Notes under the pieces: generated by a model | The model's database searches: none | What the model saw: only the letters and a program-made list of their open reading frames with translations | Told to the model about the DNA's origin: nothing | Shown: positions 1-64,000 of the stretch, piece after piece | Layout of the letters: every line of letters starts with the position of its first letter | How positions within the stretch are numbered: position 1 is the stretch's first letter | Position numbers and translations under genes: made by a program | Origin: Gilliamella mensalis | Lineage (GTDB): Bacteria > Pseudomonadota > Gammaproteobacteria > Enterobacterales > Orbaceae | DNA length: 64,000 bases | Assembly: GCF_900103085.1 (NCBI RefSeq) | Contig: NZ_FMWR01000005.1 | Location: 1-64,000, forward strand | Reading direction: 5' to 3'

Positions 1-8
1 GGATGCGC

Positions 9-36
9 ATTATAGGGACTTCTTTTTTTTTGGCAA
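9..36 (-). promoter_or_regulatory. rRNA-type P1 promoter reading out of the left edge
   Basis: Read on the minus strand, there is a -35 box TTGCCA (31-36), a 16-base spacer and a perfect -10 box TATAAT (9-14), followed by a GC-rich discriminator, GCGCATCC. An A/T-rich stretch upstream (about 37-60) is placed like an UP element. Strong boxes with a GC discriminator are typical of stringently controlled rrn P1 promoters. In E. coli, murI directly precedes rrnB in the same orientation. I infer that an rRNA operon begins just outside the window. Confidence 0.7.
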
Positions 37-82
37 GTAAAAAAGATAAAATACTTACTCGTTAGCGCAACATTCAAACACA

Positions 83-898
83 TTAAACTTTAATTAATTG
101 ATATTTATTAAGATTATAATCCGATAATTTTTTAATCAACTTTTCTACAGACTGGTTATAGTTTGTACTTAGCACAATATTTTCAGACGGATCTGAAGTT
201 TTTTGTTTCAGATCGTATTTATCATTTAACAAATTATAAACCCTGGTTGCAATCGCATAACCTGAATCTATAAAGGTAGCTTGAGAAAAAATCATCTGTA
301 ATTCTTTTTTAATAAAAGGGTAATGCGTACAACCAAGCACAATTGTATCGGGGACTGTTTGTAATTCAAGCCAAGGTTGCATTAATTCTTTTAGTTGTTG
401 CATATCTACAGTAATACCCTGTAATTTATTTTCAGCTATAAGTGCTAATTCAGAAAGGCCTAACAATTGAACACTACAATTTGCTGCAAATTGCTGAATT
501 AAATTGGTTGTATAGGTTCGCTCTATTGTAGCTTTGGTTGCTAATAACCCTATACATTTGTTTTTAGTAAGTAAGCTAGCTGGTTTAATAGCCGGTACAA
601 CACCAATAATAGGAAAAGAAAATTTAGAACGTAAGCTAGGTAAACAGACAGTACTAGCCGTATTGCAGGCAATAACCGCTAAATCAATTGTATAAAATTT
701 AGTAATAGTTTCTATGACTGAATTGACTCTATTAATTAAAAACTCTGCTGATTTATCTCCATAAGGAAACAGTTCATTATCAAATGCATAGATATAGTGT
801 GCATTAGGCACTTTATTATAGATTTCATTATAAACAGTTAATCCACCAATACCTGAATCAAACACTAACACCGACGGAGATTGTCTTACAATATTCAT
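83..898 (-). CDS. murI: Glutamate racemase
   Basis: A cofactor-independent racemase that converts L-glutamate to D-glutamate for peptidoglycan synthesis in the cytoplasm. The 271-residue protein has the N-terminal FDSGIGGL signature (about residues 13-20). Both catalytic cysteines are visible: C78 in ACNTAS and C190 in GCTHYPF. The length is normal for the family. It is transcribed away from metK, and its stop lies about 45 bases upstream of the rRNA-type promoter at the window edge, matching the murI-rrnB order of enterobacteria. The ATG at 898 gives the expected N-terminus. Confidence 0.96.
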   Translation of the reverse strand: MNIVRQSPSVLVFDSGIGGLTVYNEIYNKVPNAHYIYAFDNELFPYGDKSAEFLINRVNSVIETITKFYTIDLAVIACNTASTVCLPSLRSKFSFPIIGVVPAIKPASLLTKNKCIGLLATKATIERTYTTNLIQQFAANCSVQLLGLSELALIAENKLQGITVDMQQLKELMQPWLELQTVPDTIVLGCTHYPFIKKELQMIFSQATFIDSGYAIATRVYNLLNDKYDLKQKTSDPSENIVLSTNYNQSVEKLIKKLSDYNLNKYQLIKV

Positions 899-1020
899 TT
901 TTAGTTATAGGTTATTAGATAATAAATTAGAAACGCGCAATATCGTAAATTGATTAAAAATTAATGCAAGCAATTTTGTGTTAGGGAAGACTGGCTTTTT
1001 TAGTAATAAATTATTAAAAT

Positions 1021-1036
1021 AGACGTCTAGATGGTA
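1021..1036. promoter_or_regulatory. MetJ operator upstream of metK
   Basis: AGACGTCT (1021-1028) is a perfect match to the 8-base met-box consensus. It is followed directly by a degenerate second box, AGATGGTA (1029-1036). MetJ with S-adenosylmethionine binds such tandem boxes and represses methionine genes. The site lies about 80 bases before the metK start and upstream of a -10-like TATAGT (1064-1069). The same ATAGACGTCTAGA core occurs upstream of metA in this window. Confidence 0.8.
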
Positions 1037-1115
1037 AAACTGCTAAAATTAAAGATCTTAAACTATAGTATTGTAGTTCAAGCATTGCATTCAATAAGTT
1101 AAAAGGGGATATATT

Positions 1116-2267
1116 ATGTCAGAATTTTTATTTACTTCAGAGTCCGTTTCAGAAGGACATCCAGATAAAATCGCCGATCAAATATCTGATGCTGTGCTTG
1201 ATGCTATTTTAAAACAAGATCCAAAAGCACGAGTCGCATGTGAAACTTATGTAAAAACAGGTATGGCTTTAGTTGGTGGTGAAATCACAACTTCAGCTTG
1301 GGTAGATATTGAGGAATTAACAAGAAAAACCATTAATGATATTGGTTATACCAGTTCAGAAATGGGATTTGATGCAAATTCATGTGCGGTGCTTAATGCT
1401 ATTGGCAAGCAATCTCCTGACATTAATCAAGGCGTCGATCGAAAAGATCCACTGGAACAAGGTGCAGGCGATCAAGGTATAATGTTTGGTTATGCGACCA
1501 ATGAAATGCCAAACTTTATGCCTGCAGCCATAAGTTATGCGCATGATTTAATGCGTCGCCAAGCAGAAGTCAGAAAAAATGGTACACTTCCTTGGTTAAG
1601 ACCCGATGCAAAAAGCCAAGTCACATTAATTTACCAAGACGGTCAAATAAAAGGGGTTGATACTATCGTTTTATCTACTCAGCATTCAGAAGCCATTGAC
1701 CAAAAAGCATTACATGAAGCTGTTATGGAAGAAATCATTAAACCTACATTACCAACCGAATGGTTAACGTCAAGGACTAAATACTTTATTAATCCAACTG
1801 GACGCTTTGTTATTGGTGGCCCTATGGGAGATTGTGGGTTAACTGGCCGCAAAATTATTGTAGATACTTATGGCGGAGCCGCGCGTCATGGAGGTGGAGC
1901 TTTTTCAGGAAAAGATCCATCAAAAGTTGACCGTTCAGCAGCTTATGCTGCACGCTATGTAGCAAAAAATATTGTTGCAGCTGGACTTGCTGACAGATGT
2001 GAATTACAGATATCTTATGCAATTGGTATTGCCAATCCTACATCAATTTATGTTAATACTTTTGGTACTGAAAAAATCGATCACCATAAAATTGTTACAC
2101 TTATCAAAGAATTTTTTGATTTAAGACCTTATGGATTGATTCAGATGCTTGACCTTATTCAGCCAATTTACCAACAAACTGCAAGTTACGGTCATTTTGG
2201 GCGAGATATCTTCCCTTGGGAAAAAACCGATAAAGCAGCACTACTTCGCGATGCAGCTGGACTATAA
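1116..2267 (+). CDS. metK: S-adenosylmethionine synthase
   Basis: Makes S-adenosylmethionine from methionine and ATP in the cytoplasm. The 383-residue protein has the GHPDK ATP-binding motif (H15), a GAGDQG motif near residue 117, and the glycine-rich [15 protein letters not shown] signature near residue 260 that contacts phosphate. The length matches the family. A clear GGGG ribosome-binding site precedes ATG 1116. The upstream MetJ operator indicates feedback repression by its own product. The last 17 bases overlap the start of sprT, so the two are probably translationally coupled. Confidence 0.98.
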
Positions 2268-2754
2268 ACGCATACCAATTTATTTACATAATCAGGTAAT
2301 GGCTTGTTTAAGAACTCACTTAATACAAGCCAATCAACTTCTACATACTCAATATACAGAACCTAAAATCATCTATAAACCGAAAGGGAGCATTGCGGGC
2401 AGTGCATTTTTAGTACGTTGGGAAATTCAACTTAATTCAATTATGTTACTAGAGAATGGTATGCATTTTATTGAGGAAGTGGTACCTCATGAATTAGCCC
2501 ATCTAATTGTTTTTAAAGAATTTGGAAAAGTAAAGCCACATGGTAAACAATGGCAATATATTATGTCAGAAATATTAGGCAAAATCCCAACGACCACTCA
2601 TCGTTTTACAGTACACCGCAATACTTATTTATACTACTGCAAGTGTCAACAACATCACCTAACATCCATAAGACATAATAAAATTCAAAATAATAAAACT
2701 AGTTATTTATGCCGTAAATGCGATACTATACTCAAACTTAAAAACACTACTTGA
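2251..2754 (+). CDS. sprT: SprT-family zinc metalloprotease-like protein
   Basis: The 167-residue protein starts at ATG 2251, inside the end of metK. An in-frame ORF extends further upstream to 2149, but that part is only metK read in another frame, and 167 residues matches the usual SprT length. The zinc-binding helix HELAH is visible in [12 protein letters not shown]-terminal zinc ribbon is suggested by the CKC and CRKC pairs. SprT resembles the protease domain of eukaryotic SPRTN, but the bacterial role is poorly defined. The next gene begins 13 bases downstream. Confidence 0.9.
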
Positions 2755-2767
2755 TATTAAGATATAC

Positions 2768-3379
2768 ATGTGTAAATTAGATTATCATTTTTACAAAAGT
2801 TCCTTATCGATTATTATTCTTGGTATTACTCTTTATATTATAGGTAATTTTTTTATACCTTTATATAATGGACTTACTGTCACACTTATTGAACATGTTC
2901 AATCACTCTTTTTATTATTTATGTGCGGCTATACTTACTGTTATGCAAAAAAAATGGCTGAACATTCAAATCTATATAAATTTTGGATTTGGACAATATT
3001 TTGGTGGTTGATGCTTTTTGGTCGGGGAATTAGTTGGGGGCGAGACTTTTTTCCTGAAGTACCTCGTTTTTATTATAAAATTATTGCTAGTTTTTTAATA
3101 TTACTTCCAATACTCACTATATTTTTACCTACAATTCGCCAAGAAATTGTTCGTCGCTATAAATTTGAAAAAATTCCAGTGTGGCATATATTTTTGGCTT
3201 TTTTATTCTTAGGTATAGCTGATATTGCAGAACACCACCGTATTGGCCATCAATTCTTAGTTATAACAAGGGAACGAAAAGATTTAATAGAAGAATTAAT
3301 GGAGATCCCCTGCCTTCTTTGTTTAGCTTTAACGACCTTCTATATGCAAAAAAATGAACAAAAGAAGGAGAATTTATAA
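2768..3379 (+). CDS. Uncharacterised polytopic membrane protein
   Basis: I do not recognise this 203-residue protein. About six hydrophobic segments are visible (roughly residues 12-32, 38-58, 70-88, 104-122, 140-158 and 178-192), so it is probably an inner-membrane protein. It has no signal peptidase site and no catalytic motif that I can name. A histidine-rich loop, AEHHRIGHQ, lies near residue 158. It sits between sprT (13-base gap) and rlmJ (one-base overlap), so all three probably share a transcript. Strict operon packing suggests it is real and expressed. Confidence 0.75.
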   Translation: MCKLDYHFYKSSLSIIILGITLYIIGNFFIPLYNGLTVTLIEHVQSLFLLFMCGYTYCYAKKMAEHSNLYKFWIWTIFWWLMLFGRGISWGRDFFPEVPRFYYKIIASFLILLPILTIFLPTIRQEIVRRYKFEKIPVWHIFLAFLFLGIADIAEHHRIGHQFLVITRERKDLIEELMEIPCLLCLALTTFYMQKNEQKKENL

Positions 3380-4221
3380 TGTTAAGCTATCGTCATAGTT
3401 ATCATGCAGGTAATCATGCGGATGTATTAAAACATATTGTTTTAACATTCTGTATTGAATCATTAAAAGAAAAAGAAAAACCTTTTTTATATTTAGATAC
3501 ACATTCAGGCGCAGGTCGATACCTATTAAAAAGTGAACATGCTGCAAAAACAGGTGAATATTTATCAGGAATTAATTTGATTTGGCAACAATCTAATATC
3601 CCTGCATTGTTAAATACCTATATATCGATACTAAAAAGATATAATCCTTTTGAAGAATTAAAATATTATCCTGGCTCACCATTAATTGCCAAGCAATTAT
3701 TACGTGAGCAAGACAAGCTCAATCTTACTGAATTACATCCAACTGATTATCCTTTATTAAGGCAAGAGTTTAGTAAAGATAAACGAACAAAAATTTTACG
3801 TGAAGATGGCTTTTCTCAATTAAAATCGAAGTTACCACCAGATTCACGCCGTGGGATAATATTGATCGATCCTTCCTATGAAATAAAGGACGATTATCAA
3901 ACAATTCCTACAGCACTGTTTGAAGCCTATAAGCGTTTTGCAACTGGTGTCTATTTAATTTGGTATCCTGTTGTGTCTCGCAGCCAAACACAAAAAATGA
4001 TTGATGGCATTGTGAATTTAGGTATTAAACGAATTTCACAGTTTGAGCTAGCAATAAAACCAGATAACAATCAAAAAGGCATGACCGCATCAGGAATGAT
4101 AGTAATTAATCCACCATGGAAATTACATGAACAAATGCATGCAGTTATGCCATGGCTAAAAACAACGTTAGATACAGAAAAAACCGGAAATTACATAATT
4201 AAAGAACTCGTTTCTGAATAG
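3379..4221 (+). CDS. rlmJ: 23S rRNA (adenine-2030-N6)-methyltransferase
   Basis: Methylates A2030 of 23S rRNA using S-adenosylmethionine. The 280-residue protein begins with the family's characteristic SYRHSYHAGNHADVLKH. It has an AdoMet-binding LDTHSGAGRY near residue 40 and the catalytic (D/N)PPY-type motif as IDPSYE near residue 164. The length is normal. An AGAAGGAG ribosome-binding site lies in the end of the preceding gene, and its ATG shares one base with that gene's stop. It converges on dgkA across a gap of about 60 bases with no strong terminator. Confidence 0.95.
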   Translation: MLSYRHSYHAGNHADVLKHIVLTFCIESLKEKEKPFLYLDTHSGAGRYLLKSEHAAKTGEYLSGINLIWQQSNIPALLNTYISILKRYNPFEELKYYPGSPLIAKQLLREQDKLNLTELHPTDYPLLRQEFSKDKRTKILREDGFSQLKSKLPPDSRRGIILIDPSYEIKDDYQTIPTALFEAYKRFATGVYLIWYPVVSRSQTQKMIDGIVNLGIKRISQFELAIKPDNNQKGMTASGMIVINPPWKLHEQMHAVMPWLKTTLDTEKTGNYIIKELVSE

Positions 4222-4281
4222 TTTTTTATTAGTTATCTATTGTCACAAAGATTCTAAAAAAATCTATGTCTAAGTAAAAAA

Positions 4282-4650
4282 TTATGAGAAAAAGTGACAA
4301 GAAAATAGATAGATCCACAGGGTAATAGTCAATAATAACGACAAAAATACAGCAGCTGAACCATAATCCTTCGCTCGGCCAGATAGCTCATGTCTTTCAT
4401 GGCCGATACGATCAACCACACACTCGATTGCACTATTAATTAACTCGGTAATCATCACAACACCGATCGAACCAAGTAACAAAATACGTTCATAAATAGA
4501 AAAATCGACTAGCATTACAATGATATAAGCCACACCTAATACAATTAACTCCTGACGAAATGCAGTTTCATGTTTGATCGCTGATTTTAAGCCTTTTAAA
4601 GAGTATTTTATCGCATTAAAGATACGTAGTAATCCTGTCGATTTTTTCAT
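4282..4650 (-). CDS. dgkA: Diacylglycerol kinase
   Basis: A small inner-membrane kinase that phosphorylates diacylglycerol to phosphatidic acid, recycling lipid released by membrane-derived oligosaccharide synthesis. It has 122 residues, as in E. coli. An N-terminal amphipathic helix is followed by three membrane segments. The catalytic motif ELINSAIECVVDR (about residues 69-81) and HELSGRAKDYGSAAV are both present. It lies 21 bases after accA on the same strand and is probably the last gene of a dnaE-accA-dgkA transcript. Confidence 0.95.
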   Translation of the reverse strand: MKKSTGLLRIFNAIKYSLKGLKSAIKHETAFRQELIVLGVAYIIVMLVDFSIYERILLLGSIGVVMITELINSAIECVVDRIGHERHELSGRAKDYGSAAVFLSLLLTITLWIYLFSCHFFS

Positions 4651-4671
4651 TATAACATTCCAAATTTAAAG

Positions 4672-5631
4672 TTACCTGACATAACCATAGTTCATCAAAC
4701 GTTGAAATCTTCTTTCTAGTAATACAGATAAATCCATGCTTTCAAGTTCGTCAAGATCACTCAGTAGCTGTGTTTTAAGTGAAACAGATATAGCTGTATA
4801 ATCTCGGTGAGCACCACCAAGTGGCTCTGACACAATTGAATCTATCAAATTTAATTTTAATAAATTATCTGCGGTCATATTCATAGCTTCAGCGGCAACG
4901 GGTGCTTTGTCAGCACTTTTCCATAAAATAGAAGCACAACCTTCCGGTGAGATAACAGAATAAGTACTATATTGAAGCATATTAACTTTATCTGCTACAC
5001 CAATAGCAAGCGCTCCCCCAGATCCACCTTCACCAATGACTGTACAAATGGTGGGCACTTTAAGGCGTGACATTTCTCTTAAATTACGAGCAATAGCCTC
5101 TGCTTGACCCCGTTCTTCAGCACCGATACCTGGGTAAGCTCCGGGAGTATCAATAAAAGTAATGATAGGCAATTTAAAACGTTCGGCTAATTGCATTAAT
5201 CGTAAAGCTTTACGATAACCCTCTGGAGCCGGCATACCAAAGTTTCGATAAATTTTCTGTTTTGTTTCACGTCCTTTTTGATGTCCAATAACTACTACAG
5301 CTCGTCCATCAATACGAGCTATTCCACCAACAATTGCTTTATCATCGGCATAAGCTCGATCCCCAGCTAATTCATCAAAATCAGTGAAAATCTCTTTTAT
5401 ATAATCCAATGTATAAGGACGATTTGGATGTCTAGCTAATTGCGCAATTTCCCAAGGAGTTAAATTAGCAAATATTTTTTTTGTTAATTCACGACTTTTT
5501 TTATGTAATAGCTTAATCTCTTTATCTAAATTAATATCTAATTCAACTTGTTGTGAATCAATATTCTTTAAGGAATTAATTTTTGCTTCTAATTCCGCTA
5601 TCGGCTTTTCAAATTCCAAAAAATTGTTCAT
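4672..5631 (-). CDS. accA: Acetyl-CoA carboxylase carboxyltransferase subunit alpha
   Basis: The alpha subunit of the carboxyltransferase that moves the carboxyl group from biotin to acetyl-CoA to make malonyl-CoA. The 319-residue protein has an N-terminal coiled region, the family motif GHQKGRETK near residue 137, and the glycine-rich crotonase-fold segment [12 protein letters not shown] near residue 200. The length matches E. coli AccA. It follows dnaE on the same strand, the conserved enterobacterial order, after a 195-base gap that could hold its own promoter. Confidence 0.97.
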
Positions 5632-5826
5632 AACGCTTGTAATTGCCTCTTAATTTATTTGGTATTTTAAAAAAATACACTCTTTAATATAGTATACTGA
5701 CTAATTTTTAAGATAAAATTAAATCAATTCTACTATGTAATACTCATTAAAGTCACCTATATTTATATCATTAGACTTCAACGATTCCAATATTTTGCCA
5801 CTTGCATTTACTAGAAGTAGCTTTAT

Positions 5827-8800
5827 TTATTCAAACTCAAATTCGATACGATCAATACCAAGTAGTGTTTTTAATTCAATAATTAAAGCATCTTCTGGAA
5901 TAACTCTCCATGTCGTGCCAAATCGAATCCTAACAACTGAATCATCTCGATGATAATATAAGTTAACAGGTACACTACCATGCCGATAAGGTTCAAACAG
6001 TTGTTGTAAACGTTGTAATATTGATTGATTTGTTTCACTTTCAGTTAAAGTAATCGACAATCCTTTCACATATTTAGCTCGAGCATCTTTTAGATCAACA
6101 ATATCACGCACAGATATTTTAAAACCACCGTTAAAATCGTCATGACTCACTTGACCTGTAACAATCAATATTTTATCTTTTATAAGTAAATGCCCAAAAT
6201 TTTCTAAAGACTCAGCAAAAAGCATACCATCGATCCGACCTGAACGATCGTCCAAGGTGAACAAACCAATTTTTTTTCCTTTTTTAGTAATTCGTACCCG
6301 AGCATCAGCAACAATACCTGCAAAAGTGACCATCTTCCCCCAACCTGTTGGAGAGGCCTCACTAATTCGTAGTCCACCTGTATAACGATTTAATTCTTTT
6401 AAATATTGTGTTACTGGATGTCCTGTTAAATAAAGTCCTAAGGCCTCACGTTCCCCATCAAGCAAAACTTGATCAGGTAATTCAGGAACTGCAGCATAAG
6501 CATGCTCAACTTGTTCTGGTTCTTCAGCTAAAACGCCAAACATATCTTCTTGACCAATATTTTGAGCTTTAGCATATTGATCTGCTGCCAACATTGCATC
6601 ATTGATGCTATGTAAAATAGCTGCCCGATGTGGACCTAATTTATCAAAGGCACCTGCCATAGTAAGTTTTTCAAGTACTCGACGATTAATCTTCTTCATA
6701 TCTGTTCGAGCACAAAGTTCGAAAATATTTTTGAAATATCCACCACTGTTACGAGCTTCAACAATTGCCTCAATAGGACCCTCGCCAACACCTTTTATAG
6801 CCCCAATACCATAAACAATCTCACCTTTATCATTTACATGAAAGTGATACAGACCGCTATTAATATCTGGAGGATTGACTTTTAATCCCATCCGTAAGCA
6901 TTCATCAACCAAACCGACAATTTTATCGGTATTATCCATATCGGCGGTCATAACTGCAGCCATAAATTCGGCAGGATAGTGAGTTTTTAGCCATAATGTT
7001 TGATAAGAAACAAGCGCATAAGCGGCCGAATGAGATTTATTAAAGCCATATCCAGCAAATTTTTCAACCAGATCAAATATTCGCATCGACAGCTCACCAT
7101 CAATACCTTGTTTTTCAGCGCCATCTTTAAAAACAGAACGTTGCTTTGCCATCTCTTCGGGTTTTTTCTTACCCATAGCTCGACGTAGTAAATCAGCTCC
7201 ACCCAACGTATAACCTGATAGGGTCTGTGCGATTTGCATCACTTGTTCTTGATATAAAATAATACCATACGTTGGTTCTAAAATAGGTTTTAATGAGTCA
7301 TGTTGGTACTTAATATCAGGATAAGAGACCTCTTCTCGTCCATGTTTTCGGTCAATAAAATTATCCACCATACCTGATTGTAGGGGACCTGGACGAAATA
7401 ATGCAACTAAAGCGATCATGTCCTCAAAACAGTCGGGCTTTAGACGTCTTATTAAATCTTTCATACCACGGGATTCAAGTTGGAACACCGCTGTAGTTTC
7501 AGCTTTTAATAATAATTCAAAAGATTTTTCATCATCTAAAGGAATTCGGGTAATATCGACTTTTTCGCTACCCTCTCGCAGCTGACGTTCATTAATCATT
7601 TTGATTGCCCAATCAATAATGGTTAATGTCCGTAATCCCAAAAAGTCAAACTTTACAAGACCTGCATATTCAACATCATTTTTATCAAACTGAGTAACCG
7701 GATGATGTCCTTCTGGATCACAATAAATTGGAGAAAAATCAGTTATCTTAGTAGGTGAAATCACAACACCACCGGCATGCTTACCAGCATTTCGGGTTAC
7801 ACCTTCCAATTGCCGTGCAATGTCGATTAATGATTTGACTTCTTCATTATTATCATATAACTCTTGTAACTGAGGCTCAATTTCAAAAGCTTTGGCTAAT
7901 GTCATACCTGGATCTAAAGGTATTAATTTTGAAATACGATCGACAAACCCATAAGGATGCCCAAGCACTCTTCCAACATCTCGAATGACCGCTTTAGCTG
8001 CCATAGTACCAAAGGTAATAATCTGGGAAACAGCATCGCGACCATACATATCAGCCACATGATCAATAACCAGATCGCGTTTTTCCATACAGAAATCAAC
8101 ATCAAAGTCGGGCATTGAAACACGTTCTGGATTTAAAAAACGTTCAAAAAGTAAATCAAACGCAAGTGGATCTAAATCGGTAATTTTTAAAGCATATGCA
8201 ACTAGCGAACCAGCACCAGAGCCTCGTCCTGGACCAACTGGAATATCATTATCTTTCGACCATTGTATAAACTCCATAACAATCAAAAAGTAACCAGGAA
8301 AGCCCATTTGGTTAATTACAGTTAATTCGGTTTCTAGACGCTCATCATATTCAGGTCGTCTTTGCTTTCTAACTTCTGGATCAGGAAATAAAAACGCTAG
8401 TCTTTCTTCTAATCCTTCGCGTGATTTATGCACTAAAAAGTCTTCAGTTGACATATCGCCGGTTGGAAATTTAGGTAAAAAATATTCACCCAATCGAATG
8501 GAAACATTACAGCGTTTTGCTATTTCAACACTATTTTCAAGCGCTTCAGGAATATCAGAAAATAGTTCGCACATTTCCTGTTCTGTTCGTAGATATTGCT
8601 CTGCCGAATAGTTTTTAGGTCTGGAAGGATCTTCTAGCGTATTACCATCATGAATAGCAACACGAATCTCGTGAGCATCAAAATCAGAAGATTTCAAAAA
8701 TCGAACATCGTTAGTTGCAACAACGGGTAACAAATATTGCTCAGCCAAATTCACAGCACGATGAATAAATAACTCTTCATTGGCTCGTCTAGTCCGTACT

Positions 8801-9306
8801 AACTCAAAATAAAAATGCTCATTAAAGTTTTCAAGGTAAAAATTAATAGCATTATCAATGATAATTTGATTATTGCGAACAATACCGATACCAATATCGC
8901 TTTCTCGCCCTGCTAATACAATTAATCCAGCTCGATGTTCAACTAACCACTCATTATCAACAACAGGTAAATTACCAAGATATCCTCGCTGATAGGCTTT
9001 AGAAATCAATAAAGTAAGATTTTGATATCCTTGATTATTAGCAGCTAAAAGCGTTAACCGATAAATATCATCAGGCATTTGAGAACTTCTAATAGCAAGA
9101 TCTGCACCTATGATCGGTTTAATACCTTTTGACATTGCAGAACCATAAAACTTAACCAGTCCACAAAGATTGGTAAAATCTGTGATCGCAAAAGCTGGCA
9201 TCTGTAACTTGCTCACTTCATTTACTAATGCGCCAACTTTAGCAATTCCATCAACCATCGAGAAATCACTATGCAAATGAAGATGAATAAATTTAGGTTC
9301 CGCCAT
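5827..9306 (-). CDS. dnaE: DNA polymerase III alpha subunit
   Basis: The replicative polymerase catalytic subunit, 1159 residues, the usual DnaE length. An N-terminal PHP domain starts with [13 protein letters not shown]. The palm carries the catalytic aspartates in MPDFDVDFC (near residue 400) and [10 protein letters not shown] (near residue 555). A helix-hairpin-helix region, the beta-clamp binding motif QEDMFGVL (near residue 925), an OB fold and a C-terminal tau-binding region follow. It precedes accA as in enterobacteria. No truncation or frameshift is seen. Confidence 0.98.
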
Positions 9307-9465
9307 AATTACCAGAAATGAAACTATAAAGTTAGTTTGAGATTATAACACAAGCAAGAGGAATATTCTTATTCTCTTTAGTTGTAAGTTCTAATTGAGC
9401 TGAAATGATAGAGGTCATTTTCATTATAAAATTTATAAGTGAAAAATCATCGACTAAAGATATTC

Positions 9466-9486
9466 CGCCAATAGTATCTATTGGCG
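9466..9486 (-). terminator. Hairpin after fabF
   Basis: A perfect 9-base-pair stem (CGCCAATAG / CTATTGGCG) with a 3-base loop sits 13 bases past the fabF stop. The following tract is only moderately T-rich. It probably ends the fatty-acid operon before dnaE. Confidence 0.6.
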
Positions 9487-9498
9487 AATAACAAGAAA

Positions 9499-10743
9499 TT
9501 AAATTTTCTTAAACAACACTGAACCATTGGTTCCACCGAAACCGAAAGAATTACAAAGTGCGTATTGTAAATTCTTCACTTGACGTGCTGTATGCGGAAC
9601 ATAATCAAGATCACAGCCCTCATCAGGATTATCAAGGTTAATTGTTGGTGGAACTGCTTGATCACGCAGTGCAAGTACAGTGAAAATAGACTCAACAGCG
9701 CCAGCAGCACCCAATAAATGCCCTATCATTGATTTAGTTGAACTAACCATAACTTTGTTGGCATTTTCTTTAAAAATACTTTTTACCGCTTGGGTTTCTG
9801 CTTTATCACCGGCTGGTGTTGATGTACCATGAGCATTGATATACCCCACTTGCTCAGGATTAATGCCTGCATCACGAAGTGCACATTGCATTGCTAAGGC
9901 CGCACCACTACCATCAGCTGGAGGTGAAGTCATATGATAAGCATCGCCACTCATACCAAATCCAACCAGTTCAGCGTAAATTTTAGCGCCACGCTTTTTA
10001 GCATGTTCATATTCTTCTAAGAACATGATTCCCGCACCATCACCAAGCACAAAACCATCACGATCTTTATCCCAAGGTCGACTTGCTGCTTTAGGATTAC
10101 TGTTGTTGGTTGATAAGGCTCGAGCGGCACCAAAGCCACCAATTCCAAGTGGAGTACTGGCTTTTTCGCCACCACCAGCTAACATCGCATCAGCATCACC
10201 ATAAGCAATCATACGCGCTGCATGACCAATATTATGTACACCGGAAGAACATGCTGTTGCAATAGTAATACTCGGTCCTTTTAATCCATAAATAATGGAT
10301 AAGTGACCTGCAATCATATTAACAATTGTTGAGGGTACAAAAAAAGGACTAATTTTACGTGGCCCACCATTGACTAATGCACTGTGGTTTTCTTCAATCA
10401 ATCCAAGCCCGCCAATACCTGAACCTATGGCACAACCAATTCGTTCTGCATTTTCTGCCGTGATCTCAATGCCAGCATCTTGCATTGCTTGCATACCCGC
10501 AGCTATGCCGTATTGGATAAAATAATCCATTTTACGTGCATCTTTGCGTGAAATATTATAATCTTCGCCATTAAAGTTTTTAACCATCGCTGCGAAGTGC
10601 GTTGCGAAAGGGGCTGTATCAAAGTGTTCTATGAGTTCAACACCACTTTGTCCAGCTAACAAAGCTTGCCAAGTGGATTCAACTGTATTACCTACAGGAG
10701 ATATCATGCCCATCCCAGTAACAACAACTCTGCGTTTAGACAC
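9499..10743 (-). CDS. fabF: Beta-ketoacyl-ACP synthase II
   Basis: A condensing enzyme that elongates acyl-ACP with malonyl-ACP and is needed for temperature control of unsaturated chain length. The 414-residue protein has the thiolase-fold catalytic triad: C165 in ATACSSG, a histidine in [11 protein letters not shown] near residue 304 and one in [10 protein letters not shown] near residue 341. The length is normal. It is the last gene of the fab block, separated from acpP by 166 bases that contain a hairpin. Confidence 0.97.
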
Positions 10744-10868
10744 ATTGTCCTCCAGGAAATGATTGAAATGAAATTTGAATCATTGAAAATTTTTAATTTG
10801 AGTTTTCTATCACTTTATATTTATGCACGTTTTCCTTTAATTTAAAAATTAAAGACACAAATACAAAC

Positions 10869-10890
10869 TAGGCGATCATCTGACCGCCTA
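10869..10890 (-). terminator. Hairpin between acpP and fabF
   Basis: TAGGCG / CGCCTA form a 6-base-pair stem around a 10-base loop, followed on the minus strand by GTTTGTATTT. This looks like a partial terminator or attenuator. It could help keep acpP mRNA more abundant than fabF mRNA, as expected for a very abundant carrier protein. Confidence 0.45.
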
Positions 10891-10910
10891 TTATGAAAAC
10901 TCTGCTAACC

Positions 10911-11144
10911 TTATTGATTTGCAGTAATATAATCAATTGCTGATTGAACAGTTGTGATTTTTTCAGCTTCTTCATCAGGAATTTCGGTATCAAATTCTTC
11001 TTCTAAAGCCATAACTAATTCAACTGTATCAAGAGAGTCAGCGCCAAGATCTTCAATAAAAGAAGATTCATTTTTAACTTCTTCCTCTTTTACACCAAGT
11101 TGCTCAACAATAATTTTCTTAACTCGCTCTTCAATAGTGCTCAT
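10911..11144 (-). CDS. acpP: Acyl carrier protein
   Basis: Carries growing acyl chains as thioesters on a 4'-phosphopantetheine arm. The 77-residue, strongly acidic protein has the attachment serine S37 in the invariant [12 protein letters not shown] motif. The length is standard. It lies between fabG and fabF, the canonical order. A 149-base upstream gap and a downstream hairpin suggest that it is also made as a separate short transcript. Confidence 0.98.
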
Positions 11145-11293
11145 ACTCTTTTTTTTCCTATAAAATCGCCGAAAGTGGCGGTGAATTTAAGTTTATAAAA
11201 TGTTGAAAAAGATGCCAATCATTTTTCAACCCGATTGCTTATTTTTTATTCAAACCATCATGGTATTGGCTCATTTTACACTATTCTAGCCAA

Positions 11294-12028
11294 TTACACC
11301 ATATACATGCCACCATTGACATGTAAAGTTTCACCCGTAATGTAAGATGCTTCATCAGAAACCAAAAAGGCAACAGCATTAGCAATTTCCACCGGTTCAC
11401 CTAAACGCCCAGCAGGCACTTGTGCCAATGTTAACGCTTTTTGTTCCTCGGTTAATGCATCAGTCATATCAGTTGCAATAAAACCAGGGGCAACGACATT
11501 AACAGTAATACCTCGTGAGGCCACTTCGCGAGCTAATGATTTACTAAAACCAATTAATCCTGCTTTCGCTGCCGCATAGTTAGATTGACCAGCATTACCC
11601 ATTGTACCCACTACTGAACCAATAGTTACAATTCTGCCATAACGTTTTTTCATCATTGTGCGCATTAATGCTTTAGATAAGCGGAATACTGATGTTAAAT
11701 TAGTATCTAAAATATCTTGCCATTCCTCTTCTTTCATTCGCATTAACAAATTATCACGTGTAATACCTGCATTGTTGACTAGAATGTCAATGTCGCCAAA
11801 TTCGTTTTTTATTGCATGAATAACAGATTCGATTGATGCTTCATCTGTTACATTTAAAGCAAAACCTTTGCCATTTGAGCCTAAGTATTGACTGATAGCC
11901 TCCGCACCTTTTTCTGTTGTTGCCGTACCAATAACCGTTGCACCACAAGCAACTAATTTTTCTGCAATTGCTTTACCAATCCCACGGCTTGCACCGGTAA
12001 CTAAAGCAATTTTTCCTGATAGGTTCAT
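11294..12028 (-). CDS. fabG: 3-oxoacyl-ACP reductase
   Basis: An NADPH-dependent short-chain dehydrogenase that reduces beta-ketoacyl-ACP. The 244-residue protein has the Rossmann TGASRGIG motif (residues 11-18), NNAG near residue 85, and catalytic S138, Y151 and K155 (YAAAK). The C-terminal GGMYMV is typical. The start follows fabD by 18 bases with an AGAGG-like ribosome-binding site, so the two are cotranscribed. Confidence 0.97.
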   Translation of the reverse strand: MNLSGKIALVTGASRGIGKAIAEKLVACGATVIGTATTEKGAEAISQYLGSNGKGFALNVTDEASIESVIHAIKNEFGDIDILVNNAGITRDNLLMRMKEEEWQDILDTNLTSVFRLSKALMRTMMKKRYGRIVTIGSVVGTMGNAGQSNYAAAKAGLIGFSKSLAREVASRGITVNVVAPGFIATDMTDALTEEQKALTLAQVPAGRLGEPVEIANAVAFLVSDEASYITGETLHVNGGMYMV

Positions 12029-12046
12029 AACTACCTCTTTTATCTT

Positions 12047-12982
12047 TTACTTTGTGTTTTCTAATGCTATGTCTAATGATGCTTTATCATTAACCGCCAA
12101 ACCAGAAAGTGTATCAACAATACGTTTAGTTAAGCCAGTTAACACTTTCCCTGGTCCCATTTCAACTAAAAGTGTTACCTCTTGTTTTGCCATGTATTCA
12201 ACAGTTTCTGTCCAACGTACAGGACTATAAAGCTGAGAAATTAATGCCGTTTTAATTTTTTCGGCAGAGGTTTCAACTTTCACATCAACATTATTAATAA
12301 CTGCAAACTTTGGCGTACTAAATTCAATGTCATTTAATGTCGTTGCTAATTTATCGGCTGCTGGTTTCATTAATGCACAGTGTGATGGCACGCTGACAGC
12401 GAGTGGTAATGCACGTTTTGCGCCTGCTTCTTTACATAATGCACCTGCACGTTCAACGGCTTCTTTATTACCTGCAATAACAACTTGACCTGGTGAATTA
12501 AAATTTACTGGGGCAACAATTTGACCTTGGGCTGCTTGTTCACATGCTTTGCTAATCGATTCGTTATCTAACCCAATAATGGCATACATTGCCCCCGTAC
12601 CGCTTGGGACGGCTTCCTGCATTAGTTTTCCACGTAATTCGACTAATTTAATTGCATCTTTAAAATCAATCACACCGGCACAAACTAATGCTGAATATTC
12701 GCCCAAACTATGACCTGCCATAAAATCGGGTTGAACACCATTCACACTTTGCCACACTCTAAATATTGCAACAGACGAAGCAAGTAGTGCGGGTTGTGTT
12801 TGCCATGTTTTATTTAATTCTTCTGTTGGACCTTTTTGTACTAAATCCCACAAATCATAACCGAGTACTTCAGAAGCTTCATCAAAAGTAGATTTTACAA
12901 TCGGAAAATTATCAGCAAGATCTTTTAACATGCCGACAACTTGTGAGCCTTGTCCTGGAAATACCATTGCAAATTTGGTCAT
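12047..12982 (-). CDS. fabD: Malonyl-CoA-ACP transacylase
   Basis: Transfers malonyl from CoA to ACP. The 311-residue protein has the N-terminal FPGQGSQ motif, the nucleophile elbow GHSLGEYSAL with S92, and the partner histidine in PSHCALM near residue 201. The length is normal. It sits between fabH and fabG in the conserved fatty-acid operon, with a 36-base gap from fabH. Confidence 0.97.
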   Translation of the reverse strand: MTKFAMVFPGQGSQVVGMLKDLADNFPIVKSTFDEASEVLGYDLWDLVQKGPTEELNKTWQTQPALLASSVAIFRVWQSVNGVQPDFMAGHSLGEYSALVCAGVIDFKDAIKLVELRGKLMQEAVPSGTGAMYAIIGLDNESISKACEQAAQGQIVAPVNFNSPGQVVIAGNKEAVERAGALCKEAGAKRALPLAVSVPSHCALMKPAADKLATTLNDIEFSTPKFAVINNVDVKVETSAEKIKTALISQLYSPVRWTETVEYMAKQEVTLLVEMGPGKVLTGLTKRIVDTLSGLAVNDKASLDIALENTK

Positions 12983-13018
12983 TATTTAAATCCTTGATCA
13001 TTAAAAATACATCATAAA

Positions 13019-13972
13019 CTAAAATCTAACTAACGCAGAACCCCAAACAAATCCACCACCAAAGGCTTCTAATAAGATTAGGTGACCACGTTGAATTCGC
13101 CCATCTCTCACGCCAGCATCTAAAGCACAAGGCACAGAAGCGGCAGAGGTATTGCCCTGCTTATCTAATGTGACAATAACTTTGCTCATATCCATATCTA
13201 GGCGTTTTGCAGTTGCGGAAATAATTCTTAAATTAGCTTGATGTGGTACTAACCAATCTAAATCTGCTTTGTTAAGCGCATTCTCAGTTAAAAGCTCGTC
13301 AACCAAATTTGACAGCTCTTTCACTGCCACTTTAAAAACTTCATTACCATGCATAGTCATATAAACAGGATCATTCATATCACGACGATCAACATATGGG
13401 TATTTCAATAAGTCACCATAACGACCATCAGCATGAAGATGTGAAGCAATAATACCTGGTTCTTCTGATGCGCCAACAATAACTGCTCCTGCACCATCGC
13501 CAAAAATGATAATAGTCCCTCGGTCATTTGGATCAACACCACGGGTTAACATGTCTGAACCAACAACTAAGGCATATTTAATTACGCCACTTTTAATATA
13601 TTTATCGGCAATATCAAGCGCATACACAAATCCCGAGCAAGCAGCGGATACATCAAATGCAACAACATCACCAATACCTAATTTGGCTTGTAATTCTGTA
13701 GCTGAACTTGGAAATGCATTGACCGACGTTGCCGTTGCAACAATGATCATACCGATTTCTTCTTTATCGATATTGGCCATTTCAATTGCATTTAAAGCAG
13801 CTTGATAAGCCATACTTGTTACTGTTTCATTTGGCTCTGCAATTCTTCTTTCTTTGATACCTGTACGTGTTGTGATCCATTCATCACTAGTATCGACCAT
13901 TTTTTCAAGATCTGCATTAGTTCTTATCTGTTTTGGAAGATAACTTCCTGTTCCTAATATCTTTGTATACAT
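13019..13972 (-). CDS. fabH: Beta-ketoacyl-ACP synthase III
   Basis: Starts fatty-acid synthesis by condensing acetyl-CoA with malonyl-ACP. The 317-residue protein has catalytic C112 in SAACSGF, the histidine of VPHQANLRI near residue 244 and the asparagine of GNTSAASVP near residue 274. Its length and triad match E. coli FabH. It starts 4 bases after the plsX stop, which implies translational coupling. Confidence 0.97.
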
Positions 13973-13976
13973 CTAA

Positions 13977-15023
13977 TTATTCGCTCTTGGGTAGTGCGGA
14001 AGAAAGGCTGGTTGCAATCTTCTCAGGTATATTTGTTTGTATAGCCAAAATAGCTTGTTCAATTGCTGCAAAAAATGATTTTGGATTGGCACTACCATGA
14101 CTTTTGATCACAATACTTCGGAGTCCAAGCAAACAAGCACCATTATATCGCCCAGGTTCCAGATAACCAAAATTTTTTGAGAACTTTCTCTGTAACCATT
14201 TACTTAAAATTTTAATTAATAATGAATTATTACCAAAAGACAATTTACAGGAAGACATGAAAATTTTAACTAAGCCTTCTACTGTTTTTAACGTCACATT
14301 GCCAACAAAACCATCACAGACTAATACATCTGTTTTACCGGTTAACAGCTCATTACCTTCTAAATAGCCAATGTAGTTAATCTGATCATTCGATTTTAAA
14401 ATAGAAGCAGCGGTACGTATTTTATCCAATCCTTTGATGTCTTCTTCGCCTATATTAAGCAATGCAACTCGAGGATTCTCAATTTTTAGTACGGTTTTAG
14501 ATAATATCTCACCCATTATAGCAAATTGTACTAGCATATCACTGTCACATTCAGCATTAGCACCTAAATCTAATACAACTGTACTTTGGTTATTTAATGC
14601 AGGAATAGTAGCAACTAATGCTGGGCGATCAATACCGGTTAAAGAGTGCAATAGAAGTTTAGACAACCCCATCAGTGCACCGGTATTACCAGCACTTACA
14701 CAGGCTTGAGCATTGTTATTTTTAACTAGTTCAAGCGCAATTCTCATTGACGAACCTTGGCTATGGCGAATTGCATAGGCAGGCTTCATATCATTAGCAA
14801 TAACCGTAGTCGATTCGGTCAAAATTAACCGCCTCTTTTGTTGATATTGAGAGACAAGTTTTGCATTTTCTTTTGACAAAAAAAGACTCATTTCTGATGG
14901 ATCGCCCACCAGAAAAATAGAAAGGTTTGGATAACAATTTAGCGCTTGTATTGCAGCAGGAACAACAACACGAGGACCGAAGTCCCCACTCATAGCATCT
15001 AACGCAATGGTTAGATTATCCAA
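13977..15023 (-). CDS. plsX: Phosphate acyltransferase
   Basis: Makes acyl-phosphate from acyl-ACP for the first step of phospholipid synthesis and links fatty-acid and membrane lipid synthesis. The 348-residue protein starts [17 protein letters not shown] and carries the family motif [11 protein letters not shown] near residue 150 and [12 protein letters not shown] near residue 236. The length is normal. It lies between rpmF and fabH, the conserved order. Confidence 0.96.
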
Positions 15024-15056
15024 AATGTCACCTGAGGATTTCTAATTAGGTAATAA

Positions 15057-15224
15057 TTATTTAGAAATCACTTTACGACCACGATAATAACCATCTGCGG
15101 TTACATGATGACGTAAATGTGTTTTACCTGATTCATCAACTGAGATATTAGCAACTGTTAATGCATCATGAGAACGACGCATACCACGTTTTGCACGAGT
15201 TTTACGATTCTGTTGAACAGCCAT
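15057..15224 (-). CDS. rpmF: 50S ribosomal protein L32
   Basis: A small basic protein of 55 residues that I translated directly from the minus strand. It begins [20 protein letters not shown] and ends [11 protein letters not shown], clearly L32. It belongs to the large ribosomal subunit. It lies 4 bases after yceD and 33 bases before plsX, the conserved yceD-rpmF-plsX arrangement that ties ribosome and lipid synthesis. This L32 lacks the zinc-binding cysteines seen in some bacteria. Confidence 0.97.
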
Positions 15225-15228
15225 GGAT

Positions 15229-15738
15229 TTACCCCTTATTCTTTAAACTAACTAAAATTGCAAATGGATTCGGTTTTTCATTCTCACTTGGAATGTCACC
15301 AAATACCATATCAGCCTCTGACACTTCGCAGTGTTTACTATCATGTACCGGCGCAATTGGTAACGAGAGAATGATTTCGTCCTCAAGTAACGCTAATATA
15401 TCTACTTCGCCAAACTCGTTCATAAGAACGGGCTCATAATGTTCCGGTAGTGCCTCTGCTTGAGCATCGCTCTTAACAGGACTAAATTTATTCATCACAT
15501 GAACTTCTGTGATAAAAGGTTTAAAACAACGTTGGCAAATCAGTTCTAACGTTATTTTTGCATCAATTGTAATAACACAAAGCCGCTGCTCATCAAACTT
15601 AAAAGATAAGCTGCACTCAATATCACTTTGTGGACTTTCAACCCTAGCTACACTTTTAGCTGGATAATATCCAACATAATCAAGCCTTTTTTGTGCTGCT
15701 TTAATTGGGTCAATTGTTAATGGCAATTTATTTTGCAT
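15229..15738 (-). CDS. yceD: YceD family protein (DUF177)
   Basis: The 169-residue protein closely follows enterobacterial Yce[18 protein letters not shown] at the start, a CQRCFKPF pair near residue 83, and the acidic stretch [16 protein letters not shown]. The family is linked to 23S rRNA accumulation in bacteria and plants, but the mechanism is unsettled. It is the first gene of the yceD-rpmF-plsX-fab operon, and the 222-base gap upstream should hold the promoter. Confidence 0.93.
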
Positions 15739-15960
15739 AAAATATGCATGCTACCTTAAAGTTACTCTTATGTTCCTTCTTAAAAAGAACACAATACATA
15801 AGGCGCGCATATTACCTTTAAATAAGGTTTTCGTCAATGCCAGATAATAATATAATTTGATTTAAATATTGGCTATTACCTTATTATTTTTAAATTTATG
15901 TAATTTTATTATTATAAAAGAGTTTTACCTAGCGATGTATTTTCATATTTTATGATCATA

Positions 15961-17880
15961 CTATGACAATCGCCCAAAACTATCCTTAACAATAGCGCGA
16001 AAATCATCAAATGTTTTACTATTTAATAAACGTTTAGTTGCTCTTTCCTTGACAAAATTGACAAATAAATTATAGATTTTCATGGTATCTTCATATTCAT
16101 CCTTACTAATTGCTAGCAAAAAAATAACATGTGCAATTTTATTCTTATTCCATGCAATACCTTGTGGTACCAAAATGGTTGCTACCATTGTTTTTTTTGC
16201 TAATAAACCAACAGTGTGAGGGATCGCGATGTTTTCACCTAACAATGTTGACACGATAGTTTCTCGCTCAATAACTGAAGGATAAAAATCCTGTTCGACA
16301 TAACCTGATTGCTCAAGTCTTTGGCAAACTTTTTTTAAAAGCTCCTTTTGTGTAACAGGCTTATCGATAATAAGAAAAAACTTCTCATCAAAAAATCTCT
16401 CAATAATATAAGGCATAGTTCTATCGATCATTGCCAACCGCCCCAATTGTTCAAGCTGATAAGGTGTAGGAAATGGTGAAATTTTGACTATTTGTTTATT
16501 TTTTTCTGTTAAACGAACGGTTGAAACAACAAAATCTTCTTCAATATTTACCAGCTGTTCATATTCACGGTAAGAAAGAGTTCGATTTATTTTAATATGC
16601 GGAAAATCCCGTTTAATTTTTGATTCAATCATACGCAAAGCGGCATTACCAAGCTCGCTAACAAGTAAAATTTGCGCATATCTTTCATGTCCAGCATTAT
16701 AATTACGCTCTAGTGCCACGCCGATATGTACCGCTAAGTAACTAATTTCATCTTCTGTCATTTTTGATTCAGTATACATTTCGGTATTAGCTAGCGCAGA
16801 TAATGTAATATCATAAGCAAAAGGATAATATTGTTTAATTTCATATAATAAAGGATTAGTTGTTCTAATTTGATATTTAATCCTTGATAACATTGAAGAA
16901 ATATGGATTAGCATATCTTGGTATAATTTTTCATCATCCCATAAATTATAGTGATAAGAATCATTTATATAAGATAAAATATGATTAACCAATGCCAAAC
17001 TTTTTGCTTGATTAGGTGAATCCATAATTGTTCGTGAGGCAATTTGCACACACAAATAGTTAAATTCGGCATCAGAAAGCACACTACCCAAAAAGTAAGA
17101 AAAACCTTCCGAAATTTCACGAGCAGCACTAATAATCGTCGTATTTATTTTATCGACTTGATATTCAAGGAGTTCATAACCTTGAGTAATTCTAGTTATA
17201 GAAACCGCACAACTGTAAAGTAAATACCCTTGCCCTTCAGCATTTAATTTTAATTCAAAACGTTCAAATTGGTTTTGTAAAATACGCTCAAGATATTTTA
17301 GATCGATATCATTCAAAATAGTTTGTCTAAGTCTATCTACCGTTATAGTATCTTCGACCATATGACGTCGCCATAGAATATCAGTTAAACTTGCCCGAAT
17401 AGATGATTCTTCACCAACTAACCGCATTCCATAATAGGGACGATTTTCGAGTGATAAATTATATTTATCTAAGTACTGCTTAACTTCAATAACATCATTT
17501 TGTAAAGTACTACGACTTAAAAACCACTTTTCTGCTATATCATCTAATTTAACAGGATTTGTTTGCGTTAAAAAAGCAATCAATAAGGCAGAAACTCGCT
17601 CTTTACTTGTTCGTGGGACCTGCTCTATTGGTGGTGTAATTGGTAATGTTGCATAACAATTAGGATCAGATACCACAAGTTGATAACCTATATTCTTGGT
17701 ATATTCAACTTGGGCACCATAATCATATAAAATATCGTTAAGTGCTGAAATATCAGTCCGAATTGTTCGTGTAGACACAGAAAAACGATTGGCTAGCTCT
17801 TGCTGAGGTAGTGTTTCATTTTTTATCGTATCAAATAGATACGCTAATCGCTGATAAGAAAAAAGCACTTTAGATGACAT
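15961..17880 (-). CDS. PRD/PTS-domain transcriptional activator (MtlR/LicR type)
   Basis: A 639-residue regulator and the last gene of the nine-gene accessory operon. The domain order is visible: a winged HTH (about 8-50), a second HTH-like segment (about 95-150), PRD1 (about 185-290), PRD2 (about 300-398), an EIIB-like region (about 401-490) and a fructose-type EIIA domain (about 500-639) with active-site H555 in IAIPHTVG. PRD2 keeps both phosphorylatable histidines, H326 and H385. PRD1 has no histidine at the matching places (SCAVSI, LCVQIA), and the EIIB-like part lacks the catalytic cysteine. It probably activates this operon in response to PTS phosphorylation state. The target is inferred. 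Confidence 0.9.
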   Translation of the reverse strand: MSSKVLFSYQRLAYLFDTIKNETLPQQELANRFSVSTRTIRTDISALNDILYDYGAQVEYTKNIGYQLVVSDPNCYATLPITPPIEQVPRTSKERVSALLIAFLTQTNPVKLDDIAEKWFLSRSTLQNDVIEVKQYLDKYNLSLENRPYYGMRLVGEESSIRASLTDILWRRHMVEDTITVDRLRQTILNDIDLKYLERILQNQFERFELKLNAEGQGYLLYSCAVSITRITQGYELLEYQVDKINTTIISAAREISEGFSYFLGSVLSDAEFNYLCVQIASRTIMDSPNQAKSLALVNHILSYINDSYHYNLWDDEKLYQDMLIHISSMLSRIKYQIRTTNPLLYEIKQYYPFAYDITLSALANTEMYTESKMTEDEISYLAVHIGVALERNYNAGHERYAQILLVSELGNAALRMIESKIKRDFPHIKINRTLSYREYEQLVNIEEDFVVSTVRLTEKNKQIVKISPFPTPYQLEQLGRLAMIDRTMPYIIERFFDEKFFLIIDKPVTQKELLKKVCQRLEQSGYVEQDFYPSVIERETIVSTLLGENIAIPHTVGLLAKKTMVATILVPQGIAWNKNKIAHVIFLLAISKDEYEDTMKIYNLFVNFVKERATKRLLNSKTFDDFRAIVKDSFGRLS

Positions 17881-17883
17881 ATC

Positions 17884-18624
17884 TTATCCTACTAATTTTT
17901 GGGTAATTGATAAAAGCTGTTTGACATCACTGATTCTCGTCTCGCCAGTCGTTTTATCAATAATAGAACTATAAATATGAGGAATGATTTTTTTCACACC
18001 TGCGTCTAAAGCAATTTTTAAAATATCCTCGTAGTTATCTAAATCGATCCCACCGGTAGGCTCAAGATAAAAATTGTTTTCTGCGCAACATCTAGCAACA
18101 TACTCAAATTCATCCTGATGCTTTAATCCCCCCATAGGAAAATATTTTATTGAGCTTCCTCCCATATCTTTTAATAAAGCAATTGCCGTTTCAACTGGTA
18201 CAATCGCGGCCGGTGATTTAGCACTTAGCGGTCCTGTTGCAATATTAACTAAACCAACTTTCCCTGTTGGCGAAACTAATCCGTTAACAACTGTTTCGTT
18301 TTGCCCTAATAAAGCTCTACTTGTAGCGACACCAGTAAAAACTTGATTAACATGTTGTGGTTGAAGTACAGCAGAAATTTCAGACACCATTATTGATTGA
18401 TTTGGATCACCAGCCCCCAGACCAACTGAAATCGCATTATCGATCGCTAACGCATATTTTTTCATATCAGAAATAGCAGAGGCATTATCGGGATAATTTT
18501 TAGATAAAACACCAACAACAACATGTGTTTTTGCTGCCTCATAAATAGCTTTAGCATTATCAATAGAATTAGCCAATACGTTTAAACAAACACGGCCATT
18601 GTAATAATTGGGAGTCAGTTGCAT
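17884..18624 (-). CDS. DgaF-like KDPG-type aldolase (EF_0839/AHA_3917 family)
   Basis: A 246-residue protein of the family related to DgaF, which splits 2-keto-3-deoxygluconate 6-phosphate into pyruvate and glyceraldehyde 3-phosphate in D-glucosaminate catabolism. Visible segments include NYPDNASAI, GLGAGDPNQS, SPTGKVGLVNIATGP and the GGSSIKYFPMGGLKH region near residue 158, whose lysine is a plausible Schiff-base residue. It overlaps the end of the DgaE-like gene by one base. The substrate in this operon is unknown, so I give no symbol. Confidence 0.88.
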   Translation of the reverse strand: MQLTPNYYNGRVCLNVLANSIDNAKAIYEAAKTHVVVGVLSKNYPDNASAISDMKKYALAIDNAISVGLGAGDPNQSIMVSEISAVLQPQHVNQVFTGVATSRALLGQNETVVNGLVSPTGKVGLVNIATGPLSAKSPAAIVPVETAIALLKDMGGSSIKYFPMGGLKHQDEFEYVARCCAENNFYLEPTGGIDLDNYEDILKIALDAGVKKIIPHIYSSIIDKTTGETRISDVKQLLSITQKLVG

Positions 18625-19763
18625 TATTTTATTCCTTGAATAATATTTTTAATTTTGTTGTAAATAATATCGAGTTGAGCTGATGTCACACTACGCACAT
18701 CGGCATCAACTTTGCCTTCATTGGCTTTATATTCTCTGAAGTAAACTGCAATTTCGCCTTGTTTCATCAGATCCACCATTTCGATTGCAGTTTTACCTAT
18801 CACGCTAGCATCAAACGCTATTTCTGCACGTGCGATATCACGCCCTGCGCCATCCCAAACGACGTTGGCCGATATTCCATCAAGTTCATTTAACTTTTCA
18901 ATAAATGATGTCATTTTACCTACCATTTGCTGTCCTGTTTCTTTCTGTGGTTCGGTAAGATAAAGCTCAATTGCTTTAGTTAAACCTAAAATCCCCTCTT
19001 TACCAACTTTCATTGATCGTCCAATACCTTGCGACTGCATTTTTACCCATCCAACAGCTTTTTGACGACCAATAACTAAACCACTGGTTGGCCCTTCAAT
19101 CGCTTTGGCTCCGCTATAAATAACTAAATCAGCGCCTTGTTGATAATATGTTTGCAAATCTTCTTCAGCAGCAGCATCAACAATTAATGGAATTTTGTGT
19201 TTTTGAGCAATACAGACAGCTTGCGCAATTGATAGCATACTTTTTTGCACACAATGATGGGATTTAACATATAAAATAGCCGCTGTATCTGGATTAATTA
19301 AAGATTCAATATGTTCTGGTTTACATTCATTAGCATAACCCGCTTCAACCACAATACCACCACCTAGTGAAACCATCGTACTAATCGGTGCACCAAAATT
19401 AACGTTATGACCTTTAGGGATAATAATTTCTCGAGGGACATATTTATCTGACGAATGTAAGTTAAATAGCAGATCATAGTCATCCTTGACAATTATTCCT
19501 GCAACGGCTTGAGCAATGCCAGCCGAAGCACAAGATACAACAACCGCATTTTCTACGTTGAGTAATTTAGCGATATATTGTCCCGTTTTATCAACTAAGT
19601 CTTTAATTTCAAAATACTCATTTAAACCATGCAATACTGTTTCTGCCACTTCTGATCTTGGCGTCGAAACACCTAAAATAGTCATACGGCCCGAAGCATT
19701 AATCACTTTTTTCAAGTGATATTTACTATATATATCTTTTTCAGTTTGAGATTTTAAGCCCAT
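18624..19763 (-). CDS. DgaE-like PLP-dependent ammonia lyase (SelA-related)
   Basis: A 379-residue PLP enzyme of the SelA-related family that includes DgaE, the D-glucosaminate-6-phosphate ammonia lyase. The PLP lysine is K220 in YSGAKAIEGPTSG, after LIVDAAAEED near residue 193. It should remove ammonia from an amino acid or amino-sugar acid to give a 2-keto-3-deoxy product, which the aldolase next door could split. Its start lies 23 bases inside the upstream amidohydrolase gene and is preceded by AGGTAG. Confidence 0.9.
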   Translation of the reverse strand: MGLKSQTEKDIYSKYHLKKVINASGRMTILGVSTPRSEVAETVLHGLNEYFEIKDLVDKTGQYIAKLLNVENAVVVSCASAGIAQAVAGIIVKDDYDLLFNLHSSDKYVPREIIIPKGHNVNFGAPISTMVSLGGGIVVEAGYANECKPEHIESLINPDTAAILYVKSHHCVQKSMLSIAQAVCIAQKHKIPLIVDAAAEEDLQTYYQQGADLVIYSGAKAIEGPTSGLVIGRQKAVGWVKMQSQGIGRSMKVGKEGILGLTKAIELYLTEPQKETGQQMVGKMTSFIEKLNELDGISANVVWDGAGRDIARAEIAFDASVIGKTAIEMVDLMKQGEIAVYFREYKANEGKVDADVRSVTSAQLDIIYNKIKNIIQGIK

Positions 19764-20895
19764 TTTTACTACCTTCTTCTGTTATTCCAATACACACAGT
19801 ATGTTCTTTACTCCCAGTTACAACACATGCCAAAGGAACAAACTGCTCATGACTTTGACGAACTTCACCTTCTGAATCCGATAACGAAACTGTTTCTTGT
19901 TTGATATCAAAAATAGTGAGATCTGCATCATAACCAATGGATAATTTACCTTTATTTTCAAGATGCAAAATTTGTGCTGCATTTTTTGTAACACTATCAA
20001 TAATTCGCTCCCTGCTATAACCTAAACAAATAAACTTGGTCATAACATTTGCTAGACTAAATACTGGCCCTTGAATACGGTTCTTAGAATATATATCGGA
20101 ACTAATTGTAGTTGGATAAATATCAAGTAATTTTGCCCTTTCAGCAACAGCAAAACTGAAACTCTCACCACCATGACCAATATCTAAAATTACGCCTCGC
20201 TTAATAGCCCGCCGGATTGAATCGCGAAGATTATTTTCTTTATCAAAAATTCGATTCGGCTTACCATTAAAACAATGAGTGATGATGTCTCCTTTTGTTA
20301 ACATATCGGCAATATCATCAAGCTCTGGCGGATTATTTCCCACATGAATCATTAAAGGTAATCCACTCTTTTTTTGCATATCTTTGGCTTTGACCAACGG
20401 TAATATTCCATTTTCACCAACCACACTACGACTCATTCTCACTTTTATTCCAATAATAAAATGAGAATATTTGGCTAACATTGTGTCGAATAAAGGCACA
20501 TCAATATCACGCATATCGGCAAGTTCGCTTTGTCGTATCAGCCCTATTTTCGAGATATTTAAAAAGGAATAAACATGAGTGTTGGCTTGTTGCGCTAATT
20601 GATAAAATTCATCAATATCAAGCGCACCAACGCTACCGGCATCAACTACCGAGGTGACACCAGCCTTAGTGCCGATCAAATCAGGTGCATCGTAATAAAT
20701 AGGTGAACGAGCAAAGCAATGAGTGTGAGAATCAATCCATCCAGCACTAATGTAGTGTTTAGCATGTAAATCTAAAATCTGTTGTGATTGTTCTGTAATG
20801 TTCTTACTAATCTCAACAATCTTGCCTAAATGAACTGCAATATCAACGATCGATTCGTCAATTAATTTTGCTTTCTTTATCACTAAATCATACAT
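19741..20895 (-). CDS. Amidohydrolase-family metallohydrolase (EF_0837/AHA_3915 type)
   Basis: A 384-residue dihydroorotase/deacetylase-like enzyme. Metal ligands typical of the amidohydrolase superfamily are seen: HTH in GWIDSHTHCF (near residue 55), a lysine in IGIKVRMSRS (near 150), histidines in MIHVGN and ITHCFNG, and an aspartate in ISSDIYSK (near 265). A TTG at 20907 would add four residues; I chose the ATG at 20895. Its place before a DgaE/DgaF pair suggests that it opens an amide or similar bond so that the product can enter ammonia elimination. The substrate is not known. Confidence 0.86.
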   Translation of the reverse strand: MYDLVIKKAKLIDESIVDIAVHLGKIVEISKNITEQSQQILDLHAKHYISAGWIDSHTHCFARSPIYYDAPDLIGTKAGVTSVVDAGSVGALDIDEFYQLAQQANTHVYSFLNISKIGLIRQSELADMRDIDVPLFDTMLAKYSHFIIGIKVRMSRSVVGENGILPLVKAKDMQKKSGLPLMIHVGNNPPELDDIADMLTKGDIITHCFNGKPNRIFDKENNLRDSIRRAIKRGVILDIGHGGESFSFAVAERAKLLDIYPTTISSDIYSKNRIQGPVFSLANVMTKFICLGYSRERIIDSVTKNAAQILHLENKGKLSIGYDADLTIFDIKQETVSLSDSEGEVRQSHEQFVPLACVVTGSKEHTVCIGITEEGSKNGLKISN

Positions 20896-20946
20896 AATTA
20901 AATCCAAATCCTCTGTAATTTAGGCAATGACAAAGGAGTATTAAAA

Positions 20947-21600
20947 TCACGCAATTGGGAAGATCCCACCAAAAATCATTGCACCTAATATTGCACCACC
21001 AGTGATAGGCTTTTTCCATACATAAAAGATAAGCGCACCAAGTAATGAGCCAATACCAATTGGAATTGAGGCAACCATCGCCGATAAAATAATCATTGGT
21101 CCTAAAAATCTTCCCGATGTATTACCCGCCCCCATCATGACATCAGCCCCAAATGTTGAGCCACCGCCACTATTTAGCGTAAATTTACGAATAATAATAA
21201 TAATAAACCCAATCAATACACCTAAAACAAGACCGGTTACCAACGCAGCAAAAAAGTTTTCGACAGGTAATGTGTAACCGCCCGCTAAAAGCAATGCAGG
21301 AACGCCTAAACCAATACCAGTTTGTAAGGCACCACCAATATCTAATATACCGACTAACGACCCTTCAATGACTCGAGCAAATAAAAAGCTCGCCCCAAAA
21401 GCAGCCACTGCACCATAATCGCCTGTTGTCATTCCTGATTTAAGCATGGCGACAAAAGCAATTTCATTAAATGCACCAATACCATAAACATAAAAAGTAT
21501 GCGTCCCAGCAAAAATCCCAGCAGATAATAATCCACAGATAATAGGGAATGACCAATCGGCATACCAAAAGCTCTTATTAATGGTTGTTTCTGTATTCAT
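20947..21600 (-). CDS. DUF4310 family membrane protein
   Basis: A 217-residue inner-membrane protein with about six hydrophobic segments, many of them rich in glycine and alanine (for example GALQTGIGLGVPALLLAGG near residue 90 and VLGVLIGFIIIIIRK near 125). It belongs to the DUF4310 family (EF_0832/AHA_3913 type), found only in this kind of cluster as far as I recall. The gene lies 15 bases after the DUF4311 gene. The two membrane proteins may pair as a transporter, perhaps with the two small soluble proteins encoded just upstream. No function has been shown that I know of. Confidence 0.85.
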   Translation of the reverse strand: MNTETTINKSFWYADWSFPIICGLLSAGIFAGTHTFYVYGIGAFNEIAFVAMLKSGMTTGDYGAVAAFGASFLFARVIEGSLVGILDIGGALQTGIGLGVPALLLAGGYTLPVENFFAALVTGLVLGVLIGFIIIIIRKFTLNSGGGSTFGADVMMGAGNTSGRFLGPMIILSAMVASIPIGIGSLLGALIFYVWKKPITGGAILGAMIFGGIFPIA

Positions 21601-21615
21601 AACGTGTTCCCTATA

Positions 21616-22368
21616 CTATTTAAACCAATAAGATAGACCATCTCTAAAAGAGTTAATCATCTTCATATCAAAGCCACGGAAATATCCGCTCATGACAAAT
21701 AAGATAATAACGGCAACCAACATGATCTTCATCACACGATTCCAACCACTATCATCCACACCTTTGCCTATCAAAATACCTAATACAAGTCCTGGTACAG
21801 CATTCCCCATAATTAACTGTGCAAGCCCGCCAAATAGTGTTCCCCAAAAGCCACTTCTTCGCCCAGCGTCTAACGCAGCTAACCAAAAGATAACCGGCAT
21901 GACAGTTGCTACAAGTAAATTGGCAGCAGGAACGAGTACTTTAGTTGCTGTAATCTTCAAGGAATCGGGGATTGCTGAGGTTGTGGTATTTAAAAATAGC
22001 ACAACAAGTACACCAATAATTGTGCACACAGATGCCATTTTTTTCGGTTCATGTAACGTTTCGGTAATATTACGATTTTTTACCATCAGTAACGCTGCCC
22101 CCCAATTTGGAATGATACGATGATCAACATCTTGAGTAAAAGAACCAGCTGCAACAGATGAAGCCCAAGCATTAAAGAAAAATCCGAGGCCAAAAGAAAA
22201 ATGCGCAGCAGGATCCCCTTCGCAAGAATTAAGCTCACCTAATGTGCGAAATGCTCCCATACCTTGATATGTTGGTGCATGAAACATGCGAGCAGCACCG
22301 GTACCGACCCCAAAACCACAAAGCCCACCGATAACAATAGACTTCAATGCAATAATTAAGATTTCCAT
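21616..22368 (-). CDS. DUF4311 family membrane protein
   Basis: A 250-residue inner-membrane protein with roughly seven hydrophobic stretches and a conserved-looking N-terminal motif, GVGTGAARMFHAPTYQGMGA (about residues 20-39). It has a soluble-looking loop, PNWGAALLMVKNRNITETLHEPKK, near residues 88-111. It matches the DUF4311 family (EF_0833/AHA_3914 type). It is always paired with DUF4310 in the clusters I recall. A split permease is the simplest reading, but it is only an inference. The ATG has a GGAAAG-like ribosome-binding site. Confidence 0.85.
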   Translation of the reverse strand: MEILIIALKSIVIGGLCGFGVGTGAARMFHAPTYQGMGAFRTLGELNSCEGDPAAHFSFGLGFFFNAWASSVAAGSFTQDVDHRIIPNWGAALLMVKNRNITETLHEPKKMASVCTIIGVLVVLFLNTTTSAIPDSLKITATKVLVPAANLLVATVMPVIFWLAALDAGRRSGFWGTLFGGLAQLIMGNAVPGLVLGILIGKGVDDSGWNRVMKIMLVAVIILFVMSGYFRGFDMKMINSFRDGLSYWFK

Positions 22369-22388
22369 AACTTTCCTTTTCCGTTATG

Positions 22389-22685
22389 TTATTTAGAGCT
22401 AAATTCAATTTCACTTAGATCAATAAAAATGACATCAACAGATACAGCGAGCGTAACTTCATAAAATGCTTTTTTCCTTGGCAAAAAGATAAACAAAAAC
22501 CGCTCAGTGGTTATCTTTTCTATTGCTGATACAACCTGAATATCAATCGGTTCAATACGTAACATAATATTATGTGTATTTTTAAGTACCTCTTTTTGAA
22601 CCTGACTTAGTGCTGCCGCAAATGCCCTTTGTTTAGAATCACCAAGGCCTTTTACTTTTACGGTCATCTGCTGAGTTTTTTTCAT
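22389..22685 (-). CDS. DUF4312 family protein
   Basis: A 98-residue soluble protein with a mixed alpha/beta pattern: MTVKVKGLGDSKQRAFAAAL at the start, then IMLRIEPIDIQVVSAIEKI, FLFIFLPRKKAFYEVTLAV and a final strand. It fits the DUF4312 family (EF_0831/AHA_3912 type). The fold suggested by alternating strands may be ferredoxin-like, but this is a guess. It lies between the SFCGS and DUF4311 genes with gaps of 14 and 20 bases, so it is part of the operon. Function unknown. Confidence 0.82.
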   Translation of the reverse strand: MKKTQQMTVKVKGLGDSKQRAFAAALSQVQKEVLKNTHNIMLRIEPIDIQVVSAIEKITTERFLFIFLPRKKAFYEVTLAVSVDVIFIDLSEIEFSSK

Positions 22686-22699
22686 TCTTATCTTCCATT

Positions 22700-23068
22700 T
22701 TATGAACGTGGATATTTTTTCAAAAAAGCTTTTGCAACACGTTGCCCAAGCTCTTCTGTATCCATAAAACCAAAGCCAAGGACTTTACACCCCTCATTAA
22801 TTGCCGTTTCACCTTCTTCGATAGATCGCATACCATGACGTTGTGGATAGCCATATTTATTTTGTGCTGTAATCGCGCCAGCACCACCGCTACCACAAAA
22901 AGAAAGTCCTAAATCCGCATTTTCTTTATTCATCACATCACCCAACTTCATATCAGCTGCCATACCAGGAATAACAATAGCACGGCACCCTTCCACAGAA
23001 TTAATGCCATTTGCTATTTTCTGTCCTTTTCCCATTCTATCGCCAATGACAATAACTACTTCAGTCAT
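22700..23068 (-). CDS. Glycine-rich SFCGS family protein
   Basis: A 122-residue soluble protein named after its SFCGSGGAGA motif (near residues 56-65, cysteine near 58). An N-terminal strand, TEVVIVIGDRMGKG, suggests a Rossmann-like fold. The segment around the cysteine, followed by ITAQNKYGYPQRHG, recalls the catalytic CGTG loop and downstream NK of RpiB/LacAB-type isomerases. This is a by-eye similarity, not an assignment. A strong AGGAG ribosome-binding site precedes the ATG. It belongs to the EF_0830/AHA_3911 family and always occurs with the DUF4310-4312 genes as far as I recall. Confidence 0.85.
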   Translation of the reverse strand: MTEVVIVIGDRMGKGQKIANGINSVEGCRAIVIPGMAADMKLGDVMNKENADLGLSFCGSGGAGAITAQNKYGYPQRHGMRSIEEGETAINEGCKVLGFGFMDTEELGQRVAKAFLKKYPRS

Positions 23069-23121
23069 AATGTTTCTCCTATTTAATTTTCATTTTAGAA
23101 TGTCTAGTATTTGTTTTAGTT

Positions 23122-23451
23122 TTAGTTTGCCTTAGCGACTTCATAATGCACCGCTAATAAATAAGCCTCTTCCATTGGTAAATTATTGAATAATTCTATT
23201 GTTTTACGTGCCAATAATAATGATTCTTCCGAAATTTCATCAAAAAGCATCGGATCGACTTTGGGAAGCTTTTCTAAATTTTTTGCTCTTTCTACCATAG
23301 CTTTAATGTGGGAATACAACATCGCCTTTTGGACATCATTTTGAAAAATGTGACATTCAGCTAGCCAATCATTAATTATTTCAATAGTTTGCTTAGTAAC
23401 TAATTCTAGATCCAGATTATCTTCGATCATACGAAACTTCATTTGGTTCAT
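23122..23451 (-). CDS. Standalone PRD-domain protein (EF_0829/AHA_3910 type)
   Basis: A 109-residue protein made of a single PTS-regulation domain. Histidines at positions expected for phosphorylation are H48 (YSHIKAMVER) and H102 (LAVHYEVAK). There is no DNA-binding domain, so it may modulate the large PRD activator at the other end of the operon or act as a phosphate sink. It is the first gene of the operon. No strong ribosome-binding site is visible before ATG 23451; an alternative ATG lies at 23442. Confidence 0.82.
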   Translation of the reverse strand: MNQMKFRMIEDNLDLELVTKQTIEIINDWLAECHIFQNDVQKAMLYSHIKAMVERAKNLEKLPKVDPMLFDEISEESLLLARKTIELFNNLPMEEAYLLAVHYEVAKAN

Positions 23452-23604
23452 AATCTATGTACATATTATTGTTTTAGGATGATTTAAGCCTAAATGAAAT
23501 GAGAACCAATTTGGATAGAGACTTTTTCCATCAACAACAGGAAATTTGTTATAAAGGTAGGAAAATACAGTAATAGGCAGGCTTTGTTATTCTTAAATTG
23601 ATAA

Positions 23605-23610
23605 GTTATA
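23605..23610 (-). promoter_or_regulatory. -10 box of the PRD/DUF operon
   Basis: Read on the minus strand this is TATAAC, five of six matches to the consensus. A start site about 7 bases further on (near 23598) would be 41-42 bases from the centre of the CRP-like site, the classical class II spacing. No good -35 box is present, as expected for such promoters. Confidence 0.5.
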
Positions 23611-23631
23611 AATTTAATTTATGTTCACTTT

Positions 23632-23647
23632 TGTGATTTAGATCATA
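23632..23647. promoter_or_regulatory. CRP-like binding site
   Basis: TGTGATTTAGATCATA has one perfect CRP half site (TGTGA), a 6-base spacer and a near-perfect second half (TCATA for TCACA). It lies about 180 bases before the first gene of the PRD/DUF operon and at class II distance from a -10 box. It suggests cAMP-CRP activation, that is, a carbon-catabolite-controlled operon. Confidence 0.6.
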
Positions 23648-23829
23648 AAATAAGCTAAAGTTAGCTTTCCACTTAAAAGCACGCCTAGCCTAAGATTGAC
23701 TGGGAAAATCTATTTATCCTTCAATTAAAAGCTCTAAAAACCGACAAAAACTTAAATAAAATCAATATTTTTTCTGACTGCTTTTTAGTCGTTAATATTT
23801 AACTAGATGTTGTGATAGGATTAATTGTA

Positions 23830-24741
23830 TTACCAACTACCGGATGCCCCCCCACCTCCACTGCGACCTCCTCCGCCACCGCTAAAGCCACCAGATCCAC
23901 CACCGAAGCCACCACCTGATCCACCAAAACCGCCACCACCACGGCGGTTACTGCCGCCACCGCGACCACCTCTAGCAGTTAAAATGCCGCTTATCATGGT
24001 GCTGACAACGAAAGCTAAAAATAACAGAGGTAATGCGATATGTACTGGGTAACCTTGCCATAAAGTAAATCCACCAATAGACAGTCCGTTGAGTAAACCT
24101 GTTCCTAAACTTCGTTTGGCACTAACTTTGGTGATAAATAGACTGGTTAGTAAAAAACAGATAAAAAATGATACTAGTCCATAGTTAATTAGTTTGGAAC
24201 CAAAGTCCCCCGCCAATAAAGTATTGAGATTTTGGTCCTGAGTATCATCGTCTTTTGGGTTAGAATCATCAATTTTTTGTTTCAGTACCAACAATGCATT
24301 GTCAATACCTTGATAATAGTTATTTTTCTGAAACTGTGGAGCTAATTGTTCGCGAATAATATGGCTAGCAACTAAATCGGTAATGGTTCCTTCAAGTCCA
24401 TAACCAACTTCAATGCGCATACGTTTGTCATCTTTTACTATCAGTAATAAGATGCCATTATCTTGCCCTTTTTCACCGATTTTCCATTGAATAAAGACTC
24501 TATCTGCGTATTGTTCTATGGTTTCATTATCAAGCTTAGCGATCATTAAAACCGCTATTTGTTTCCCGTCTGTCTGTGATTTTTCATAATCACTCAAATT
24601 TGCTTCAAGTGTGCTTAATTGTGACGATGTTAATGTATTAGTCGTGTCAATCACTCGATGTTTGAATGCGGGAATATCAGTTAGCCCATAACTGAGCCAA
24701 CTAATTATGAACAATATGCTACATAGAAAATATTTTTTCAC
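23830..24741 (-). CDS. TPM-domain membrane protein (YgcG family)
   Basis: A 303-residue protein with an N-terminal signal peptide (residues 1-19 or so), a TPM domain (about 25-160; motifs VIDTTNTLT, IAVLMIAKL and MRIEVGYGLEG) and hydrophobic segments near 185-210 and 230-255. A glycine/serine-rich tail from about residue 255 ends GGGASGSW. TPM proteins are often encoded with LemA, as here, 8 bases downstream. Proposed roles range from phosphatase to photosystem II repair in plants; the bacterial role is unclear. The tail is probably exposed and flexible. Confidence 0.88.
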   Translation of the reverse strand: MKKYFLCSILFIISWLSYGLTDIPAFKHRVIDTTNTLTSSQLSTLEANLSDYEKSQTDGKQIAVLMIAKLDNETIEQYADRVFIQWKIGEKGQDNGILLLIVKDDKRMRIEVGYGLEGTITDLVASHIIREQLAPQFQKNNYYQGIDNALLVLKQKIDDSNPKDDDTQDQNLNTLLAGDFGSKLINYGLVSFFICFLLTSLFITKVSAKRSLGTGLLNGLSIGGFTLWQGYPVHIALPLLFLAFVVSTMISGILTARGGRGGGSNRRGGGGFGGSGGGFGGGSGGFSGGGGGRSGGGGASGSW

Positions 24742-24749
24742 GATAATAA

Positions 24750-25346
24750 TTATCCAAAATTCACTGCGGGAGGATTAGACATTTGCTTTTCATCATCTAC
24801 CGTAAATTGCTGTTTTGGTTGTTTTCCTAAGCTATCAGCAATCCATTTAGTCGGTAACTTACGGATATAGATATTAAATGTTTGTACCGCTTCGATATAT
24901 CGCCCGCGCGCAACAGTAATGCGATTTTCAGTACCTTCAAGCTGACTCATTAAATCTTGATAAAGGGTGTTGGCTTTCAGTTCTGGATAGTTTTCACTTA
25001 CTGCGATTAAGCGACTTAATGCTGAACTCAATTCTGATTGTGCTTGTTGGAATTTTGAGAATGTAGCTGGGTTAGTTAGCTGATCAGCATTAATCTGAAT
25101 CGATCCGACTTTTGCTCTAGCTTCAGTTACTTGGATTAAAACTTCTTTTTCGTGTGTGGTGTAACCTTTTACGGTATTAACTAAATTAGGGACTAAATCA
25201 GCTCTACGCTTGTATTGATTGAGTACTTCAGACCATGCGGCCACTACCTTTTCGTCCTTTGTTTGGATGCCATTGTAACTTGTAAAATAGATAAACGCCC
25301 CAATAACAACTAACACTACAATGATTAATAACGATTTGATTTTCAT
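24750..25346 (-). CDS. LemA family protein
   Basis: A 198-residue protein with one N-terminal membrane anchor (about residues 5-22) and a long helical extracytoplasmic domain. Family motifs are clear: AAWSEVLNQYKRRADLVPNL near residue 35, YPELKANTLYQDLMSQLEGTENRI near 118 and RGRYIEAVQTFN near 145. LemA proteins are membrane-anchored four-helix bundles of uncertain function, usually next to TPM-domain proteins. The two genes form a two-gene operon. Confidence 0.92.
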   Translation of the reverse strand: MKIKSLLIIVVLVVIGAFIYFTSYNGIQTKDEKVVAAWSEVLNQYKRRADLVPNLVNTVKGYTTHEKEVLIQVTEARAKVGSIQINADQLTNPATFSKFQQAQSELSSALSRLIAVSENYPELKANTLYQDLMSQLEGTENRITVARGRYIEAVQTFNIYIRKLPTKWIADSLGKQPKQQFTVDDEKQMSNPPAVNFG

Positions 25347-25702
25347 CCGTACGCCTGAAATTGTTGTTTATTTTACGAACAGTTTAAGAAAAGGGGAATG
25401 TTCCTGTCAAGAAATATAAAAACCTTTACACACTTGTGCTTGGCTATATTTTATTAACTAGAAATTAGTCAGAAAAGGCATTGATTTTATTGGAGTTTTT
25501 ATTTTGGCATTTTAAAATAAAATCAACTATTTATATAATAAATCCGACATTTACTGCTAGATTTTAGGCACCTTTGTTATTGTCATATCGGTGTCCAAAT
25601 CAATTTATTATTGCTCACAAAACTTAGTTGGACTGACTGAATAAATGATAAATAGCTAAATTAGCTTTTTTGCATTTATGTCAAACTTGATATCTGAATT
25701 TA
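25347..25702. other. Gene-free region between the monooxygenase and lemA genes
   Basis: About 355 AT-rich bases. I see no ORF, RNA gene, strong promoter or convincing terminator. It must contain the lemA promoter and the 3' end of the small monooxygenase transcript. AGCTAAATTAGCTTTTTT near 25650 looks like a hairpin with a T-run on the plus strand, but the arms leave no loop. Confidence 0.5.
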
Positions 25703-26014
25703 TTATAATATAACGTCAAAACATTCTAATTGTGCCGACTCAAAATAAATATCACTGTTATTTGGTCGGTTATTCGTATTACGGTGGGTATGCTTAAAGT
25801 GTTCAGAATTAACCCAAGCTTCAAAATCAGCTTTAGATTGCCACTCAGTAAATGAAGAAAATAGTGTATAATTTTCTTCTGTTTTTCCTTGTAAAAAGTA
25901 AAAACGGTTAAACCCTTTCATTTCTTTCAGATGGCTATCACGATTTCGCCATATTTCAATAAATGTATCTTCGCTACCCCGTTTAATTTTAAAACGGTTC
26001 ATTACAATGTACAT
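25703..26014 (-). CDS. Antibiotic-biosynthesis-monooxygenase-fold protein, IsdG-like
   Basis: A 103-residue ferredoxin-fold monooxygenase of the ABM family. Residues N6, W67 and H77 line up with the N-W-H triad that IsdG/IsdI/MhuD enzymes use to bind and degrade haem. Other family features are FYFLQG near residue 38 and the SEHFKHTH helix end. The likely role is haem degradation or detoxification, though many ABM proteins act on other substrates. A good GGAG ribosome-binding site precedes the ATG. It lies after the rpoC terminator, so it may depend on read-through or a short promoter between 26015 and 26050. Confidence 0.8.
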   Translation of the reverse strand: MYIVMNRFKIKRGSEDTFIEIWRNRDSHLKEMKGFNRFYFLQGKTEENYTLFSSFTEWQSKADFEAWVNSEHFKHTHRNTNNRPNNSDIYFESAQLECFDVIL

Positions 26015-26047
26015 ACCAATCTCCTTTTATAGTTTTATAACATGACA

Positions 26048-26077
26048 TAAAAAAATAGCACGCATGGCGTGCTATTT
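26048..26077 (-). terminator. Rho-independent terminator of rpoBC
   Basis: A perfect 11-base-pair stem (AAATAGCACGC / GCGTGCTATTT) with a 3-base loop is followed on the minus strand by a run of seven Ts. It begins about 20 bases after the rpoC stop. This is the clearest terminator on the minus strand in the window. Confidence 0.92.
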
Positions 26078-26097
26078 GTAAATTAAACCGAATGAGA

Positions 26098-29000
26098 CTA
26101 TTGATTCTCTTCAGCAGAGTTTAACAATTCAGCTAAATTAGCGGTTGCTTCTTCTGCTGAAATTGTTGTTTGAATCTCATCAGTTGATGGCATTGCGCGT
26201 TTACGTAAACGTTCTTTATGGTAAGCATACCCCGTACCTGCTGGAATTAATCGACCAACAATTACGTTTTCTTTTAAGCCACGTAATTCGTCATTTTTAC
26301 CCGCCACCGCAGCTTCGGTTAAAACGCGAGTCGTTTCTTGGAACGAAGCGGCAGAAATAAATGATTCAGTTGTTAGTGATGCTTTAGTAATACCAAGTAA
26401 ATCGTGTAAGTAAACAATTGGTTCTTTATTTTGCGCTTCAAGTTCACGGTTGATAATCTTCAAGCGTGAAACTTCAAGTTGTTCACCTTCAAGTAGACGA
26501 GAGCCACCTGGATGAATAACCGTTGCTTTACGTAACATTTGGCGTACGATAACTTCAATGTGTTTATCATTAATTTTTACACCTTGTAGACGATAAACTT
26601 CTTGAACTTCGTTAACAATATAACGTGTTACCGCATTAACGCCACGTAGACGTAAAATATCATGCGCAGATTCAGGACCATCAGAAATCACATCACCACG
26701 GCCAACTTGTTCGCCTTCAAATACGTTAAGTTGACGCCATTTTGGAATCATCTCTTCATATGGTTCACTACCATCTAATGGCGTGATAATTAAGCGACGT
26801 TTACCTTTTGTTTCTTTACCGAATGAAATGATACCATCAATTTCAGCCAAGATAGCTGGTTCTTTTGGTTTACGTGCTTCAAATAAGTCAGCAACACGCG
26901 GTAAACCACCGGTGATATCTTTAGTACCTACAGATGCTTGTGGAATACGAGCAAGTGTATCACCAATATTGATTTCAGCACCATCTTCCAACTGTACTAA
27001 TGCTTTACCAGGTAAAAAGTATTGCGCAAGCATTTCTGTACCAGCAAGATAGATATCATCACCTTTAGCATCAACAATTTTGATGGCTGGACGTAAATCT
27101 TTACCAACACCAGTACGTTCTGCTACATCTAGTATCGCAATAGATGATAAACCTGTTAATTCATCGGTTTGACGCGTAATTGTTTGACCATCAACCATAT
27201 CCACAAAACGGACAAAACCTCTAGTTTCAGAGATAACTGGCATAGTATGTGGATCCCAGTTAGCCACTGTTTCACCCGCATCAACCGCAACACCATTACC
27301 TTTACTTAAAATCGAACCATAAGGCACTTTATAGGTTTCTTTCATTCGACCTAAGTCATCAATAATGGTTAATTCAGCATTACGCGAAGTAATTACTAGT
27401 TTCTTATCTGGGTTAGTTACAAATTTAGCATTAGTTAATTTAATACTACCTTTGTTTTTAACTTGAACACTTGATTCAGCTGCCGCTCGCGATGCCGCAC
27501 CACCAATATGGAACGTACGCATGGTTAACTGTGTACCTGGCTCACCGATTGATTGCGCCGCAATAACACCGATTGCTTCACCTTTATTGACCAAGTGACC
27601 ACGTGCTAAGTCACGACCATAACATTTTGCACACACACCAAAATCAGTATCACACGAAACCACTGAGCGCACTTTAACGCTATCAACAGATTCCGCTTCA
27701 AGTAAGTCACATTTACTTTCATCAAGTAATGTGTTACGTGGGATTAAGATATCCGCACTACCTGGTTTTAATACATCTTCAGCCGTAACTCGACCTAATA
27801 CTCGTTCACGAAGTGGCTCTTTAACATCACCGCCTTCAATAACAGGTGTCATTACCACGCCTTCTAAGGTGCCACAGTCATCTTCAATGACCACTAAATC
27901 TTGTGCCACATCAACTAAACGTCGAGTTAAGTAACCTGAGTTCGCTGTTTTTAATGCGGTATCAGCAAGACCTTTACGCGCACCATGCGTAGAGATAAAG
28001 TACTGAAGTACGTTTAAGCCTTCACGGAAGTTTGCAGTGATAGGCGTTTCAATAATCGAACCATCTGGTTTTGCCATCAAACCACGCATACCAGCAAGCT
28101 GACGAATCTGTGCTGCAGAACCACGCGCACCAGAGTCGGCCATCATGTAAATACTATTGAAAGAAGATTGAACTTCTTCTTCACCTTCACGGTTAATTAC
28201 TTTTTCAGTTGATAAGTTATCCATCATCGCTTTAGCAACGCGTTCATTCGCAGCAGCCCAAATATCGATAACTTTGTTATAACGTTCACCTGCAGTTACT
28301 AAACCAGATTGGAATTGCTCTTGAATTTCAGCAACTTCGATTTCAGCTTCGTTGATGATTTGTGATTTCTTCGCCGGAATTTCCATATCATCAATACCAA
28401 CTGATACACCTGAACGCGCCGCATAAGCAAATCCAGTGTACATGATTTGGTCAGCTAAAATAACTGTATCTTTCATGCCTAACTGGCGATAACAGATATT
28501 TAAAATTTTAGAGATCGCTTTTTTACCCAAAGGTTGATTGATAACAGAGAAGCTCATCCCTTTTGGCATAATTAACCATAAAATTGCACGACCAACTGTT
28601 GTATCAACCACCGAGGTGGTATCTTCCCACTCACCTACACTATTACGTTGGCTTTCAGTAATACGGACTTTAACCTTAGCATGTAATTCAACTAGACCTA
28701 AACGATATAGCTTTTCAGCTTCTTTAGGACCGGTTAATATCATGCCTTCACCTTTGGCATTGACTTTATCACGAGTCATATAGTAAAGACCTAAAACCAC
28801 GTCCTGTGAAGGAACGATGATAGGCTCACCACTTGCCGGTGAAAGAATATTGTTAGTTGACATCATTAACGCACGTGCTTCTAATTGTGCTTCTAACGTT
28901 AATGGAACGTGAACCGCCATTTGGTCACCATCGAAGTCAGCATTAAATGCCGCACAAACTAATGGATGTAATTGAATTGCTTTACCTTCAATTAGAATCG

Positions 29001-30315
29001 GCTCAAATGCTTGAATACCTAATCTATGTAATGTTGGTGCACGGTTTAGTAATACTGGATGTTCACGAATAACTTCATCTAAGATATCCCATACAATTGC
29101 ATCTTCACGCTCAACCATTTTCTTCGCTGCTTTAATGGTTGTTGCATAACCGCGACGTTCTAATTTACCGTAAATAAATGGTTTGAATAATTCAAGGGCC
29201 ATCTTCTTCGGTAAACCACACTGATGCAAATGTAAGTATGGACCTACAGTAATTACAGAACGACCAGAATAGTCAACACGTTTACCTAATAAGTTTTGAC
29301 GGAAACGACCTTGCTTACCTTTAATCATATCAGCAAGTGACTTCAATGGACGTTTGTTTGAACCTGTAATTGCACGACCACGACGACCATTATCTAATAA
29401 TGCATCGACCGATTCTTGTAACATACGTTTTTCATTACGTACAATGATATCCGGCGCAGCCAAGTCTAATAAACGTTTTAAACGGTTATTACGGTTAATA
29501 ACTCGACGATAAAGATCATTGAGATCTGATGTTGCAAAACGTCCGCCATCAAGTGGCACTAATGGGCGTAAATCTGGTGGCAACACAGGTAATACGTTTA
29601 GAATCATCCATTCAGGTTTGTTTTCTGATTGAATAAATGCTTCAATAATCTTAATTCGTTTGGTCAGTTTTTTACGCTTAGTTTCAGAATTAGTGGTTGA
29701 TAGTTCATCACGTAGTGCTTCACATTCCGCTTGCACATCAATATTACGTAATAACTCTTGGATAGCTTCTGCCCCCATGCGAGCATCAAATTCGTCACCA
29801 AACTCTTCTAACGCATCTAAATATTGTTCTTCAGTTAAAATCTGACCACGCTCAAGATTAGTCATACCACCATCAAGAACCATAAATGATTCAAAATAAA
29901 GCACTCGTTCAATATCACGAAGTGGCATATCAAGTAATAAACCGATACGAGATGGTAATGATTTTAAAAACCAGATATGGGCAGTTGGTGATGCAAGTTC
30001 AATGTGCCCCATACGTTCACGACGTACTTTAGCTTGAGTTACTTCAACTCCACATTTTTCACAAATCACACCACGGTGTTTTAAACGTTTATATTTTCCA
30101 CATAAACATTCATAATCTTTTACTGGTCCAAAAATACGCGCACAAAACAATCCGTCACGCTCAGGTTTGAACGTACGATAATTGATTGTTTCAGGTTTTT
30201 TAACTTCACCAAAAGACCATGAACGAATCATATCAGGAGAAGCAAGCCCTATCTTGATAGCATCAAAATCTTCTGTTTTTGTTTGTGCTTTTAGAAACTT
30301 TAGTAAGTCTTTCAC
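26098..30315 (-). CDS. rpoC: RNA polymerase subunit beta-prime
   Basis: The catalytic beta-prime subunit, 1405 residues, as in E. coli. It has an N-terminal zinc site ([19 protein letters not shown], about residues 70-88), the active-site [13 protein letters not shown] near residue 458 with the three metal-binding aspartates, the bridge helix and trigger loop ([13 protein letters not shown] near 930), and a second zinc site with cysteines around 814-898. It follows rpoB by 90 bases on the same strand and ends in a strong terminator. Confidence 0.99.
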
Positions 30316-30405
30316 AATTGACTCCTATGGAGTTAAACCAATTAGATAACTTATTATTGCTAATAAGTTATCCCTATAAATAGAAATCATTTAAGTTAGC
30401 AAAAA

Positions 30406-33400
30406 TTACTCTTCATCTAACTCGATATTAATGCCTAGCGAACGGATCTCTTTTAATAGTACATTAAATGATTCTGGAATCGCAGGCTCCATACGATGAT
30501 CACCATCTACAATATTTTTATACATCTTAGTACGGCCGTTTACGTCATCTGATTTAACGGTTAACATTTCTTGTAAAGTATAAGCTGCACCATATGCTTC
30601 AAGTGCCCATACTTCCATCTCACCAAAACGTTGACCACCAAATTGAGCTTTACCACCCAATGGTTGTTGAGTAACCAGACTGTATGAACCAGTAGAGCGG
30701 GCATGCATTTTGTCATCAACTAAGTGATTCAATTTAAGCATGTACATATAACCTACAGTAACTGGACGTTCAAATTGTTCACCTGTACGACCGTCATACA
30801 ACGTAATTTGACCAGAAGTCGGCAAATCACCCAGCTCTAGTAAGGCTTTAATTTCTTGCTCTTTGGCACCATCAAACACAGGTGTTGCTAGTGGCATACC
30901 ATTACGCAAGTTTTGTGCTAAATTCATGACTTCTTGATCAGTAAATTCTGCTACATTAACTTTTTGTGCAGCCCCTAAGCCAAGATCATAGGCTTTTTGA
31001 ATAAACTCACGTAATTTAGCTAACTCTTGCTGTTCTTTTAACATCGCATCAATCTTCTGACCAATACCTTTAGCAGCCATACCCAAGTGAGTTTCTAGGA
31101 TCTGTCCAATATTCATACGAGATGGAACACCTAGTGGATTTAATACGATATCGACCGGACGACCTTTATCATCATATGGCATATCTTCAATTGGGTTAAT
31201 TTTAGAGATAACCCCTTTGTTACCATGACGACCAGCCATCTTATCACCAGGCTGAATTTGACGTTTAACCGCTAAGTAAACTTTCACTATTTTGAGCACA
31301 CCTGGTTGTAAATCATCACCTTGCGTGATCTTCATACGTTTAGCTTCAAGTTTTTTATTAAATTCAGCTTTGATCTCTTCGTGCTGTTCAGCAAGTTGTT
31401 CTAATTGAGCTTGTTTATCTTCATTTGCAATACCGATTGTTAACCATTTTTCACGTGGTAAAGCATCTAATTTATCAGCGCTGATTCCACCTGAAATTAG
31501 TACATCACGAATACGAGCAAATAATGCAGCCTCTAAGATTTTAAGTTCTTCAGTTAAATCTTTTCTTGCCTGTTTAAGTTGCATCTCTTCGATTTCAAGC
31601 GCACGTTTATCTTTTTGTACGCCATCACGAGTAAACACTTGAACATCAATAACTGTACCTGAAACACCATTAGGCACGCGCAATGAAGTATCTTTAACAT
31701 CAGAGGCTTTTTCACCAAAAATTGCACGCAGTAATTTTTCTTCTGGCGTTAATTGTGTTTCACCTTTAGGTGTCACTTTACCGACCAAAATATCGCCACC
31801 TTGGACTTCAGCACCGATATAAACGATACCTGATTCATCAAGTTTAGATAGTGCAGCTTCACCCACATTTGGAATATCAGCGGTAATCTCTTCTGCGCCT
31901 AACTTTGTATCACGAGAAATACAAGATAATTCTTGAATATGAATTGATGTAAAACGGTCGTCTTGTACCACTTTTTCAGAAACTAAAATAGAATCCTCAA
32001 AGTTATAACCATTCCATGGCATGAAAGCCACTCGCATGTTTTGACCTAATGCTAACTCACCTAAGTCTGTTGATGGACCATCGGCAAGCACATCGCCACG
32101 TTCAACTTTTTCGCCTAATTCTACACATGGAATTTGATTGATACATGTGTTTTGGTTAGAACGGGTATATTTAGTTAAATTATAAATATCAATACCTGTT
32201 TCACCGGCATATATTTCATCAGCGTTAACATTAACCACTATACGTGATGCATCAACATATTGAACTGTACCACCACGGCGAGCAACGGCTGTTACACCTG
32301 AGTCAACCGCAACAGCACGTTCCATCCCGGTTCCAACAAACGGTTTTTCCGCTTTCAACGTTGGTACTGCCTGACGTTGCATGTTCGCACCCATTAAGGC
32401 ACGGTTCGCATCATCATGTTCAAGGAATGGAATTAATGATGCACCAACTGATACGATTTGTTGGGTTGATACGTCCATATAATGAACTTGCTCTGGGCTA
32501 TATAAGCCTGACTCACCGTTTAAGCGACAAGTCACTAAGTCTTCTTTAAAACGCCCATCTTCATCAAGGTTTGAGTTTGCCTGAGCAATCACAAATTCAC
32601 TTTCATCAATTGCTGATAAATAATTAATTTCGTCAGTTACAATACCATCAATTACTCGACGATATGGTGTTTCCAAAAATCCATACTCATTGGTACGAGC
32701 ATAAACCGCTAATGAGTTAATTAAACCAATGTTTGGACCTTCAGGCGTTTCAATTGGACATACACGACCGTAATGCGTTGGATGTACGTCACGTACTTCA
32801 AATCCCGCTCGTTCACGCGTTAAACCACCTGGACCTAATGCTGAAATACGACGTTTATGCGTAATTTCAGATAATGGATTGTTTTGGTCCATAAATTGAG
32901 ATAGCTGGCTTGAGCCAAAAAATTCACGAATCGCTGCTGAAATTGGTTTAGCATTAATCATATCTTGTGGCATTAGTGAATCAAGATCACCTAAAGATAA
33001 GCGCTCTTTCACTGCTCGCTCAACACGAACTAAACCAATACGGAATTGGTTTTCTGCCATTTCGCCAACACTACGAATACGGCGATTACCTAAATGATCG
33101 ATATCATCGACTTCACCGTGACCGTTACGAATAGCGATTAATTTCTTCATTACCTCAACGATATCATCTTTCGTTAAAACGCTTTCGCCTTCAATGTCAT
33201 CACGCCCTAACGAACGGTTGAACTTCATTCGACCAACAGCAGATAAATCATAACGTTCGTCAGAGAAGAATAAATTATCAAATAATCCTTCAGCTGCTTC
33301 TTTCGTTGGTGGCTCGCCCGGACGCATCATACGATAAATTTCAACTAACGCACCTAGTCGATCACGCGTTGAATCAACATTTAATGTTTCTGAAATAAAT

Positions 33401-34434
33401 GCACCATGATCTAGATCATTAGTAAATAATGTTTCTATTTTTCTATGTCCAGCATTGGTTAATTGAAGTAATAGTTCTAATGAGATCGGTGTATTGGCAA
33501 ACGCAACTACCTCGCCTGTTGCTTCGTCAACATAATTTTTAGCAAGAACTTTATTAACAATATATTCAACTGGTACATCAATTTTGCTAACTTTATCTTT
33601 TTCTAATTCACGAATGTGACGAGCTGTAATACGTCGGCCTTTTTCAGCATAAACTTTACCTTTTGATTCAATATCAAATAGTGCTGTATCACCACGTAAA
33701 CGCTCAGGAACAAGATCCATTTTTAATTTAGATTTACCAACTTCAAAAATAGTCTTTTCAAAGAAGATATCTAAAATTTCTTCTGTTTCATAACCTAACG
33801 CACGCAAAATAATTGTTGCAGGAAGTTTACGACGACGGTCAATACGAGCAAAAAGATTATCTTTTGGATCAAATTCAAAATCAAGCCAAGAGCCACGATA
33901 AGGAATAATCCGAGCATTATATAAAACTTTACCAGAAGAGTGTGTTTTACCTTTATCACTATCAAAGAACACACCTGGACTACGATGTAATTGTGATACG
34001 ATTACACGTTCTGTACCGTTGATCACAAATGTACCATTGTCTGTCATTAAAGGTATTTCGCCCATGTAGACGTCTTGCTCTTTAATATCTTTAACTGTTC
34101 CTTCTGGCGCATCTTTATCATAAATAACTAAACGTAATTTTACGCGCAATGGTGCTGAGTAAGTGATCCCTCTAATTTGACATTCTTTAACATCAAACAC
34201 AGGTTCGCCCATTTTAAAGCTCACATATTGTAACTCAGCATTACCACTATAACTTTTTATTGGAAATATTGAACGGAATGCAGCTTCTAAGCCATATTGT
34301 CCTTCTGGATCTTGTTCAATAAATTTCTGGAACGAATCAAGTTGAATAGAAAGAAGATACGGTATATCCAAGACTTGTGGACGCTTACCAAAATTCTTAC
34401 GAATTCGTTTTTTCTCGGTATAAGAGTAAACCAT
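30406..34434 (-). CDS. rpoB: RNA polymerase subunit beta
   Basis: The beta subunit, 1342 residues, exactly the E. coli length. The rifampicin region is visible as [25 protein letters not shown] near residues 505-530 with the usual sensitive-type residues. [24 protein letters not shown] near 1065 and the C-terminal [19 protein letters not shown] motif are intact. It follows rplL after 246 bases that contain a partial terminator. Confidence 0.99.
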
Positions 34435-34628
34435 TAGTTCCTCAACTTGCTTATCTGCTATTATAGCATGATTAAATATTCATCAGGCGTACTATCGCTA
34501 ACTGATGCACCTGACACCTCATCGAAAATATCTATAAATATCAATTGATTAGGTTTAATAAATATACTATTTCTTTATTACTTTTTATTGATAATCTTCA
34601 AATAAAATTCTTTTACTTATTATAGCGC

Positions 34629-34658
34629 AAAAAGGCTGGAGGTATAAAACCCCCAGCC
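34629..34658 (-). terminator. Attenuator/terminator between rplL and rpoB
   Basis: On the minus strand, GGCTGGGGG pairs with CCTCCAGCC around a short AT loop and is followed by TTTTTGCGC. It lies about 25 bases after rplL. In E. coli a partial terminator at this place makes ribosomal protein mRNA more abundant than rpoBC mRNA; the same role is likely here. Confidence 0.8.
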
Positions 34659-34680
34659 ATTTATCGTATTATCGATAAAC

Positions 34681-35049
34681 TTATTTAAGTTCGACAACTG
34701 CACCAGATTCTTCAAGTGCCTTTTTAAGTTCTTCAGCATCAGCTTTGCTAACACCTTCTTTAACTGTTGCTGGAGCTGATTCAACAAGATCTTTAGCTTC
34801 TTTTAAGCCTAAACCTGTTGCACCACGAACTGCTTTGATAACAGCCACTTTATTAGCACCAACATCTTTTAAGATTACATCAAATTCAGTTTTTTCTTCT
34901 GCTGCTTCTGCTGGACCTGCTGCTGCAACTGCAACCGCTGCCGCTGCAGAAACGCCAAATTTTTCTTCCATCATTGATACAAGTTCAACAACGTCCATAA
35001 CAGACATTTCAGCAACTGCATCTAAAATTTGTTCTTTAGTGATAGACAT
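34681..35049 (-). CDS. rplL: 50S ribosomal protein L7/L12
   Basis: The multicopy stalk protein that recruits translation GTPases. The 122-residue, alanine- and glutamate-rich protein has an N-terminal dimer domain, a flexible [15 protein letters not shown] hinge (about residues 34-48) and a C-terminal globular domain with the [12 protein letters not shown] factor-binding helix. It follows rplJ by 59 bases and is covered by the L10 leader control. Confidence 0.98.
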
Positions 35050-35108
35050 AATATAGTTTCCTAAATTTACATTTTTTTAATTGATAATATTCATAATCAA
35101 ACTGACAA

Positions 35109-35606
35109 TTAAGCAGCTTCTTTTTGATCACGAACCGCTGCAAGAGTGCGAACCAATTTGCCAGCTGCGGCTTCTTTCATGGTTGACATCAAGCGAGCTA
35201 ATGCTTCTTCATAAGTAGGTAATGTTGCTAAGCGATCAATGTTCGCTGCAGTAATTAACTCACCTTCAAAGGCTGCGGCTTTAATCTCAAATTTGTCATT
35301 TTCTTTCGCAAACGCCTTAAAAAGACGTGCTGCAGCACCTGGGTGCTCATTTGAAAATGCAATTAGAGTTGGACCTACAAACGTATCTTTTAAACACTCG
35401 TATTGAGTACCCTCAACAATGCGGCGTAATAGCGTATTACGAACAACACGCATATAAACACCCGCTTCACGAGCAGATTTACGTAATGCAGTCATTTTTT
35501 CTACAGTTACGCCACGAGAATCAGCAACAACTGCAGATAGCGCACCTTTGGCGATTTCATTAACTTCAGCAACAATTTCTTGTTTATTTTGAAGATTTAG
35601 TGCCAT
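35109..35606 (-). CDS. rplJ: 50S ribosomal protein L10
   Basis: The stalk base protein, 165 residues, which holds the L7/L12 dimers on 23S rRNA. The N-terminus [20 protein letters not shown] and the central RNA-binding part ([12 protein letters not shown]) are typical. Its mRNA leader carries the L10 binding structure listed separately, so the L10-L12 complex represses its own translation. A CAGGAGCAA ribosome-binding site precedes the start. Confidence 0.98.
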
Positions 35607-35815
35607 TGGTATTGCTCCTGGATTATACTAGGCAAAAGCCTAGACTAATTTTAACTAGCTACAAATGTAACTAGCACAACCACGATGAGCAGAATCCTTC
35701 TATATATATCTTATCAGGTTCTGTCACCGTCTACGTAGGAAAATTAAGTAGTCAAATTTCAACTACACCTACGGTCTTGGACGGGGTCTGGTTAAGGCCA
35801 GACACCAACCGATTT
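35607..35815 (-). promoter_or_regulatory. L10 leader (autoregulatory rplJL mRNA element)
   Basis: On the minus strand, CCAAGACCGTAGGTG (about 35766-35780) and CCTACGTAGACGGTGAC (about 35724-35740) are the paired conserved blocks of the enterobacterial L10 leader, and they can base-pair across the intervening stem. A CTAGGCTTTTGCCTAG hairpin lies just before the ribosome-binding site. The L10(L12)4 complex binds this leader and blocks translation of rplJ and rplL. Confidence 0.85.
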
Positions 35816-35837
35816 TTTTTGTTTAACTATAAAATAA

Positions 35838-36539
35838 TTAAACAGTTGCATTTAATGTTGCTTGATCAATTGCAACACCAGCGCCCATTGTAGTTGAAAG
35901 ACTTACTTTCTTAACAAAGACACCTTTAGAAGATGCTGGTTTTGCACGTTTTAACGCAACAAGTAATGCTTCTAAATTCTCTTTAAGTTTATCTGCATCA
36001 AAATCAGCTTTACCGATAGTAGTATGGATAATACCATTTTTATCATTACGGTAACGAATTTGACCAGCTTTAGCATTTTTTACAGCTTCAGCAACGTTAG
36101 GGGTTACAGTTCCAACTTTAGGGTTTGGCATTAAACCACGCGGTCCTAAAATTTGACCTAATTGACCAACAACACGCATAGCGTCAGGTGATGCAATAAC
36201 AACATCAAAATCCATTTCGCCTTTTTTGATTTGATCAGCAAGATCTTCCATACCCACTAATTCAGCACCAGCTTCTTTAGCGGCTTCTGCATTTGCTCCT
36301 TGAGTAAATACAGCAACACGTACGCTACGTCCAGTACCGTGTGGAAGCACGATTGCGCCACGAACATTTTGGTCTGATTTACGTGAATCAATACCTAAAT
36401 TAACGGCAACATCAACACTTTCTGTAAATTTAGCGGTAGCAAGTTCTTTTAATAAAGCAATAGCTTCATTAATTTCATATTGCTTAGTCGCATTTACTTT
36501 TTCGCGGATAAGTTTAGCTTTCTTAGATAATTTAGCCAT
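35838..36539 (-). CDS. rplA: 50S ribosomal protein L1
   Basis: Forms the L1 stalk near the ribosomal exit site and represses the rplKA mRNA. The 233-residue protein has the conserved [20 protein letters not shown] segment and the signature [15 protein letters not shown] near residue 128. It follows rplK by 3 bases, so the two are translationally coupled. The length is normal. Confidence 0.98.
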
Positions 36540-36542
36540 TGA

Positions 36543-36971
36543 TTAACCCTCCACTTCCAAACCCATTGAACGTGCTGTTCCTTCAATAGAACGCATCATC
36601 GTTTCAATGGTAGCACCATTCATATCTGCAGCTTTTAATTCAGCGATTTCGCGAATTTGTGCACTCGTTACTTTACCAACTTTTTTCTTGTTAGGTTCGC
36701 CTGAACCAGACTTGATTTTAGCTGCTTTCTTTAATAAAACTGCTGCTGGAGGTGTTTTAGTTACGAATGTAAATGAACGGTCAGAATATACTGTAATTAC
36801 AACAGGAATCGGTAAGCCTTTTTCCATGCTTTCTGTTTTTGCATTAAACGCTTTACAAAATTCCATGATATTAACACCGTGTTGACCAAGTGCTGGACCA
36901 ACAGGTGGACTAGGATTTGCTGCACCAGCTGCAACTTGCAACTTGATGTAAGCTTGTACTTTTTTTGCCAT
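36543..36971 (-). CDS. rplK: 50S ribosomal protein L11
   Basis: Binds the GTPase centre of 23S rRNA and is needed for RelA-mediated stringent signalling. The 142-residue protein starts [22 protein letters not shown]. It has the proline-rich [11 protein letters not shown] hinge region and the C-terminal RNA-binding helix with [12 protein letters not shown]. It is the first gene of the rplKAJL-rpoBC run here; secE and nusG do not precede it. A GC-richer leader of about 90 bases upstream could carry the L1 regulatory site. Confidence 0.98.
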
Positions 36972-37116
36972 TTTTTAGTTTCCTTTGCTCGGGTGCAAAC
37001 GCCTCTATTAATAATAACTATTAATAAATAGACAGCTCCCCTAAGTTAAATGAGGGCAGGATTATCCTATAACTCAAATAAAAATGCAAGATTTATTTAA
37101 AAGCATATAAATCAAC

Positions 37117-37136
37117 AGCAAGGCTAACGCCTTGCT
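37117..37136 (-). terminator. Hairpin after fbaA
   Basis: AGCAAGGC / GCCTTGCT form an 8-base-pair stem with a TAAC/GTTA loop about 25 bases past the fbaA stop. The tract after it on the minus strand (GTTGATTTATATG) is only partly T-rich. It probably separates pgk-fbaA from the ribosomal operon. Confidence 0.55.
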
Positions 37137-37158
37137 TTTAACTTAAACAATAATAAAA

Positions 37159-38238
37159 TTAAAGCACATTAACGGCGTTAAGCTCTTTAAATGCAAGTTC
37201 TAAACGAGCAACTAAAGAATCTTGACCTTTGCGCAGCCATACACGCGGATCGTAGTATTTTTTATTCGGAGCATCAGCACCTTCAGGATTACCTAATTGG
37301 CCTTGTAGATATGCCTCATTTGCTTTGTAATAATCTAAAATACCAGACCAATTTGCCCATTGAGTATCTGTGTCAATGTTCATTTTAATTACACCATAAC
37401 TGACTGCTTCTGCTATTTCTTCTGGTGTTGAACCTGAACCGCCATGGAATACAAAGTTTAATGATTTTGCAGGTAAACCAAACTTCTCAGATACATATTT
37501 TTGTGAATTATCTAGGATTTTTGGCGTTAATTTAACATTACCTGGTTTATAAACACCATGAACATTACCAAATGATGCCGCAATAGTAAAACGAGGGCTA
37601 ATAGCGCTTAAACGCTCATAAGCATAAGCCACATCTTCTGGCTGAGTGTAAAGTGCTGAGCTATCCATATGACTGTTGTCAACACCATCTTCCTCACCGC
37701 CAGTACATCCTAACTCTAACTCTAATGTCATTTTCATTGCCGACATACGAGCAAGATATTGACAGCAAATATCGATATTATCTTTGAGTGACTCTTCAGA
37801 AAGATCAATCATATGAGAAGAAAATAATGGCTTACCAGTTTTAGCAAAATGCGTTTCACCTGCATCAAGTAATCCATCAACCCATGGAAGTAATTTTTTT
37901 GCACAATGATCAGTATGAACAATAACAGGAACACCATATTTTTCAGCCATAAGATGAACATGTTTTGCCCCAGAAATTGCACCCAAAACAGCACATTCTT
38001 GACCTTCTAATTTCAGGCCTTTACCTGCAATAAACTGAGCACCACCATTTGAAAATTGAACAATGACTGGCGACCCAACCTTAGCAGCAGTTTCAATAAC
38101 CGCATTGATTGTATTTGTATCAACACAATTTACAGCCGGTAATGCAAAGTTATTTTCACGAGCGATTTGAAATACTTTTTGAACATCATCACCAGTAACA
38201 ACACCAGATTTAACAACATCAGAAATCTTAGTAACCAT
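37159..38238 (-). CDS. fbaA: Class II fructose-bisphosphate aldolase
   Basis: A zinc-dependent glycolytic aldolase that interconverts fructose 1,6-bisphosphate with dihydroxyacetone phosphate and glyceraldehyde 3-phosphate. The 359-residue protein has the zinc ligands in HTDHCAKK (near residue 108), GNVHGVYKPGNV (near 225) and VFHGGSGST (near 263). The length equals E. coli FbaA. It lies 73 bases after pgk on the same strand, the usual pgk-fbaA pair. Confidence 0.98.
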   Translation of the reverse strand: MVTKISDVVKSGVVTGDDVQKVFQIARENNFALPAVNCVDTNTINAVIETAAKVGSPVIVQFSNGGAQFIAGKGLKLEGQECAVLGAISGAKHVHLMAEKYGVPVIVHTDHCAKKLLPWVDGLLDAGETHFAKTGKPLFSSHMIDLSEESLKDNIDICCQYLARMSAMKMTLELELGCTGGEEDGVDNSHMDSSALYTQPEDVAYAYERLSAISPRFTIAASFGNVHGVYKPGNVKLTPKILDNSQKYVSEKFGLPAKSLNFVFHGGSGSTPEEIAEAVSYGVIKMNIDTDTQWANWSGILDYYKANEAYLQGQLGNPEGADAPNKKYYDPRVWLRKGQDSLVARLELAFKELNAVNVL

Positions 38239-38311
38239 TTTATTACCTATAAATTTATTTGTAAAAATTAAAGGATAAGTAATTGACTCATCCTTTTACT
38301 GTATTTAAATT

Positions 38312-39475
38312 CTATGCTTTTGCTCTTTCTTCTAACATTGCAACAGCAGGTAGTTTTTTACCTTCAACAAACTCAAGGAAAGCGCCGCCACCAGTTGAAA
38401 TATAAGAGATTTTATTTTCAATACCAAATAAATCAATTGCAGCTAATGTATCGCCACCACCTGCGATGGAAAAACCATCACTATCAGCGATTGCGTTGGC
38501 AACAATTTCAGTACCACGACGGAAATTAGCAAATTCAAAAACACCTACTGGACCATTCCACAAAATGGTTTTAGCATTTTTAATGATATCAGCCAATACC
38601 TCTGCTGATTTATCGCCTAAATCAAGAATTTGTTCATTTTCTTTAACATCTTGAACTGACTTTTCAGTTGCAGTAGCTGTTTCGCTAAATTCAGTTGCAA
38701 CACGCACATCAGTTGGGACAGGGATTTCACAGTTCGCCATTAATTTTTTAGCTTCAGGAATAAGATCTGCTTCGTAAAGTGATTTGCCTACATTATAACC
38801 TTCAGCAGCAATAAAGGTATTAGCAATACCACCACCGACAATAATTTGATCAGCGATTTTCGATAAAGAATCAAGTACGGTTAATTTTGTTGATACTTTA
38901 GAGCCAGCAACAATAGCCACCATTGGTCTTGCTGGATTATCTAGCGCTTTACCTAAAGCATCAAGTTCAGCTGCTAATAATGGACCTGCACAAGCAACTG
39001 GCGCAAATTTACCTGCACCGTGAGTTGAAGCTTGAGCACGGTGAGCCGTACCAAACGCATCCATCACATAAATATCACAAAGCGCGGCATATTTTTTAGA
39101 TAAAGTTTCATCATCTTTACCTTCACCAACATTAAAACGGACGTTTTCAAGAACAACTAATTCACCCTCTTTAACGTCAACACCATCTAAATAATCCTTT
39201 ACTAAACGAACAGGGAATGACACATGTTCTTTTAAGTAATCAACAACAGGTTGCAAAGAAAACTCTTGGTTATACTCCCCTTCTGTTGGGCGTCCAATAT
39301 GAGAAGTAACCATCACTTTGGCACCTTTTTTGATTGCTTCTTCAATAGTAGGTAGTGATGCTTTAATACGTGCATCGGAAGTTACCTTACCATTTTTGAC
39401 AGGTACATTAAGATCTGAACGGATGAACAAACGTTTTCCTTTTAGATCAAGATCTTGCATTCTAATAATAGACAT
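38312..39475 (-). CDS. pgk: Phosphoglycerate kinase
   Basis: The glycolytic kinase that moves phosphate from 1,3-bisphosphoglycerate to ADP. The 387-residue protein has the N-terminal [13 protein letters not shown] signature, a [13 protein letters not shown] segment near residue 140 and [15 protein letters not shown] near residue 215. The ATP-binding GPVGVFEF and the C-terminal GGGDTLAAI are intact. It is divergent from rpsT, and the 218-base gap holds both promoters. Confidence 0.98.
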
Positions 39476-39622
39476 GACACTTCCTCTTGTAAAATAAAAT
39501 AAAATAAAACTATCGCTATTCTAACATAAAAATTACTTTTAGGTTACAGACATTAATGGTTAAATAGTAAACACTTATCACAAAAATAAAAATTTCCAAT
39601 CATATTTTTTTATGCAGCGGCA

Positions 39623-39653
39623 TTGACAATAGAAAGAAAATCAGGCATATTCT
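39623..39653 (+). promoter_or_regulatory. rpsT promoter
   Basis: A perfect -35 TTGACA (39623-39628) is followed by -10 candidates TATTCT (39648-39653) or, with 17-base spacing, CATATT (39646-39651). A GC-rich discriminator, GCGACC, follows, which would make it sensitive to growth rate, as for other ribosomal protein promoters. It is about 45 bases upstream of the rpsT start. Confidence 0.65.
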
Positions 39654-39699
39654 GCGACCTTATTAATATCTAATTTTTATCTAAACTTGGGAGTTGACT

Positions 39700-39963
39700 T
39701 TGGCTAATATCAAATCAGCTAAGAAACGTGCGGTTCAATCCGAAAAACGCCGTAAACATAATGCTAGCAACCGTTCAATGATGCGTACTTATATTAAAAA
39801 AGTTTACGCAGCTGTTGCAGCTGGTGATAAACAAACAGCTGAAGTAGCATTCAAAGACATGCAAGCAGTTGTTGACCGTCAAGCGGCTCGTGGCTTAATT
39901 CACAAAAATAAAGCTGCACGTCATAAAGCGAATTTAATTAAACAAATTAAAGCGTTGGCTTAA
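39700..39963 (+). CDS. rpsT: 30S ribosomal protein S20
   Basis: A small subunit protein that binds 16S rRNA. I start it at TTG 39700, giving 87 residues beginning [10 protein letters not shown] after the initiator. GGGAG (39689-39693) is 6 bases upstream, while a TTG at 39694 would have no room for it. E. coli rpsT also uses a UUG start, which there helps S20 limit its own translation. The conserved C-terminus [15 protein letters not shown] is intact. A terminator follows. Confidence 0.96.
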
Positions 39964-40003
39964 TGCATTTATTTGTTAACTATCATAGTTAAAGAAAAAT
40001 GAC

Positions 40004-40029
40004 AAAAAGTGGTGTAAACCACTTTTTTT
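40004..40029 (+). terminator. Rho-independent terminator of rpsT
   Basis: AAAAGTGGT / ACCACTTTT make a 9-base-pair stem with a GTAA loop followed by a run of Ts, about 40 bases past the rpsT stop. It ends the rpsT transcript before ftsN. Confidence 0.9.
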
Positions 40030-40076
40030 ATATACTCGTTATATTGCAGTGTTAAGAAAATAGAAGAGAGTCTATC

Positions 40077-40688
40077 GTGGTTCAGCGTGATTATGTTAGG
40101 AAAAAGAGCCAATCCAAAAAAAATAAGTCACGAAACAAGCCTAATATAATGATATTTTTGGCTATTATTATCATAATTCTATTTTCTGCTATTCTCTACT
40201 TTGTTGCGAACAATGCTCCTGAAAAGAACATTGATTTCCCAAAAGCAAAAACTCAACCACCAGTGTTAACGCTACCTAAGCAACCCCAAGAACGTTGGAC
40301 ATATCTAAAAGAATTAGAAACGCCTAATGCAAGTCATGGTTCAACATCAAATTCAATTGCGAGGGAAAGACAACAAATCTTAGATAGTTTTGTCAATAAT
40401 ACTCGTGCTACTACCCCTTCCTCGCAAGAAAATACAGCGACGAAAAATCAGCCAGTAAATGTAGCACCAACTATCACTAAATGGCTATTACAATGTGGCG
40501 CATTTAAAGATAAATCCAATGCTGATACACTAAAAGCTCAGCTTGCGATGACCGGTTTTAGCGGCAATATATCTTCAGGTCCATTATATCGAGTCACAGT
40601 AGGGCCATATGTCAGTAAACAAGAAGCAAATAAGGTATTAAACTCATTAAATAGTAATGGGATTAATAATTGTGTTATTTCTAACTAG
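40077..40688 (+). CDS. ftsN: Cell division protein FtsN
   Basis: A 203-residue bitopic division protein. It has the short cytoplasmic VQRDYVRKK start that contacts FtsA, one membrane helix (about residues 25-45), and the PQERWTYLKELE motif near residue 80, where the essential periplasmic helices lie. A low-complexity linker and a C-terminal SPOR domain (about 130-203; LLQCGAFKDKSNAD) bind denuded glycan. It is shorter than E. coli FtsN, mainly in the linker. The start is GTG 40077 with an AGAAGAGAG site in front. Confidence 0.92.
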   Translation: MVQRDYVRKKSQSKKNKSRNKPNIMIFLAIIIIILFSAILYFVANNAPEKNIDFPKAKTQPPVLTLPKQPQERWTYLKELETPNASHGSTSNSIARERQQILDSFVNNTRATTPSSQENTATKNQPVNVAPTITKWLLQCGAFKDKSNADTLKAQLAMTGFSGNISSGPLYRVTVGPYVSKQEANKVLNSLNSNGINNCVISN

Positions 40689-40698
40689 AAAAAAGACA

Positions 40699-41520
40699 AT
40701 GGAAACACTTAAGCAAATACAACTTTTTACGAAAATGTTATGGACACGTATTGACCAAGATCGTCTGACCACCTCTTCTGCTGGGCTTGCTTATACAACG
40801 ATACTTGCGCTAGTACCGCTTATTACCGTTATTTTTTCTTTATTGTCTGCTTTTCCAATGTTTGATGAAGTTAGTCATTCATTAAAACAATTGATTTATA
40901 ATAATCTTGTTCCTACAGCAAGCGACACCATCCAAAATTATCTAGAACAATTCATTTCCAATACAAAAAAAATGACCCTTGTTGGAATCATAGGTTTGAT
41001 TGTGACTTCTTTATTATTAATCAACTCAATTAATACCACGCTTAATCATATCTGGAAGACCAAACGCAAACGTTCATTCATGTATAATCTAACCATGTAT
41101 TGGACAATACTAACCTTAGGTCCTATTTTAGTTGGATCTAGTGTGGCAGTTAGTTCTTATATCTTTTCGCTCAAATGGCTATCGACAGCAGCAACTGACA
41201 ATACCCTACTTAATTGTTTGCCCTTTTTTATTTCTGTGGTTGGATTTTGGTTACTCTATAGCATTATTCCTACCGAATCTGTACCTTTTAAAGAATCGAT
41301 GATTGGTGCACTTGTCGCTGCAGTATTATTTGAATTAGGTAAACGCGCGTTTGCACTGTATGTAACTTCGTTTCCAACCTATCAACTCATTTACGGAGTA
41401 GTATCTTCTATTCCTATTATGTTAGTTTGGATCTATTTGTCTTGGTGTATTGTTTTATTCGGAGCCGAATTTGCTGCCACCTTAACTGACTATAATCGAC
41501 AAAAAAACTGTTATGAATAA
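40699..41520 (+). CDS. yihY: YihY family inner-membrane protein
   Basis: A 273-residue polytopic membrane protein with about six membrane segments. It closely follows E. coli YihY: TRIDQDRLTTSSAGLAYTT near the start, SALPMF-like SAFPMFDEVSHSL, NTTLNHIWKTKRKR, and WLLYSIIPTESVPFKES. The family was once called RNase BN by mistake; its true role is unknown. An in-frame extension reaches back to 40657 inside ftsN, but ATG 40699, 10 bases after ftsN, gives the expected N-terminus. Confidence 0.9.
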   Translation: METLKQIQLFTKMLWTRIDQDRLTTSSAGLAYTTILALVPLITVIFSLLSAFPMFDEVSHSLKQLIYNNLVPTASDTIQNYLEQFISNTKKMTLVGIIGLIVTSLLLINSINTTLNHIWKTKRKRSFMYNLTMYWTILTLGPILVGSSVAVSSYIFSLKWLSTAATDNTLLNCLPFFISVVGFWLLYSIIPTESVPFKESMIGALVAAVLFELGKRAFALYVTSFPTYQLIYGVVSSIPIMLVWIYLSWCIVLFGAEFAATLTDYNRQKNCYE

Positions 41521-41546
41521 TCCCTCTTTACCGGAGTAATTAATTT

Positions 41547-41981
41547 ATGATCGCCTTAATTCAACGAGTAAAGCAAGCTAGCGTTACTGTAGACAATCAC
41601 ATTATTGGACAGATTAATCAGGGGTTGCTGATTTTACTCGGTGTTGAGCAAGACGATGACAAGCAAAAAGCAATTCGTTTATGTGAGAAGGTATTAGGCT
41701 ATCGTATTTTCAGTGATAATGACGGAAAAATGAATCTAAATGTTAGCCAAGCTAACGGCGAAGTATTAGTTGTTTCTCAATTCACTCTAGCTGCCGATAC
41801 CAAAAAAGGAATGCGTCCAAGTTTTACCAAAGGTGCTAAACCTGATGAAGCAAATAGGCTTTATCAGTTTTTTGTCAAGCAGTGTCAACAAAAAATAACC
41901 ACTCGAACGGGTCAATTTGCCGCCGACATGCAAGTGTCATTGGTTAATGATGGTCCAGTGACATTTTGGTTACAAGTTTAA
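41547..41981 (+). CDS. dtd: D-aminoacyl-tRNA deacylase
   Basis: Removes D-amino acids and glycine mischarged onto tRNA, a proofreading step in the cytoplasm. The 144-residue protein has the starting [13 protein letters not shown], the SQFTLAAD motif near residue 79 and the C-terminal cross-subunit NDGPVTFWL motif near residue 135. The length is standard. It follows yihY by 26 bases with a CCGGAG ribosome-binding site, as in enterobacteria. Confidence 0.97.
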
Positions 41982-42203
41982 TGCTCTGGACTAAAAAGAT
42001 ATTCTGATAATCTGTCATAAATTATTGCAATTTTTTCAACCATTATTGGTTGGTATTTAAAAATCCTATTTATCAAGCTTGTCAGAATTGTTCAACTTTA
42101 CATCATACTAATATTAGCACCCATGTTACTATTGGCTATTAAGTTATCCGCTAGACTTATTATATTCTACAATAGTGAGATAGAAAAAAGAGCATTGGAT
42201 AAA

Positions 42204-43136
42204 TTAATCATCAATGGTCAAATTACGAGTAGTCAAATCATATGGTGTTAATTGATAAACGTAATAGTTAAGCCAATTACTAAATAACAGATAAGCATGG
42301 CTACGCCACGTTGCTTTTGGCTCAGCATCGGGATTATTATCAGGAAAATAATTATAAGGGATATTTGGATTTATACCTGCCTTTAAATCACGAAAATATT
42401 CATTGGCTAATGTAAATGAATCATATTCGGGATGACCTGTCACAAAAGCCATACGTTTATCCGGGCTGGCCATTAAATAAGGTCCTGTAGTGTCAGATTT
42501 GGCTAAAATAGACAAATCCGTGTAATTTATAATTTTATCAATTGGAAAATCGGCATAACGCGAATGTGGCGCTAAAAAGGTATCATCAAAGCCTCGCGTT
42601 AAAATTGCATTAGGTTGAACAATTTGATGCTGATAAACACCCGATAACTTATGTGTACGAGTAAATTTAGGTAAATCATATAATACATTTAATGCCGCTT
42701 GCACCGCCCAACAAACAAACATGGTTGAAGTAACATGCTCTTTTGCCCATTTGATAATTTCAGTTAATTTAGGCCAATACACAACATCAGAAAAAGCGAC
42801 CTTACCTAGTGGTGCACCGGTTATAATTAGCCCATCAAAATTCTGTTCACGAATGTCATCAAAATCACAATAAAAACTGTTTAAATGTTCGACAGGTGTA
42901 TTTTTTGACTCACGTTGATCAATACGCAATAGCTGAATATCAATTTGTAAAGATGAATTAGAAAGTAAACGTAAAAATTGATTTTCAGTCTCTATTTTTT
43001 TAGGCATTAGGTTTAGAAAAAGAAGCTTAAGTGGACGAATTTCTTGAGTATTAGCACGTGATGAAGTCATAACAAATACATTTTCATTACGTAGCACATC
43101 AACCGCGGGTAATGAGTCAGGAATACAAATAGGCAT
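42204..43136 (-). CDS. metA: Homoserine O-succinyltransferase
   Basis: The first committed step of methionine synthesis from homoserine. The 310-residue protein has the nucleophile C142 in [11 protein letters not shown] and the histidine/glutamate pair in TGHPEYD near residue 235. Position 111 is glycine (GAPLGK), the residue linked to succinyl-CoA use; acetyl-CoA enzymes have glutamate there. The upstream tandem MetJ boxes imply repression by S-adenosylmethionine. The flanking genes are unrelated. Confidence 0.97.
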
Positions 43137-43175
43137 AACAACGCTCCTAAAATGATAAATTATTTAAACGCAAAT

Positions 43176-43199
43176 AGACGTCTAGAAATCTATACAGCT
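43176..43199. promoter_or_regulatory. Tandem MetJ boxes upstream of metA
   Basis: Three consecutive 8-base units, AGACGTCT, AGAAATCT and ATACAGCT, start about 40 bases upstream of the metA start. The first is a perfect met box. The core ATAGACGTCTAGA is identical to that upstream of metK. The arrangement is typical for cooperative MetJ binding. Confidence 0.85.
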
Positions 43200-43363
43200 A
43201 AATATAGTGCGTTTTAGATTATTTGTCGAGATATTTTATTGAGGCAATAATAGACACGATATGTTAAAAAATCATGTTAATAGCTAATTGTCTGGTATAT
43301 TATTAATGCGTATTGGCAATACGGATCATTATCACCATAGTCTTCTGTTAAAATGGGAATGGA

Positions 43364-44176
43364 TTAAAAAGCTCTGGTATCCGTACGCCAAGTATCTGCA
43401 GTGAGCGCTTCACCAAAGTAACTATTTATTAATTTTTTGGTAATATCGCTTAACGGTGACGCCAATACTTCAGCAGTATTACCATATTCAACCAATTCAC
43501 CATTATGCATAACTAAAATTTCATCACTAATATGTTTCATCATCCCAATATCTTGTGTTACATAAACATAAGAAATATTTTGTTGAACTTGCAATGACAG
43601 CATCAAATTAACAATCTGTGAGCGCATCGAAATATCTAATGCAGCTAAAGCTTCATCAAGAATAATGACCTTGGGTTTTAAAATTAAAGCTCTTGCTAAT
43701 GCCACTCGTTGCTTTTGTCCAGCCGCCATCACTGTAGGATAATAAGAGGCATGCTCGGGCAATAATCCTACTTGTTTTAATACACTACTAATTAGCTTTT
43801 CACGCTCATGGGCATCATAATTGGTATTATGCTTAAGAGGGATTTCTAATAATTGTCCGATACGTAATCTAGGATCAAATGAACTTTCAACATGCTGAAA
43901 GATCATGCGAATCAGTTGGCAACGATGACTATAATCGCCGTATTGAACTTTATTACCATCAATCCAGATATCACCACTATCTGGTTTTATCATGCCGACT
44001 AACATTTTTGCCAATGTCGATTTTCCTGAGCCATTTTGTCCAATAATTGCCAGGGTTTTACCTTCATTAAGAGAAAACGATAATGTTTTCACCGCATCAA
44101 CACGTAAATGCCCCAAGAAACCTTTAGGGACTTTAAATTGCTTAGATAAGTTTCGTACTTTTAATATTGGATTCAT
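43364..44176 (-). CDS. sapF: SapF ABC transporter ATPase
   Basis: One of two ATPases of the Sap peptide/putrescine transporter. The 270-residue protein has Walker A GQNGSGKST (residues 46-54), the Sap-type signature AAGQKQR instead of LSGGQ, Walker B KVIILDEALAALD and the characteristic C-terminal FGEALTADTWR. The modified signature is the same as in E. coli SapF, so it is not decay. It is the last gene of sapBCDF, 22 bases after sapD. Confidence 0.95.
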   Translation of the reverse strand: MNPILKVRNLSKQFKVPKGFLGHLRVDAVKTLSFSLNEGKTLAIIGQNGSGKSTLAKMLVGMIKPDSGDIWIDGNKVQYGDYSHRCQLIRMIFQHVESSFDPRLRIGQLLEIPLKHNTNYDAHEREKLISSVLKQVGLLPEHASYYPTVMAAGQKQRVALARALILKPKVIILDEALAALDISMRSQIVNLMLSLQVQQNISYVYVTQDIGMMKHISDEILVMHNGELVEYGNTAEVLASPLSDITKKLINSYFGEALTADTWRTDTRAF

Positions 44177-44198
44177 CGAATATTCCTATTATTGACAG

Positions 44199-45188
44199 CT
44201 ACTCATCAGTATTTAACGGAAAATGGCAGGCTACGAAATGATCTTTTATCGGTATCAATTCCGGTGCCCAAATACACTGCTTTTGGGCATAAGGACAACG
44301 AGGGCCTAATCGACAACCAATCGGTAAATGTTCTAATGATGGAATCACACCAGGTAAAGTATTTAATGGACTTTTATGTGGCATTGCCTTACCAAAATCA
44401 GGAATTGCATAAATCAGTGCCTGAGTATAAGGATGATAAGGCGATTTAATTAAATCTTTACTATCCGCAACTTCAACAGTTTGCCCACAATACAGTACAT
44501 TGATACGATCAGTCCATCTTGTTACCATTTGCAGATCATGGCTGATAAGCAAAATAGTGGTTCCCATGTTTTGATTCATACTAGCAAGCAGCCTGAAAAT
44601 TTGGGCTTCGGTGGTTGCTTCCATCGCATTTGTCGGTTCATCTGCAATAAGTAGCTTTGGCTGATTAGCCAAGGCAATGGCTATCATCACTTTTTGACAT
44701 TCACCTTCGGTCAATTCAAACGAATAAGATTTTAAAATTTCCTTATGGTTCTTAATTCCTACCCGATGCAATAACTCGATTGCTCGATGTTTACGCCAAA
44801 ATAATCGTTGCCACCAATGACCTTTAAATGTTCTTGTTGGTATTGCATCAATTAACTGTTGGCCTACTTTCATAGAAGGATCTAAACAAGACTGAGGTTC
44901 CTGAAATATCATTGAGATATTGGCGCTAATAACTTTTCGACGCTGTTTAGGTGTTAACTTTAATAAATCAATATTATCAAAATGAAATCGATCAGCAGAA
45001 ATTTTCCAGTTATGATTAGTGACCCCTAAAATAGCTTTAGCAATAAGGCTTTTTCCTGAACCTGATTCACCAACCAAGCCTCGAATTTCACCTTCCGACA
45101 ACTTCAAATTAACGCGATCAATTGCGCGCAAAAGTCCATCAGGTGTAATAAACTCAATGGTTAAATTTCGAACATCCAATAATGCCAT
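44199..45188 (-). CDS. sapD: SapD ABC transporter ATPase
   Basis: The second ATPase of the Sap transporter, 329 residues. Walker A is GESGSGKS (about residues 40-47). The signature is the unusual LTEGECQKV as in E. coli SapD, and Walker B is [13 protein letters not shown]. The oligopeptide-transporter C-terminal cysteine region ([14 protein letters not shown]) is present. E. coli SapD also supports ATP-dependent potassium uptake through TrkH/TrkG. It lies 2 bases after sapC. Confidence 0.96.
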
Positions 45189-45190
45189 AA

Positions 45191-46051
45191 TTAAGTTCCA
45201 GCTCGCCGGCCATATAATCCAAAGTTGAATAAATAAACCAAAATAATTGTAGCAGAAACCGCAATGCCCGGAGATAAAAAGGCTAAATAATTGGTGGCGA
45301 TGATATCTTTCATTTGAAACATCATCATGCCTAAATCTGGTCGTGATACATCATTAGCAAACCCCAAAAAGGTTATAGTGGTAATCGCTAAAATAATTGA
45401 ACTAAATAACGAAACAATTTCAGTCAAATAAACTGGCAAAATATTAGGAAGAATATAATGATTAAAAATTGAGAAAGGAGATAACCCATCTAACCGATAA
45501 GCCTTAATGTAAATCTTATTCCATTCATTAATAGCACGTTGGTGAATATTGTAGATAAAACCAGGGGTATAAGATAAACCAATGACAAGTAACATATTTG
45601 TTATGTTATCTCCTAGCACTAAACTAATCACTATCACACCCAATAAAGGGGGAATAACCATACAAAACCGAAAGAGTAAAAGAACAAAAGTGCGCAACAA
45701 TGGAATAAAAAACATTAAGTAGTTAATCAATCCACCAATAACAATCACATAAAATACAGTTTTAAATGTCATTGACATAGTTGAACGATAACCAATTAAC
45801 AGAAAATTAAAAATATCTTGTCCCTTTGCATTGGTACCCAATATATGATTTACATCGCCATTTACCCACCATGCAGGCGGTAAACTTATTGCATATACGG
45901 GATCTATATGTGCGTGGAAAAACCATTTGGTTGACAATAACACAGACGCAATTACCAAAATTCCATAAAAACCAACCAGCAAATAAAGGTTACTATGCAA
46001 CTTATGCAAGTATCTTGTTGCAATGCTGATTACCTTAGCTATCCTAGACAT
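45191..46051 (-). CDS. sapC: SapC ABC transporter permease
   Basis: An inner-membrane permease of the DppC/OppC type, 286 residues with about six membrane segments. An N-terminal helix (about 22-42) is followed by an extracytoplasmic part with [20 protein letters not shown]. An EAA-type loop, [17 protein letters not shown], near residue 190 contacts the ATPases. It overlaps the end of sapB by 8 bases, so the two are translationally coupled. Confidence 0.94.
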
Positions 46052-46973
46052 AGTTTACCTTATGACGCAATGGATAAATAGCAATGGCGGTAATATCACC
46101 CAATAGTGTCAACAAGCTTATTACTGTACCACAGGCAAGAATTGCAATCGAAATGATAAAATAATTATGATGGTGATACGCAATCATCACCCACTGCCCA
46201 AGTCCTTCTCGATTATATAAAATTTCTATAACCATGGTAGAAAACAACAGTGTCGTTGTATTATACGTTAACTGTGGAATCGTTGCAGGAATAGAATTAG
46301 GTAATAAATGCCGACGTAAAATTTTCAAAAAAGACCTTTCTCGAATAATTGCCATTTTTATAAAGTTTTGATAAGAGGTATTTTTTACTGATTGGCTCAC
46401 TAATTGAATAGTCATAATACTTGGTTGAATGGCCAAAATAAGCATAGGTAAAAGTAAATAGTGAAACTGCTCCATCAATAGAGTCATCTTATCATCGCTT
46501 GAAGAAAGCAAGATGTCTAACATAGATATACTTGTTTTAGCTGGAAATAAATAAAAATTCAACGATACTGACCATGAAGGCGATATTAAAAACATAATAA
46601 CAACAACAAGTAAAACTAATGGACATGAATAAAGCAATAAACACCCTAAGCGAATTATGTTATTTAACCAATAAACGTTACTCAGTCCAAGAAAGATCCC
46701 TAAAGGTAACCCAATGAGTAATGTAACAAGTAAAGCTAAAAGACAAAGTTCAAATGTGGCAGAAAGAGTATGAAAAAAATGTACTTTTTCCCCTGATATT
46801 AGAATAAATTTTCCTTGTAACAATTGTTGAAAAAAAGCACTATAGGCATCAATAAAACTAGGCTCCCCCAGCATTGAATGAGGCGAAAAATACACAAGAC
46901 AAAAGCTTATCTGAGCGAGAACACAGATAATAAATATAAACCTCACTATTTTTTTTAAAATATAGATAATCAT
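46044..46973 (-). CDS. sapB: SapB ABC transporter permease
   Basis: An inner-membrane permease of the DppB/OppB type, 309 residues with about six membrane segments. The first (about 8-28) starts directly after the initiator. The family EAA-type loop is present as KMAIIRERSFLKILRRHLLPN near residues 205-225. It is the first gene of the local sap operon: the substrate-binding gene sapA, first in enterobacteria, is missing. The rne terminator lies just upstream, so the operon's promoter must be within about 75 bases or read-through must occur. Confidence 0.93.
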   Translation of the reverse strand: MIIYILKKIVRFIFIICVLAQISFCLVYFSPHSMLGEPSFIDAYSAFFQQLLQGKFILISGEKVHFFHTLSATFELCLLALLVTLLIGLPLGIFLGLSNVYWLNNIIRLGCLLLYSCPLVLLVVVIMFLISPSWSVSLNFYLFPAKTSISMLDILLSSSDDKMTLLMEQFHYLLLPMLILAIQPSIMTIQLVSQSVKNTSYQNFIKMAIIRERSFLKILRRHLLPNSIPATIPQLTYNTTTLLFSTMVIEILYNREGLGQWVMIAYHHHNYFIISIAILACGTVISLLTLLGDITAIAIYPLRHKVNYV

Positions 46974-47003
46974 TGTATATCTTTATCGCAGGTACGATTT
47001 GAT

Positions 47004-47035
47004 AAAACAACGGTGATATATATCACCGTTGTTTT
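47004..47035. terminator. 32-base perfect palindrome after rne
   Basis: AAAACAACGGTGATAT is followed directly by its exact complement, giving 16-base-pair arms with no extra loop. A4 and T4 tracts at the ends make it a possible terminator in both directions. It starts 14 bases past the rne stop and precedes sapB. Confidence 0.85.
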
Positions 47036-47048
47036 AGTATATTATCGG

Positions 47049-49733
47049 TTAATCGTGTATCACTGGTTTACTTGCTGCAGCATAAGCATGATCTTGAGCG
47101 CTTAAACCACCGGCATTACCTTTACCTTCAAAACGATAATCTGACTCTTCACGTGATTTTATTCCAATAACAGAAGTCACATATTCTGGCGCGGGTGCTT
47201 TAGTCATTGCGGAAGAAGAATAACCGATTGATTGTGAACCATTAATGACTAAATCAACATCATGACTATTTTGCTCACTATCTTTAACATTTTCTTGAAC
47301 ATCGATTAATGCCGAACTTGTTGATACCTCATCAACAGTAGCAACATCATTTAGGTGCTCTTCATTTTTAACAATGACAGGAAGTAAAAGTGAAGGGATG
47401 ACAGGTACCACAATATTTGGTTCATCATTCGTTATTTGACTGTAATCAACAGTAACTCGACCTAATGCTAATTCTAATGATGCAGCAGCAAATGGTAACG
47501 GCATTGGCGACTGTTTTAGTTCTACATTACGAACACGGCGTTTATTACGTTGACCATTCATTCGTAAATGTCTTGACGTACGGCGCTGACGCTTCGGTTG
47601 AGATTCCGAGATAATATTGTCTTTAGATGGTTCAGATACAATAACTGGTAATAATAAAGAAGGAATAATGACTCTTTCTTGTTCAGTCTGTATCGTAATA
47701 TCAGTATTTCTAACACGAACACTTTTAGTTAAAACTCGTTGTTGGCGTCTTGGTTTAACTTCACGTTGTTTTGATTGTGTAGCCTCACCCGCAACTCTAT
47801 CTGTCTTAAGACTATTTTCTGAGTTTGACAAATTAGTATTTGAATTATTATTTTGTTTGGCTCGACGATTATTATTTCGATTCGACTCTTTCATCTCCTC
47901 TGTAGAGCCTGCTGCAACAATGTTAGTATTATTTGCTAAATTATTGTTTCTGTTATTGCGTTGACGTCGATTGTTTGAACGTTGATTATCTCGTCTTTTG
48001 ACCGCTTTGGGTTTTACCTCTGGCTGAGGTTCAGCTTTTTCTGTAACAAATAATTTACGTAGCTTACCAAACAATCCACTAAACAAACTGCCTGATTTTT
48101 TAGTTTTTGGTGCCGCCTTTTCTTTTGATGCTACACATGCTTCAACTTTAGGACCTGACAATACGGCTTGTTCAACAATAACTTCCACTGCTTGTTGTTC
48201 ATCTTCCTCTTCTTCAAGTTCACGAATCAGTTTCGGAAGATTATAACTTAGTACGTCTGTTTCTTCGCCTCTACGCTTACGAATCACTTTATACAGTGGT
48301 GTTTCCATCTCTTCATCGCCAGCAATCACAATTTTGACATCAGGGTGCATGCTTTCAATATAAGTGATAGCGCGACGTTTTTCGTTGAGTAAATAGCTCG
48401 CTATAGGTACCGGTACGATGACATCGATTTGTACAGTATTATCTTTCATCGCTTCTTCTTGAATTAATCGAAGGATCGATAAAGACAATGAGTTATTATC
48501 ACGAACGGTGCCTGTTCCTTGACAACGTGGACAAATATGATGAGTGGCTTCACGTAATGAAGGGCTTAAACGTTGACGAGACATTTCGAGCAAACCAAAA
48601 CGAGAAATACGGGTCGTTTGGATACGCGCACGGTCAGTCTTCATTGCATCTTTAAGGCGATTTTCTACCTCACGCTGATTACGAACTGGTGTCATATCAA
48701 TAAAATCGATAACAATCAAACCACCTAAGTCACGTAAGCGTAGTTGGCGCGCAATTTCTTCCGCTGCCTCAAGATTAGTATTAAATGCAGTTTCTTCAAT
48801 ATCACTACCACGAATTGATTTAGCTGAGTTAATATCGATTGCAGTCAACGCTTCAGTAGTATCAATGACAATTGAACCGCCAGAAGGTAAGCGAACTTCA
48901 CGCTGGAATGCTGATTCAATCTGACCCTCAATTTGGAAATGATTAAATAATGGCACATCCCCATCATAAAATTTTAAACGACTAACGTACTCAACACGTC
49001 CTAAATCAGCTAATCGTTTTTTAGCCATATCAAGTACTTTAGGATTATCAATTAAAATATCACCGACATCATCACGTAAATAATCACGGAATGCTCGTGT
49101 AATAATATCGCTTTCTTTATGAATTAAACTTGGAGCAGGATGTTTTTTTGCCTCATTTTGAATGGCAGTCCAATAGTTAACTAAAGCGTCTAAATCTTGT
49201 TGTAACTCTTCTTGGCTTTTACCAACCCCTGCTGTTCTAGCTATCACACCCATACCTTTAGGTTTTTCGATAGCATCAATAATACGTTTAAGATCGGCTC
49301 GTTCTTCACCCTCTATACGACGCGAAACACCACCAGCACGAGGATCATTAGGCATCAAGACTAAATAACTACCAGCTAAGCTAATGTAGGTCGTTAAAGC
49401 TGCACCTTTTTTGCCACGAATCTCTTTTTCAATTTGAATAAGGACTTCTTGTCCTTCTTGTAGATGTTTAATACTACGACGACCACTAATATTAGATGGG
49501 AAATAGCTTTCAGCAATCTCTTTTAAAGGTAAAAATCCATCACGTTCGCCACCATAAGAGACAAACGCAGCCTCTAAACTTGGATTGATTTTAGTAATTT
49601 TACCTTTATAAATATTGGCTTTCTTTTGTTCATGACCAAGGCTTTCGATATCTAAATCATATAAGCGCTGACCATCAACAAGCGCAACCCTCAGCTCTTC
49701 TTGCTGAGTTGCGTTGATTAGCATTCTTTTCAT
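47049..49733 (-). CDS. rne: Ribonuclease E
   Basis: The endonuclease that starts most mRNA decay and matures rRNA and tRNA, and scaffolds the degradosome at the inner membrane. The 894-residue protein has an S1 domain (about 35-120), the catalytic DNase I-like region with IDFIDM near residue 344, and the Zn-link CPRCQGTG near 404. The C-terminal half holds an amphipathic membrane-targeting helix (SLFSGLFGKLRKLF, about 548-562), arginine/asparagine-rich RNA-binding parts and a tail with MTKAPAPEYV and FEGKGNAGG. That tail matches the PNPase-binding end of E. coli RNase E. The scaffold is shorter than E. coli's 1061-residue total. Confidence 0.96.
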   Translation of the reverse strand: MKRMLINATQQEELRVALVDGQRLYDLDIESLGHEQKKANIYKGKITKINPSLEAAFVSYGGERDGFLPLKEIAESYFPSNISGRRSIKHLQEGQEVLIQIEKEIRGKKGAALTTYISLAGSYLVLMPNDPRAGGVSRRIEGEERADLKRIIDAIEKPKGMGVIARTAGVGKSQEELQQDLDALVNYWTAIQNEAKKHPAPSLIHKESDIITRAFRDYLRDDVGDILIDNPKVLDMAKKRLADLGRVEYVSRLKFYDGDVPLFNHFQIEGQIESAFQREVRLPSGGSIVIDTTEALTAIDINSAKSIRGSDIEETAFNTNLEAAEEIARQLRLRDLGGLIVIDFIDMTPVRNQREVENRLKDAMKTDRARIQTTRISRFGLLEMSRQRLSPSLREATHHICPRCQGTGTVRDNNSLSLSILRLIQEEAMKDNTVQIDVIVPVPIASYLLNEKRRAITYIESMHPDVKIVIAGDEEMETPLYKVIRKRRGEETDVLSYNLPKLIRELEEEEDEQQAVEVIVEQAVLSGPKVEACVASKEKAAPKTKKSGSLFSGLFGKLRKLFVTEKAEPQPEVKPKAVKRRDNQRSNNRRQRNNRNNNLANNTNIVAAGSTEEMKESNRNNNRRAKQNNNSNTNLSNSENSLKTDRVAGEATQSKQREVKPRRQQRVLTKSVRVRNTDITIQTEQERVIIPSLLLPVIVSEPSKDNIISESQPKRQRRTSRHLRMNGQRNKRRVRNVELKQSPMPLPFAAASLELALGRVTVDYSQITNDEPNIVVPVIPSLLLPVIVKNEEHLNDVATVDEVSTSSALIDVQENVKDSEQNSHDVDLVINGSQSIGYSSSAMTKAPAPEYVTSVIGIKSREESDYRFEGKGNAGGLSAQDHAYAAASKPVIHD

Positions 49734-50475
49734 TATTCTACACTCTTGATTAATCTTAATTAACTGTAGGTAGAATCTTATTATTGATAAGTGATTATTT
49801 TAACAATGATGAATAATGGTTCTTAACTAAATATTTGTATACAGCATTCATTATTTTATTTGTGTTATTTTTGTTATTATTTTATGTGAATCCGATACCG
49901 CTTACACCACATCAATATAATACATTAAGTAAAATATTAAATTAAAAAGACTAAATACTTTACAAAAAACTTAATTGTATAATTTATTGACACTATTAAT
50001 ATGGTTAATTTGCAACCCACAGTATTTTACCGATTTTGGCAAACAAACTAAATCTTTACGCAATTGTTTAAAATAAACATATTATCTAATTATAATGATT
50101 CTACTTACGCTATTTTATTTTGACAAACTGTAATGTCTAACGCCATTGCTGCATTACAAGGATAAAATTATCCCTCACTATTATTAACGTTTCAGCCAAG
50201 GATAGCAAGCAAATTAAGATGGCTGTTTTATAAACAGTTGAGGGGGTGTTTTTTCTTATTTTCCATTAACCAACCACATTATAAATAACTTGGTTGATTT
50301 GCTTATATTTTTATACTAAAACGCCTATTTACTTAAAGCATATTTACACTCAATTTAGCTGATTCATTCTTCTGTTCACAAAAAATAAAGAGATGAAGCA
50401 ATTGTGCATAACAAAAGTTAATCAGTATAATTGTGAATAAATAATATTATAATTTAAAATGAGAAATATCTATTT
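49734..50475. other. Gene-free region upstream of rne and syd, with a possible rne leader
   Basis: About 740 bases separate two divergent genes. On the minus strand, TGCAGCAATGGCGT (near 50140-50155) and GGGTTGCAAATTAACC (about 50003-50018) resemble, from memory, blocks in the long rne upstream region of E. coli, where a leader of about 360 nt lets RNase E regulate its own mRNA. The second block can form a small hairpin about 270 bases before the rne start. Near 50218-50232, CTGTTTTATAAACAG is a short palindrome of unknown role. No ORF or tRNA is seen. Confidence 0.4.
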
Positions 50476-51009
50476 ATGAGCTCTACTGATAAAATAGCCT
50501 TACTTAATTTTACTGCGCGTTGGATTAACCAATTCAACTTCGCACCATCAAGTGAAGAATTACATGCTATCGCCTCTCCATGTATTTTAAAAACGCAGCA
50601 ACTTACGGTATATTGGCAACCATTCTTATTAGAACCACCAAGCGATCTCTCAATTGTTGAACAAGTCATTGGCATCACGTTACATGCCTGCGCTCACTTT
50701 TTTTATGGCACACAATATGCTGGAAATATGACTGCTCAATTTGTCAACACCCACTTAACCTTAATTCAAGCATGGAATGACGACGATTTTTCAACGTTAG
50801 AACAAAATTTAATTGCACATTTATCCCAACAAAAAAAATTAAAACGCATACCAACCATCTTTATTGCATCGACAGATGAAAGCACTGAAATCATTGCCAT
50901 CAATAATTTAACAGGCGAAATCGTAAAAGAAGATTTAATTACCGGTGAATTAATTGTCCTAGCACACGATTTAACTACTTTTTTAGATAAGCTAATTGTT
51001 ACATGTTAA
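50476..51009 (+). CDS. syd: SecY-interacting protein Syd
   Basis: A peripheral membrane protein that binds SecY and is thought to monitor SecYEG assembly. The 177-residue protein follows E. coli Syd: SSEELHAIASPCI near residue 25, YWQPF near 47, FYGTQYAGNMTAQF near 76, LIQAWNDDDF near 97 and NLIAHLSQQKKLKRIPTIFIA near 112. The length is standard. It is divergent from rne; the start ATG 50476 matches the family N-terminus. Confidence 0.93.
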   Translation: MSSTDKIALLNFTARWINQFNFAPSSEELHAIASPCILKTQQLTVYWQPFLLEPPSDLSIVEQVIGITLHACAHFFYGTQYAGNMTAQFVNTHLTLIQAWNDDDFSTLEQNLIAHLSQQKKLKRIPTIFIASTDESTEIIAINNLTGEIVKEDLITGELIVLAHDLTTFLDKLIVTC

Positions 51010-51075
51010 ACAATAATTGCTTGGCAATAATACAATACTTGTGCGCATCTTTTGCAAAAGTAACGATTATCAAAA

Positions 51076-51105
51076 TTGTATCTTACAAAATAATGTGTAT
51101 ATAAT
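51076..51105 (+). promoter_or_regulatory. Likely aspC promoter
   Basis: A perfect TATAAT (51100-51105) with a GCG discriminator lies 34 bases before the aspC start. A weak -35, TTGTAT (51076-51081), is at 18-base spacing. Confidence 0.55.
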
Positions 51106-51138
51106 GCGTTGAAAGTCATTAGATCAGATGGGTGAATT

Positions 51139-52314
51139 ATGTTTGAATATTTAACAGCAGCACCGGCAGATCCCATTTTAGGGTTAGCCGATCTTTATAA
51201 TAAAGATGAACGCAGCAATAAAATTAATTTAAGTGTCGGTGTTTATAAAGATGAAACAACCAAAACACCTATTTTAGAGAGTGTGATAAAAGCAGAGCAT
51301 TTTTTATTAAATAACGAAACTACCAAAAGTTACTTACCTATTGACGGCGTCAAAGCGTTCAATATGGCAACGCAAATTCTGCTTTTGGGTCGCGAAAATG
51401 AACGAACAAGAACCGTCCAAACCCCAGGTGGAACAGGAGCTTTACGCATTATGGCGGACTTTTTAGCTCGCCGAACTAAAGTAAAACGTGTTTGGGTAAG
51501 TAATCCAACTTGGCCAAATCATCGTAGTGTATTTCAAGCTGCTGGCCTTGAAGTACGTGAATACCATTATTACAATCCACAAACGCACACTCTTGATTTT
51601 GATGCCATGATGAGTAGCTTAAGCCTAGTTGCTTCAGGTGAAGCGGTATTGTTCCATGGTTGTTGTCATAATCCGACCGGTATCGATCCAACCCCAGAAC
51701 AATGGCAAGCGATTTCAGATTTAGCCTTAAAAAATGGCTGGTTACCATTATTTGATTTAGCGTATCAAGGCTTTGGAAAAGGTATCGAAGAAGACGTTTA
51801 CGGATTAAGATTATTTGCTCAAAACCACCCTGAATTACTGATTGCAAGCTCATATTCTAAAAATTTTGGTCTCTATAGCGAACGGGTTGGCGCATTTACC
51901 TTAATTGCTGCAAATGCTGAAATTGCCGATCGCGCCTTTAGTCAAGTCAAAACAATTATTCGGGCCAATTACTCTAACCCACCTGCACATGGTGCTAAAA
52001 TCGTCTCTTACATTTTAAACAATGAAGAATTAAAAGAAGAGTGGATCGATGAATTAACAAGTATGCGTCAACGCATTCACCGCATGCGACAACTATTTGT
52101 AAAAACCTTACAAGATAAAGGAGCGAATCAAGATTTTAGCTTCATCGCCAAACAAAATGGTATGTTCTCGTTCAGTGGTTTGAACGAAGAGCAAGTGCTA
52201 AAATTACGCCATGATTATGGTATCTATATAGTTAATTCAGGGCGTATCAATGTGGCAGGCATGACGTTAGATAACATGTCCAGACTTTGCGAATCCATTG
52301 TTCAAGTGCTATAA
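51139..52314 (+). CDS. aspC: Aspartate aminotransferase
   Basis: A PLP-dependent transaminase that interconverts aspartate and 2-oxoglutarate with oxaloacetate and glutamate, with some aromatic amino acid activity. The 391-residue protein starts [20 protein letters not shown] like E. coli AspC. It has TPGGTGALR near residue 95, the [13 protein letters not shown] motif near 170, and the PLP lysine in [15 protein letters not shown] near residue 240. It is closer to AspC than to TyrB by the segments I can compare. A clear terminator follows. Confidence 0.95.
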
Positions 52315-52353
52315 AAATTGTAATAAACAAATACCAGAACATTGTTAATGCTG

Positions 52354-52383
52354 AAAAACACTCAAATACAGAGTGTTTTTTTT
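52354..52383 (+). terminator. Rho-independent terminator of aspC
   Basis: AAAAACACTC / GAGTGTTTTT form a 10-base-pair stem with a 7-base loop and continue into a T-run, 40 bases after the aspC stop. Confidence 0.93.
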
Positions 52384-52940
52384 GGGTCTTTTAAAGTTGA
52401 GATAATTTTAATTATTAAAAAACATTTAGAAACAGCATTGATCTTATTTTTAATATTTTTTCAAATCCCTTATCTATATAAAAAATAAACTGTAAGAATT
52501 ACTCGCGTTATTTACCATAATTTGAAAAGCGACTGTCATTCATAGATATAACGCCGTATCCCAGATAAACAAAATGGTGCCTACATCATAAAGAAAAATC
52601 ACCGTCACCGATTTGGCTAACTGCTTTAAGGTCAGTTGTCCAACCATTTATCGCACCGAAAAACTCATTAAACATTAAATAACATGACTACCATTAAATA
52701 TAAATACGAAAATAGTTAGCGTCATTTTCTAGGTGAGTTGTGGGATCACTATGTGGTATTCATAAAACTATTCACGTTTTAGGTTATATTTTTTGTAAAA
52801 AATATTCAGGATTCTATACCGTTTTGTGATGAATTGAGAATTTTCAGCATCTCTATTTATAAAAAACGGTGATCGCCATCGTCTCAATTAACAATTCACC
52901 AAAATTGCTAGCCCTAAAATAATGGGTAAGTCGCAAGCGT

Positions 52941-52999
52941 GATACGTACTTTAATGGCAATGTTGCATAATCGGCAAATAATTAGCGATTCAAGAAACA
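52941..52999. repeat. Diverged repeat, copy A
   Basis: Aligned by eye to 62192-62251, about 49 of 60 columns match, with a single one-base gap. Shared blocks include ACTTTAATGG, GCATAA and GCAAATA. Both copies lie in gene-free stretches upstream of plus-strand genes. The gap would shift any reading frame. Origin unknown. Confidence 0.6.
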
Positions 53000-53104
53000 G
53001 AAAACAAGAAAAAACCAAATAAAATCATTTATTTTTATGAGTTATTTGTACAGAAAGATGAAATTGTTTAGCGTAAGGATCCTCATGACTCAAAAAGTAT
53101 CTTG

Positions 53105-53124
53105 TTTATGACTTAAATCATAAA
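53105..53124. promoter_or_regulatory. CRP-like palindrome before the lyase operon
   Basis: TTTATGA-CTTAAA-TCATAAA has 7-base inverted arms and the 6-base spacing of CRP sites, though the core is TATGA rather than TGTGA. A -10-like TAATCT follows at 53141-53146. It is about 130 bases upstream of the lyase gene. It may bind CRP weakly or another regulator. Confidence 0.35.
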
Positions 53125-53252
53125 AATTGCCCATTTTCATTAATCTTTTATTCCAATTAGTTATATCCATAGACAAACAGATTATTAGACGATCCTCCAT
53201 TAATTACTAATAATTATTTAATAGAATAATAACAATGATTGAGGATAGTTAG

Positions 53253-54614
53253 GTGGCATCACATATTTTAGATTTTTTAATTTTAGGCAATAACTTTGGT
53301 ACGAGCGAAATGAGGGCGATCTGGTCAGAGCAAAATCGCCTGCAACAACAAGTAGAGGTCGAAGTTGCTTTAGCTCAAGCAGAAGGTGAGCTAGGTGTAA
53401 TTCCCGCTGAAGCTGCCAATGCAATCATAGCCAAAGCTGATGTAACTAAATTATCAATACAACACATTGCCGAAGAAGCGGCAAAGGCCAAACACTCGTT
53501 AATGTCGACCATTAACGCACTACAAAAACAAGTCGGTGATGCCGGTCAATATATTCATTACGGGGCAACCACACAAGATATTGTCGATACTGCAACTGTT
53601 TTACAATTAAAACAATCATTTGTTGTCATTGAACGCGATAGCAAACAGGTGGCACTCGAACTAAAACGTTTAGCCAAACAGTATCAATATTTACCCATGG
53701 TTGGGCGTACGCATGGCATGCAAGCGCTTCCCACAACCTTTGGCTTTAAACTTGCAGTATGGTTAGATGAATTTATTCGACATTTACAACGTTTAAGCGA
53801 AATTAAACAACGCGTATTAGTCGGTAATATTAGTGGCGCAATTTGTACGTATGCATCAATAGGCAAATTAGGCCCACAGGTTGAATCTCGTGCGTTAACG
53901 TTACTAGGGCTAAATACCCCTAATATCGGTTGGCAAGCTGCGCGTGATCGTTTTTCTGAATATGCATCAGTCGTCGCGCTAATCAGTGGCACATTAGGCA
54001 AAATAGGTAATGAATTTTATAACTTGATGCGTACTGAGATTAACGAAGTCGAAGAACCCTTCTCAGCAGGGAAAATTGGTTCAACCACCATGCCACATAA
54101 ACGCAACCCAGCAGCATTAGAAGGTTTAGCCAGTTTGACAGCGCCACTTTTAAAAAGCGTCGCATTAATTCACGAATCAATGAAAGTTGAACATGAACGC
54201 GATGCCATGAGTTGGCGTGCAGAATGGATCGCACTACCTGAAATTAACCTTTACATTTCAGCGCAACTACAAATAGCGTTAGCGGTACTTAAAGGTCTAA
54301 AAGTCAATGCTGATCGGATGTTAGCTAACTTATCACTACAAAATGGCTTGCTGTTATCAGAAAAAGTCATGTTCGAAATTGGTAAGCGATTAGGCAAACA
54401 AACTGCTCATCAACTGGTTTATCAAAGCGCCATGAAAGCGTTTGAACAAAATCGACCATTTAAAGATATATTATTAGAAGATCCAAGTTTAAACAAAGAA
54501 TTTACCGAATCCGAGCTTGATACTTGGTTAGATCCAATTAACTATCTTGGCTCTGCTCCTGAAAAAGTAGCACAAGTCATTCAATACGCTGAACAGTGTG
54601 GAGTATTAGCATGA
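53253..54614 (+). CDS. Fumarase/aspartase-superfamily lyase (adenylosuccinate-lyase-like)
   Basis: A 453-residue enzyme of the superfamily that adds or eliminates groups beta to a carboxylate (fumarate-forming C-N lyases). It has GRTHGMQALP near residue 151 and the mobile catalytic loop GSTTMPHKRNPAA near residues 276-288 with the conserved serine. It is not the housekeeping purB by context: it heads a cluster with a GNAT enzyme and an amino-acid ABC importer, and an MmgE/PrpD gene converges. Related lyases act on iminodisuccinate, EDDS or carboxymuconate. The start is GTG 53253 with a weak GAGGA site. Confidence 0.85.
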   Translation: MASHILDFLILGNNFGTSEMRAIWSEQNRLQQQVEVEVALAQAEGELGVIPAEAANAIIAKADVTKLSIQHIAEEAAKAKHSLMSTINALQKQVGDAGQYIHYGATTQDIVDTATVLQLKQSFVVIERDSKQVALELKRLAKQYQYLPMVGRTHGMQALPTTFGFKLAVWLDEFIRHLQRLSEIKQRVLVGNISGAICTYASIGKLGPQVESRALTLLGLNTPNIGWQAARDRFSEYASVVALISGTLGKIGNEFYNLMRTEINEVEEPFSAGKIGSTTMPHKRNPAALEGLASLTAPLLKSVALIHESMKVEHERDAMSWRAEWIALPEINLYISAQLQIALAVLKGLKVNADRMLANLSLQNGLLLSEKVMFEIGKRLGKQTAHQLVYQSAMKAFEQNRPFKDILLEDPSLNKEFTESELDTWLDPINYLGSAPEKVAQVIQYAEQCGVLA

Positions 54615-55135
54615 GTTTTCGCTTAATGACTGATAAAGATATTCCAGCTTATCAAGCCCTACTGCATAGTGCTTATCAAGCCACAACTCAATTAGGCATT
54701 CATTTTGCCGCAGCAGCAATCAAGCAATCGCAGATTGCTGAGCATATTGAGTCTAATGCCGTGTATTTATTTGAAAAAGATGATGAGCTACTATCAACTT
54801 TAAGCATTCGCTTTCCGTGGGGCAACAACCCAGGACCTTATGGGTTACCCCATTTAGGTTGGTTTGCAACAGATCCACGATATAAAGGTCAAGGCTATGG
54901 TAATGCATTATGGGATTTTGTTGAACGGCAAATTTTAATCAACCAACTAAAATTACCTGCTGTCACGTTAGGTACTGCCGCAAATCATCCATGGCTTGCG
55001 CAAACTTATATTAATAAAGGCTATAAAAAAATAGGGCAAGCTGATTTAACGTCAGATCATACTACGCTCTATTTTGAAAAAATCTTAAATCATAAAAACT
55101 ATATCGAATGGAAAAAAAGGAGTAATAAACAGTGA
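54611..55135 (+). CDS. GNAT-family N-acetyltransferase
   Basis: A 174-residue acyltransferase. The acetyl-CoA binding motif is seen as DPRYKGQGYGNALWDFVE (near residues 93-110), after LGWFATD, and the C-terminal YINKGYKKIGQ strand-helix is typical. Its ATG overlaps the lyase stop (ATGA), so the two are translationally coupled. An earlier ATG at 54596 adds only five residues and lies inside the lyase gene. The substrate is probably linked to the lyase pathway, such as acetylation of an amino-acid-like compound, but nothing fixes it. Confidence 0.87.
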   Translation: MSFRLMTDKDIPAYQALLHSAYQATTQLGIHFAAAAIKQSQIAEHIESNAVYLFEKDDELLSTLSIRFPWGNNPGPYGLPHLGWFATDPRYKGQGYGNALWDFVERQILINQLKLPAVTLGTAANHPWLAQTYINKGYKKIGQADLTSDHTTLYFEKILNHKNYIEWKKRSNKQ

Positions 55136-55914
55136 AAAAAATAAACACGTTACTATCCGCTCTTTTATTAACAAGCCTAACTTTAATCGGTTGTGATAAT
55201 CAATCCAGCCATCAAGTCACAGAGCAAAATATTATTAAAGTGGGTTCTACAGGACAGAGCTACCCAAACGGGTATAAGCAAGATGGCAAATTAGTCGGAT
55301 TTGATGTTGAAGTTACCGAGGCGATTGCCAAAGAATTAGGCTACAAAGTCGAATGGAACATTGCCGAATTTGGTGGGTTGATGGGGCAATTTGATTCTGG
55401 GCGGTTAGATACTATTGCCAATGCGGTTGCAGTTACACCTGCTCGTCAAGCCAAATATGATTTTTCCAACACCTATAGCTTTTATGGTAGCCAAATTGTT
55501 ACTCACAAAGATAACAATAATATTAATCAATCATCTGATTTTAAAGGTAAAACTATTGCTGGTGTGCTAGGCTCAAATCATATAAACAATCTAAAAAAAG
55601 CCTTTCCTAACAATGAAATCACTATCAAGACCTATGAAACACGAGATGGTGCAATGTATGATACGGAATATCAACGGGTTGATGGCTATGTTAATTCAAA
55701 ACCGATATTACTGGCTGAAATTAAGCGTAAAAATCTACCGTTCAAATTAGTTGGTGAACCCATTACTATTGAGCAAGTCGCATTTCCATTTAGTAAAGAT
55801 GAAAAAGGTCAAGCACTGCGTGAAAAATTCAATCAAGCCATCGAAAAGTTACGCACTAATGGCACATTGAAAAATCTGGCAATTAAATATTTTGGTGAAG
55901 ATATTACCTTATGA
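55132..55914 (+). CDS. Amino-acid ABC transporter substrate-binding lipoprotein
   Basis: A 260-residue periplasmic binding protein of the polar-amino-acid (family 3) type. The signal ends in a lipobox, TLIGC, so residue C21 or so would be lipidated and the protein anchored in the membrane. Typical segments are LVGFDVEVTEAIAKELGYK, FGGLMGQFDSGRLDTIANAV and TPARQAKYDFSNTY. The GTG start 55132 has an AAGGAG site and overlaps the GNAT stop. Substrate preference cannot be read off; the context suggests an amino-acid-like dicarboxylate or aminopolycarboxylate. Confidence 0.9.
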   Translation: MKKINTLLSALLLTSLTLIGCDNQSSHQVTEQNIIKVGSTGQSYPNGYKQDGKLVGFDVEVTEAIAKELGYKVEWNIAEFGGLMGQFDSGRLDTIANAVAVTPARQAKYDFSNTYSFYGSQIVTHKDNNNINQSSDFKGKTIAGVLGSNHINNLKKAFPNNEITIKTYETRDGAMYDTEYQRVDGYVNSKPILLAEIKRKNLPFKLVGEPITIEQVAFPFSKDEKGQALREKFNQAIEKLRTNGTLKNLAIKYFGEDITL

Positions 55915-56582
55915 ATTTTAATGTAAACTATTTTTTAAGTGTGTTTCCGCAGATATTGCCTTATCTGCCGGTTACCCTTTTTATTACCATCGTATCAATT
56001 ATGTTTGCCATTACATTAGGGCTAGCGATTGCATTATTGCGTAGCAATAAAATAATCATTATCGATACTCTTTTTGCACTGTTTATATCTCTGTTTCGAG
56101 CAATACCTTCCGTTGTTTTACTGTTTATTGTTTATTACGGGTTACCGCAGATTTTTCCTGTTTTAAAACAAATGGGGGCAACAACGGCAGCCATTATTTG
56201 CTTTAGTTTAAAATATTCATCCTATTTAGCCGAAATTTTCCGAGCAAGTTTAGAATCAGTTGATCACGGGCAGAAAGAAGCAGGGCTAACAGTAGGTTTA
56301 AGTAAAATACAAGTTTATCGAGGTATTATACTGCCCCAAGCCATGGTCAATGCCTTACCGAACACCGGTAATATGTTTATCTCATTACTTAAAGATTCGT
56401 CTGTTGCCTTTTTTGTTGGCGTGCAAGAACTATTAGCAGCCGGAAAAATGTTAACTGCTAACTCATTCCTCTACTTTGAAACCTATCTAGCTGTAGGCAT
56501 TGTTTATTGGCTGACTGTTGTTATCTATTCTTGGATACAAAAACAGTTAGAACAGAAACTCACAGCCCCCTATCATCGTTAA
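55911..56582 (+). CDS. Amino-acid ABC transporter permease
   Basis: A 223-residue HisM/GlnP-type permease with about five membrane helices. The family loop contacting the ATPase is GQKEAGLTVGLSKIQVYRGIILPQA (about residues 122-146), containing the conserved EAGLT start and ILPQA end. It overlaps the binding-protein gene by 4 bases (ATGA) and so is translationally coupled. Only one permease is encoded, so it would act as a homodimer. Confidence 0.93.
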   Translation: MNFNVNYFLSVFPQILPYLPVTLFITIVSIMFAITLGLAIALLRSNKIIIIDTLFALFISLFRAIPSVVLLFIVYYGLPQIFPVLKQMGATTAAIICFSLKYSSYLAEIFRASLESVDHGQKEAGLTVGLSKIQVYRGIILPQAMVNALPNTGNMFISLLKDSSVAFFVGVQELLAAGKMLTANSFLYFETYLAVGIVYWLTVVIYSWIQKQLEQKLTAPYHR

Positions 56583-56593
56583 GGAGACAAGTT

Positions 56594-57346
56594 ATGATTA
56601 CGGTATCACATTTATCTAAACGCTTTGCTAATAATGAAGTTTTGAAAGAGATCAACCTAAACATTGAACAGGGCGAAGTGGTTGCAATTATTGGACCGTC
56701 AGGATCAGGCAAATCGACCTTATTACGTTGCTTAAATTTATTAGAAAAACCAAACACCGGCACGATTGAAATTGGCACAGCAATACTAGATGCTAAGCAT
56801 TATAGTAATAAAGAGGAAACTCATTTACGCAAGCAATCTGCAATGGTCTTTCAACACTACAATTTATTTAAAAATAAAACCGCATTAGAAAATATCACCT
56901 ATCCATTAATTGTTGGACAAAAGATAGATAAAAAAGAGGCAGAACAACTTGGTCTATCATTATTAAAACGCGTTGGTATGTTACCTTACGCCACACAATA
57001 TCCCATAACCTTATCTGGTGGTCAGCAACAACGTGTTGCTATCGCAAGAGCACTTGCAGTCAGACCCAAAGTATTATTGTTTGATGAACCAACATCCGCA
57101 CTTGATCCCGAGCGTGTACACGAAGTACTACAAGTAATGCTACAGCTAGCTAAAGAAAATATCACAATGATTATCGTGACCCACGAAATGGAGTTTGCTA
57201 AGTATGTTGCAGACCGAGTTATTTTTATGGCTGATGGCGTAATTGTTGAACAAGGACCGGCAAAATCAATAATTGATAATCCACAAAATGAAATAACACA
57301 ACGCTTTTTGCGCCAATTAACCGATGAAATCGATTTTGAAATTTAA
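56594..57346 (+). CDS. Amino-acid ABC transporter ATPase
   Basis: A 250-residue polar-amino-acid-type ATPase. Walker A is GPSGSGKST (residues 34-42), the signature is LSGGQQQR near residue 139, Walker B is VLLFDEPTSALDP and the switch histidine lies in IVTHEMEFA. I start it at ATG 56594, just after AAGGAG, which overlaps the permease stop. An in-frame extension to 56507 lies in the permease gene and is unlikely. It completes the three-gene importer and converges on the MmgE/PrpD gene. Confidence 0.95.
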   Translation: MITVSHLSKRFANNEVLKEINLNIEQGEVVAIIGPSGSGKSTLLRCLNLLEKPNTGTIEIGTAILDAKHYSNKEETHLRKQSAMVFQHYNLFKNKTALENITYPLIVGQKIDKKEAEQLGLSLLKRVGMLPYATQYPITLSGGQQQRVAIARALAVRPKVLLFDEPTSALDPERVHEVLQVMLQLAKENITMIIVTHEMEFAKYVADRVIFMADGVIVEQGPAKSIIDNPQNEITQRFLRQLTDEIDFEI

Positions 57347-57348
57347 CC

Positions 57349-57385
57349 ATTAAAAACTGACTTAACCATAGAATGAGTTTTTAAT
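57349..57385. terminator. AT-rich hairpin between convergent genes
   Basis: ATTAAAAACT and AGTTTTTAAT form a 10-base-pair stem around a 17-base loop in the 41-base gap between the ABC ATPase and MmgE/PrpD genes. Its T-rich arm could serve either direction, but the stem is weak. Confidence 0.4.
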
Positions 57386-57387
57386 CG

Positions 57388-58746
57388 TTAAAGCGTTAAA
57401 AGATGTGACAATAAAAATGTATGCAGATCTAAACCGACCGCAAGCGCACAAATATCTTTCAATAAATTATCCGCGGTCTTTTGGTCACCTACGGCTTTGA
57501 CCAGCTTCAATGATAATTCTCGCTGACTGTATGGATTTTTTGGCGAACCTTTTGGAAGGTCAATTCTTTGGTTCAACTTTTCACCTGTACTATTAACAAT
57601 CTCAACAACAACATAACGTTGATTATACGCCTGTGGATGGGGTGTAAGTTGTATTTGATAGCTTCGTTTCATCTTCTGCATCAAATTTTTTATGCCATTT
57701 GCAATAGGTTTTGCTGAAAACTGTTCAAAACTAAGTGGCAACCCTAAAAGAGTTAATGCTAAAACATACTCAGCCGAAAAACGCCCTTGTTCAGCAAGCA
57801 AAGGCATTTGATAAATTAACGCTGCATCACTTTGTGGTGGAGAAAAAAAGATAGTGATACTCTCAATCTTATCAACACTAAAGTTAGCATTCCGATAAAG
57901 CAATTGCCCCGCATCAGCAATATAAGCAGCAGCTGAACAATAAGAATAATTTTTAAACCATAATCCGGGATGCACAATCTTCCAAGTTTTACCCCAATGA
58001 CTTAAATCAAAACGTGTATTACCTTGTCCATAAATAGCCAAAAAACCTAATTTGTCATCTAAAAAATCCTGATCGGCATGTATACCCGCTCTTAACCACT
58101 CAACCGCTTGTATGGCATGCTGGGCTGCTATCCCAGCATGCAAAAACTTAATCGGCGTGCCCATTAATAAACGCATTCCCGATGCTTGAGTCGCAGCTAA
58201 CGTTAATGCTTGTGATAAAAAAGGTTCATCATAGAGATAACAAATAGCCGCTGTTGCCGCAATCCCACCCAAAGTAATAGTTGCATGCCAACCTTTTTCA
58301 TAATGCTGTGGATTAATGCTTTGTCCCAATAAGGCCATCACTTCGATACCAATAACATAAGCGGTTAAAAAACGCCGACCATCAATTTTTTGCTCAGCAT
58401 TATCTAATCGAATACTGGCAATGAGTGCAGATAAAATAACGGCAGAGGGGTGACCGCGAACATCTGAATGTACATCATCATAATCTAAACAATGGGCTTG
58501 AAAACCATTAAGTAGCGCGGCTTGCCTTGCGCTAGCTAACTTTTTTTGACCAATTAGCCAAGCTCTGGCATTACCGCCTTCATCTACTATCCATGCTAGC
58601 AATTTATGAACATCATCTTCATGACAAGCTTGTAAAGTGCAAGCAAAATAATCAGTTATCCCATTAATAGCACAATCAATAACTTGAGGGTTACTGATTA
58701 TTGGCGTATTTCTGATTAAAAAACTTAACTGTTGACCTAAATTCAT
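57388..58746 (-). CDS. MmgE/PrpD family protein
   Basis: A 452-residue protein of the family that includes 2-methylcitrate dehydratase, cis-aconitate decarboxylase and iminodisuccinate epimerase. Family segments are AALLNGFQAHCLDYDDVH near residue 92, RGHPSAVILSALIA near 111, GIEVMALLGQSINPQHYEKGWHATIT near 145, and FLHAGIAAQHAIQAVEWLRAG near 215. No propionate genes are near, so a PrpD role is unlikely. Its neighbour across the gap is a fumarase/aspartase-type lyase with an amino-acid importer, which points to an epimerase-like role on an aminopolycarboxylate. This is inferred. Confidence 0.87.
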   Translation of the reverse strand: MNLGQQLSFLIRNTPIISNPQVIDCAINGITDYFACTLQACHEDDVHKLLAWIVDEGGNARAWLIGQKKLASARQAALLNGFQAHCLDYDDVHSDVRGHPSAVILSALIASIRLDNAEQKIDGRRFLTAYVIGIEVMALLGQSINPQHYEKGWHATITLGGIAATAAICYLYDEPFLSQALTLAATQASGMRLLMGTPIKFLHAGIAAQHAIQAVEWLRAGIHADQDFLDDKLGFLAIYGQGNTRFDLSHWGKTWKIVHPGLWFKNYSYCSAAAYIADAGQLLYRNANFSVDKIESITIFFSPPQSDAALIYQMPLLAEQGRFSAEYVLALTLLGLPLSFEQFSAKPIANGIKNLMQKMKRSYQIQLTPHPQAYNQRYVVVEIVNSTGEKLNQRIDLPKGSPKNPYSQRELSLKLVKAVGDQKTADNLLKDICALAVGLDLHTFLLSHLLTL

Positions 58747-58974
58747 GCAAAACTCTCAAACTCAGCAAAGTCGATAAGTGATTAGTGAAACTGGTTTACT
58801 TTGGAATAGCTAAAATAACGTATAATTAGCCACAGGTTAAAGATTAAGTAGTTATATTCTAATAACCTAAAATAATAACGTATTCGCCATTGATATAATC
58901 ATTTTTAGCCATTATTTTATATGTTAAAATACTTCCTACAAAAAATAATCAAATCAAAAATTTAACATCTTATT

Positions 58975-59460
58975 ATGTCAACTTGTTATATCGCCTTAGG
59001 CAGTAATCTTGAAGATCCATTGTCACAAGCCAATCGTGCAATTGCGGCATTAAAGCAGCTATCTAACACAACAGTTACGGCTATTTCTCCTTTTTACCGA
59101 AGCAAACCTCTTGGTCCACAAGACCAAAATGATTATCTTAATGCCGTCATAGAACTAACGACAAATTTATCTCCGATTGAACTACTTGACGAACTACAAT
59201 CCATAGAAAAAGCGCAAGGTCGTGTACGTAAAGACAATCGATGGGGTGCTCGAACCTTAGATCTCGATATTTTGTTGTATGATAATTTAATCATACATAG
59301 TGAAAGACTCACTATCCCTCATTATCATATGAAAAATAGAGAGTTTGTGCTCTACCCTTTATTTGATATTGCCCCTAGCCTTATGTTACCTGATAACGAT
59401 AAGTTAAAAGATTTAGTTGCCAAATGTCCTAAAAATGATTTGAGACCATGGAATAATTAA
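58975..59460 (+). CDS. folK: 6-hydroxymethyl-7,8-dihydropterin pyrophosphokinase
   Basis: Transfers pyrophosphate from ATP to the pterin in folate synthesis. The 161-residue protein has the N-terminal CYIALGSNLEDP, SPFYRSKPLGPQDQ near residue 40, and the signature RWGARTLDLDILLY near residues 85-98. The length is normal. In E. coli folK is near dksA and gluQ; here it is 134 bases upstream of dksA. It is divergent from the MmgE/PrpD gene. Confidence 0.96.
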   Translation: MSTCYIALGSNLEDPLSQANRAIAALKQLSNTTVTAISPFYRSKPLGPQDQNDYLNAVIELTTNLSPIELLDELQSIEKAQGRVRKDNRWGARTLDLDILLYDNLIIHSERLTIPHYHMKNREFVLYPLFDIAPSLMLPDNDKLKDLVAKCPKNDLRPWNN

Positions 59461-59528
59461 CTATTTTTATCAATAACAGTGAATTACATTATTTTTTTAT
59501 TTAAAGTAAAAAAAATGATAAAAAAAAT

Positions 59529-59556
59529 TTGCCAATGGCTGAATTATTGCTATAGT
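59529..59556 (+). promoter_or_regulatory. dksA promoter
   Basis: TTGCCA (59529-59534) and TATAGT (59551-59556) are separated by 16 bases and followed by TTAGCGC. The start site would be about 30 bases before the dksA ATG, and AAGGGG serves as ribosome-binding site. Confidence 0.65.
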
Positions 59557-59594
59557 TTAGCGCTTGCAAATAATCTGTTCTTAAGGGGATTGCT

Positions 59595-60050
59595 ATGAAA
59601 AAGGAACAAAAAGTAAATACATCTTCTCTTAGCCTGCTTTCAATTGCTGGGCTTGAGCCTTATAAAGAAGCACAAGGCGAGGAGTACATGAACCCTAAGC
59701 AATTAAAACATTTCAAACTTATTTTAGAGGCTTGGCTTGCTCAACTACAAGGTGAAATGGGTAAAACGGTTACTCACATGCAAGATGAAGCAGCGAACTT
59801 TCCAGATCCAGCTGACCGAGCAACACAAGAAGAAGAATTCAGTCTTGAATTACGTGCTCGAGATCGAGAAAGAAGACTGATTAAAAAAATTGAAAAAACA
59901 TTAAAGAAAATTGAAACAGATGATTTTGGTTATTGTGAATCTTGTGGCGTTGAAATTGGCATTCGTCGCTTAGAAGCAAGACCAACAGCAGATTTATGTA
60001 TTGATTGTAAAACGCTTGCGGAACTTCGTGAAAAACAGATGGGCATGTAA
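59595..60050 (+). CDS. dksA: RNA polymerase-binding transcription factor DksA
   Basis: Works with ppGpp on RNA polymerase to repress rRNA promoters and activate amino-acid genes. The 151-residue protein, same length as E. coli, has an N-terminal helix, the coiled-coil whose tip carries [13 protein letters not shown] (near residues 69-81; the tip aspartates enter the polymerase channel), and the zinc finger CESCGVEIG plus CIDC. It is followed by gluQ 33 bases downstream, as in enterobacteria. It would act on the rRNA-type promoter at the window's left edge. Confidence 0.98.
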
Positions 60051-60083
60051 CACCCGTTTCATCTATCATTCTCAATTAGACCT

Positions 60084-60971
60084 ATGCATTATGTCGGTCG
60101 TTTTGCCCCTTCACCATCAGGACCATTACATTTTGGTTCGTTGGTAACGGCGCTGGGGAGCTATCTCCAAGCTAAATCTTGCCTCGGTAAATGGCTGGTT
60201 CGTATTGAAGATATCGACCCACCACGAGAAGTTAAAGGGGCATCATCACTGATATTAAAAACTCTTGAAGCATTAAATTTATATTGGGATGATGATGTGT
60301 TATACCAATCAGCATGCGGTGAACGTTACCAAGCTATTTTACAAACGCTCATCGATAATCAACAAGCCTATTATTGTGATTGTACTAGGCAGCGAATTCA
60401 AAGTCTGACCAATGGTATCTATGATAATTTTTGTCGTGAAAGGCATTTATCTATCAATAATAAACAAGTTGCGATTCGTTTAAAACAAAACCATTCTGTG
60501 TTTGAATTTACTGATCAAATTCGTGGCTTACAAACCGTCGAACAAGCTAACGCACAAGAAGATTTTATTATTCATCGTAAAGATGGTTTATTTGCTTATA
60601 ATTTAGTGGTGGTATTAGATGATCATCAGCAAGGCATTACTGAAATTGTGCGAGGTGCAGATTTATTACCTGTCACCGCAAAACAAATCTCACTGTATCA
60701 ACTGTTCGGCTTTTCTGTGCCAAGCTACTGCCATTTACCGTTAGTACTCGATAACAACGGCAATAAGCTATCAAAACAAAACCATGCCAACCCGATTGAC
60801 CTAAACAATCTTAAAATATTAACCGTTCAAGCTCTGCAATTTTTGGGACAATGTGTACCACAAGATTGGCAAGATGCCACACAACAGCAACTTTTAGATT
60901 GGGCAATACAGCATTGGCAAATAATGAATGTACCAAAACAAAACACCCAATTATCCACCAATATAGGATAA
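60084..60971 (+). CDS. gluQ: Glutamyl-Q tRNA(Asp) synthetase
   Basis: A paralogue of the glutamyl-tRNA synthetase catalytic core that attaches glutamate to the queuosine base of tRNA(Asp). The 295-residue protein has the HIGH-like PSPSGPLHFGSLVTALGSY near residue 10, a zinc site around CDCTRQRI and FCRERH near residues 100-120, and the KMSKS-like KLSKQNHA near residue 230. It has no anticodon-binding domain, as expected. Its end overlaps the convergent moaA by 21 bases. Confidence 0.95.
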   Translation: MHYVGRFAPSPSGPLHFGSLVTALGSYLQAKSCLGKWLVRIEDIDPPREVKGASSLILKTLEALNLYWDDDVLYQSACGERYQAILQTLIDNQQAYYCDCTRQRIQSLTNGIYDNFCRERHLSINNKQVAIRLKQNHSVFEFTDQIRGLQTVEQANAQEDFIIHRKDGLFAYNLVVVLDDHQQGITEIVRGADLLPVTAKQISLYQLFGFSVPSYCHLPLVLDNNGNKLSKQNHANPIDLNNLKILTVQALQFLGQCVPQDWQDATQQQLLDWAIQHWQIMNVPKQNTQLSTNIG

Positions 60972-61925
60972 ATTAGGCATAATTCCGACATTATGTGCAT
61001 GTAACAGATGTTTTTCTGGTTTGATCATTAATGAGGAGAGGATTGTTGCGATTAGTTGTTGCTTTTGCGCTGGGCTTTGGAGTAAATCACGCAAATCAAC
61101 GGCCGCATTACCAAACAAACAATAATGCAATTGACCAATTGATGATACACGCAATCGATTACAACTTTTACAGAAATCTTTTGAATACGGCATAATCAGT
61201 CCAATTTTACCTTGATAGTCGTCATGAACATAAACTTTAGCTGGACCTGATAGCGGATTTTTCGATTGCAATTGCCAACCCTGTGCAATTAGCTGTGTTT
61301 CAATCAAACTACCGGACTGGTGATAGCGATTAAACACCTCAAGGCTTTCGCCCGTTTCCATAAGCTCAATAAAACGTAACTCTACAGGGCGACATTTAAT
61401 CCATAACAAATAATCATCTAAATTATCATTCATGTTTTTCATCAAAACGGTATTAATTTTGACCTTTTTTATACCGACTTCTAATGAACTGTCCACACAT
61501 TGCATTAATTCTTTAAGCTTATCTTGACCGGTAATTAATTTAAATAAATGAGGGGAAAGGCTATCAATGCTAATATTAATAGCATTCAAACCAGCTTGAT
61601 GCCAATTACGAATATTTTTTAATAAACGAGAACCATTGGTTGTAATGGCAAGTTCTTTCACTCTTGGGTAAGCAGAGATGATCGACAAAATATCCATAAA
61701 ATCACGACGCAAAGTAGGCTCACCACCCGTTAACCGAATTTTACGCACACCAAGTTCAGTAAATGTTGCAACAACATTATTAATTTCATTGAGCGACAAA
61801 AATTTATGAGCCTTGTTAGGTCGATAACCATTGGGTAAACAGTACTGACACTGAAAATTACACAGCTCGGTAATCGACAAACGCAGATATTGAAATCGAC
61901 GCTGATAATTATCAACTAATTGCAT
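60951..61925 (-). CDS. moaA: GTP 3',8-cyclase (molybdenum cofactor synthesis)
   Basis: A radical-SAM enzyme that starts molybdopterin synthesis from GTP. With the start at ATG 61925 it has 324 residues. The SAM cluster cysteines are C22, C26 and C29 (CNFQCQYC). The second cluster is in the CKSCNRLRV region and a later cysteine near residue 260. The required C-terminal double glycine is present in SYIGG. An in-frame ATG at 61967 would add 14 residues without similarity. No other moa or moe genes are nearby, so the rest of the pathway must lie elsewhere. Confidence 0.94.
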   Translation of the reverse strand: MQLVDNYQRRFQYLRLSITELCNFQCQYCLPNGYRPNKAHKFLSLNEINNVVATFTELGVRKIRLTGGEPTLRRDFMDILSIISAYPRVKELAITTNGSRLLKNIRNWHQAGLNAINISIDSLSPHLFKLITGQDKLKELMQCVDSSLEVGIKKVKINTVLMKNMNDNLDDYLLWIKCRPVELRFIELMETGESLEVFNRYHQSGSLIETQLIAQGWQLQSKNPLSGPAKVYVHDDYQGKIGLIMPYSKDFCKSCNRLRVSSIGQLHYCLFGNAAVDLRDLLQSPAQKQQLIATILSSLMIKPEKHLLHAHNVGIMPNLSYIGG

Positions 61926-62191
61926 ATATATATTAAACACCTTATCCAAATCGGGAAGCATAGCCATTTCTGTGCTATACCGCGGCTAATCCACCATATG
62001 AATTGAAATATCACTTAGGCAAAAGAGCTTCAGAGTTTAGTTCAGTCTAGCATAGGCTTGATTTTTTGACTATGAGCAAATTGATTTTTATAACGTGTCT
62101 TTTTATTAAGAATATTAAAATGATAACCATGGTATAAACAGGAAATAAACTAAACCAACCTGCCCACAACCAAATCAAAAAAACGAAAGTC

Positions 62192-62251
62192 GATACACAC
62201 TTTAATGGGTAATGAGGCATAAACAGCAAATATTTAGCTATTCAAAAAACA
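62192..62251. repeat. Diverged repeat, copy B
   Basis: The partner of 52941-52999, with about 49 of 60 aligned columns identical by eye. On the minus strand this copy is open and reads MPHYPLKCVSTF, while copy A keeps PLKYVS only after a frame change. That is the pattern expected from two decaying copies of one sequence. Confidence 0.6.
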
Positions 62252-62325
62252 CATTTGTTAAAAATCTATCATTCAGTTAAACCTAATAAAATAGTTTCGT
62301 GTAAAACACCTTATGCGTTTTATAG

Positions 62326-62359
62326 GATAATTTTAATCCTGAGATAATTGTAATCCTGA
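62326..62359. repeat. 17-base tandem direct repeat upstream of ppnN
   Basis: GATAATTTTAATCCTGA is followed immediately by GATAATTGTAATCCTGA, 16 of 17 identical. It lies about 160 bases before ppnN. It could be a paired operator or a simple duplication. Confidence 0.7.
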
Positions 62360-62453
62360 ATTGTAAGCAAATTGCATTGTTCGACCGAATTCTAATCATA
62401 TAAAACTCAATCATCCCAAAAACAGCTATTTGATATAATTGAATTTATCAAAC

Positions 62454-62483
62454 TTACTCATTTAATCATTTTGAGTATATAAT
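62454..62483 (+). promoter_or_regulatory. Likely ppnN promoter
   Basis: TATAAT at 62478-62483 with a weak -35, TTACTC (62454-62459), at 18 bases. A second TATAAT at 62434-62439 may be an alternative start. Confidence 0.5.
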
Positions 62484-62521
62484 AGTCTTTATGTCGATAA
62501 AAACGTCAAATGGAGGTTGTA

Positions 62522-63898
62522 ATGATCACCCATATTAGCCCATTCGGATCCATGGATTTACTTGCTCAAGCTGAAGTCGATATTTTAAAAAAATCAGCCA
62601 ATAGCGAGCTCTATCAATTATTTAGAAATTGTTCGTTAGCCACACTAAATGCTGGTACTAAAACCGATAATACTAAAGATCTGTTAGATAGATTCCAGTC
62701 TTTTGAAATTAATGTCATTAGTAAAGAACGGGGCGTAAAATTAGAATTGATTAATGCGCCGGAAAGCGCTTTTGTTGATGGGCGAATTATTCGTTCGATC
62801 CAAGCCAATCTATTTGCTGTATTACGTGATATCCTTTTTTTGAACAGTCAAATCAGCGCCGTTAAAGAGCTTATCTCCAATATCAAATTTGAAAGAGACC
62901 ATTCGTTTTATATTACCAACCTTGTTTTTTCAATTTTACGTAATGCCAATGCGCTCCATGTGGGTGAAGAGCCCAATTTGGTTGTCTGTTGGGGTGGCCA
63001 TTCTATTAACGAACGCGAATATTACTATGCTCGGCAAGTGGGTATGCAACTGGGTTTACGTGAGCTTAACATTTGTACCGGTTGTGGCCCTGGTGTTATG
63101 GAAGCACCAATGAAAGGCGCTGCGGTCGGTCATGCGCAGCAGCGTTATAAAGAAAGCCGCTTTATTGGTATGACAGAGCCATCAATTATTGCAGCAGAAC
63201 CACCTAATGCGCTAGTCAATGAACTGATTATTATGCCTGATATCGAAAAACGCCTTGAAGCTTTTGTGCGCATGGCACATGGCATTATCATTTTTCCAGG
63301 TGGACCGGGAACCGCCGAAGAGTTACTTTATATTCTAGGTATTTTATTAAACCCAGCCAATGAACACCAAACATTTCCTCTTATTCTGACAGGACCAAAA
63401 GAGTGTGAGGACTATTTTGCTTCAATAGATAATTTTATTCGTAGCACATTAGGCGATGAAGCAACGAAGCTTTATCAAATCGTGATCGACTCGCCGGAAC
63501 AAGTTGCGCGCATTATGAAAGATGGCGTTAAACATGTTAAATCTTCACGCTTAAAAACGGGCGATGCTTATGGTTTTAACTGGCTATTGAAAATCGATGA
63601 ATCATTACAACATCCTTTTGAACCAACCCACGCTAATATGGCGTCATTAAATCTTCATCGTGATCAACCTGTGGAACTATTAGCCGCTGATTTGCGTCGT
63701 GCGTTTTCTGGTATTGTTGCAGGTAACGTGAAAGAGTTTGGTATGAAGCAAATTAGCGAACATGGTCGATATAAATTACAAGGTGATATTGAAATTATGC
63801 AGCAACTTGATAACTTATTGCGTAGTTTTGTTAAACAAGACCGAATGAAATTGCCGGGGGGAAGTGCTTATCAACCTTGTTATGAAATTTGTTATTAA
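62522..63898 (+). CDS. ppnN: Nucleotide 5'-monophosphate nucleosidase
   Basis: Splits purine nucleotides such as GMP and AMP into base and ribose 5-phosphate; in E. coli it is stimulated by ppGpp. With ATG 62522 it has 458 residues and begins [14 protein letters not shown] like E. coli PpnN (YgdH). GGAGG at 62512-62516 fixes this start over an ATG at 62510. It has the LOG-type motifs [17 protein letters not shown] near 160, [16 protein letters not shown] near 190 and [12 protein letters not shown] near 265. The C-terminal regulatory part, ending CYEICY, is complete. Confidence 0.96.
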
Positions 63899-63944
63899 AA
63901 ATAAGGTTAGTCGCAAATTTAATCGAAAATAAATCCAATCTTAT

Positions 63945-63964
63945 CCGCCGAGAACCCTCGGCGG
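63945..63964 (+). terminator. Hairpin after ppnN
   Basis: CCGCCGAG / CTCGGCGG form a strong 8-base-pair stem with an AACC loop 46 bases past the ppnN stop. The tract after it (AGTAATTTTAG) is only moderately T-rich, so termination may be partial. Confidence 0.6.
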
Positions 63965-64000
63965 AGTAATTTTAGCGGTTGATAATTGAGATAGCTTTTA

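Follow-up and report, generated by a model that had tools for sequence, protein, structure and literature searches.

A conserved nine-gene operon of Gilliamella mensalis with a probable role in the breakdown of an acylated amino-sugar acid

Gene content and conservation of the operon

Nine minus-strand ORFs were confirmed at positions 15961 to 23451 of the window (the whole 64,000-nucleotide stretch that was analyzed) from Gilliamella mensalis, a member of a genus of bee-gut bacteria; they are separated by gaps of 53 nt at most or by small overlaps. The first gene (23122 to 23451) encodes a standalone PRD protein of the EF_0829 family (TIGR03582), which scored 110.6 bits against an NCBIfam cut-off of 69.35. 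Next come genes for an SFCGS protein (PF14272, EF_0830; 22700 to 23068), a small DUF4312 protein without a transmembrane (TM) segment (PF14189, EF_0831; 22389 to 22685), and two integral membrane proteins, each a presumed permease half, DUF4311 (PF14188, EF_0832; 21616 to 22368) and DUF4310 (PF14187, EF_0833; 20947 to 21600); all four passed curated NCBIfam cut-offs, and Pfam was concordant. Three enzymes follow: an EF_0837-type binuclear metallohydrolase, cytoplasmic and presumed to be an N-deacylase (19741 to 20907; TIGR03583, 521.7 bits, cut-off 432), a DgaE-family PLP ammonia-lyase (18624 to 19763; TIGR01437, 563 bits, cut-off 385), and a DgaF/KDGP aldolase (17884 to 18624; NF047796/TIGR03581, with 389.5 bits against a cut-off of 300 for NF047796; PF07071, E = 1.8e-106). 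The last gene (15961 to 17880) encodes a PRD regulator with the Pfam domains HTH_11, Mga, two PRDs, and EIIA_2, and with an EIIB-like segment.

Coordinates, NCBIfam cut-offs, and Pfam domains thus bear out the set of nine PTS-linked genes proposed in an earlier, sequence-only reading of this DNA. That reading also placed the genes in a set known from Enterococcus and Aeromonas and, judged by contiguous families above their cut-offs, the cluster is indeed the conserved, uncharacterized EF_0829-0839/AHA_3910-3917 set of NCBIfam. It was likewise correct that the DgaABCD permease is missing, as no dgaABCD genes are found among the operon ORFs; the single mannose-type EIIC of the Gilliamella genome lies on a different contig. 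Neither a kinase nor a recognizable PTS permease is present among the operon genes, which therefore do not account for the source of phosphate. A literature search found no paper mentioning DUF4310, DUF4311, or DUF4312, and no relevant paper on the function of the cluster.

DUF4310, DUF4311, SFCGS, and the DgaF-type aldolase all occur in an identical 7 of 299 Pseudomonadota genomes, and gene order and all nine genes were kept in 80 of 80 loci. The predicted strict co-occurrence of the small proteins with the enzymes is therefore found, and the converse, small proteins widespread without the enzymes, which had been named beforehand as grounds for abandoning the idea, was tested and not observed. 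A DUF4310-profile scan identified 407 relatives among 84,980 species genomes; the nine-gene set is also found in other enteric bacteria, Aeromonas, Enterococcus, and on Bartonella plasmids. Weak DUF4311 matches in two genomes traced to a TM helix within a DjlA-like protein, and no viral contigs carrying the cluster were found.

The lower pathway and the metallohydrolase

The lower pathway claimed from sequence, DgaE followed by DgaF, is upheld: both families score above their cut-offs, and the PLP lysine and catalytic histidine of DGL (Lys213 and His163) are conserved in 85 of 85 DgaE homologues. Arginines 301, 332, and 346, which bind the 6-phosphate in Salmonella DGL (PMC9529869), are equally invariant among the 85 homologues examined, so the substrate of the DgaE-type lyase is almost certainly phosphorylated. 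At 372 bits, the protein did not reach the cut-off of 600 for the narrower glucosaminate-6-phosphate lyase equivalog NF047797. One genome holds both a canonical EIIABCD-DgaE-DgaF operon (dgaABCDEF) and the nine-gene operon, which argues for different inputs to the two. Compared with the dga operon of this genome, SFCGS-DUF4312-DUF4311-DUF4310 occupies the position of the DgaABCD permease; the coexisting operon shows a paralogous lower pathway with an exchanged input module.

Phosphorylation could instead come later, as in the marine Ong pathway, with secondary uptake of N-acetyl-glucosaminate, deacetylation, conversion to KDG by DgaE, and phosphorylation by KdgK to KDPG for DgaF. There is precedent in OngB/OngC/KdgK (PMC9537276). 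A kdgK homologue in the Gilliamella genome (55% to E. coli) makes such an unphosphorylated route still conceivable, and a KDG-kinase-like gene adjoins the E. faecalis cluster. We nevertheless regard the late-kinase route as unlikely, given the invariant phosphate arginines, the absence of a kinase from all inspected Gilliamella, enteric, and Bartonella operons, and the gene added in Bartonella: on two Bartonella plasmids an HPr-EI fusion directly follows the operon, the only listed plasmid PTS gene outside it, which suggests that the system includes PTS phosphoryl transfer. The fusion might also act on the PRD regulator alone.

The metallohydrolase has the HxH motif, carboxylated lysine, two histidines, and aspartate of a binuclear amidohydrolase, and its metal ligands (H61, H63, K155, H188, H211, and D271) are conserved in 82 of 85 homologues; related solved structures are 8WZY and 2ICS. 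Its COG3964 relatives are weak on N-acetyl-D-serine and good on acetyl-(R)-mandelate, a preference that fits a 2R N-acyl acid. An amidohydrolase step ahead of ammonia elimination, as suggested earlier, is supported, and this enzyme distinguishes the operon from the canonical dga operon in the genome that carries both. An exported PF10282 sugar lactonase (a propeller protein) lies within 44 of 65 non-Gilliamella operons, pointing to an aldonate. For the suggestion that the substrate might be cyclized, the lactonase of the relatives gives indirect support, but Gilliamella itself has none.

The same pathway might run with a hydrolase that acts by opening a lactam, hydantoin, or lactone ring or by removing a non-acetyl acyl group, such as an amino acid or glycolyl, although we give this rather little weight. 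Dihydroorotases, allantoinases, and hydantoinases are among the relatives of the hydrolase family, and the lactonase shows that cyclic forms are relevant; residue-level evidence, however, favors neither ring opening nor removal of another acyl group, and related COG3964 enzymes are not known to cleave dihydroorotate. LPMO genes were present in 14 of 38 carriers and in 7 of 16 non-carriers from the same order; with no excess among carriers, a link to chitin oxidation was unsupported.

SFCGS and the membrane proteins

The AlphaFold model of SFCGS (pLDDT 92.3) was used for a structure search, in which RpiB-family chains topped the list with Z scores of up to 12.7. Cys58, in a CGSGGAGA loop, follows the third strand (residues 53 to 57) and aligns to the CGTG loop of E. 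coli RpiB; the predicted model thus combines the RpiB/LacAB overall fold with a catalytic-cysteine loop of the CG[ST]G type. The alignment gave no counterparts of the RpiB active-site histidine (E. coli His99) or of the C-terminal phosphate-binding arginines. Assignment as a PTS EIIB of the lactose or galactitol type is ruled out by topology, because the cysteine follows the third strand and not the first; the loop after the first strand (DRMGKG) contains no cysteine, and EIIB chains appeared only at Z scores of about 7.5. On the predicted model SFCGS is a soluble RpiB/LacAB-fold protein that apparently resembles a sugar-phosphate isomerase or a sensor more than part of a permease, and this fold and loop do not readily suggest a transporter subunit. 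The idea of a new kind of transporter built from all four small proteins is therefore not supported in that form, only DUF4310 and DUF4311 being membrane proteins. It is quite improbable, in our estimate, that SFCGS-DUF4312-DUF4311-DUF4310 represents an unrecognized type of permease that is coupled to the PTS and both imports and phosphorylates amino-aldonates, with the RpiB-fold protein replacing EIIB through Cys58 and with a cousin design in the small protein and membrane protein of the E. coli yhf operon.

Hydropathy gave about six TM-like stretches for DUF4310 and about five for DUF4311, which has many invariant polar residues. The predicted model of DUF4310 had a pLDDT of only 47, which probably reflects the strong conservation of the family and the resulting lack of diversity in its alignment. 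No hhalign signal linked either protein to mannose- or glucitol-type EIIC or EIID, although the EIIC-versus-EIID positive control was negative too; profiles of the four small proteins gave only chance matches to PDB sequences, and no known transporter family was matched by DUF4310 or DUF4311. This lack of detectable transporter similarity would suit a membrane sensor or exporter, with uptake left to another permease, as would the LacE-type EIIC inserted between DUF4310 and the enzymes in E. faecalis and the resemblance of SFCGS and the PRD protein to signaling or enzyme parts. Such a role seems doubtful, however, since two polytopic proteins fill the exact DgaC/DgaD slot, are strictly tied to the enzymes, and have no other permease beside them in the Gilliamella, enteric, and Bartonella operons. 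We infer that transport is by DUF4310 and DUF4311, and the DUF4310/DUF4311/DUF4312/SFCGS set may yet expose a new transporter class.

Regulation, proposed pathway, and comparison with known systems

In the PRD regulator, His555 of EIIA and His326 and His385 of the PRDs are invariant, and the usual cysteine of the EIIB-like segment is serine, apparently also in other Orbaceae copies. The standalone PRD protein has invariant His48 and His102 and no DNA-binding domain, is distantly similar to E. coli YhfY, and may act as a PTS-responsive partner. A CRP-like site, TATGATCTAAATCACA (23632 to 23647, minus strand), lies 180 nt upstream of the first gene and matches 9 of 10 consensus half-site bases. 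Among 83 upstream regions, 33 had a CRP-like score of at least 9, where shuffled sequences would be expected to yield 0.5, although the regions are related to each other. No sigma-54-like -24/-12 match was found upstream of the operon, an Rfam scan gave no element at gathering score, and a promoter and terminator scan did no better than chance.

On balance, we favor a self-contained catabolic unit that yields pyruvate, glyceraldehyde-3-phosphate, and ammonia from an N-acylated 2-amino-2-deoxy-aldonate, for which N-acetyl-D-glucosaminate or one of its close stereoisomers is the most likely candidate. The substrate, as lactone or free acid, would enter the periplasm, where the exported propeller lactonase, in the two-thirds of non-Gilliamella relatives that have it, would open the lactone. 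The acid would cross the inner membrane via DUF4311 and DUF4310, perhaps with DUF4312, and be phosphorylated on O6, probably from PTS phosphoryl groups, and the metallohydrolase would remove the acyl group. The DgaE-type enzyme would then eliminate water and ammonia to give 2-keto-3-deoxygluconate-6-phosphate, for cleavage by the aldolase to the two C3 products. SFCGS may be a sugar-phosphate-binding enzyme or sensor, and expression would be tuned to PTS state by the PRD regulator, the standalone PRD protein, and cAMP-CRP. The operon would probably serve import and breakdown of an acylated amino-sugar acid for carbon and nitrogen. With a likely lower pathway, a phosphorylated intermediate, and a fold for SFCGS now named, the four unknown families become a testable question of uptake and catabolism.

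The Salmonella dgaABCDEF operon likewise has a DgaF-type aldolase and a DgaE-type lyase whose active-site and phosphate residues match, and ahead of these enzymes it has four small genes for uptake, of which two encode soluble and two encode membrane proteins. Unlike it, the Gilliamella operon lacks the mannose-type EIIABCD and has an extra metallohydrolase; the PRD-EIIA regulator and standalone PRD protein replace the large LevR/NtrC-like DgaR, and the upstream region has no sigma-54-like match. The E. faecalis EF_0829-0839 version has a different regulator, a 99-aa protein, and an extra LacE-type EIIC, MupG homologue, and KDG-kinase-like gene, the last three suggesting that the input may differ there. 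The marine ong cluster for N-acetyl-glucosaminate shares a deacylase, a PLP deaminating step, and the KDPG end point, but uses other enzyme families, an SSS transporter, and a kinase after deamination (PMC9537276). The E. coli yhf operon (yhfS-yhfZ) has a related standalone PRD protein (YhfY), a PLP enzyme, a member of the amidohydrolase superfamily, and a membrane protein that is unclassified, whereas its enzymes are different and no similarity of its YhfT to either DUF4310 or DUF4311 could be detected. Its YhfU (DUF2620) is a small cysteine-loop protein with weak similarity to RpiB and to SFCGS, the link to SFCGS not being significant by hhalign.

Gene content and conservation of the operon

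The nine genes occupy 15961-23451 on the minus strand, with spacings of at most 53 nt or small overlaps, and end with the regulator gene (15961-17880, minus strand), which encodes the domains HTH-Mga-PRD-PRD-EIIA. The gene set proposed by the sequence-only reading was borne out: all nine ORFs are present, and window ORFs matched the NCBIfam families EF_0829, EF_0830, EF_0831, EF_0832, EF_0833, and EF_0837, the DgaE family, and the DgaF/EF_0839 family, all above curated cut-offs. Within the species collection, the nearest DUF4310 is that of Gilliamella sp. Pas-s25, with 100% identity. The operon holds a constant position in those Gilliamella loci that extend far enough, between yceD-plsX-fabH and the TPM-domain, LemA-like, and rpoC genes.

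All nine genes are found in unchanged order in 80/80 best loci of 407 (Gilliamella and another orbacean, Enterobacterales, and Aeromonas), which, as the nearest of the 407, are biased towards close relatives. In a less biased sample, 299 evenly drawn Pseudomonadota genomes, DUF4310, DUF4311, SFCGS, and the DgaF-type aldolase are held by exactly the same seven genomes; co-occurrence with the aldolase is strict in both samples. SFCGS and DUF4311 occur together in six plasmid-collection records, all of which also match DUF4310, one (Aeromonas) only partly. In an Aeromonas caviae copy (NZ_AP026896.1, 430557-432154), DUF4310 is matched over just 18% of its length and no match carries an annotation; this copy of the cluster may be disrupted.

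The cluster is real and conserved. Annotators already list it as hypothetical equivalogs, and the literature searched yielded no functional assignment for it. New here are a proposed pathway, a predicted RpiB fold for SFCGS, and the associations with a lactonase and an HPr-EI fusion. DUF4310 and DUF4311 are putative transporters, judging from their membrane segments, position, and strict linkage.

Lyase, metallohydrolase, and SFCGS

For DGL, the solved Salmonella DgaE, PMC9529869 puts the substrate phosphate close to Arg301, Arg332, and Arg346 and the carboxylate close to Arg226, and assigns His163 as the proton donor. Across 85 operon homologues of DgaE, including those of Enterococcus and Bartonella, the arginines around the phosphate are all invariant, as are His163 and the PLP lysine (chain residue 213; Lys-217 in PMC9529869), which makes a 6-phosphorylated 2-amino-aldonate the likely substrate of the lyase; the Arg226 position is Arg or Lys. 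A route through non-phosphorylated intermediates has precedent (PMC9537276), and a kdgK homologue is present in the genome; the invariant phosphate arginines point to the phosphorylated substrate. The metallohydrolase has a complete binuclear ligand set, and two solved relatives are named, by annotation, dihydroorotase and adenine deaminase. Members of its group, COG3964, reportedly hydrolyze acetyl-(R)-mandelate well but N-acetyl-D-serine only weakly, activities that suit an N-acyl acid with C2 in the R configuration. A link to LPMO genes, which would have favored oxidised chitin as the source, was not found (14/38 carriers versus 7/16 non-carriers).

Pfam LacAB_rpiB was matched weakly by 20 of 22 SFCGS members (best E=0.0022). 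AlphaFold gave a good model (pLDDT 92.3), for which the top 40 Foldseek rows are all RpiB, LacA/LacB, or related isomerases; on re-alignment, the RpiB/LacAB relatives gave Z up to 12.7 over 118 residues, with unrelated folds from ~8. In the predicted model, the conserved Cys58 follows the third strand, as in RpiB, rather than the first, as in EIIB. By eye, the first-loop aspartate is perhaps also kept; counterparts of the RpiB active-site histidine and C-terminal phosphate arginines were not seen in the alignment. On these grounds, SFCGS is predicted to have the RpiB fold but an active site that differs in part; it may act as an enzyme or a sensor, with a role as phosphocarrier less likely.

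Regulator and genes added in relatives

EIIA His555 and PRD His326 and His385 of the regulator are kept in 84/84 sequences. Residue 408, the EIIB-like P-loop cysteine, is Cys in 67 and Ser in 17, the latter being the number of Orbaceae rows; Ser was read directly in the three Orbaceae sequences inspected. The EIIB phosphorylation switch thus seems to have been lost in Orbaceae regulators. The first gene of the operon is preceded, at 180 nt, by a CRP-like site.

In 44/65 non-Gilliamella loci, a gene 3' of the aldolase encodes a 7-bladed propeller lactonase (PF10282; E=1.8e-99 in Klebsiella) with a signal-peptide-like N-terminus. Export of such an enzyme suggests an aldonic acid supplied as its lactone; no PF10282 protein was found anywhere in the Gilliamella genome. 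On two plasmids of Bartonella from bat faeces (L089, 272-10062; L090, 7630-17420; see also L156), the operon is complete and an HPr-EI fusion that has both active-site histidine motifs comes after it. No further PTS gene is listed on that plasmid, so the operon moved together with its own source of phosphoryl groups, which could serve the permease, the regulator, or both. Beside the plasmid operon lie a type VI secretion cluster and a repA/ParA region duplicated in inverted orientation. The E. faecalis cluster adds a LacE-type EIIC, a MupG-like hydrolase, a KDG-kinase-like gene, and, between the EIIC and MupG genes, a 99-aa protein with no Pfam or NCBIfam match (L088, 12118-12417); these additions suggest a phosphorylated disaccharide as an additional input.

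Comparison with the yhf and dga operons

The E. coli yhf operon (L092, 2936-10345) offers a lead. It likewise contains a standalone PRD, YhfY, distantly related to ours (hhalign probability 43%), a small cysteine-loop protein, an unclassified membrane protein, a PLP enzyme, and an amidohydrolase-superfamily protein. YhfU matched LacAB_rpiB at E=0.065; its comparison with SFCGS was not significant, and the yhf membrane protein showed no similarity to DUF4310 or DUF4311.

One genome, G166, carries both the operon and a further KDGP aldolase match at a distance of ~140 kb. This second locus reads, in order, a 946-aa regulator, an EIIA-/EIIB-like small soluble pair, an EIIC-/EIID-like membrane pair, a DgaE that starts like DGL, and the gene covered by the aldolase match; its genes were assigned by reading the sequence, with a profile score for the aldolase only. 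A canonical dga operon thus appears to coexist with the DUF operon in G166, which argues for different inputs. The two operons are laid out alike, with a pair of small soluble proteins and a pair of membrane proteins ahead of the enzymes; the hydrolase is the extra component relative to canonical dga. The DUF operon is best read as a variant Dga pathway whose putative uptake module differs.
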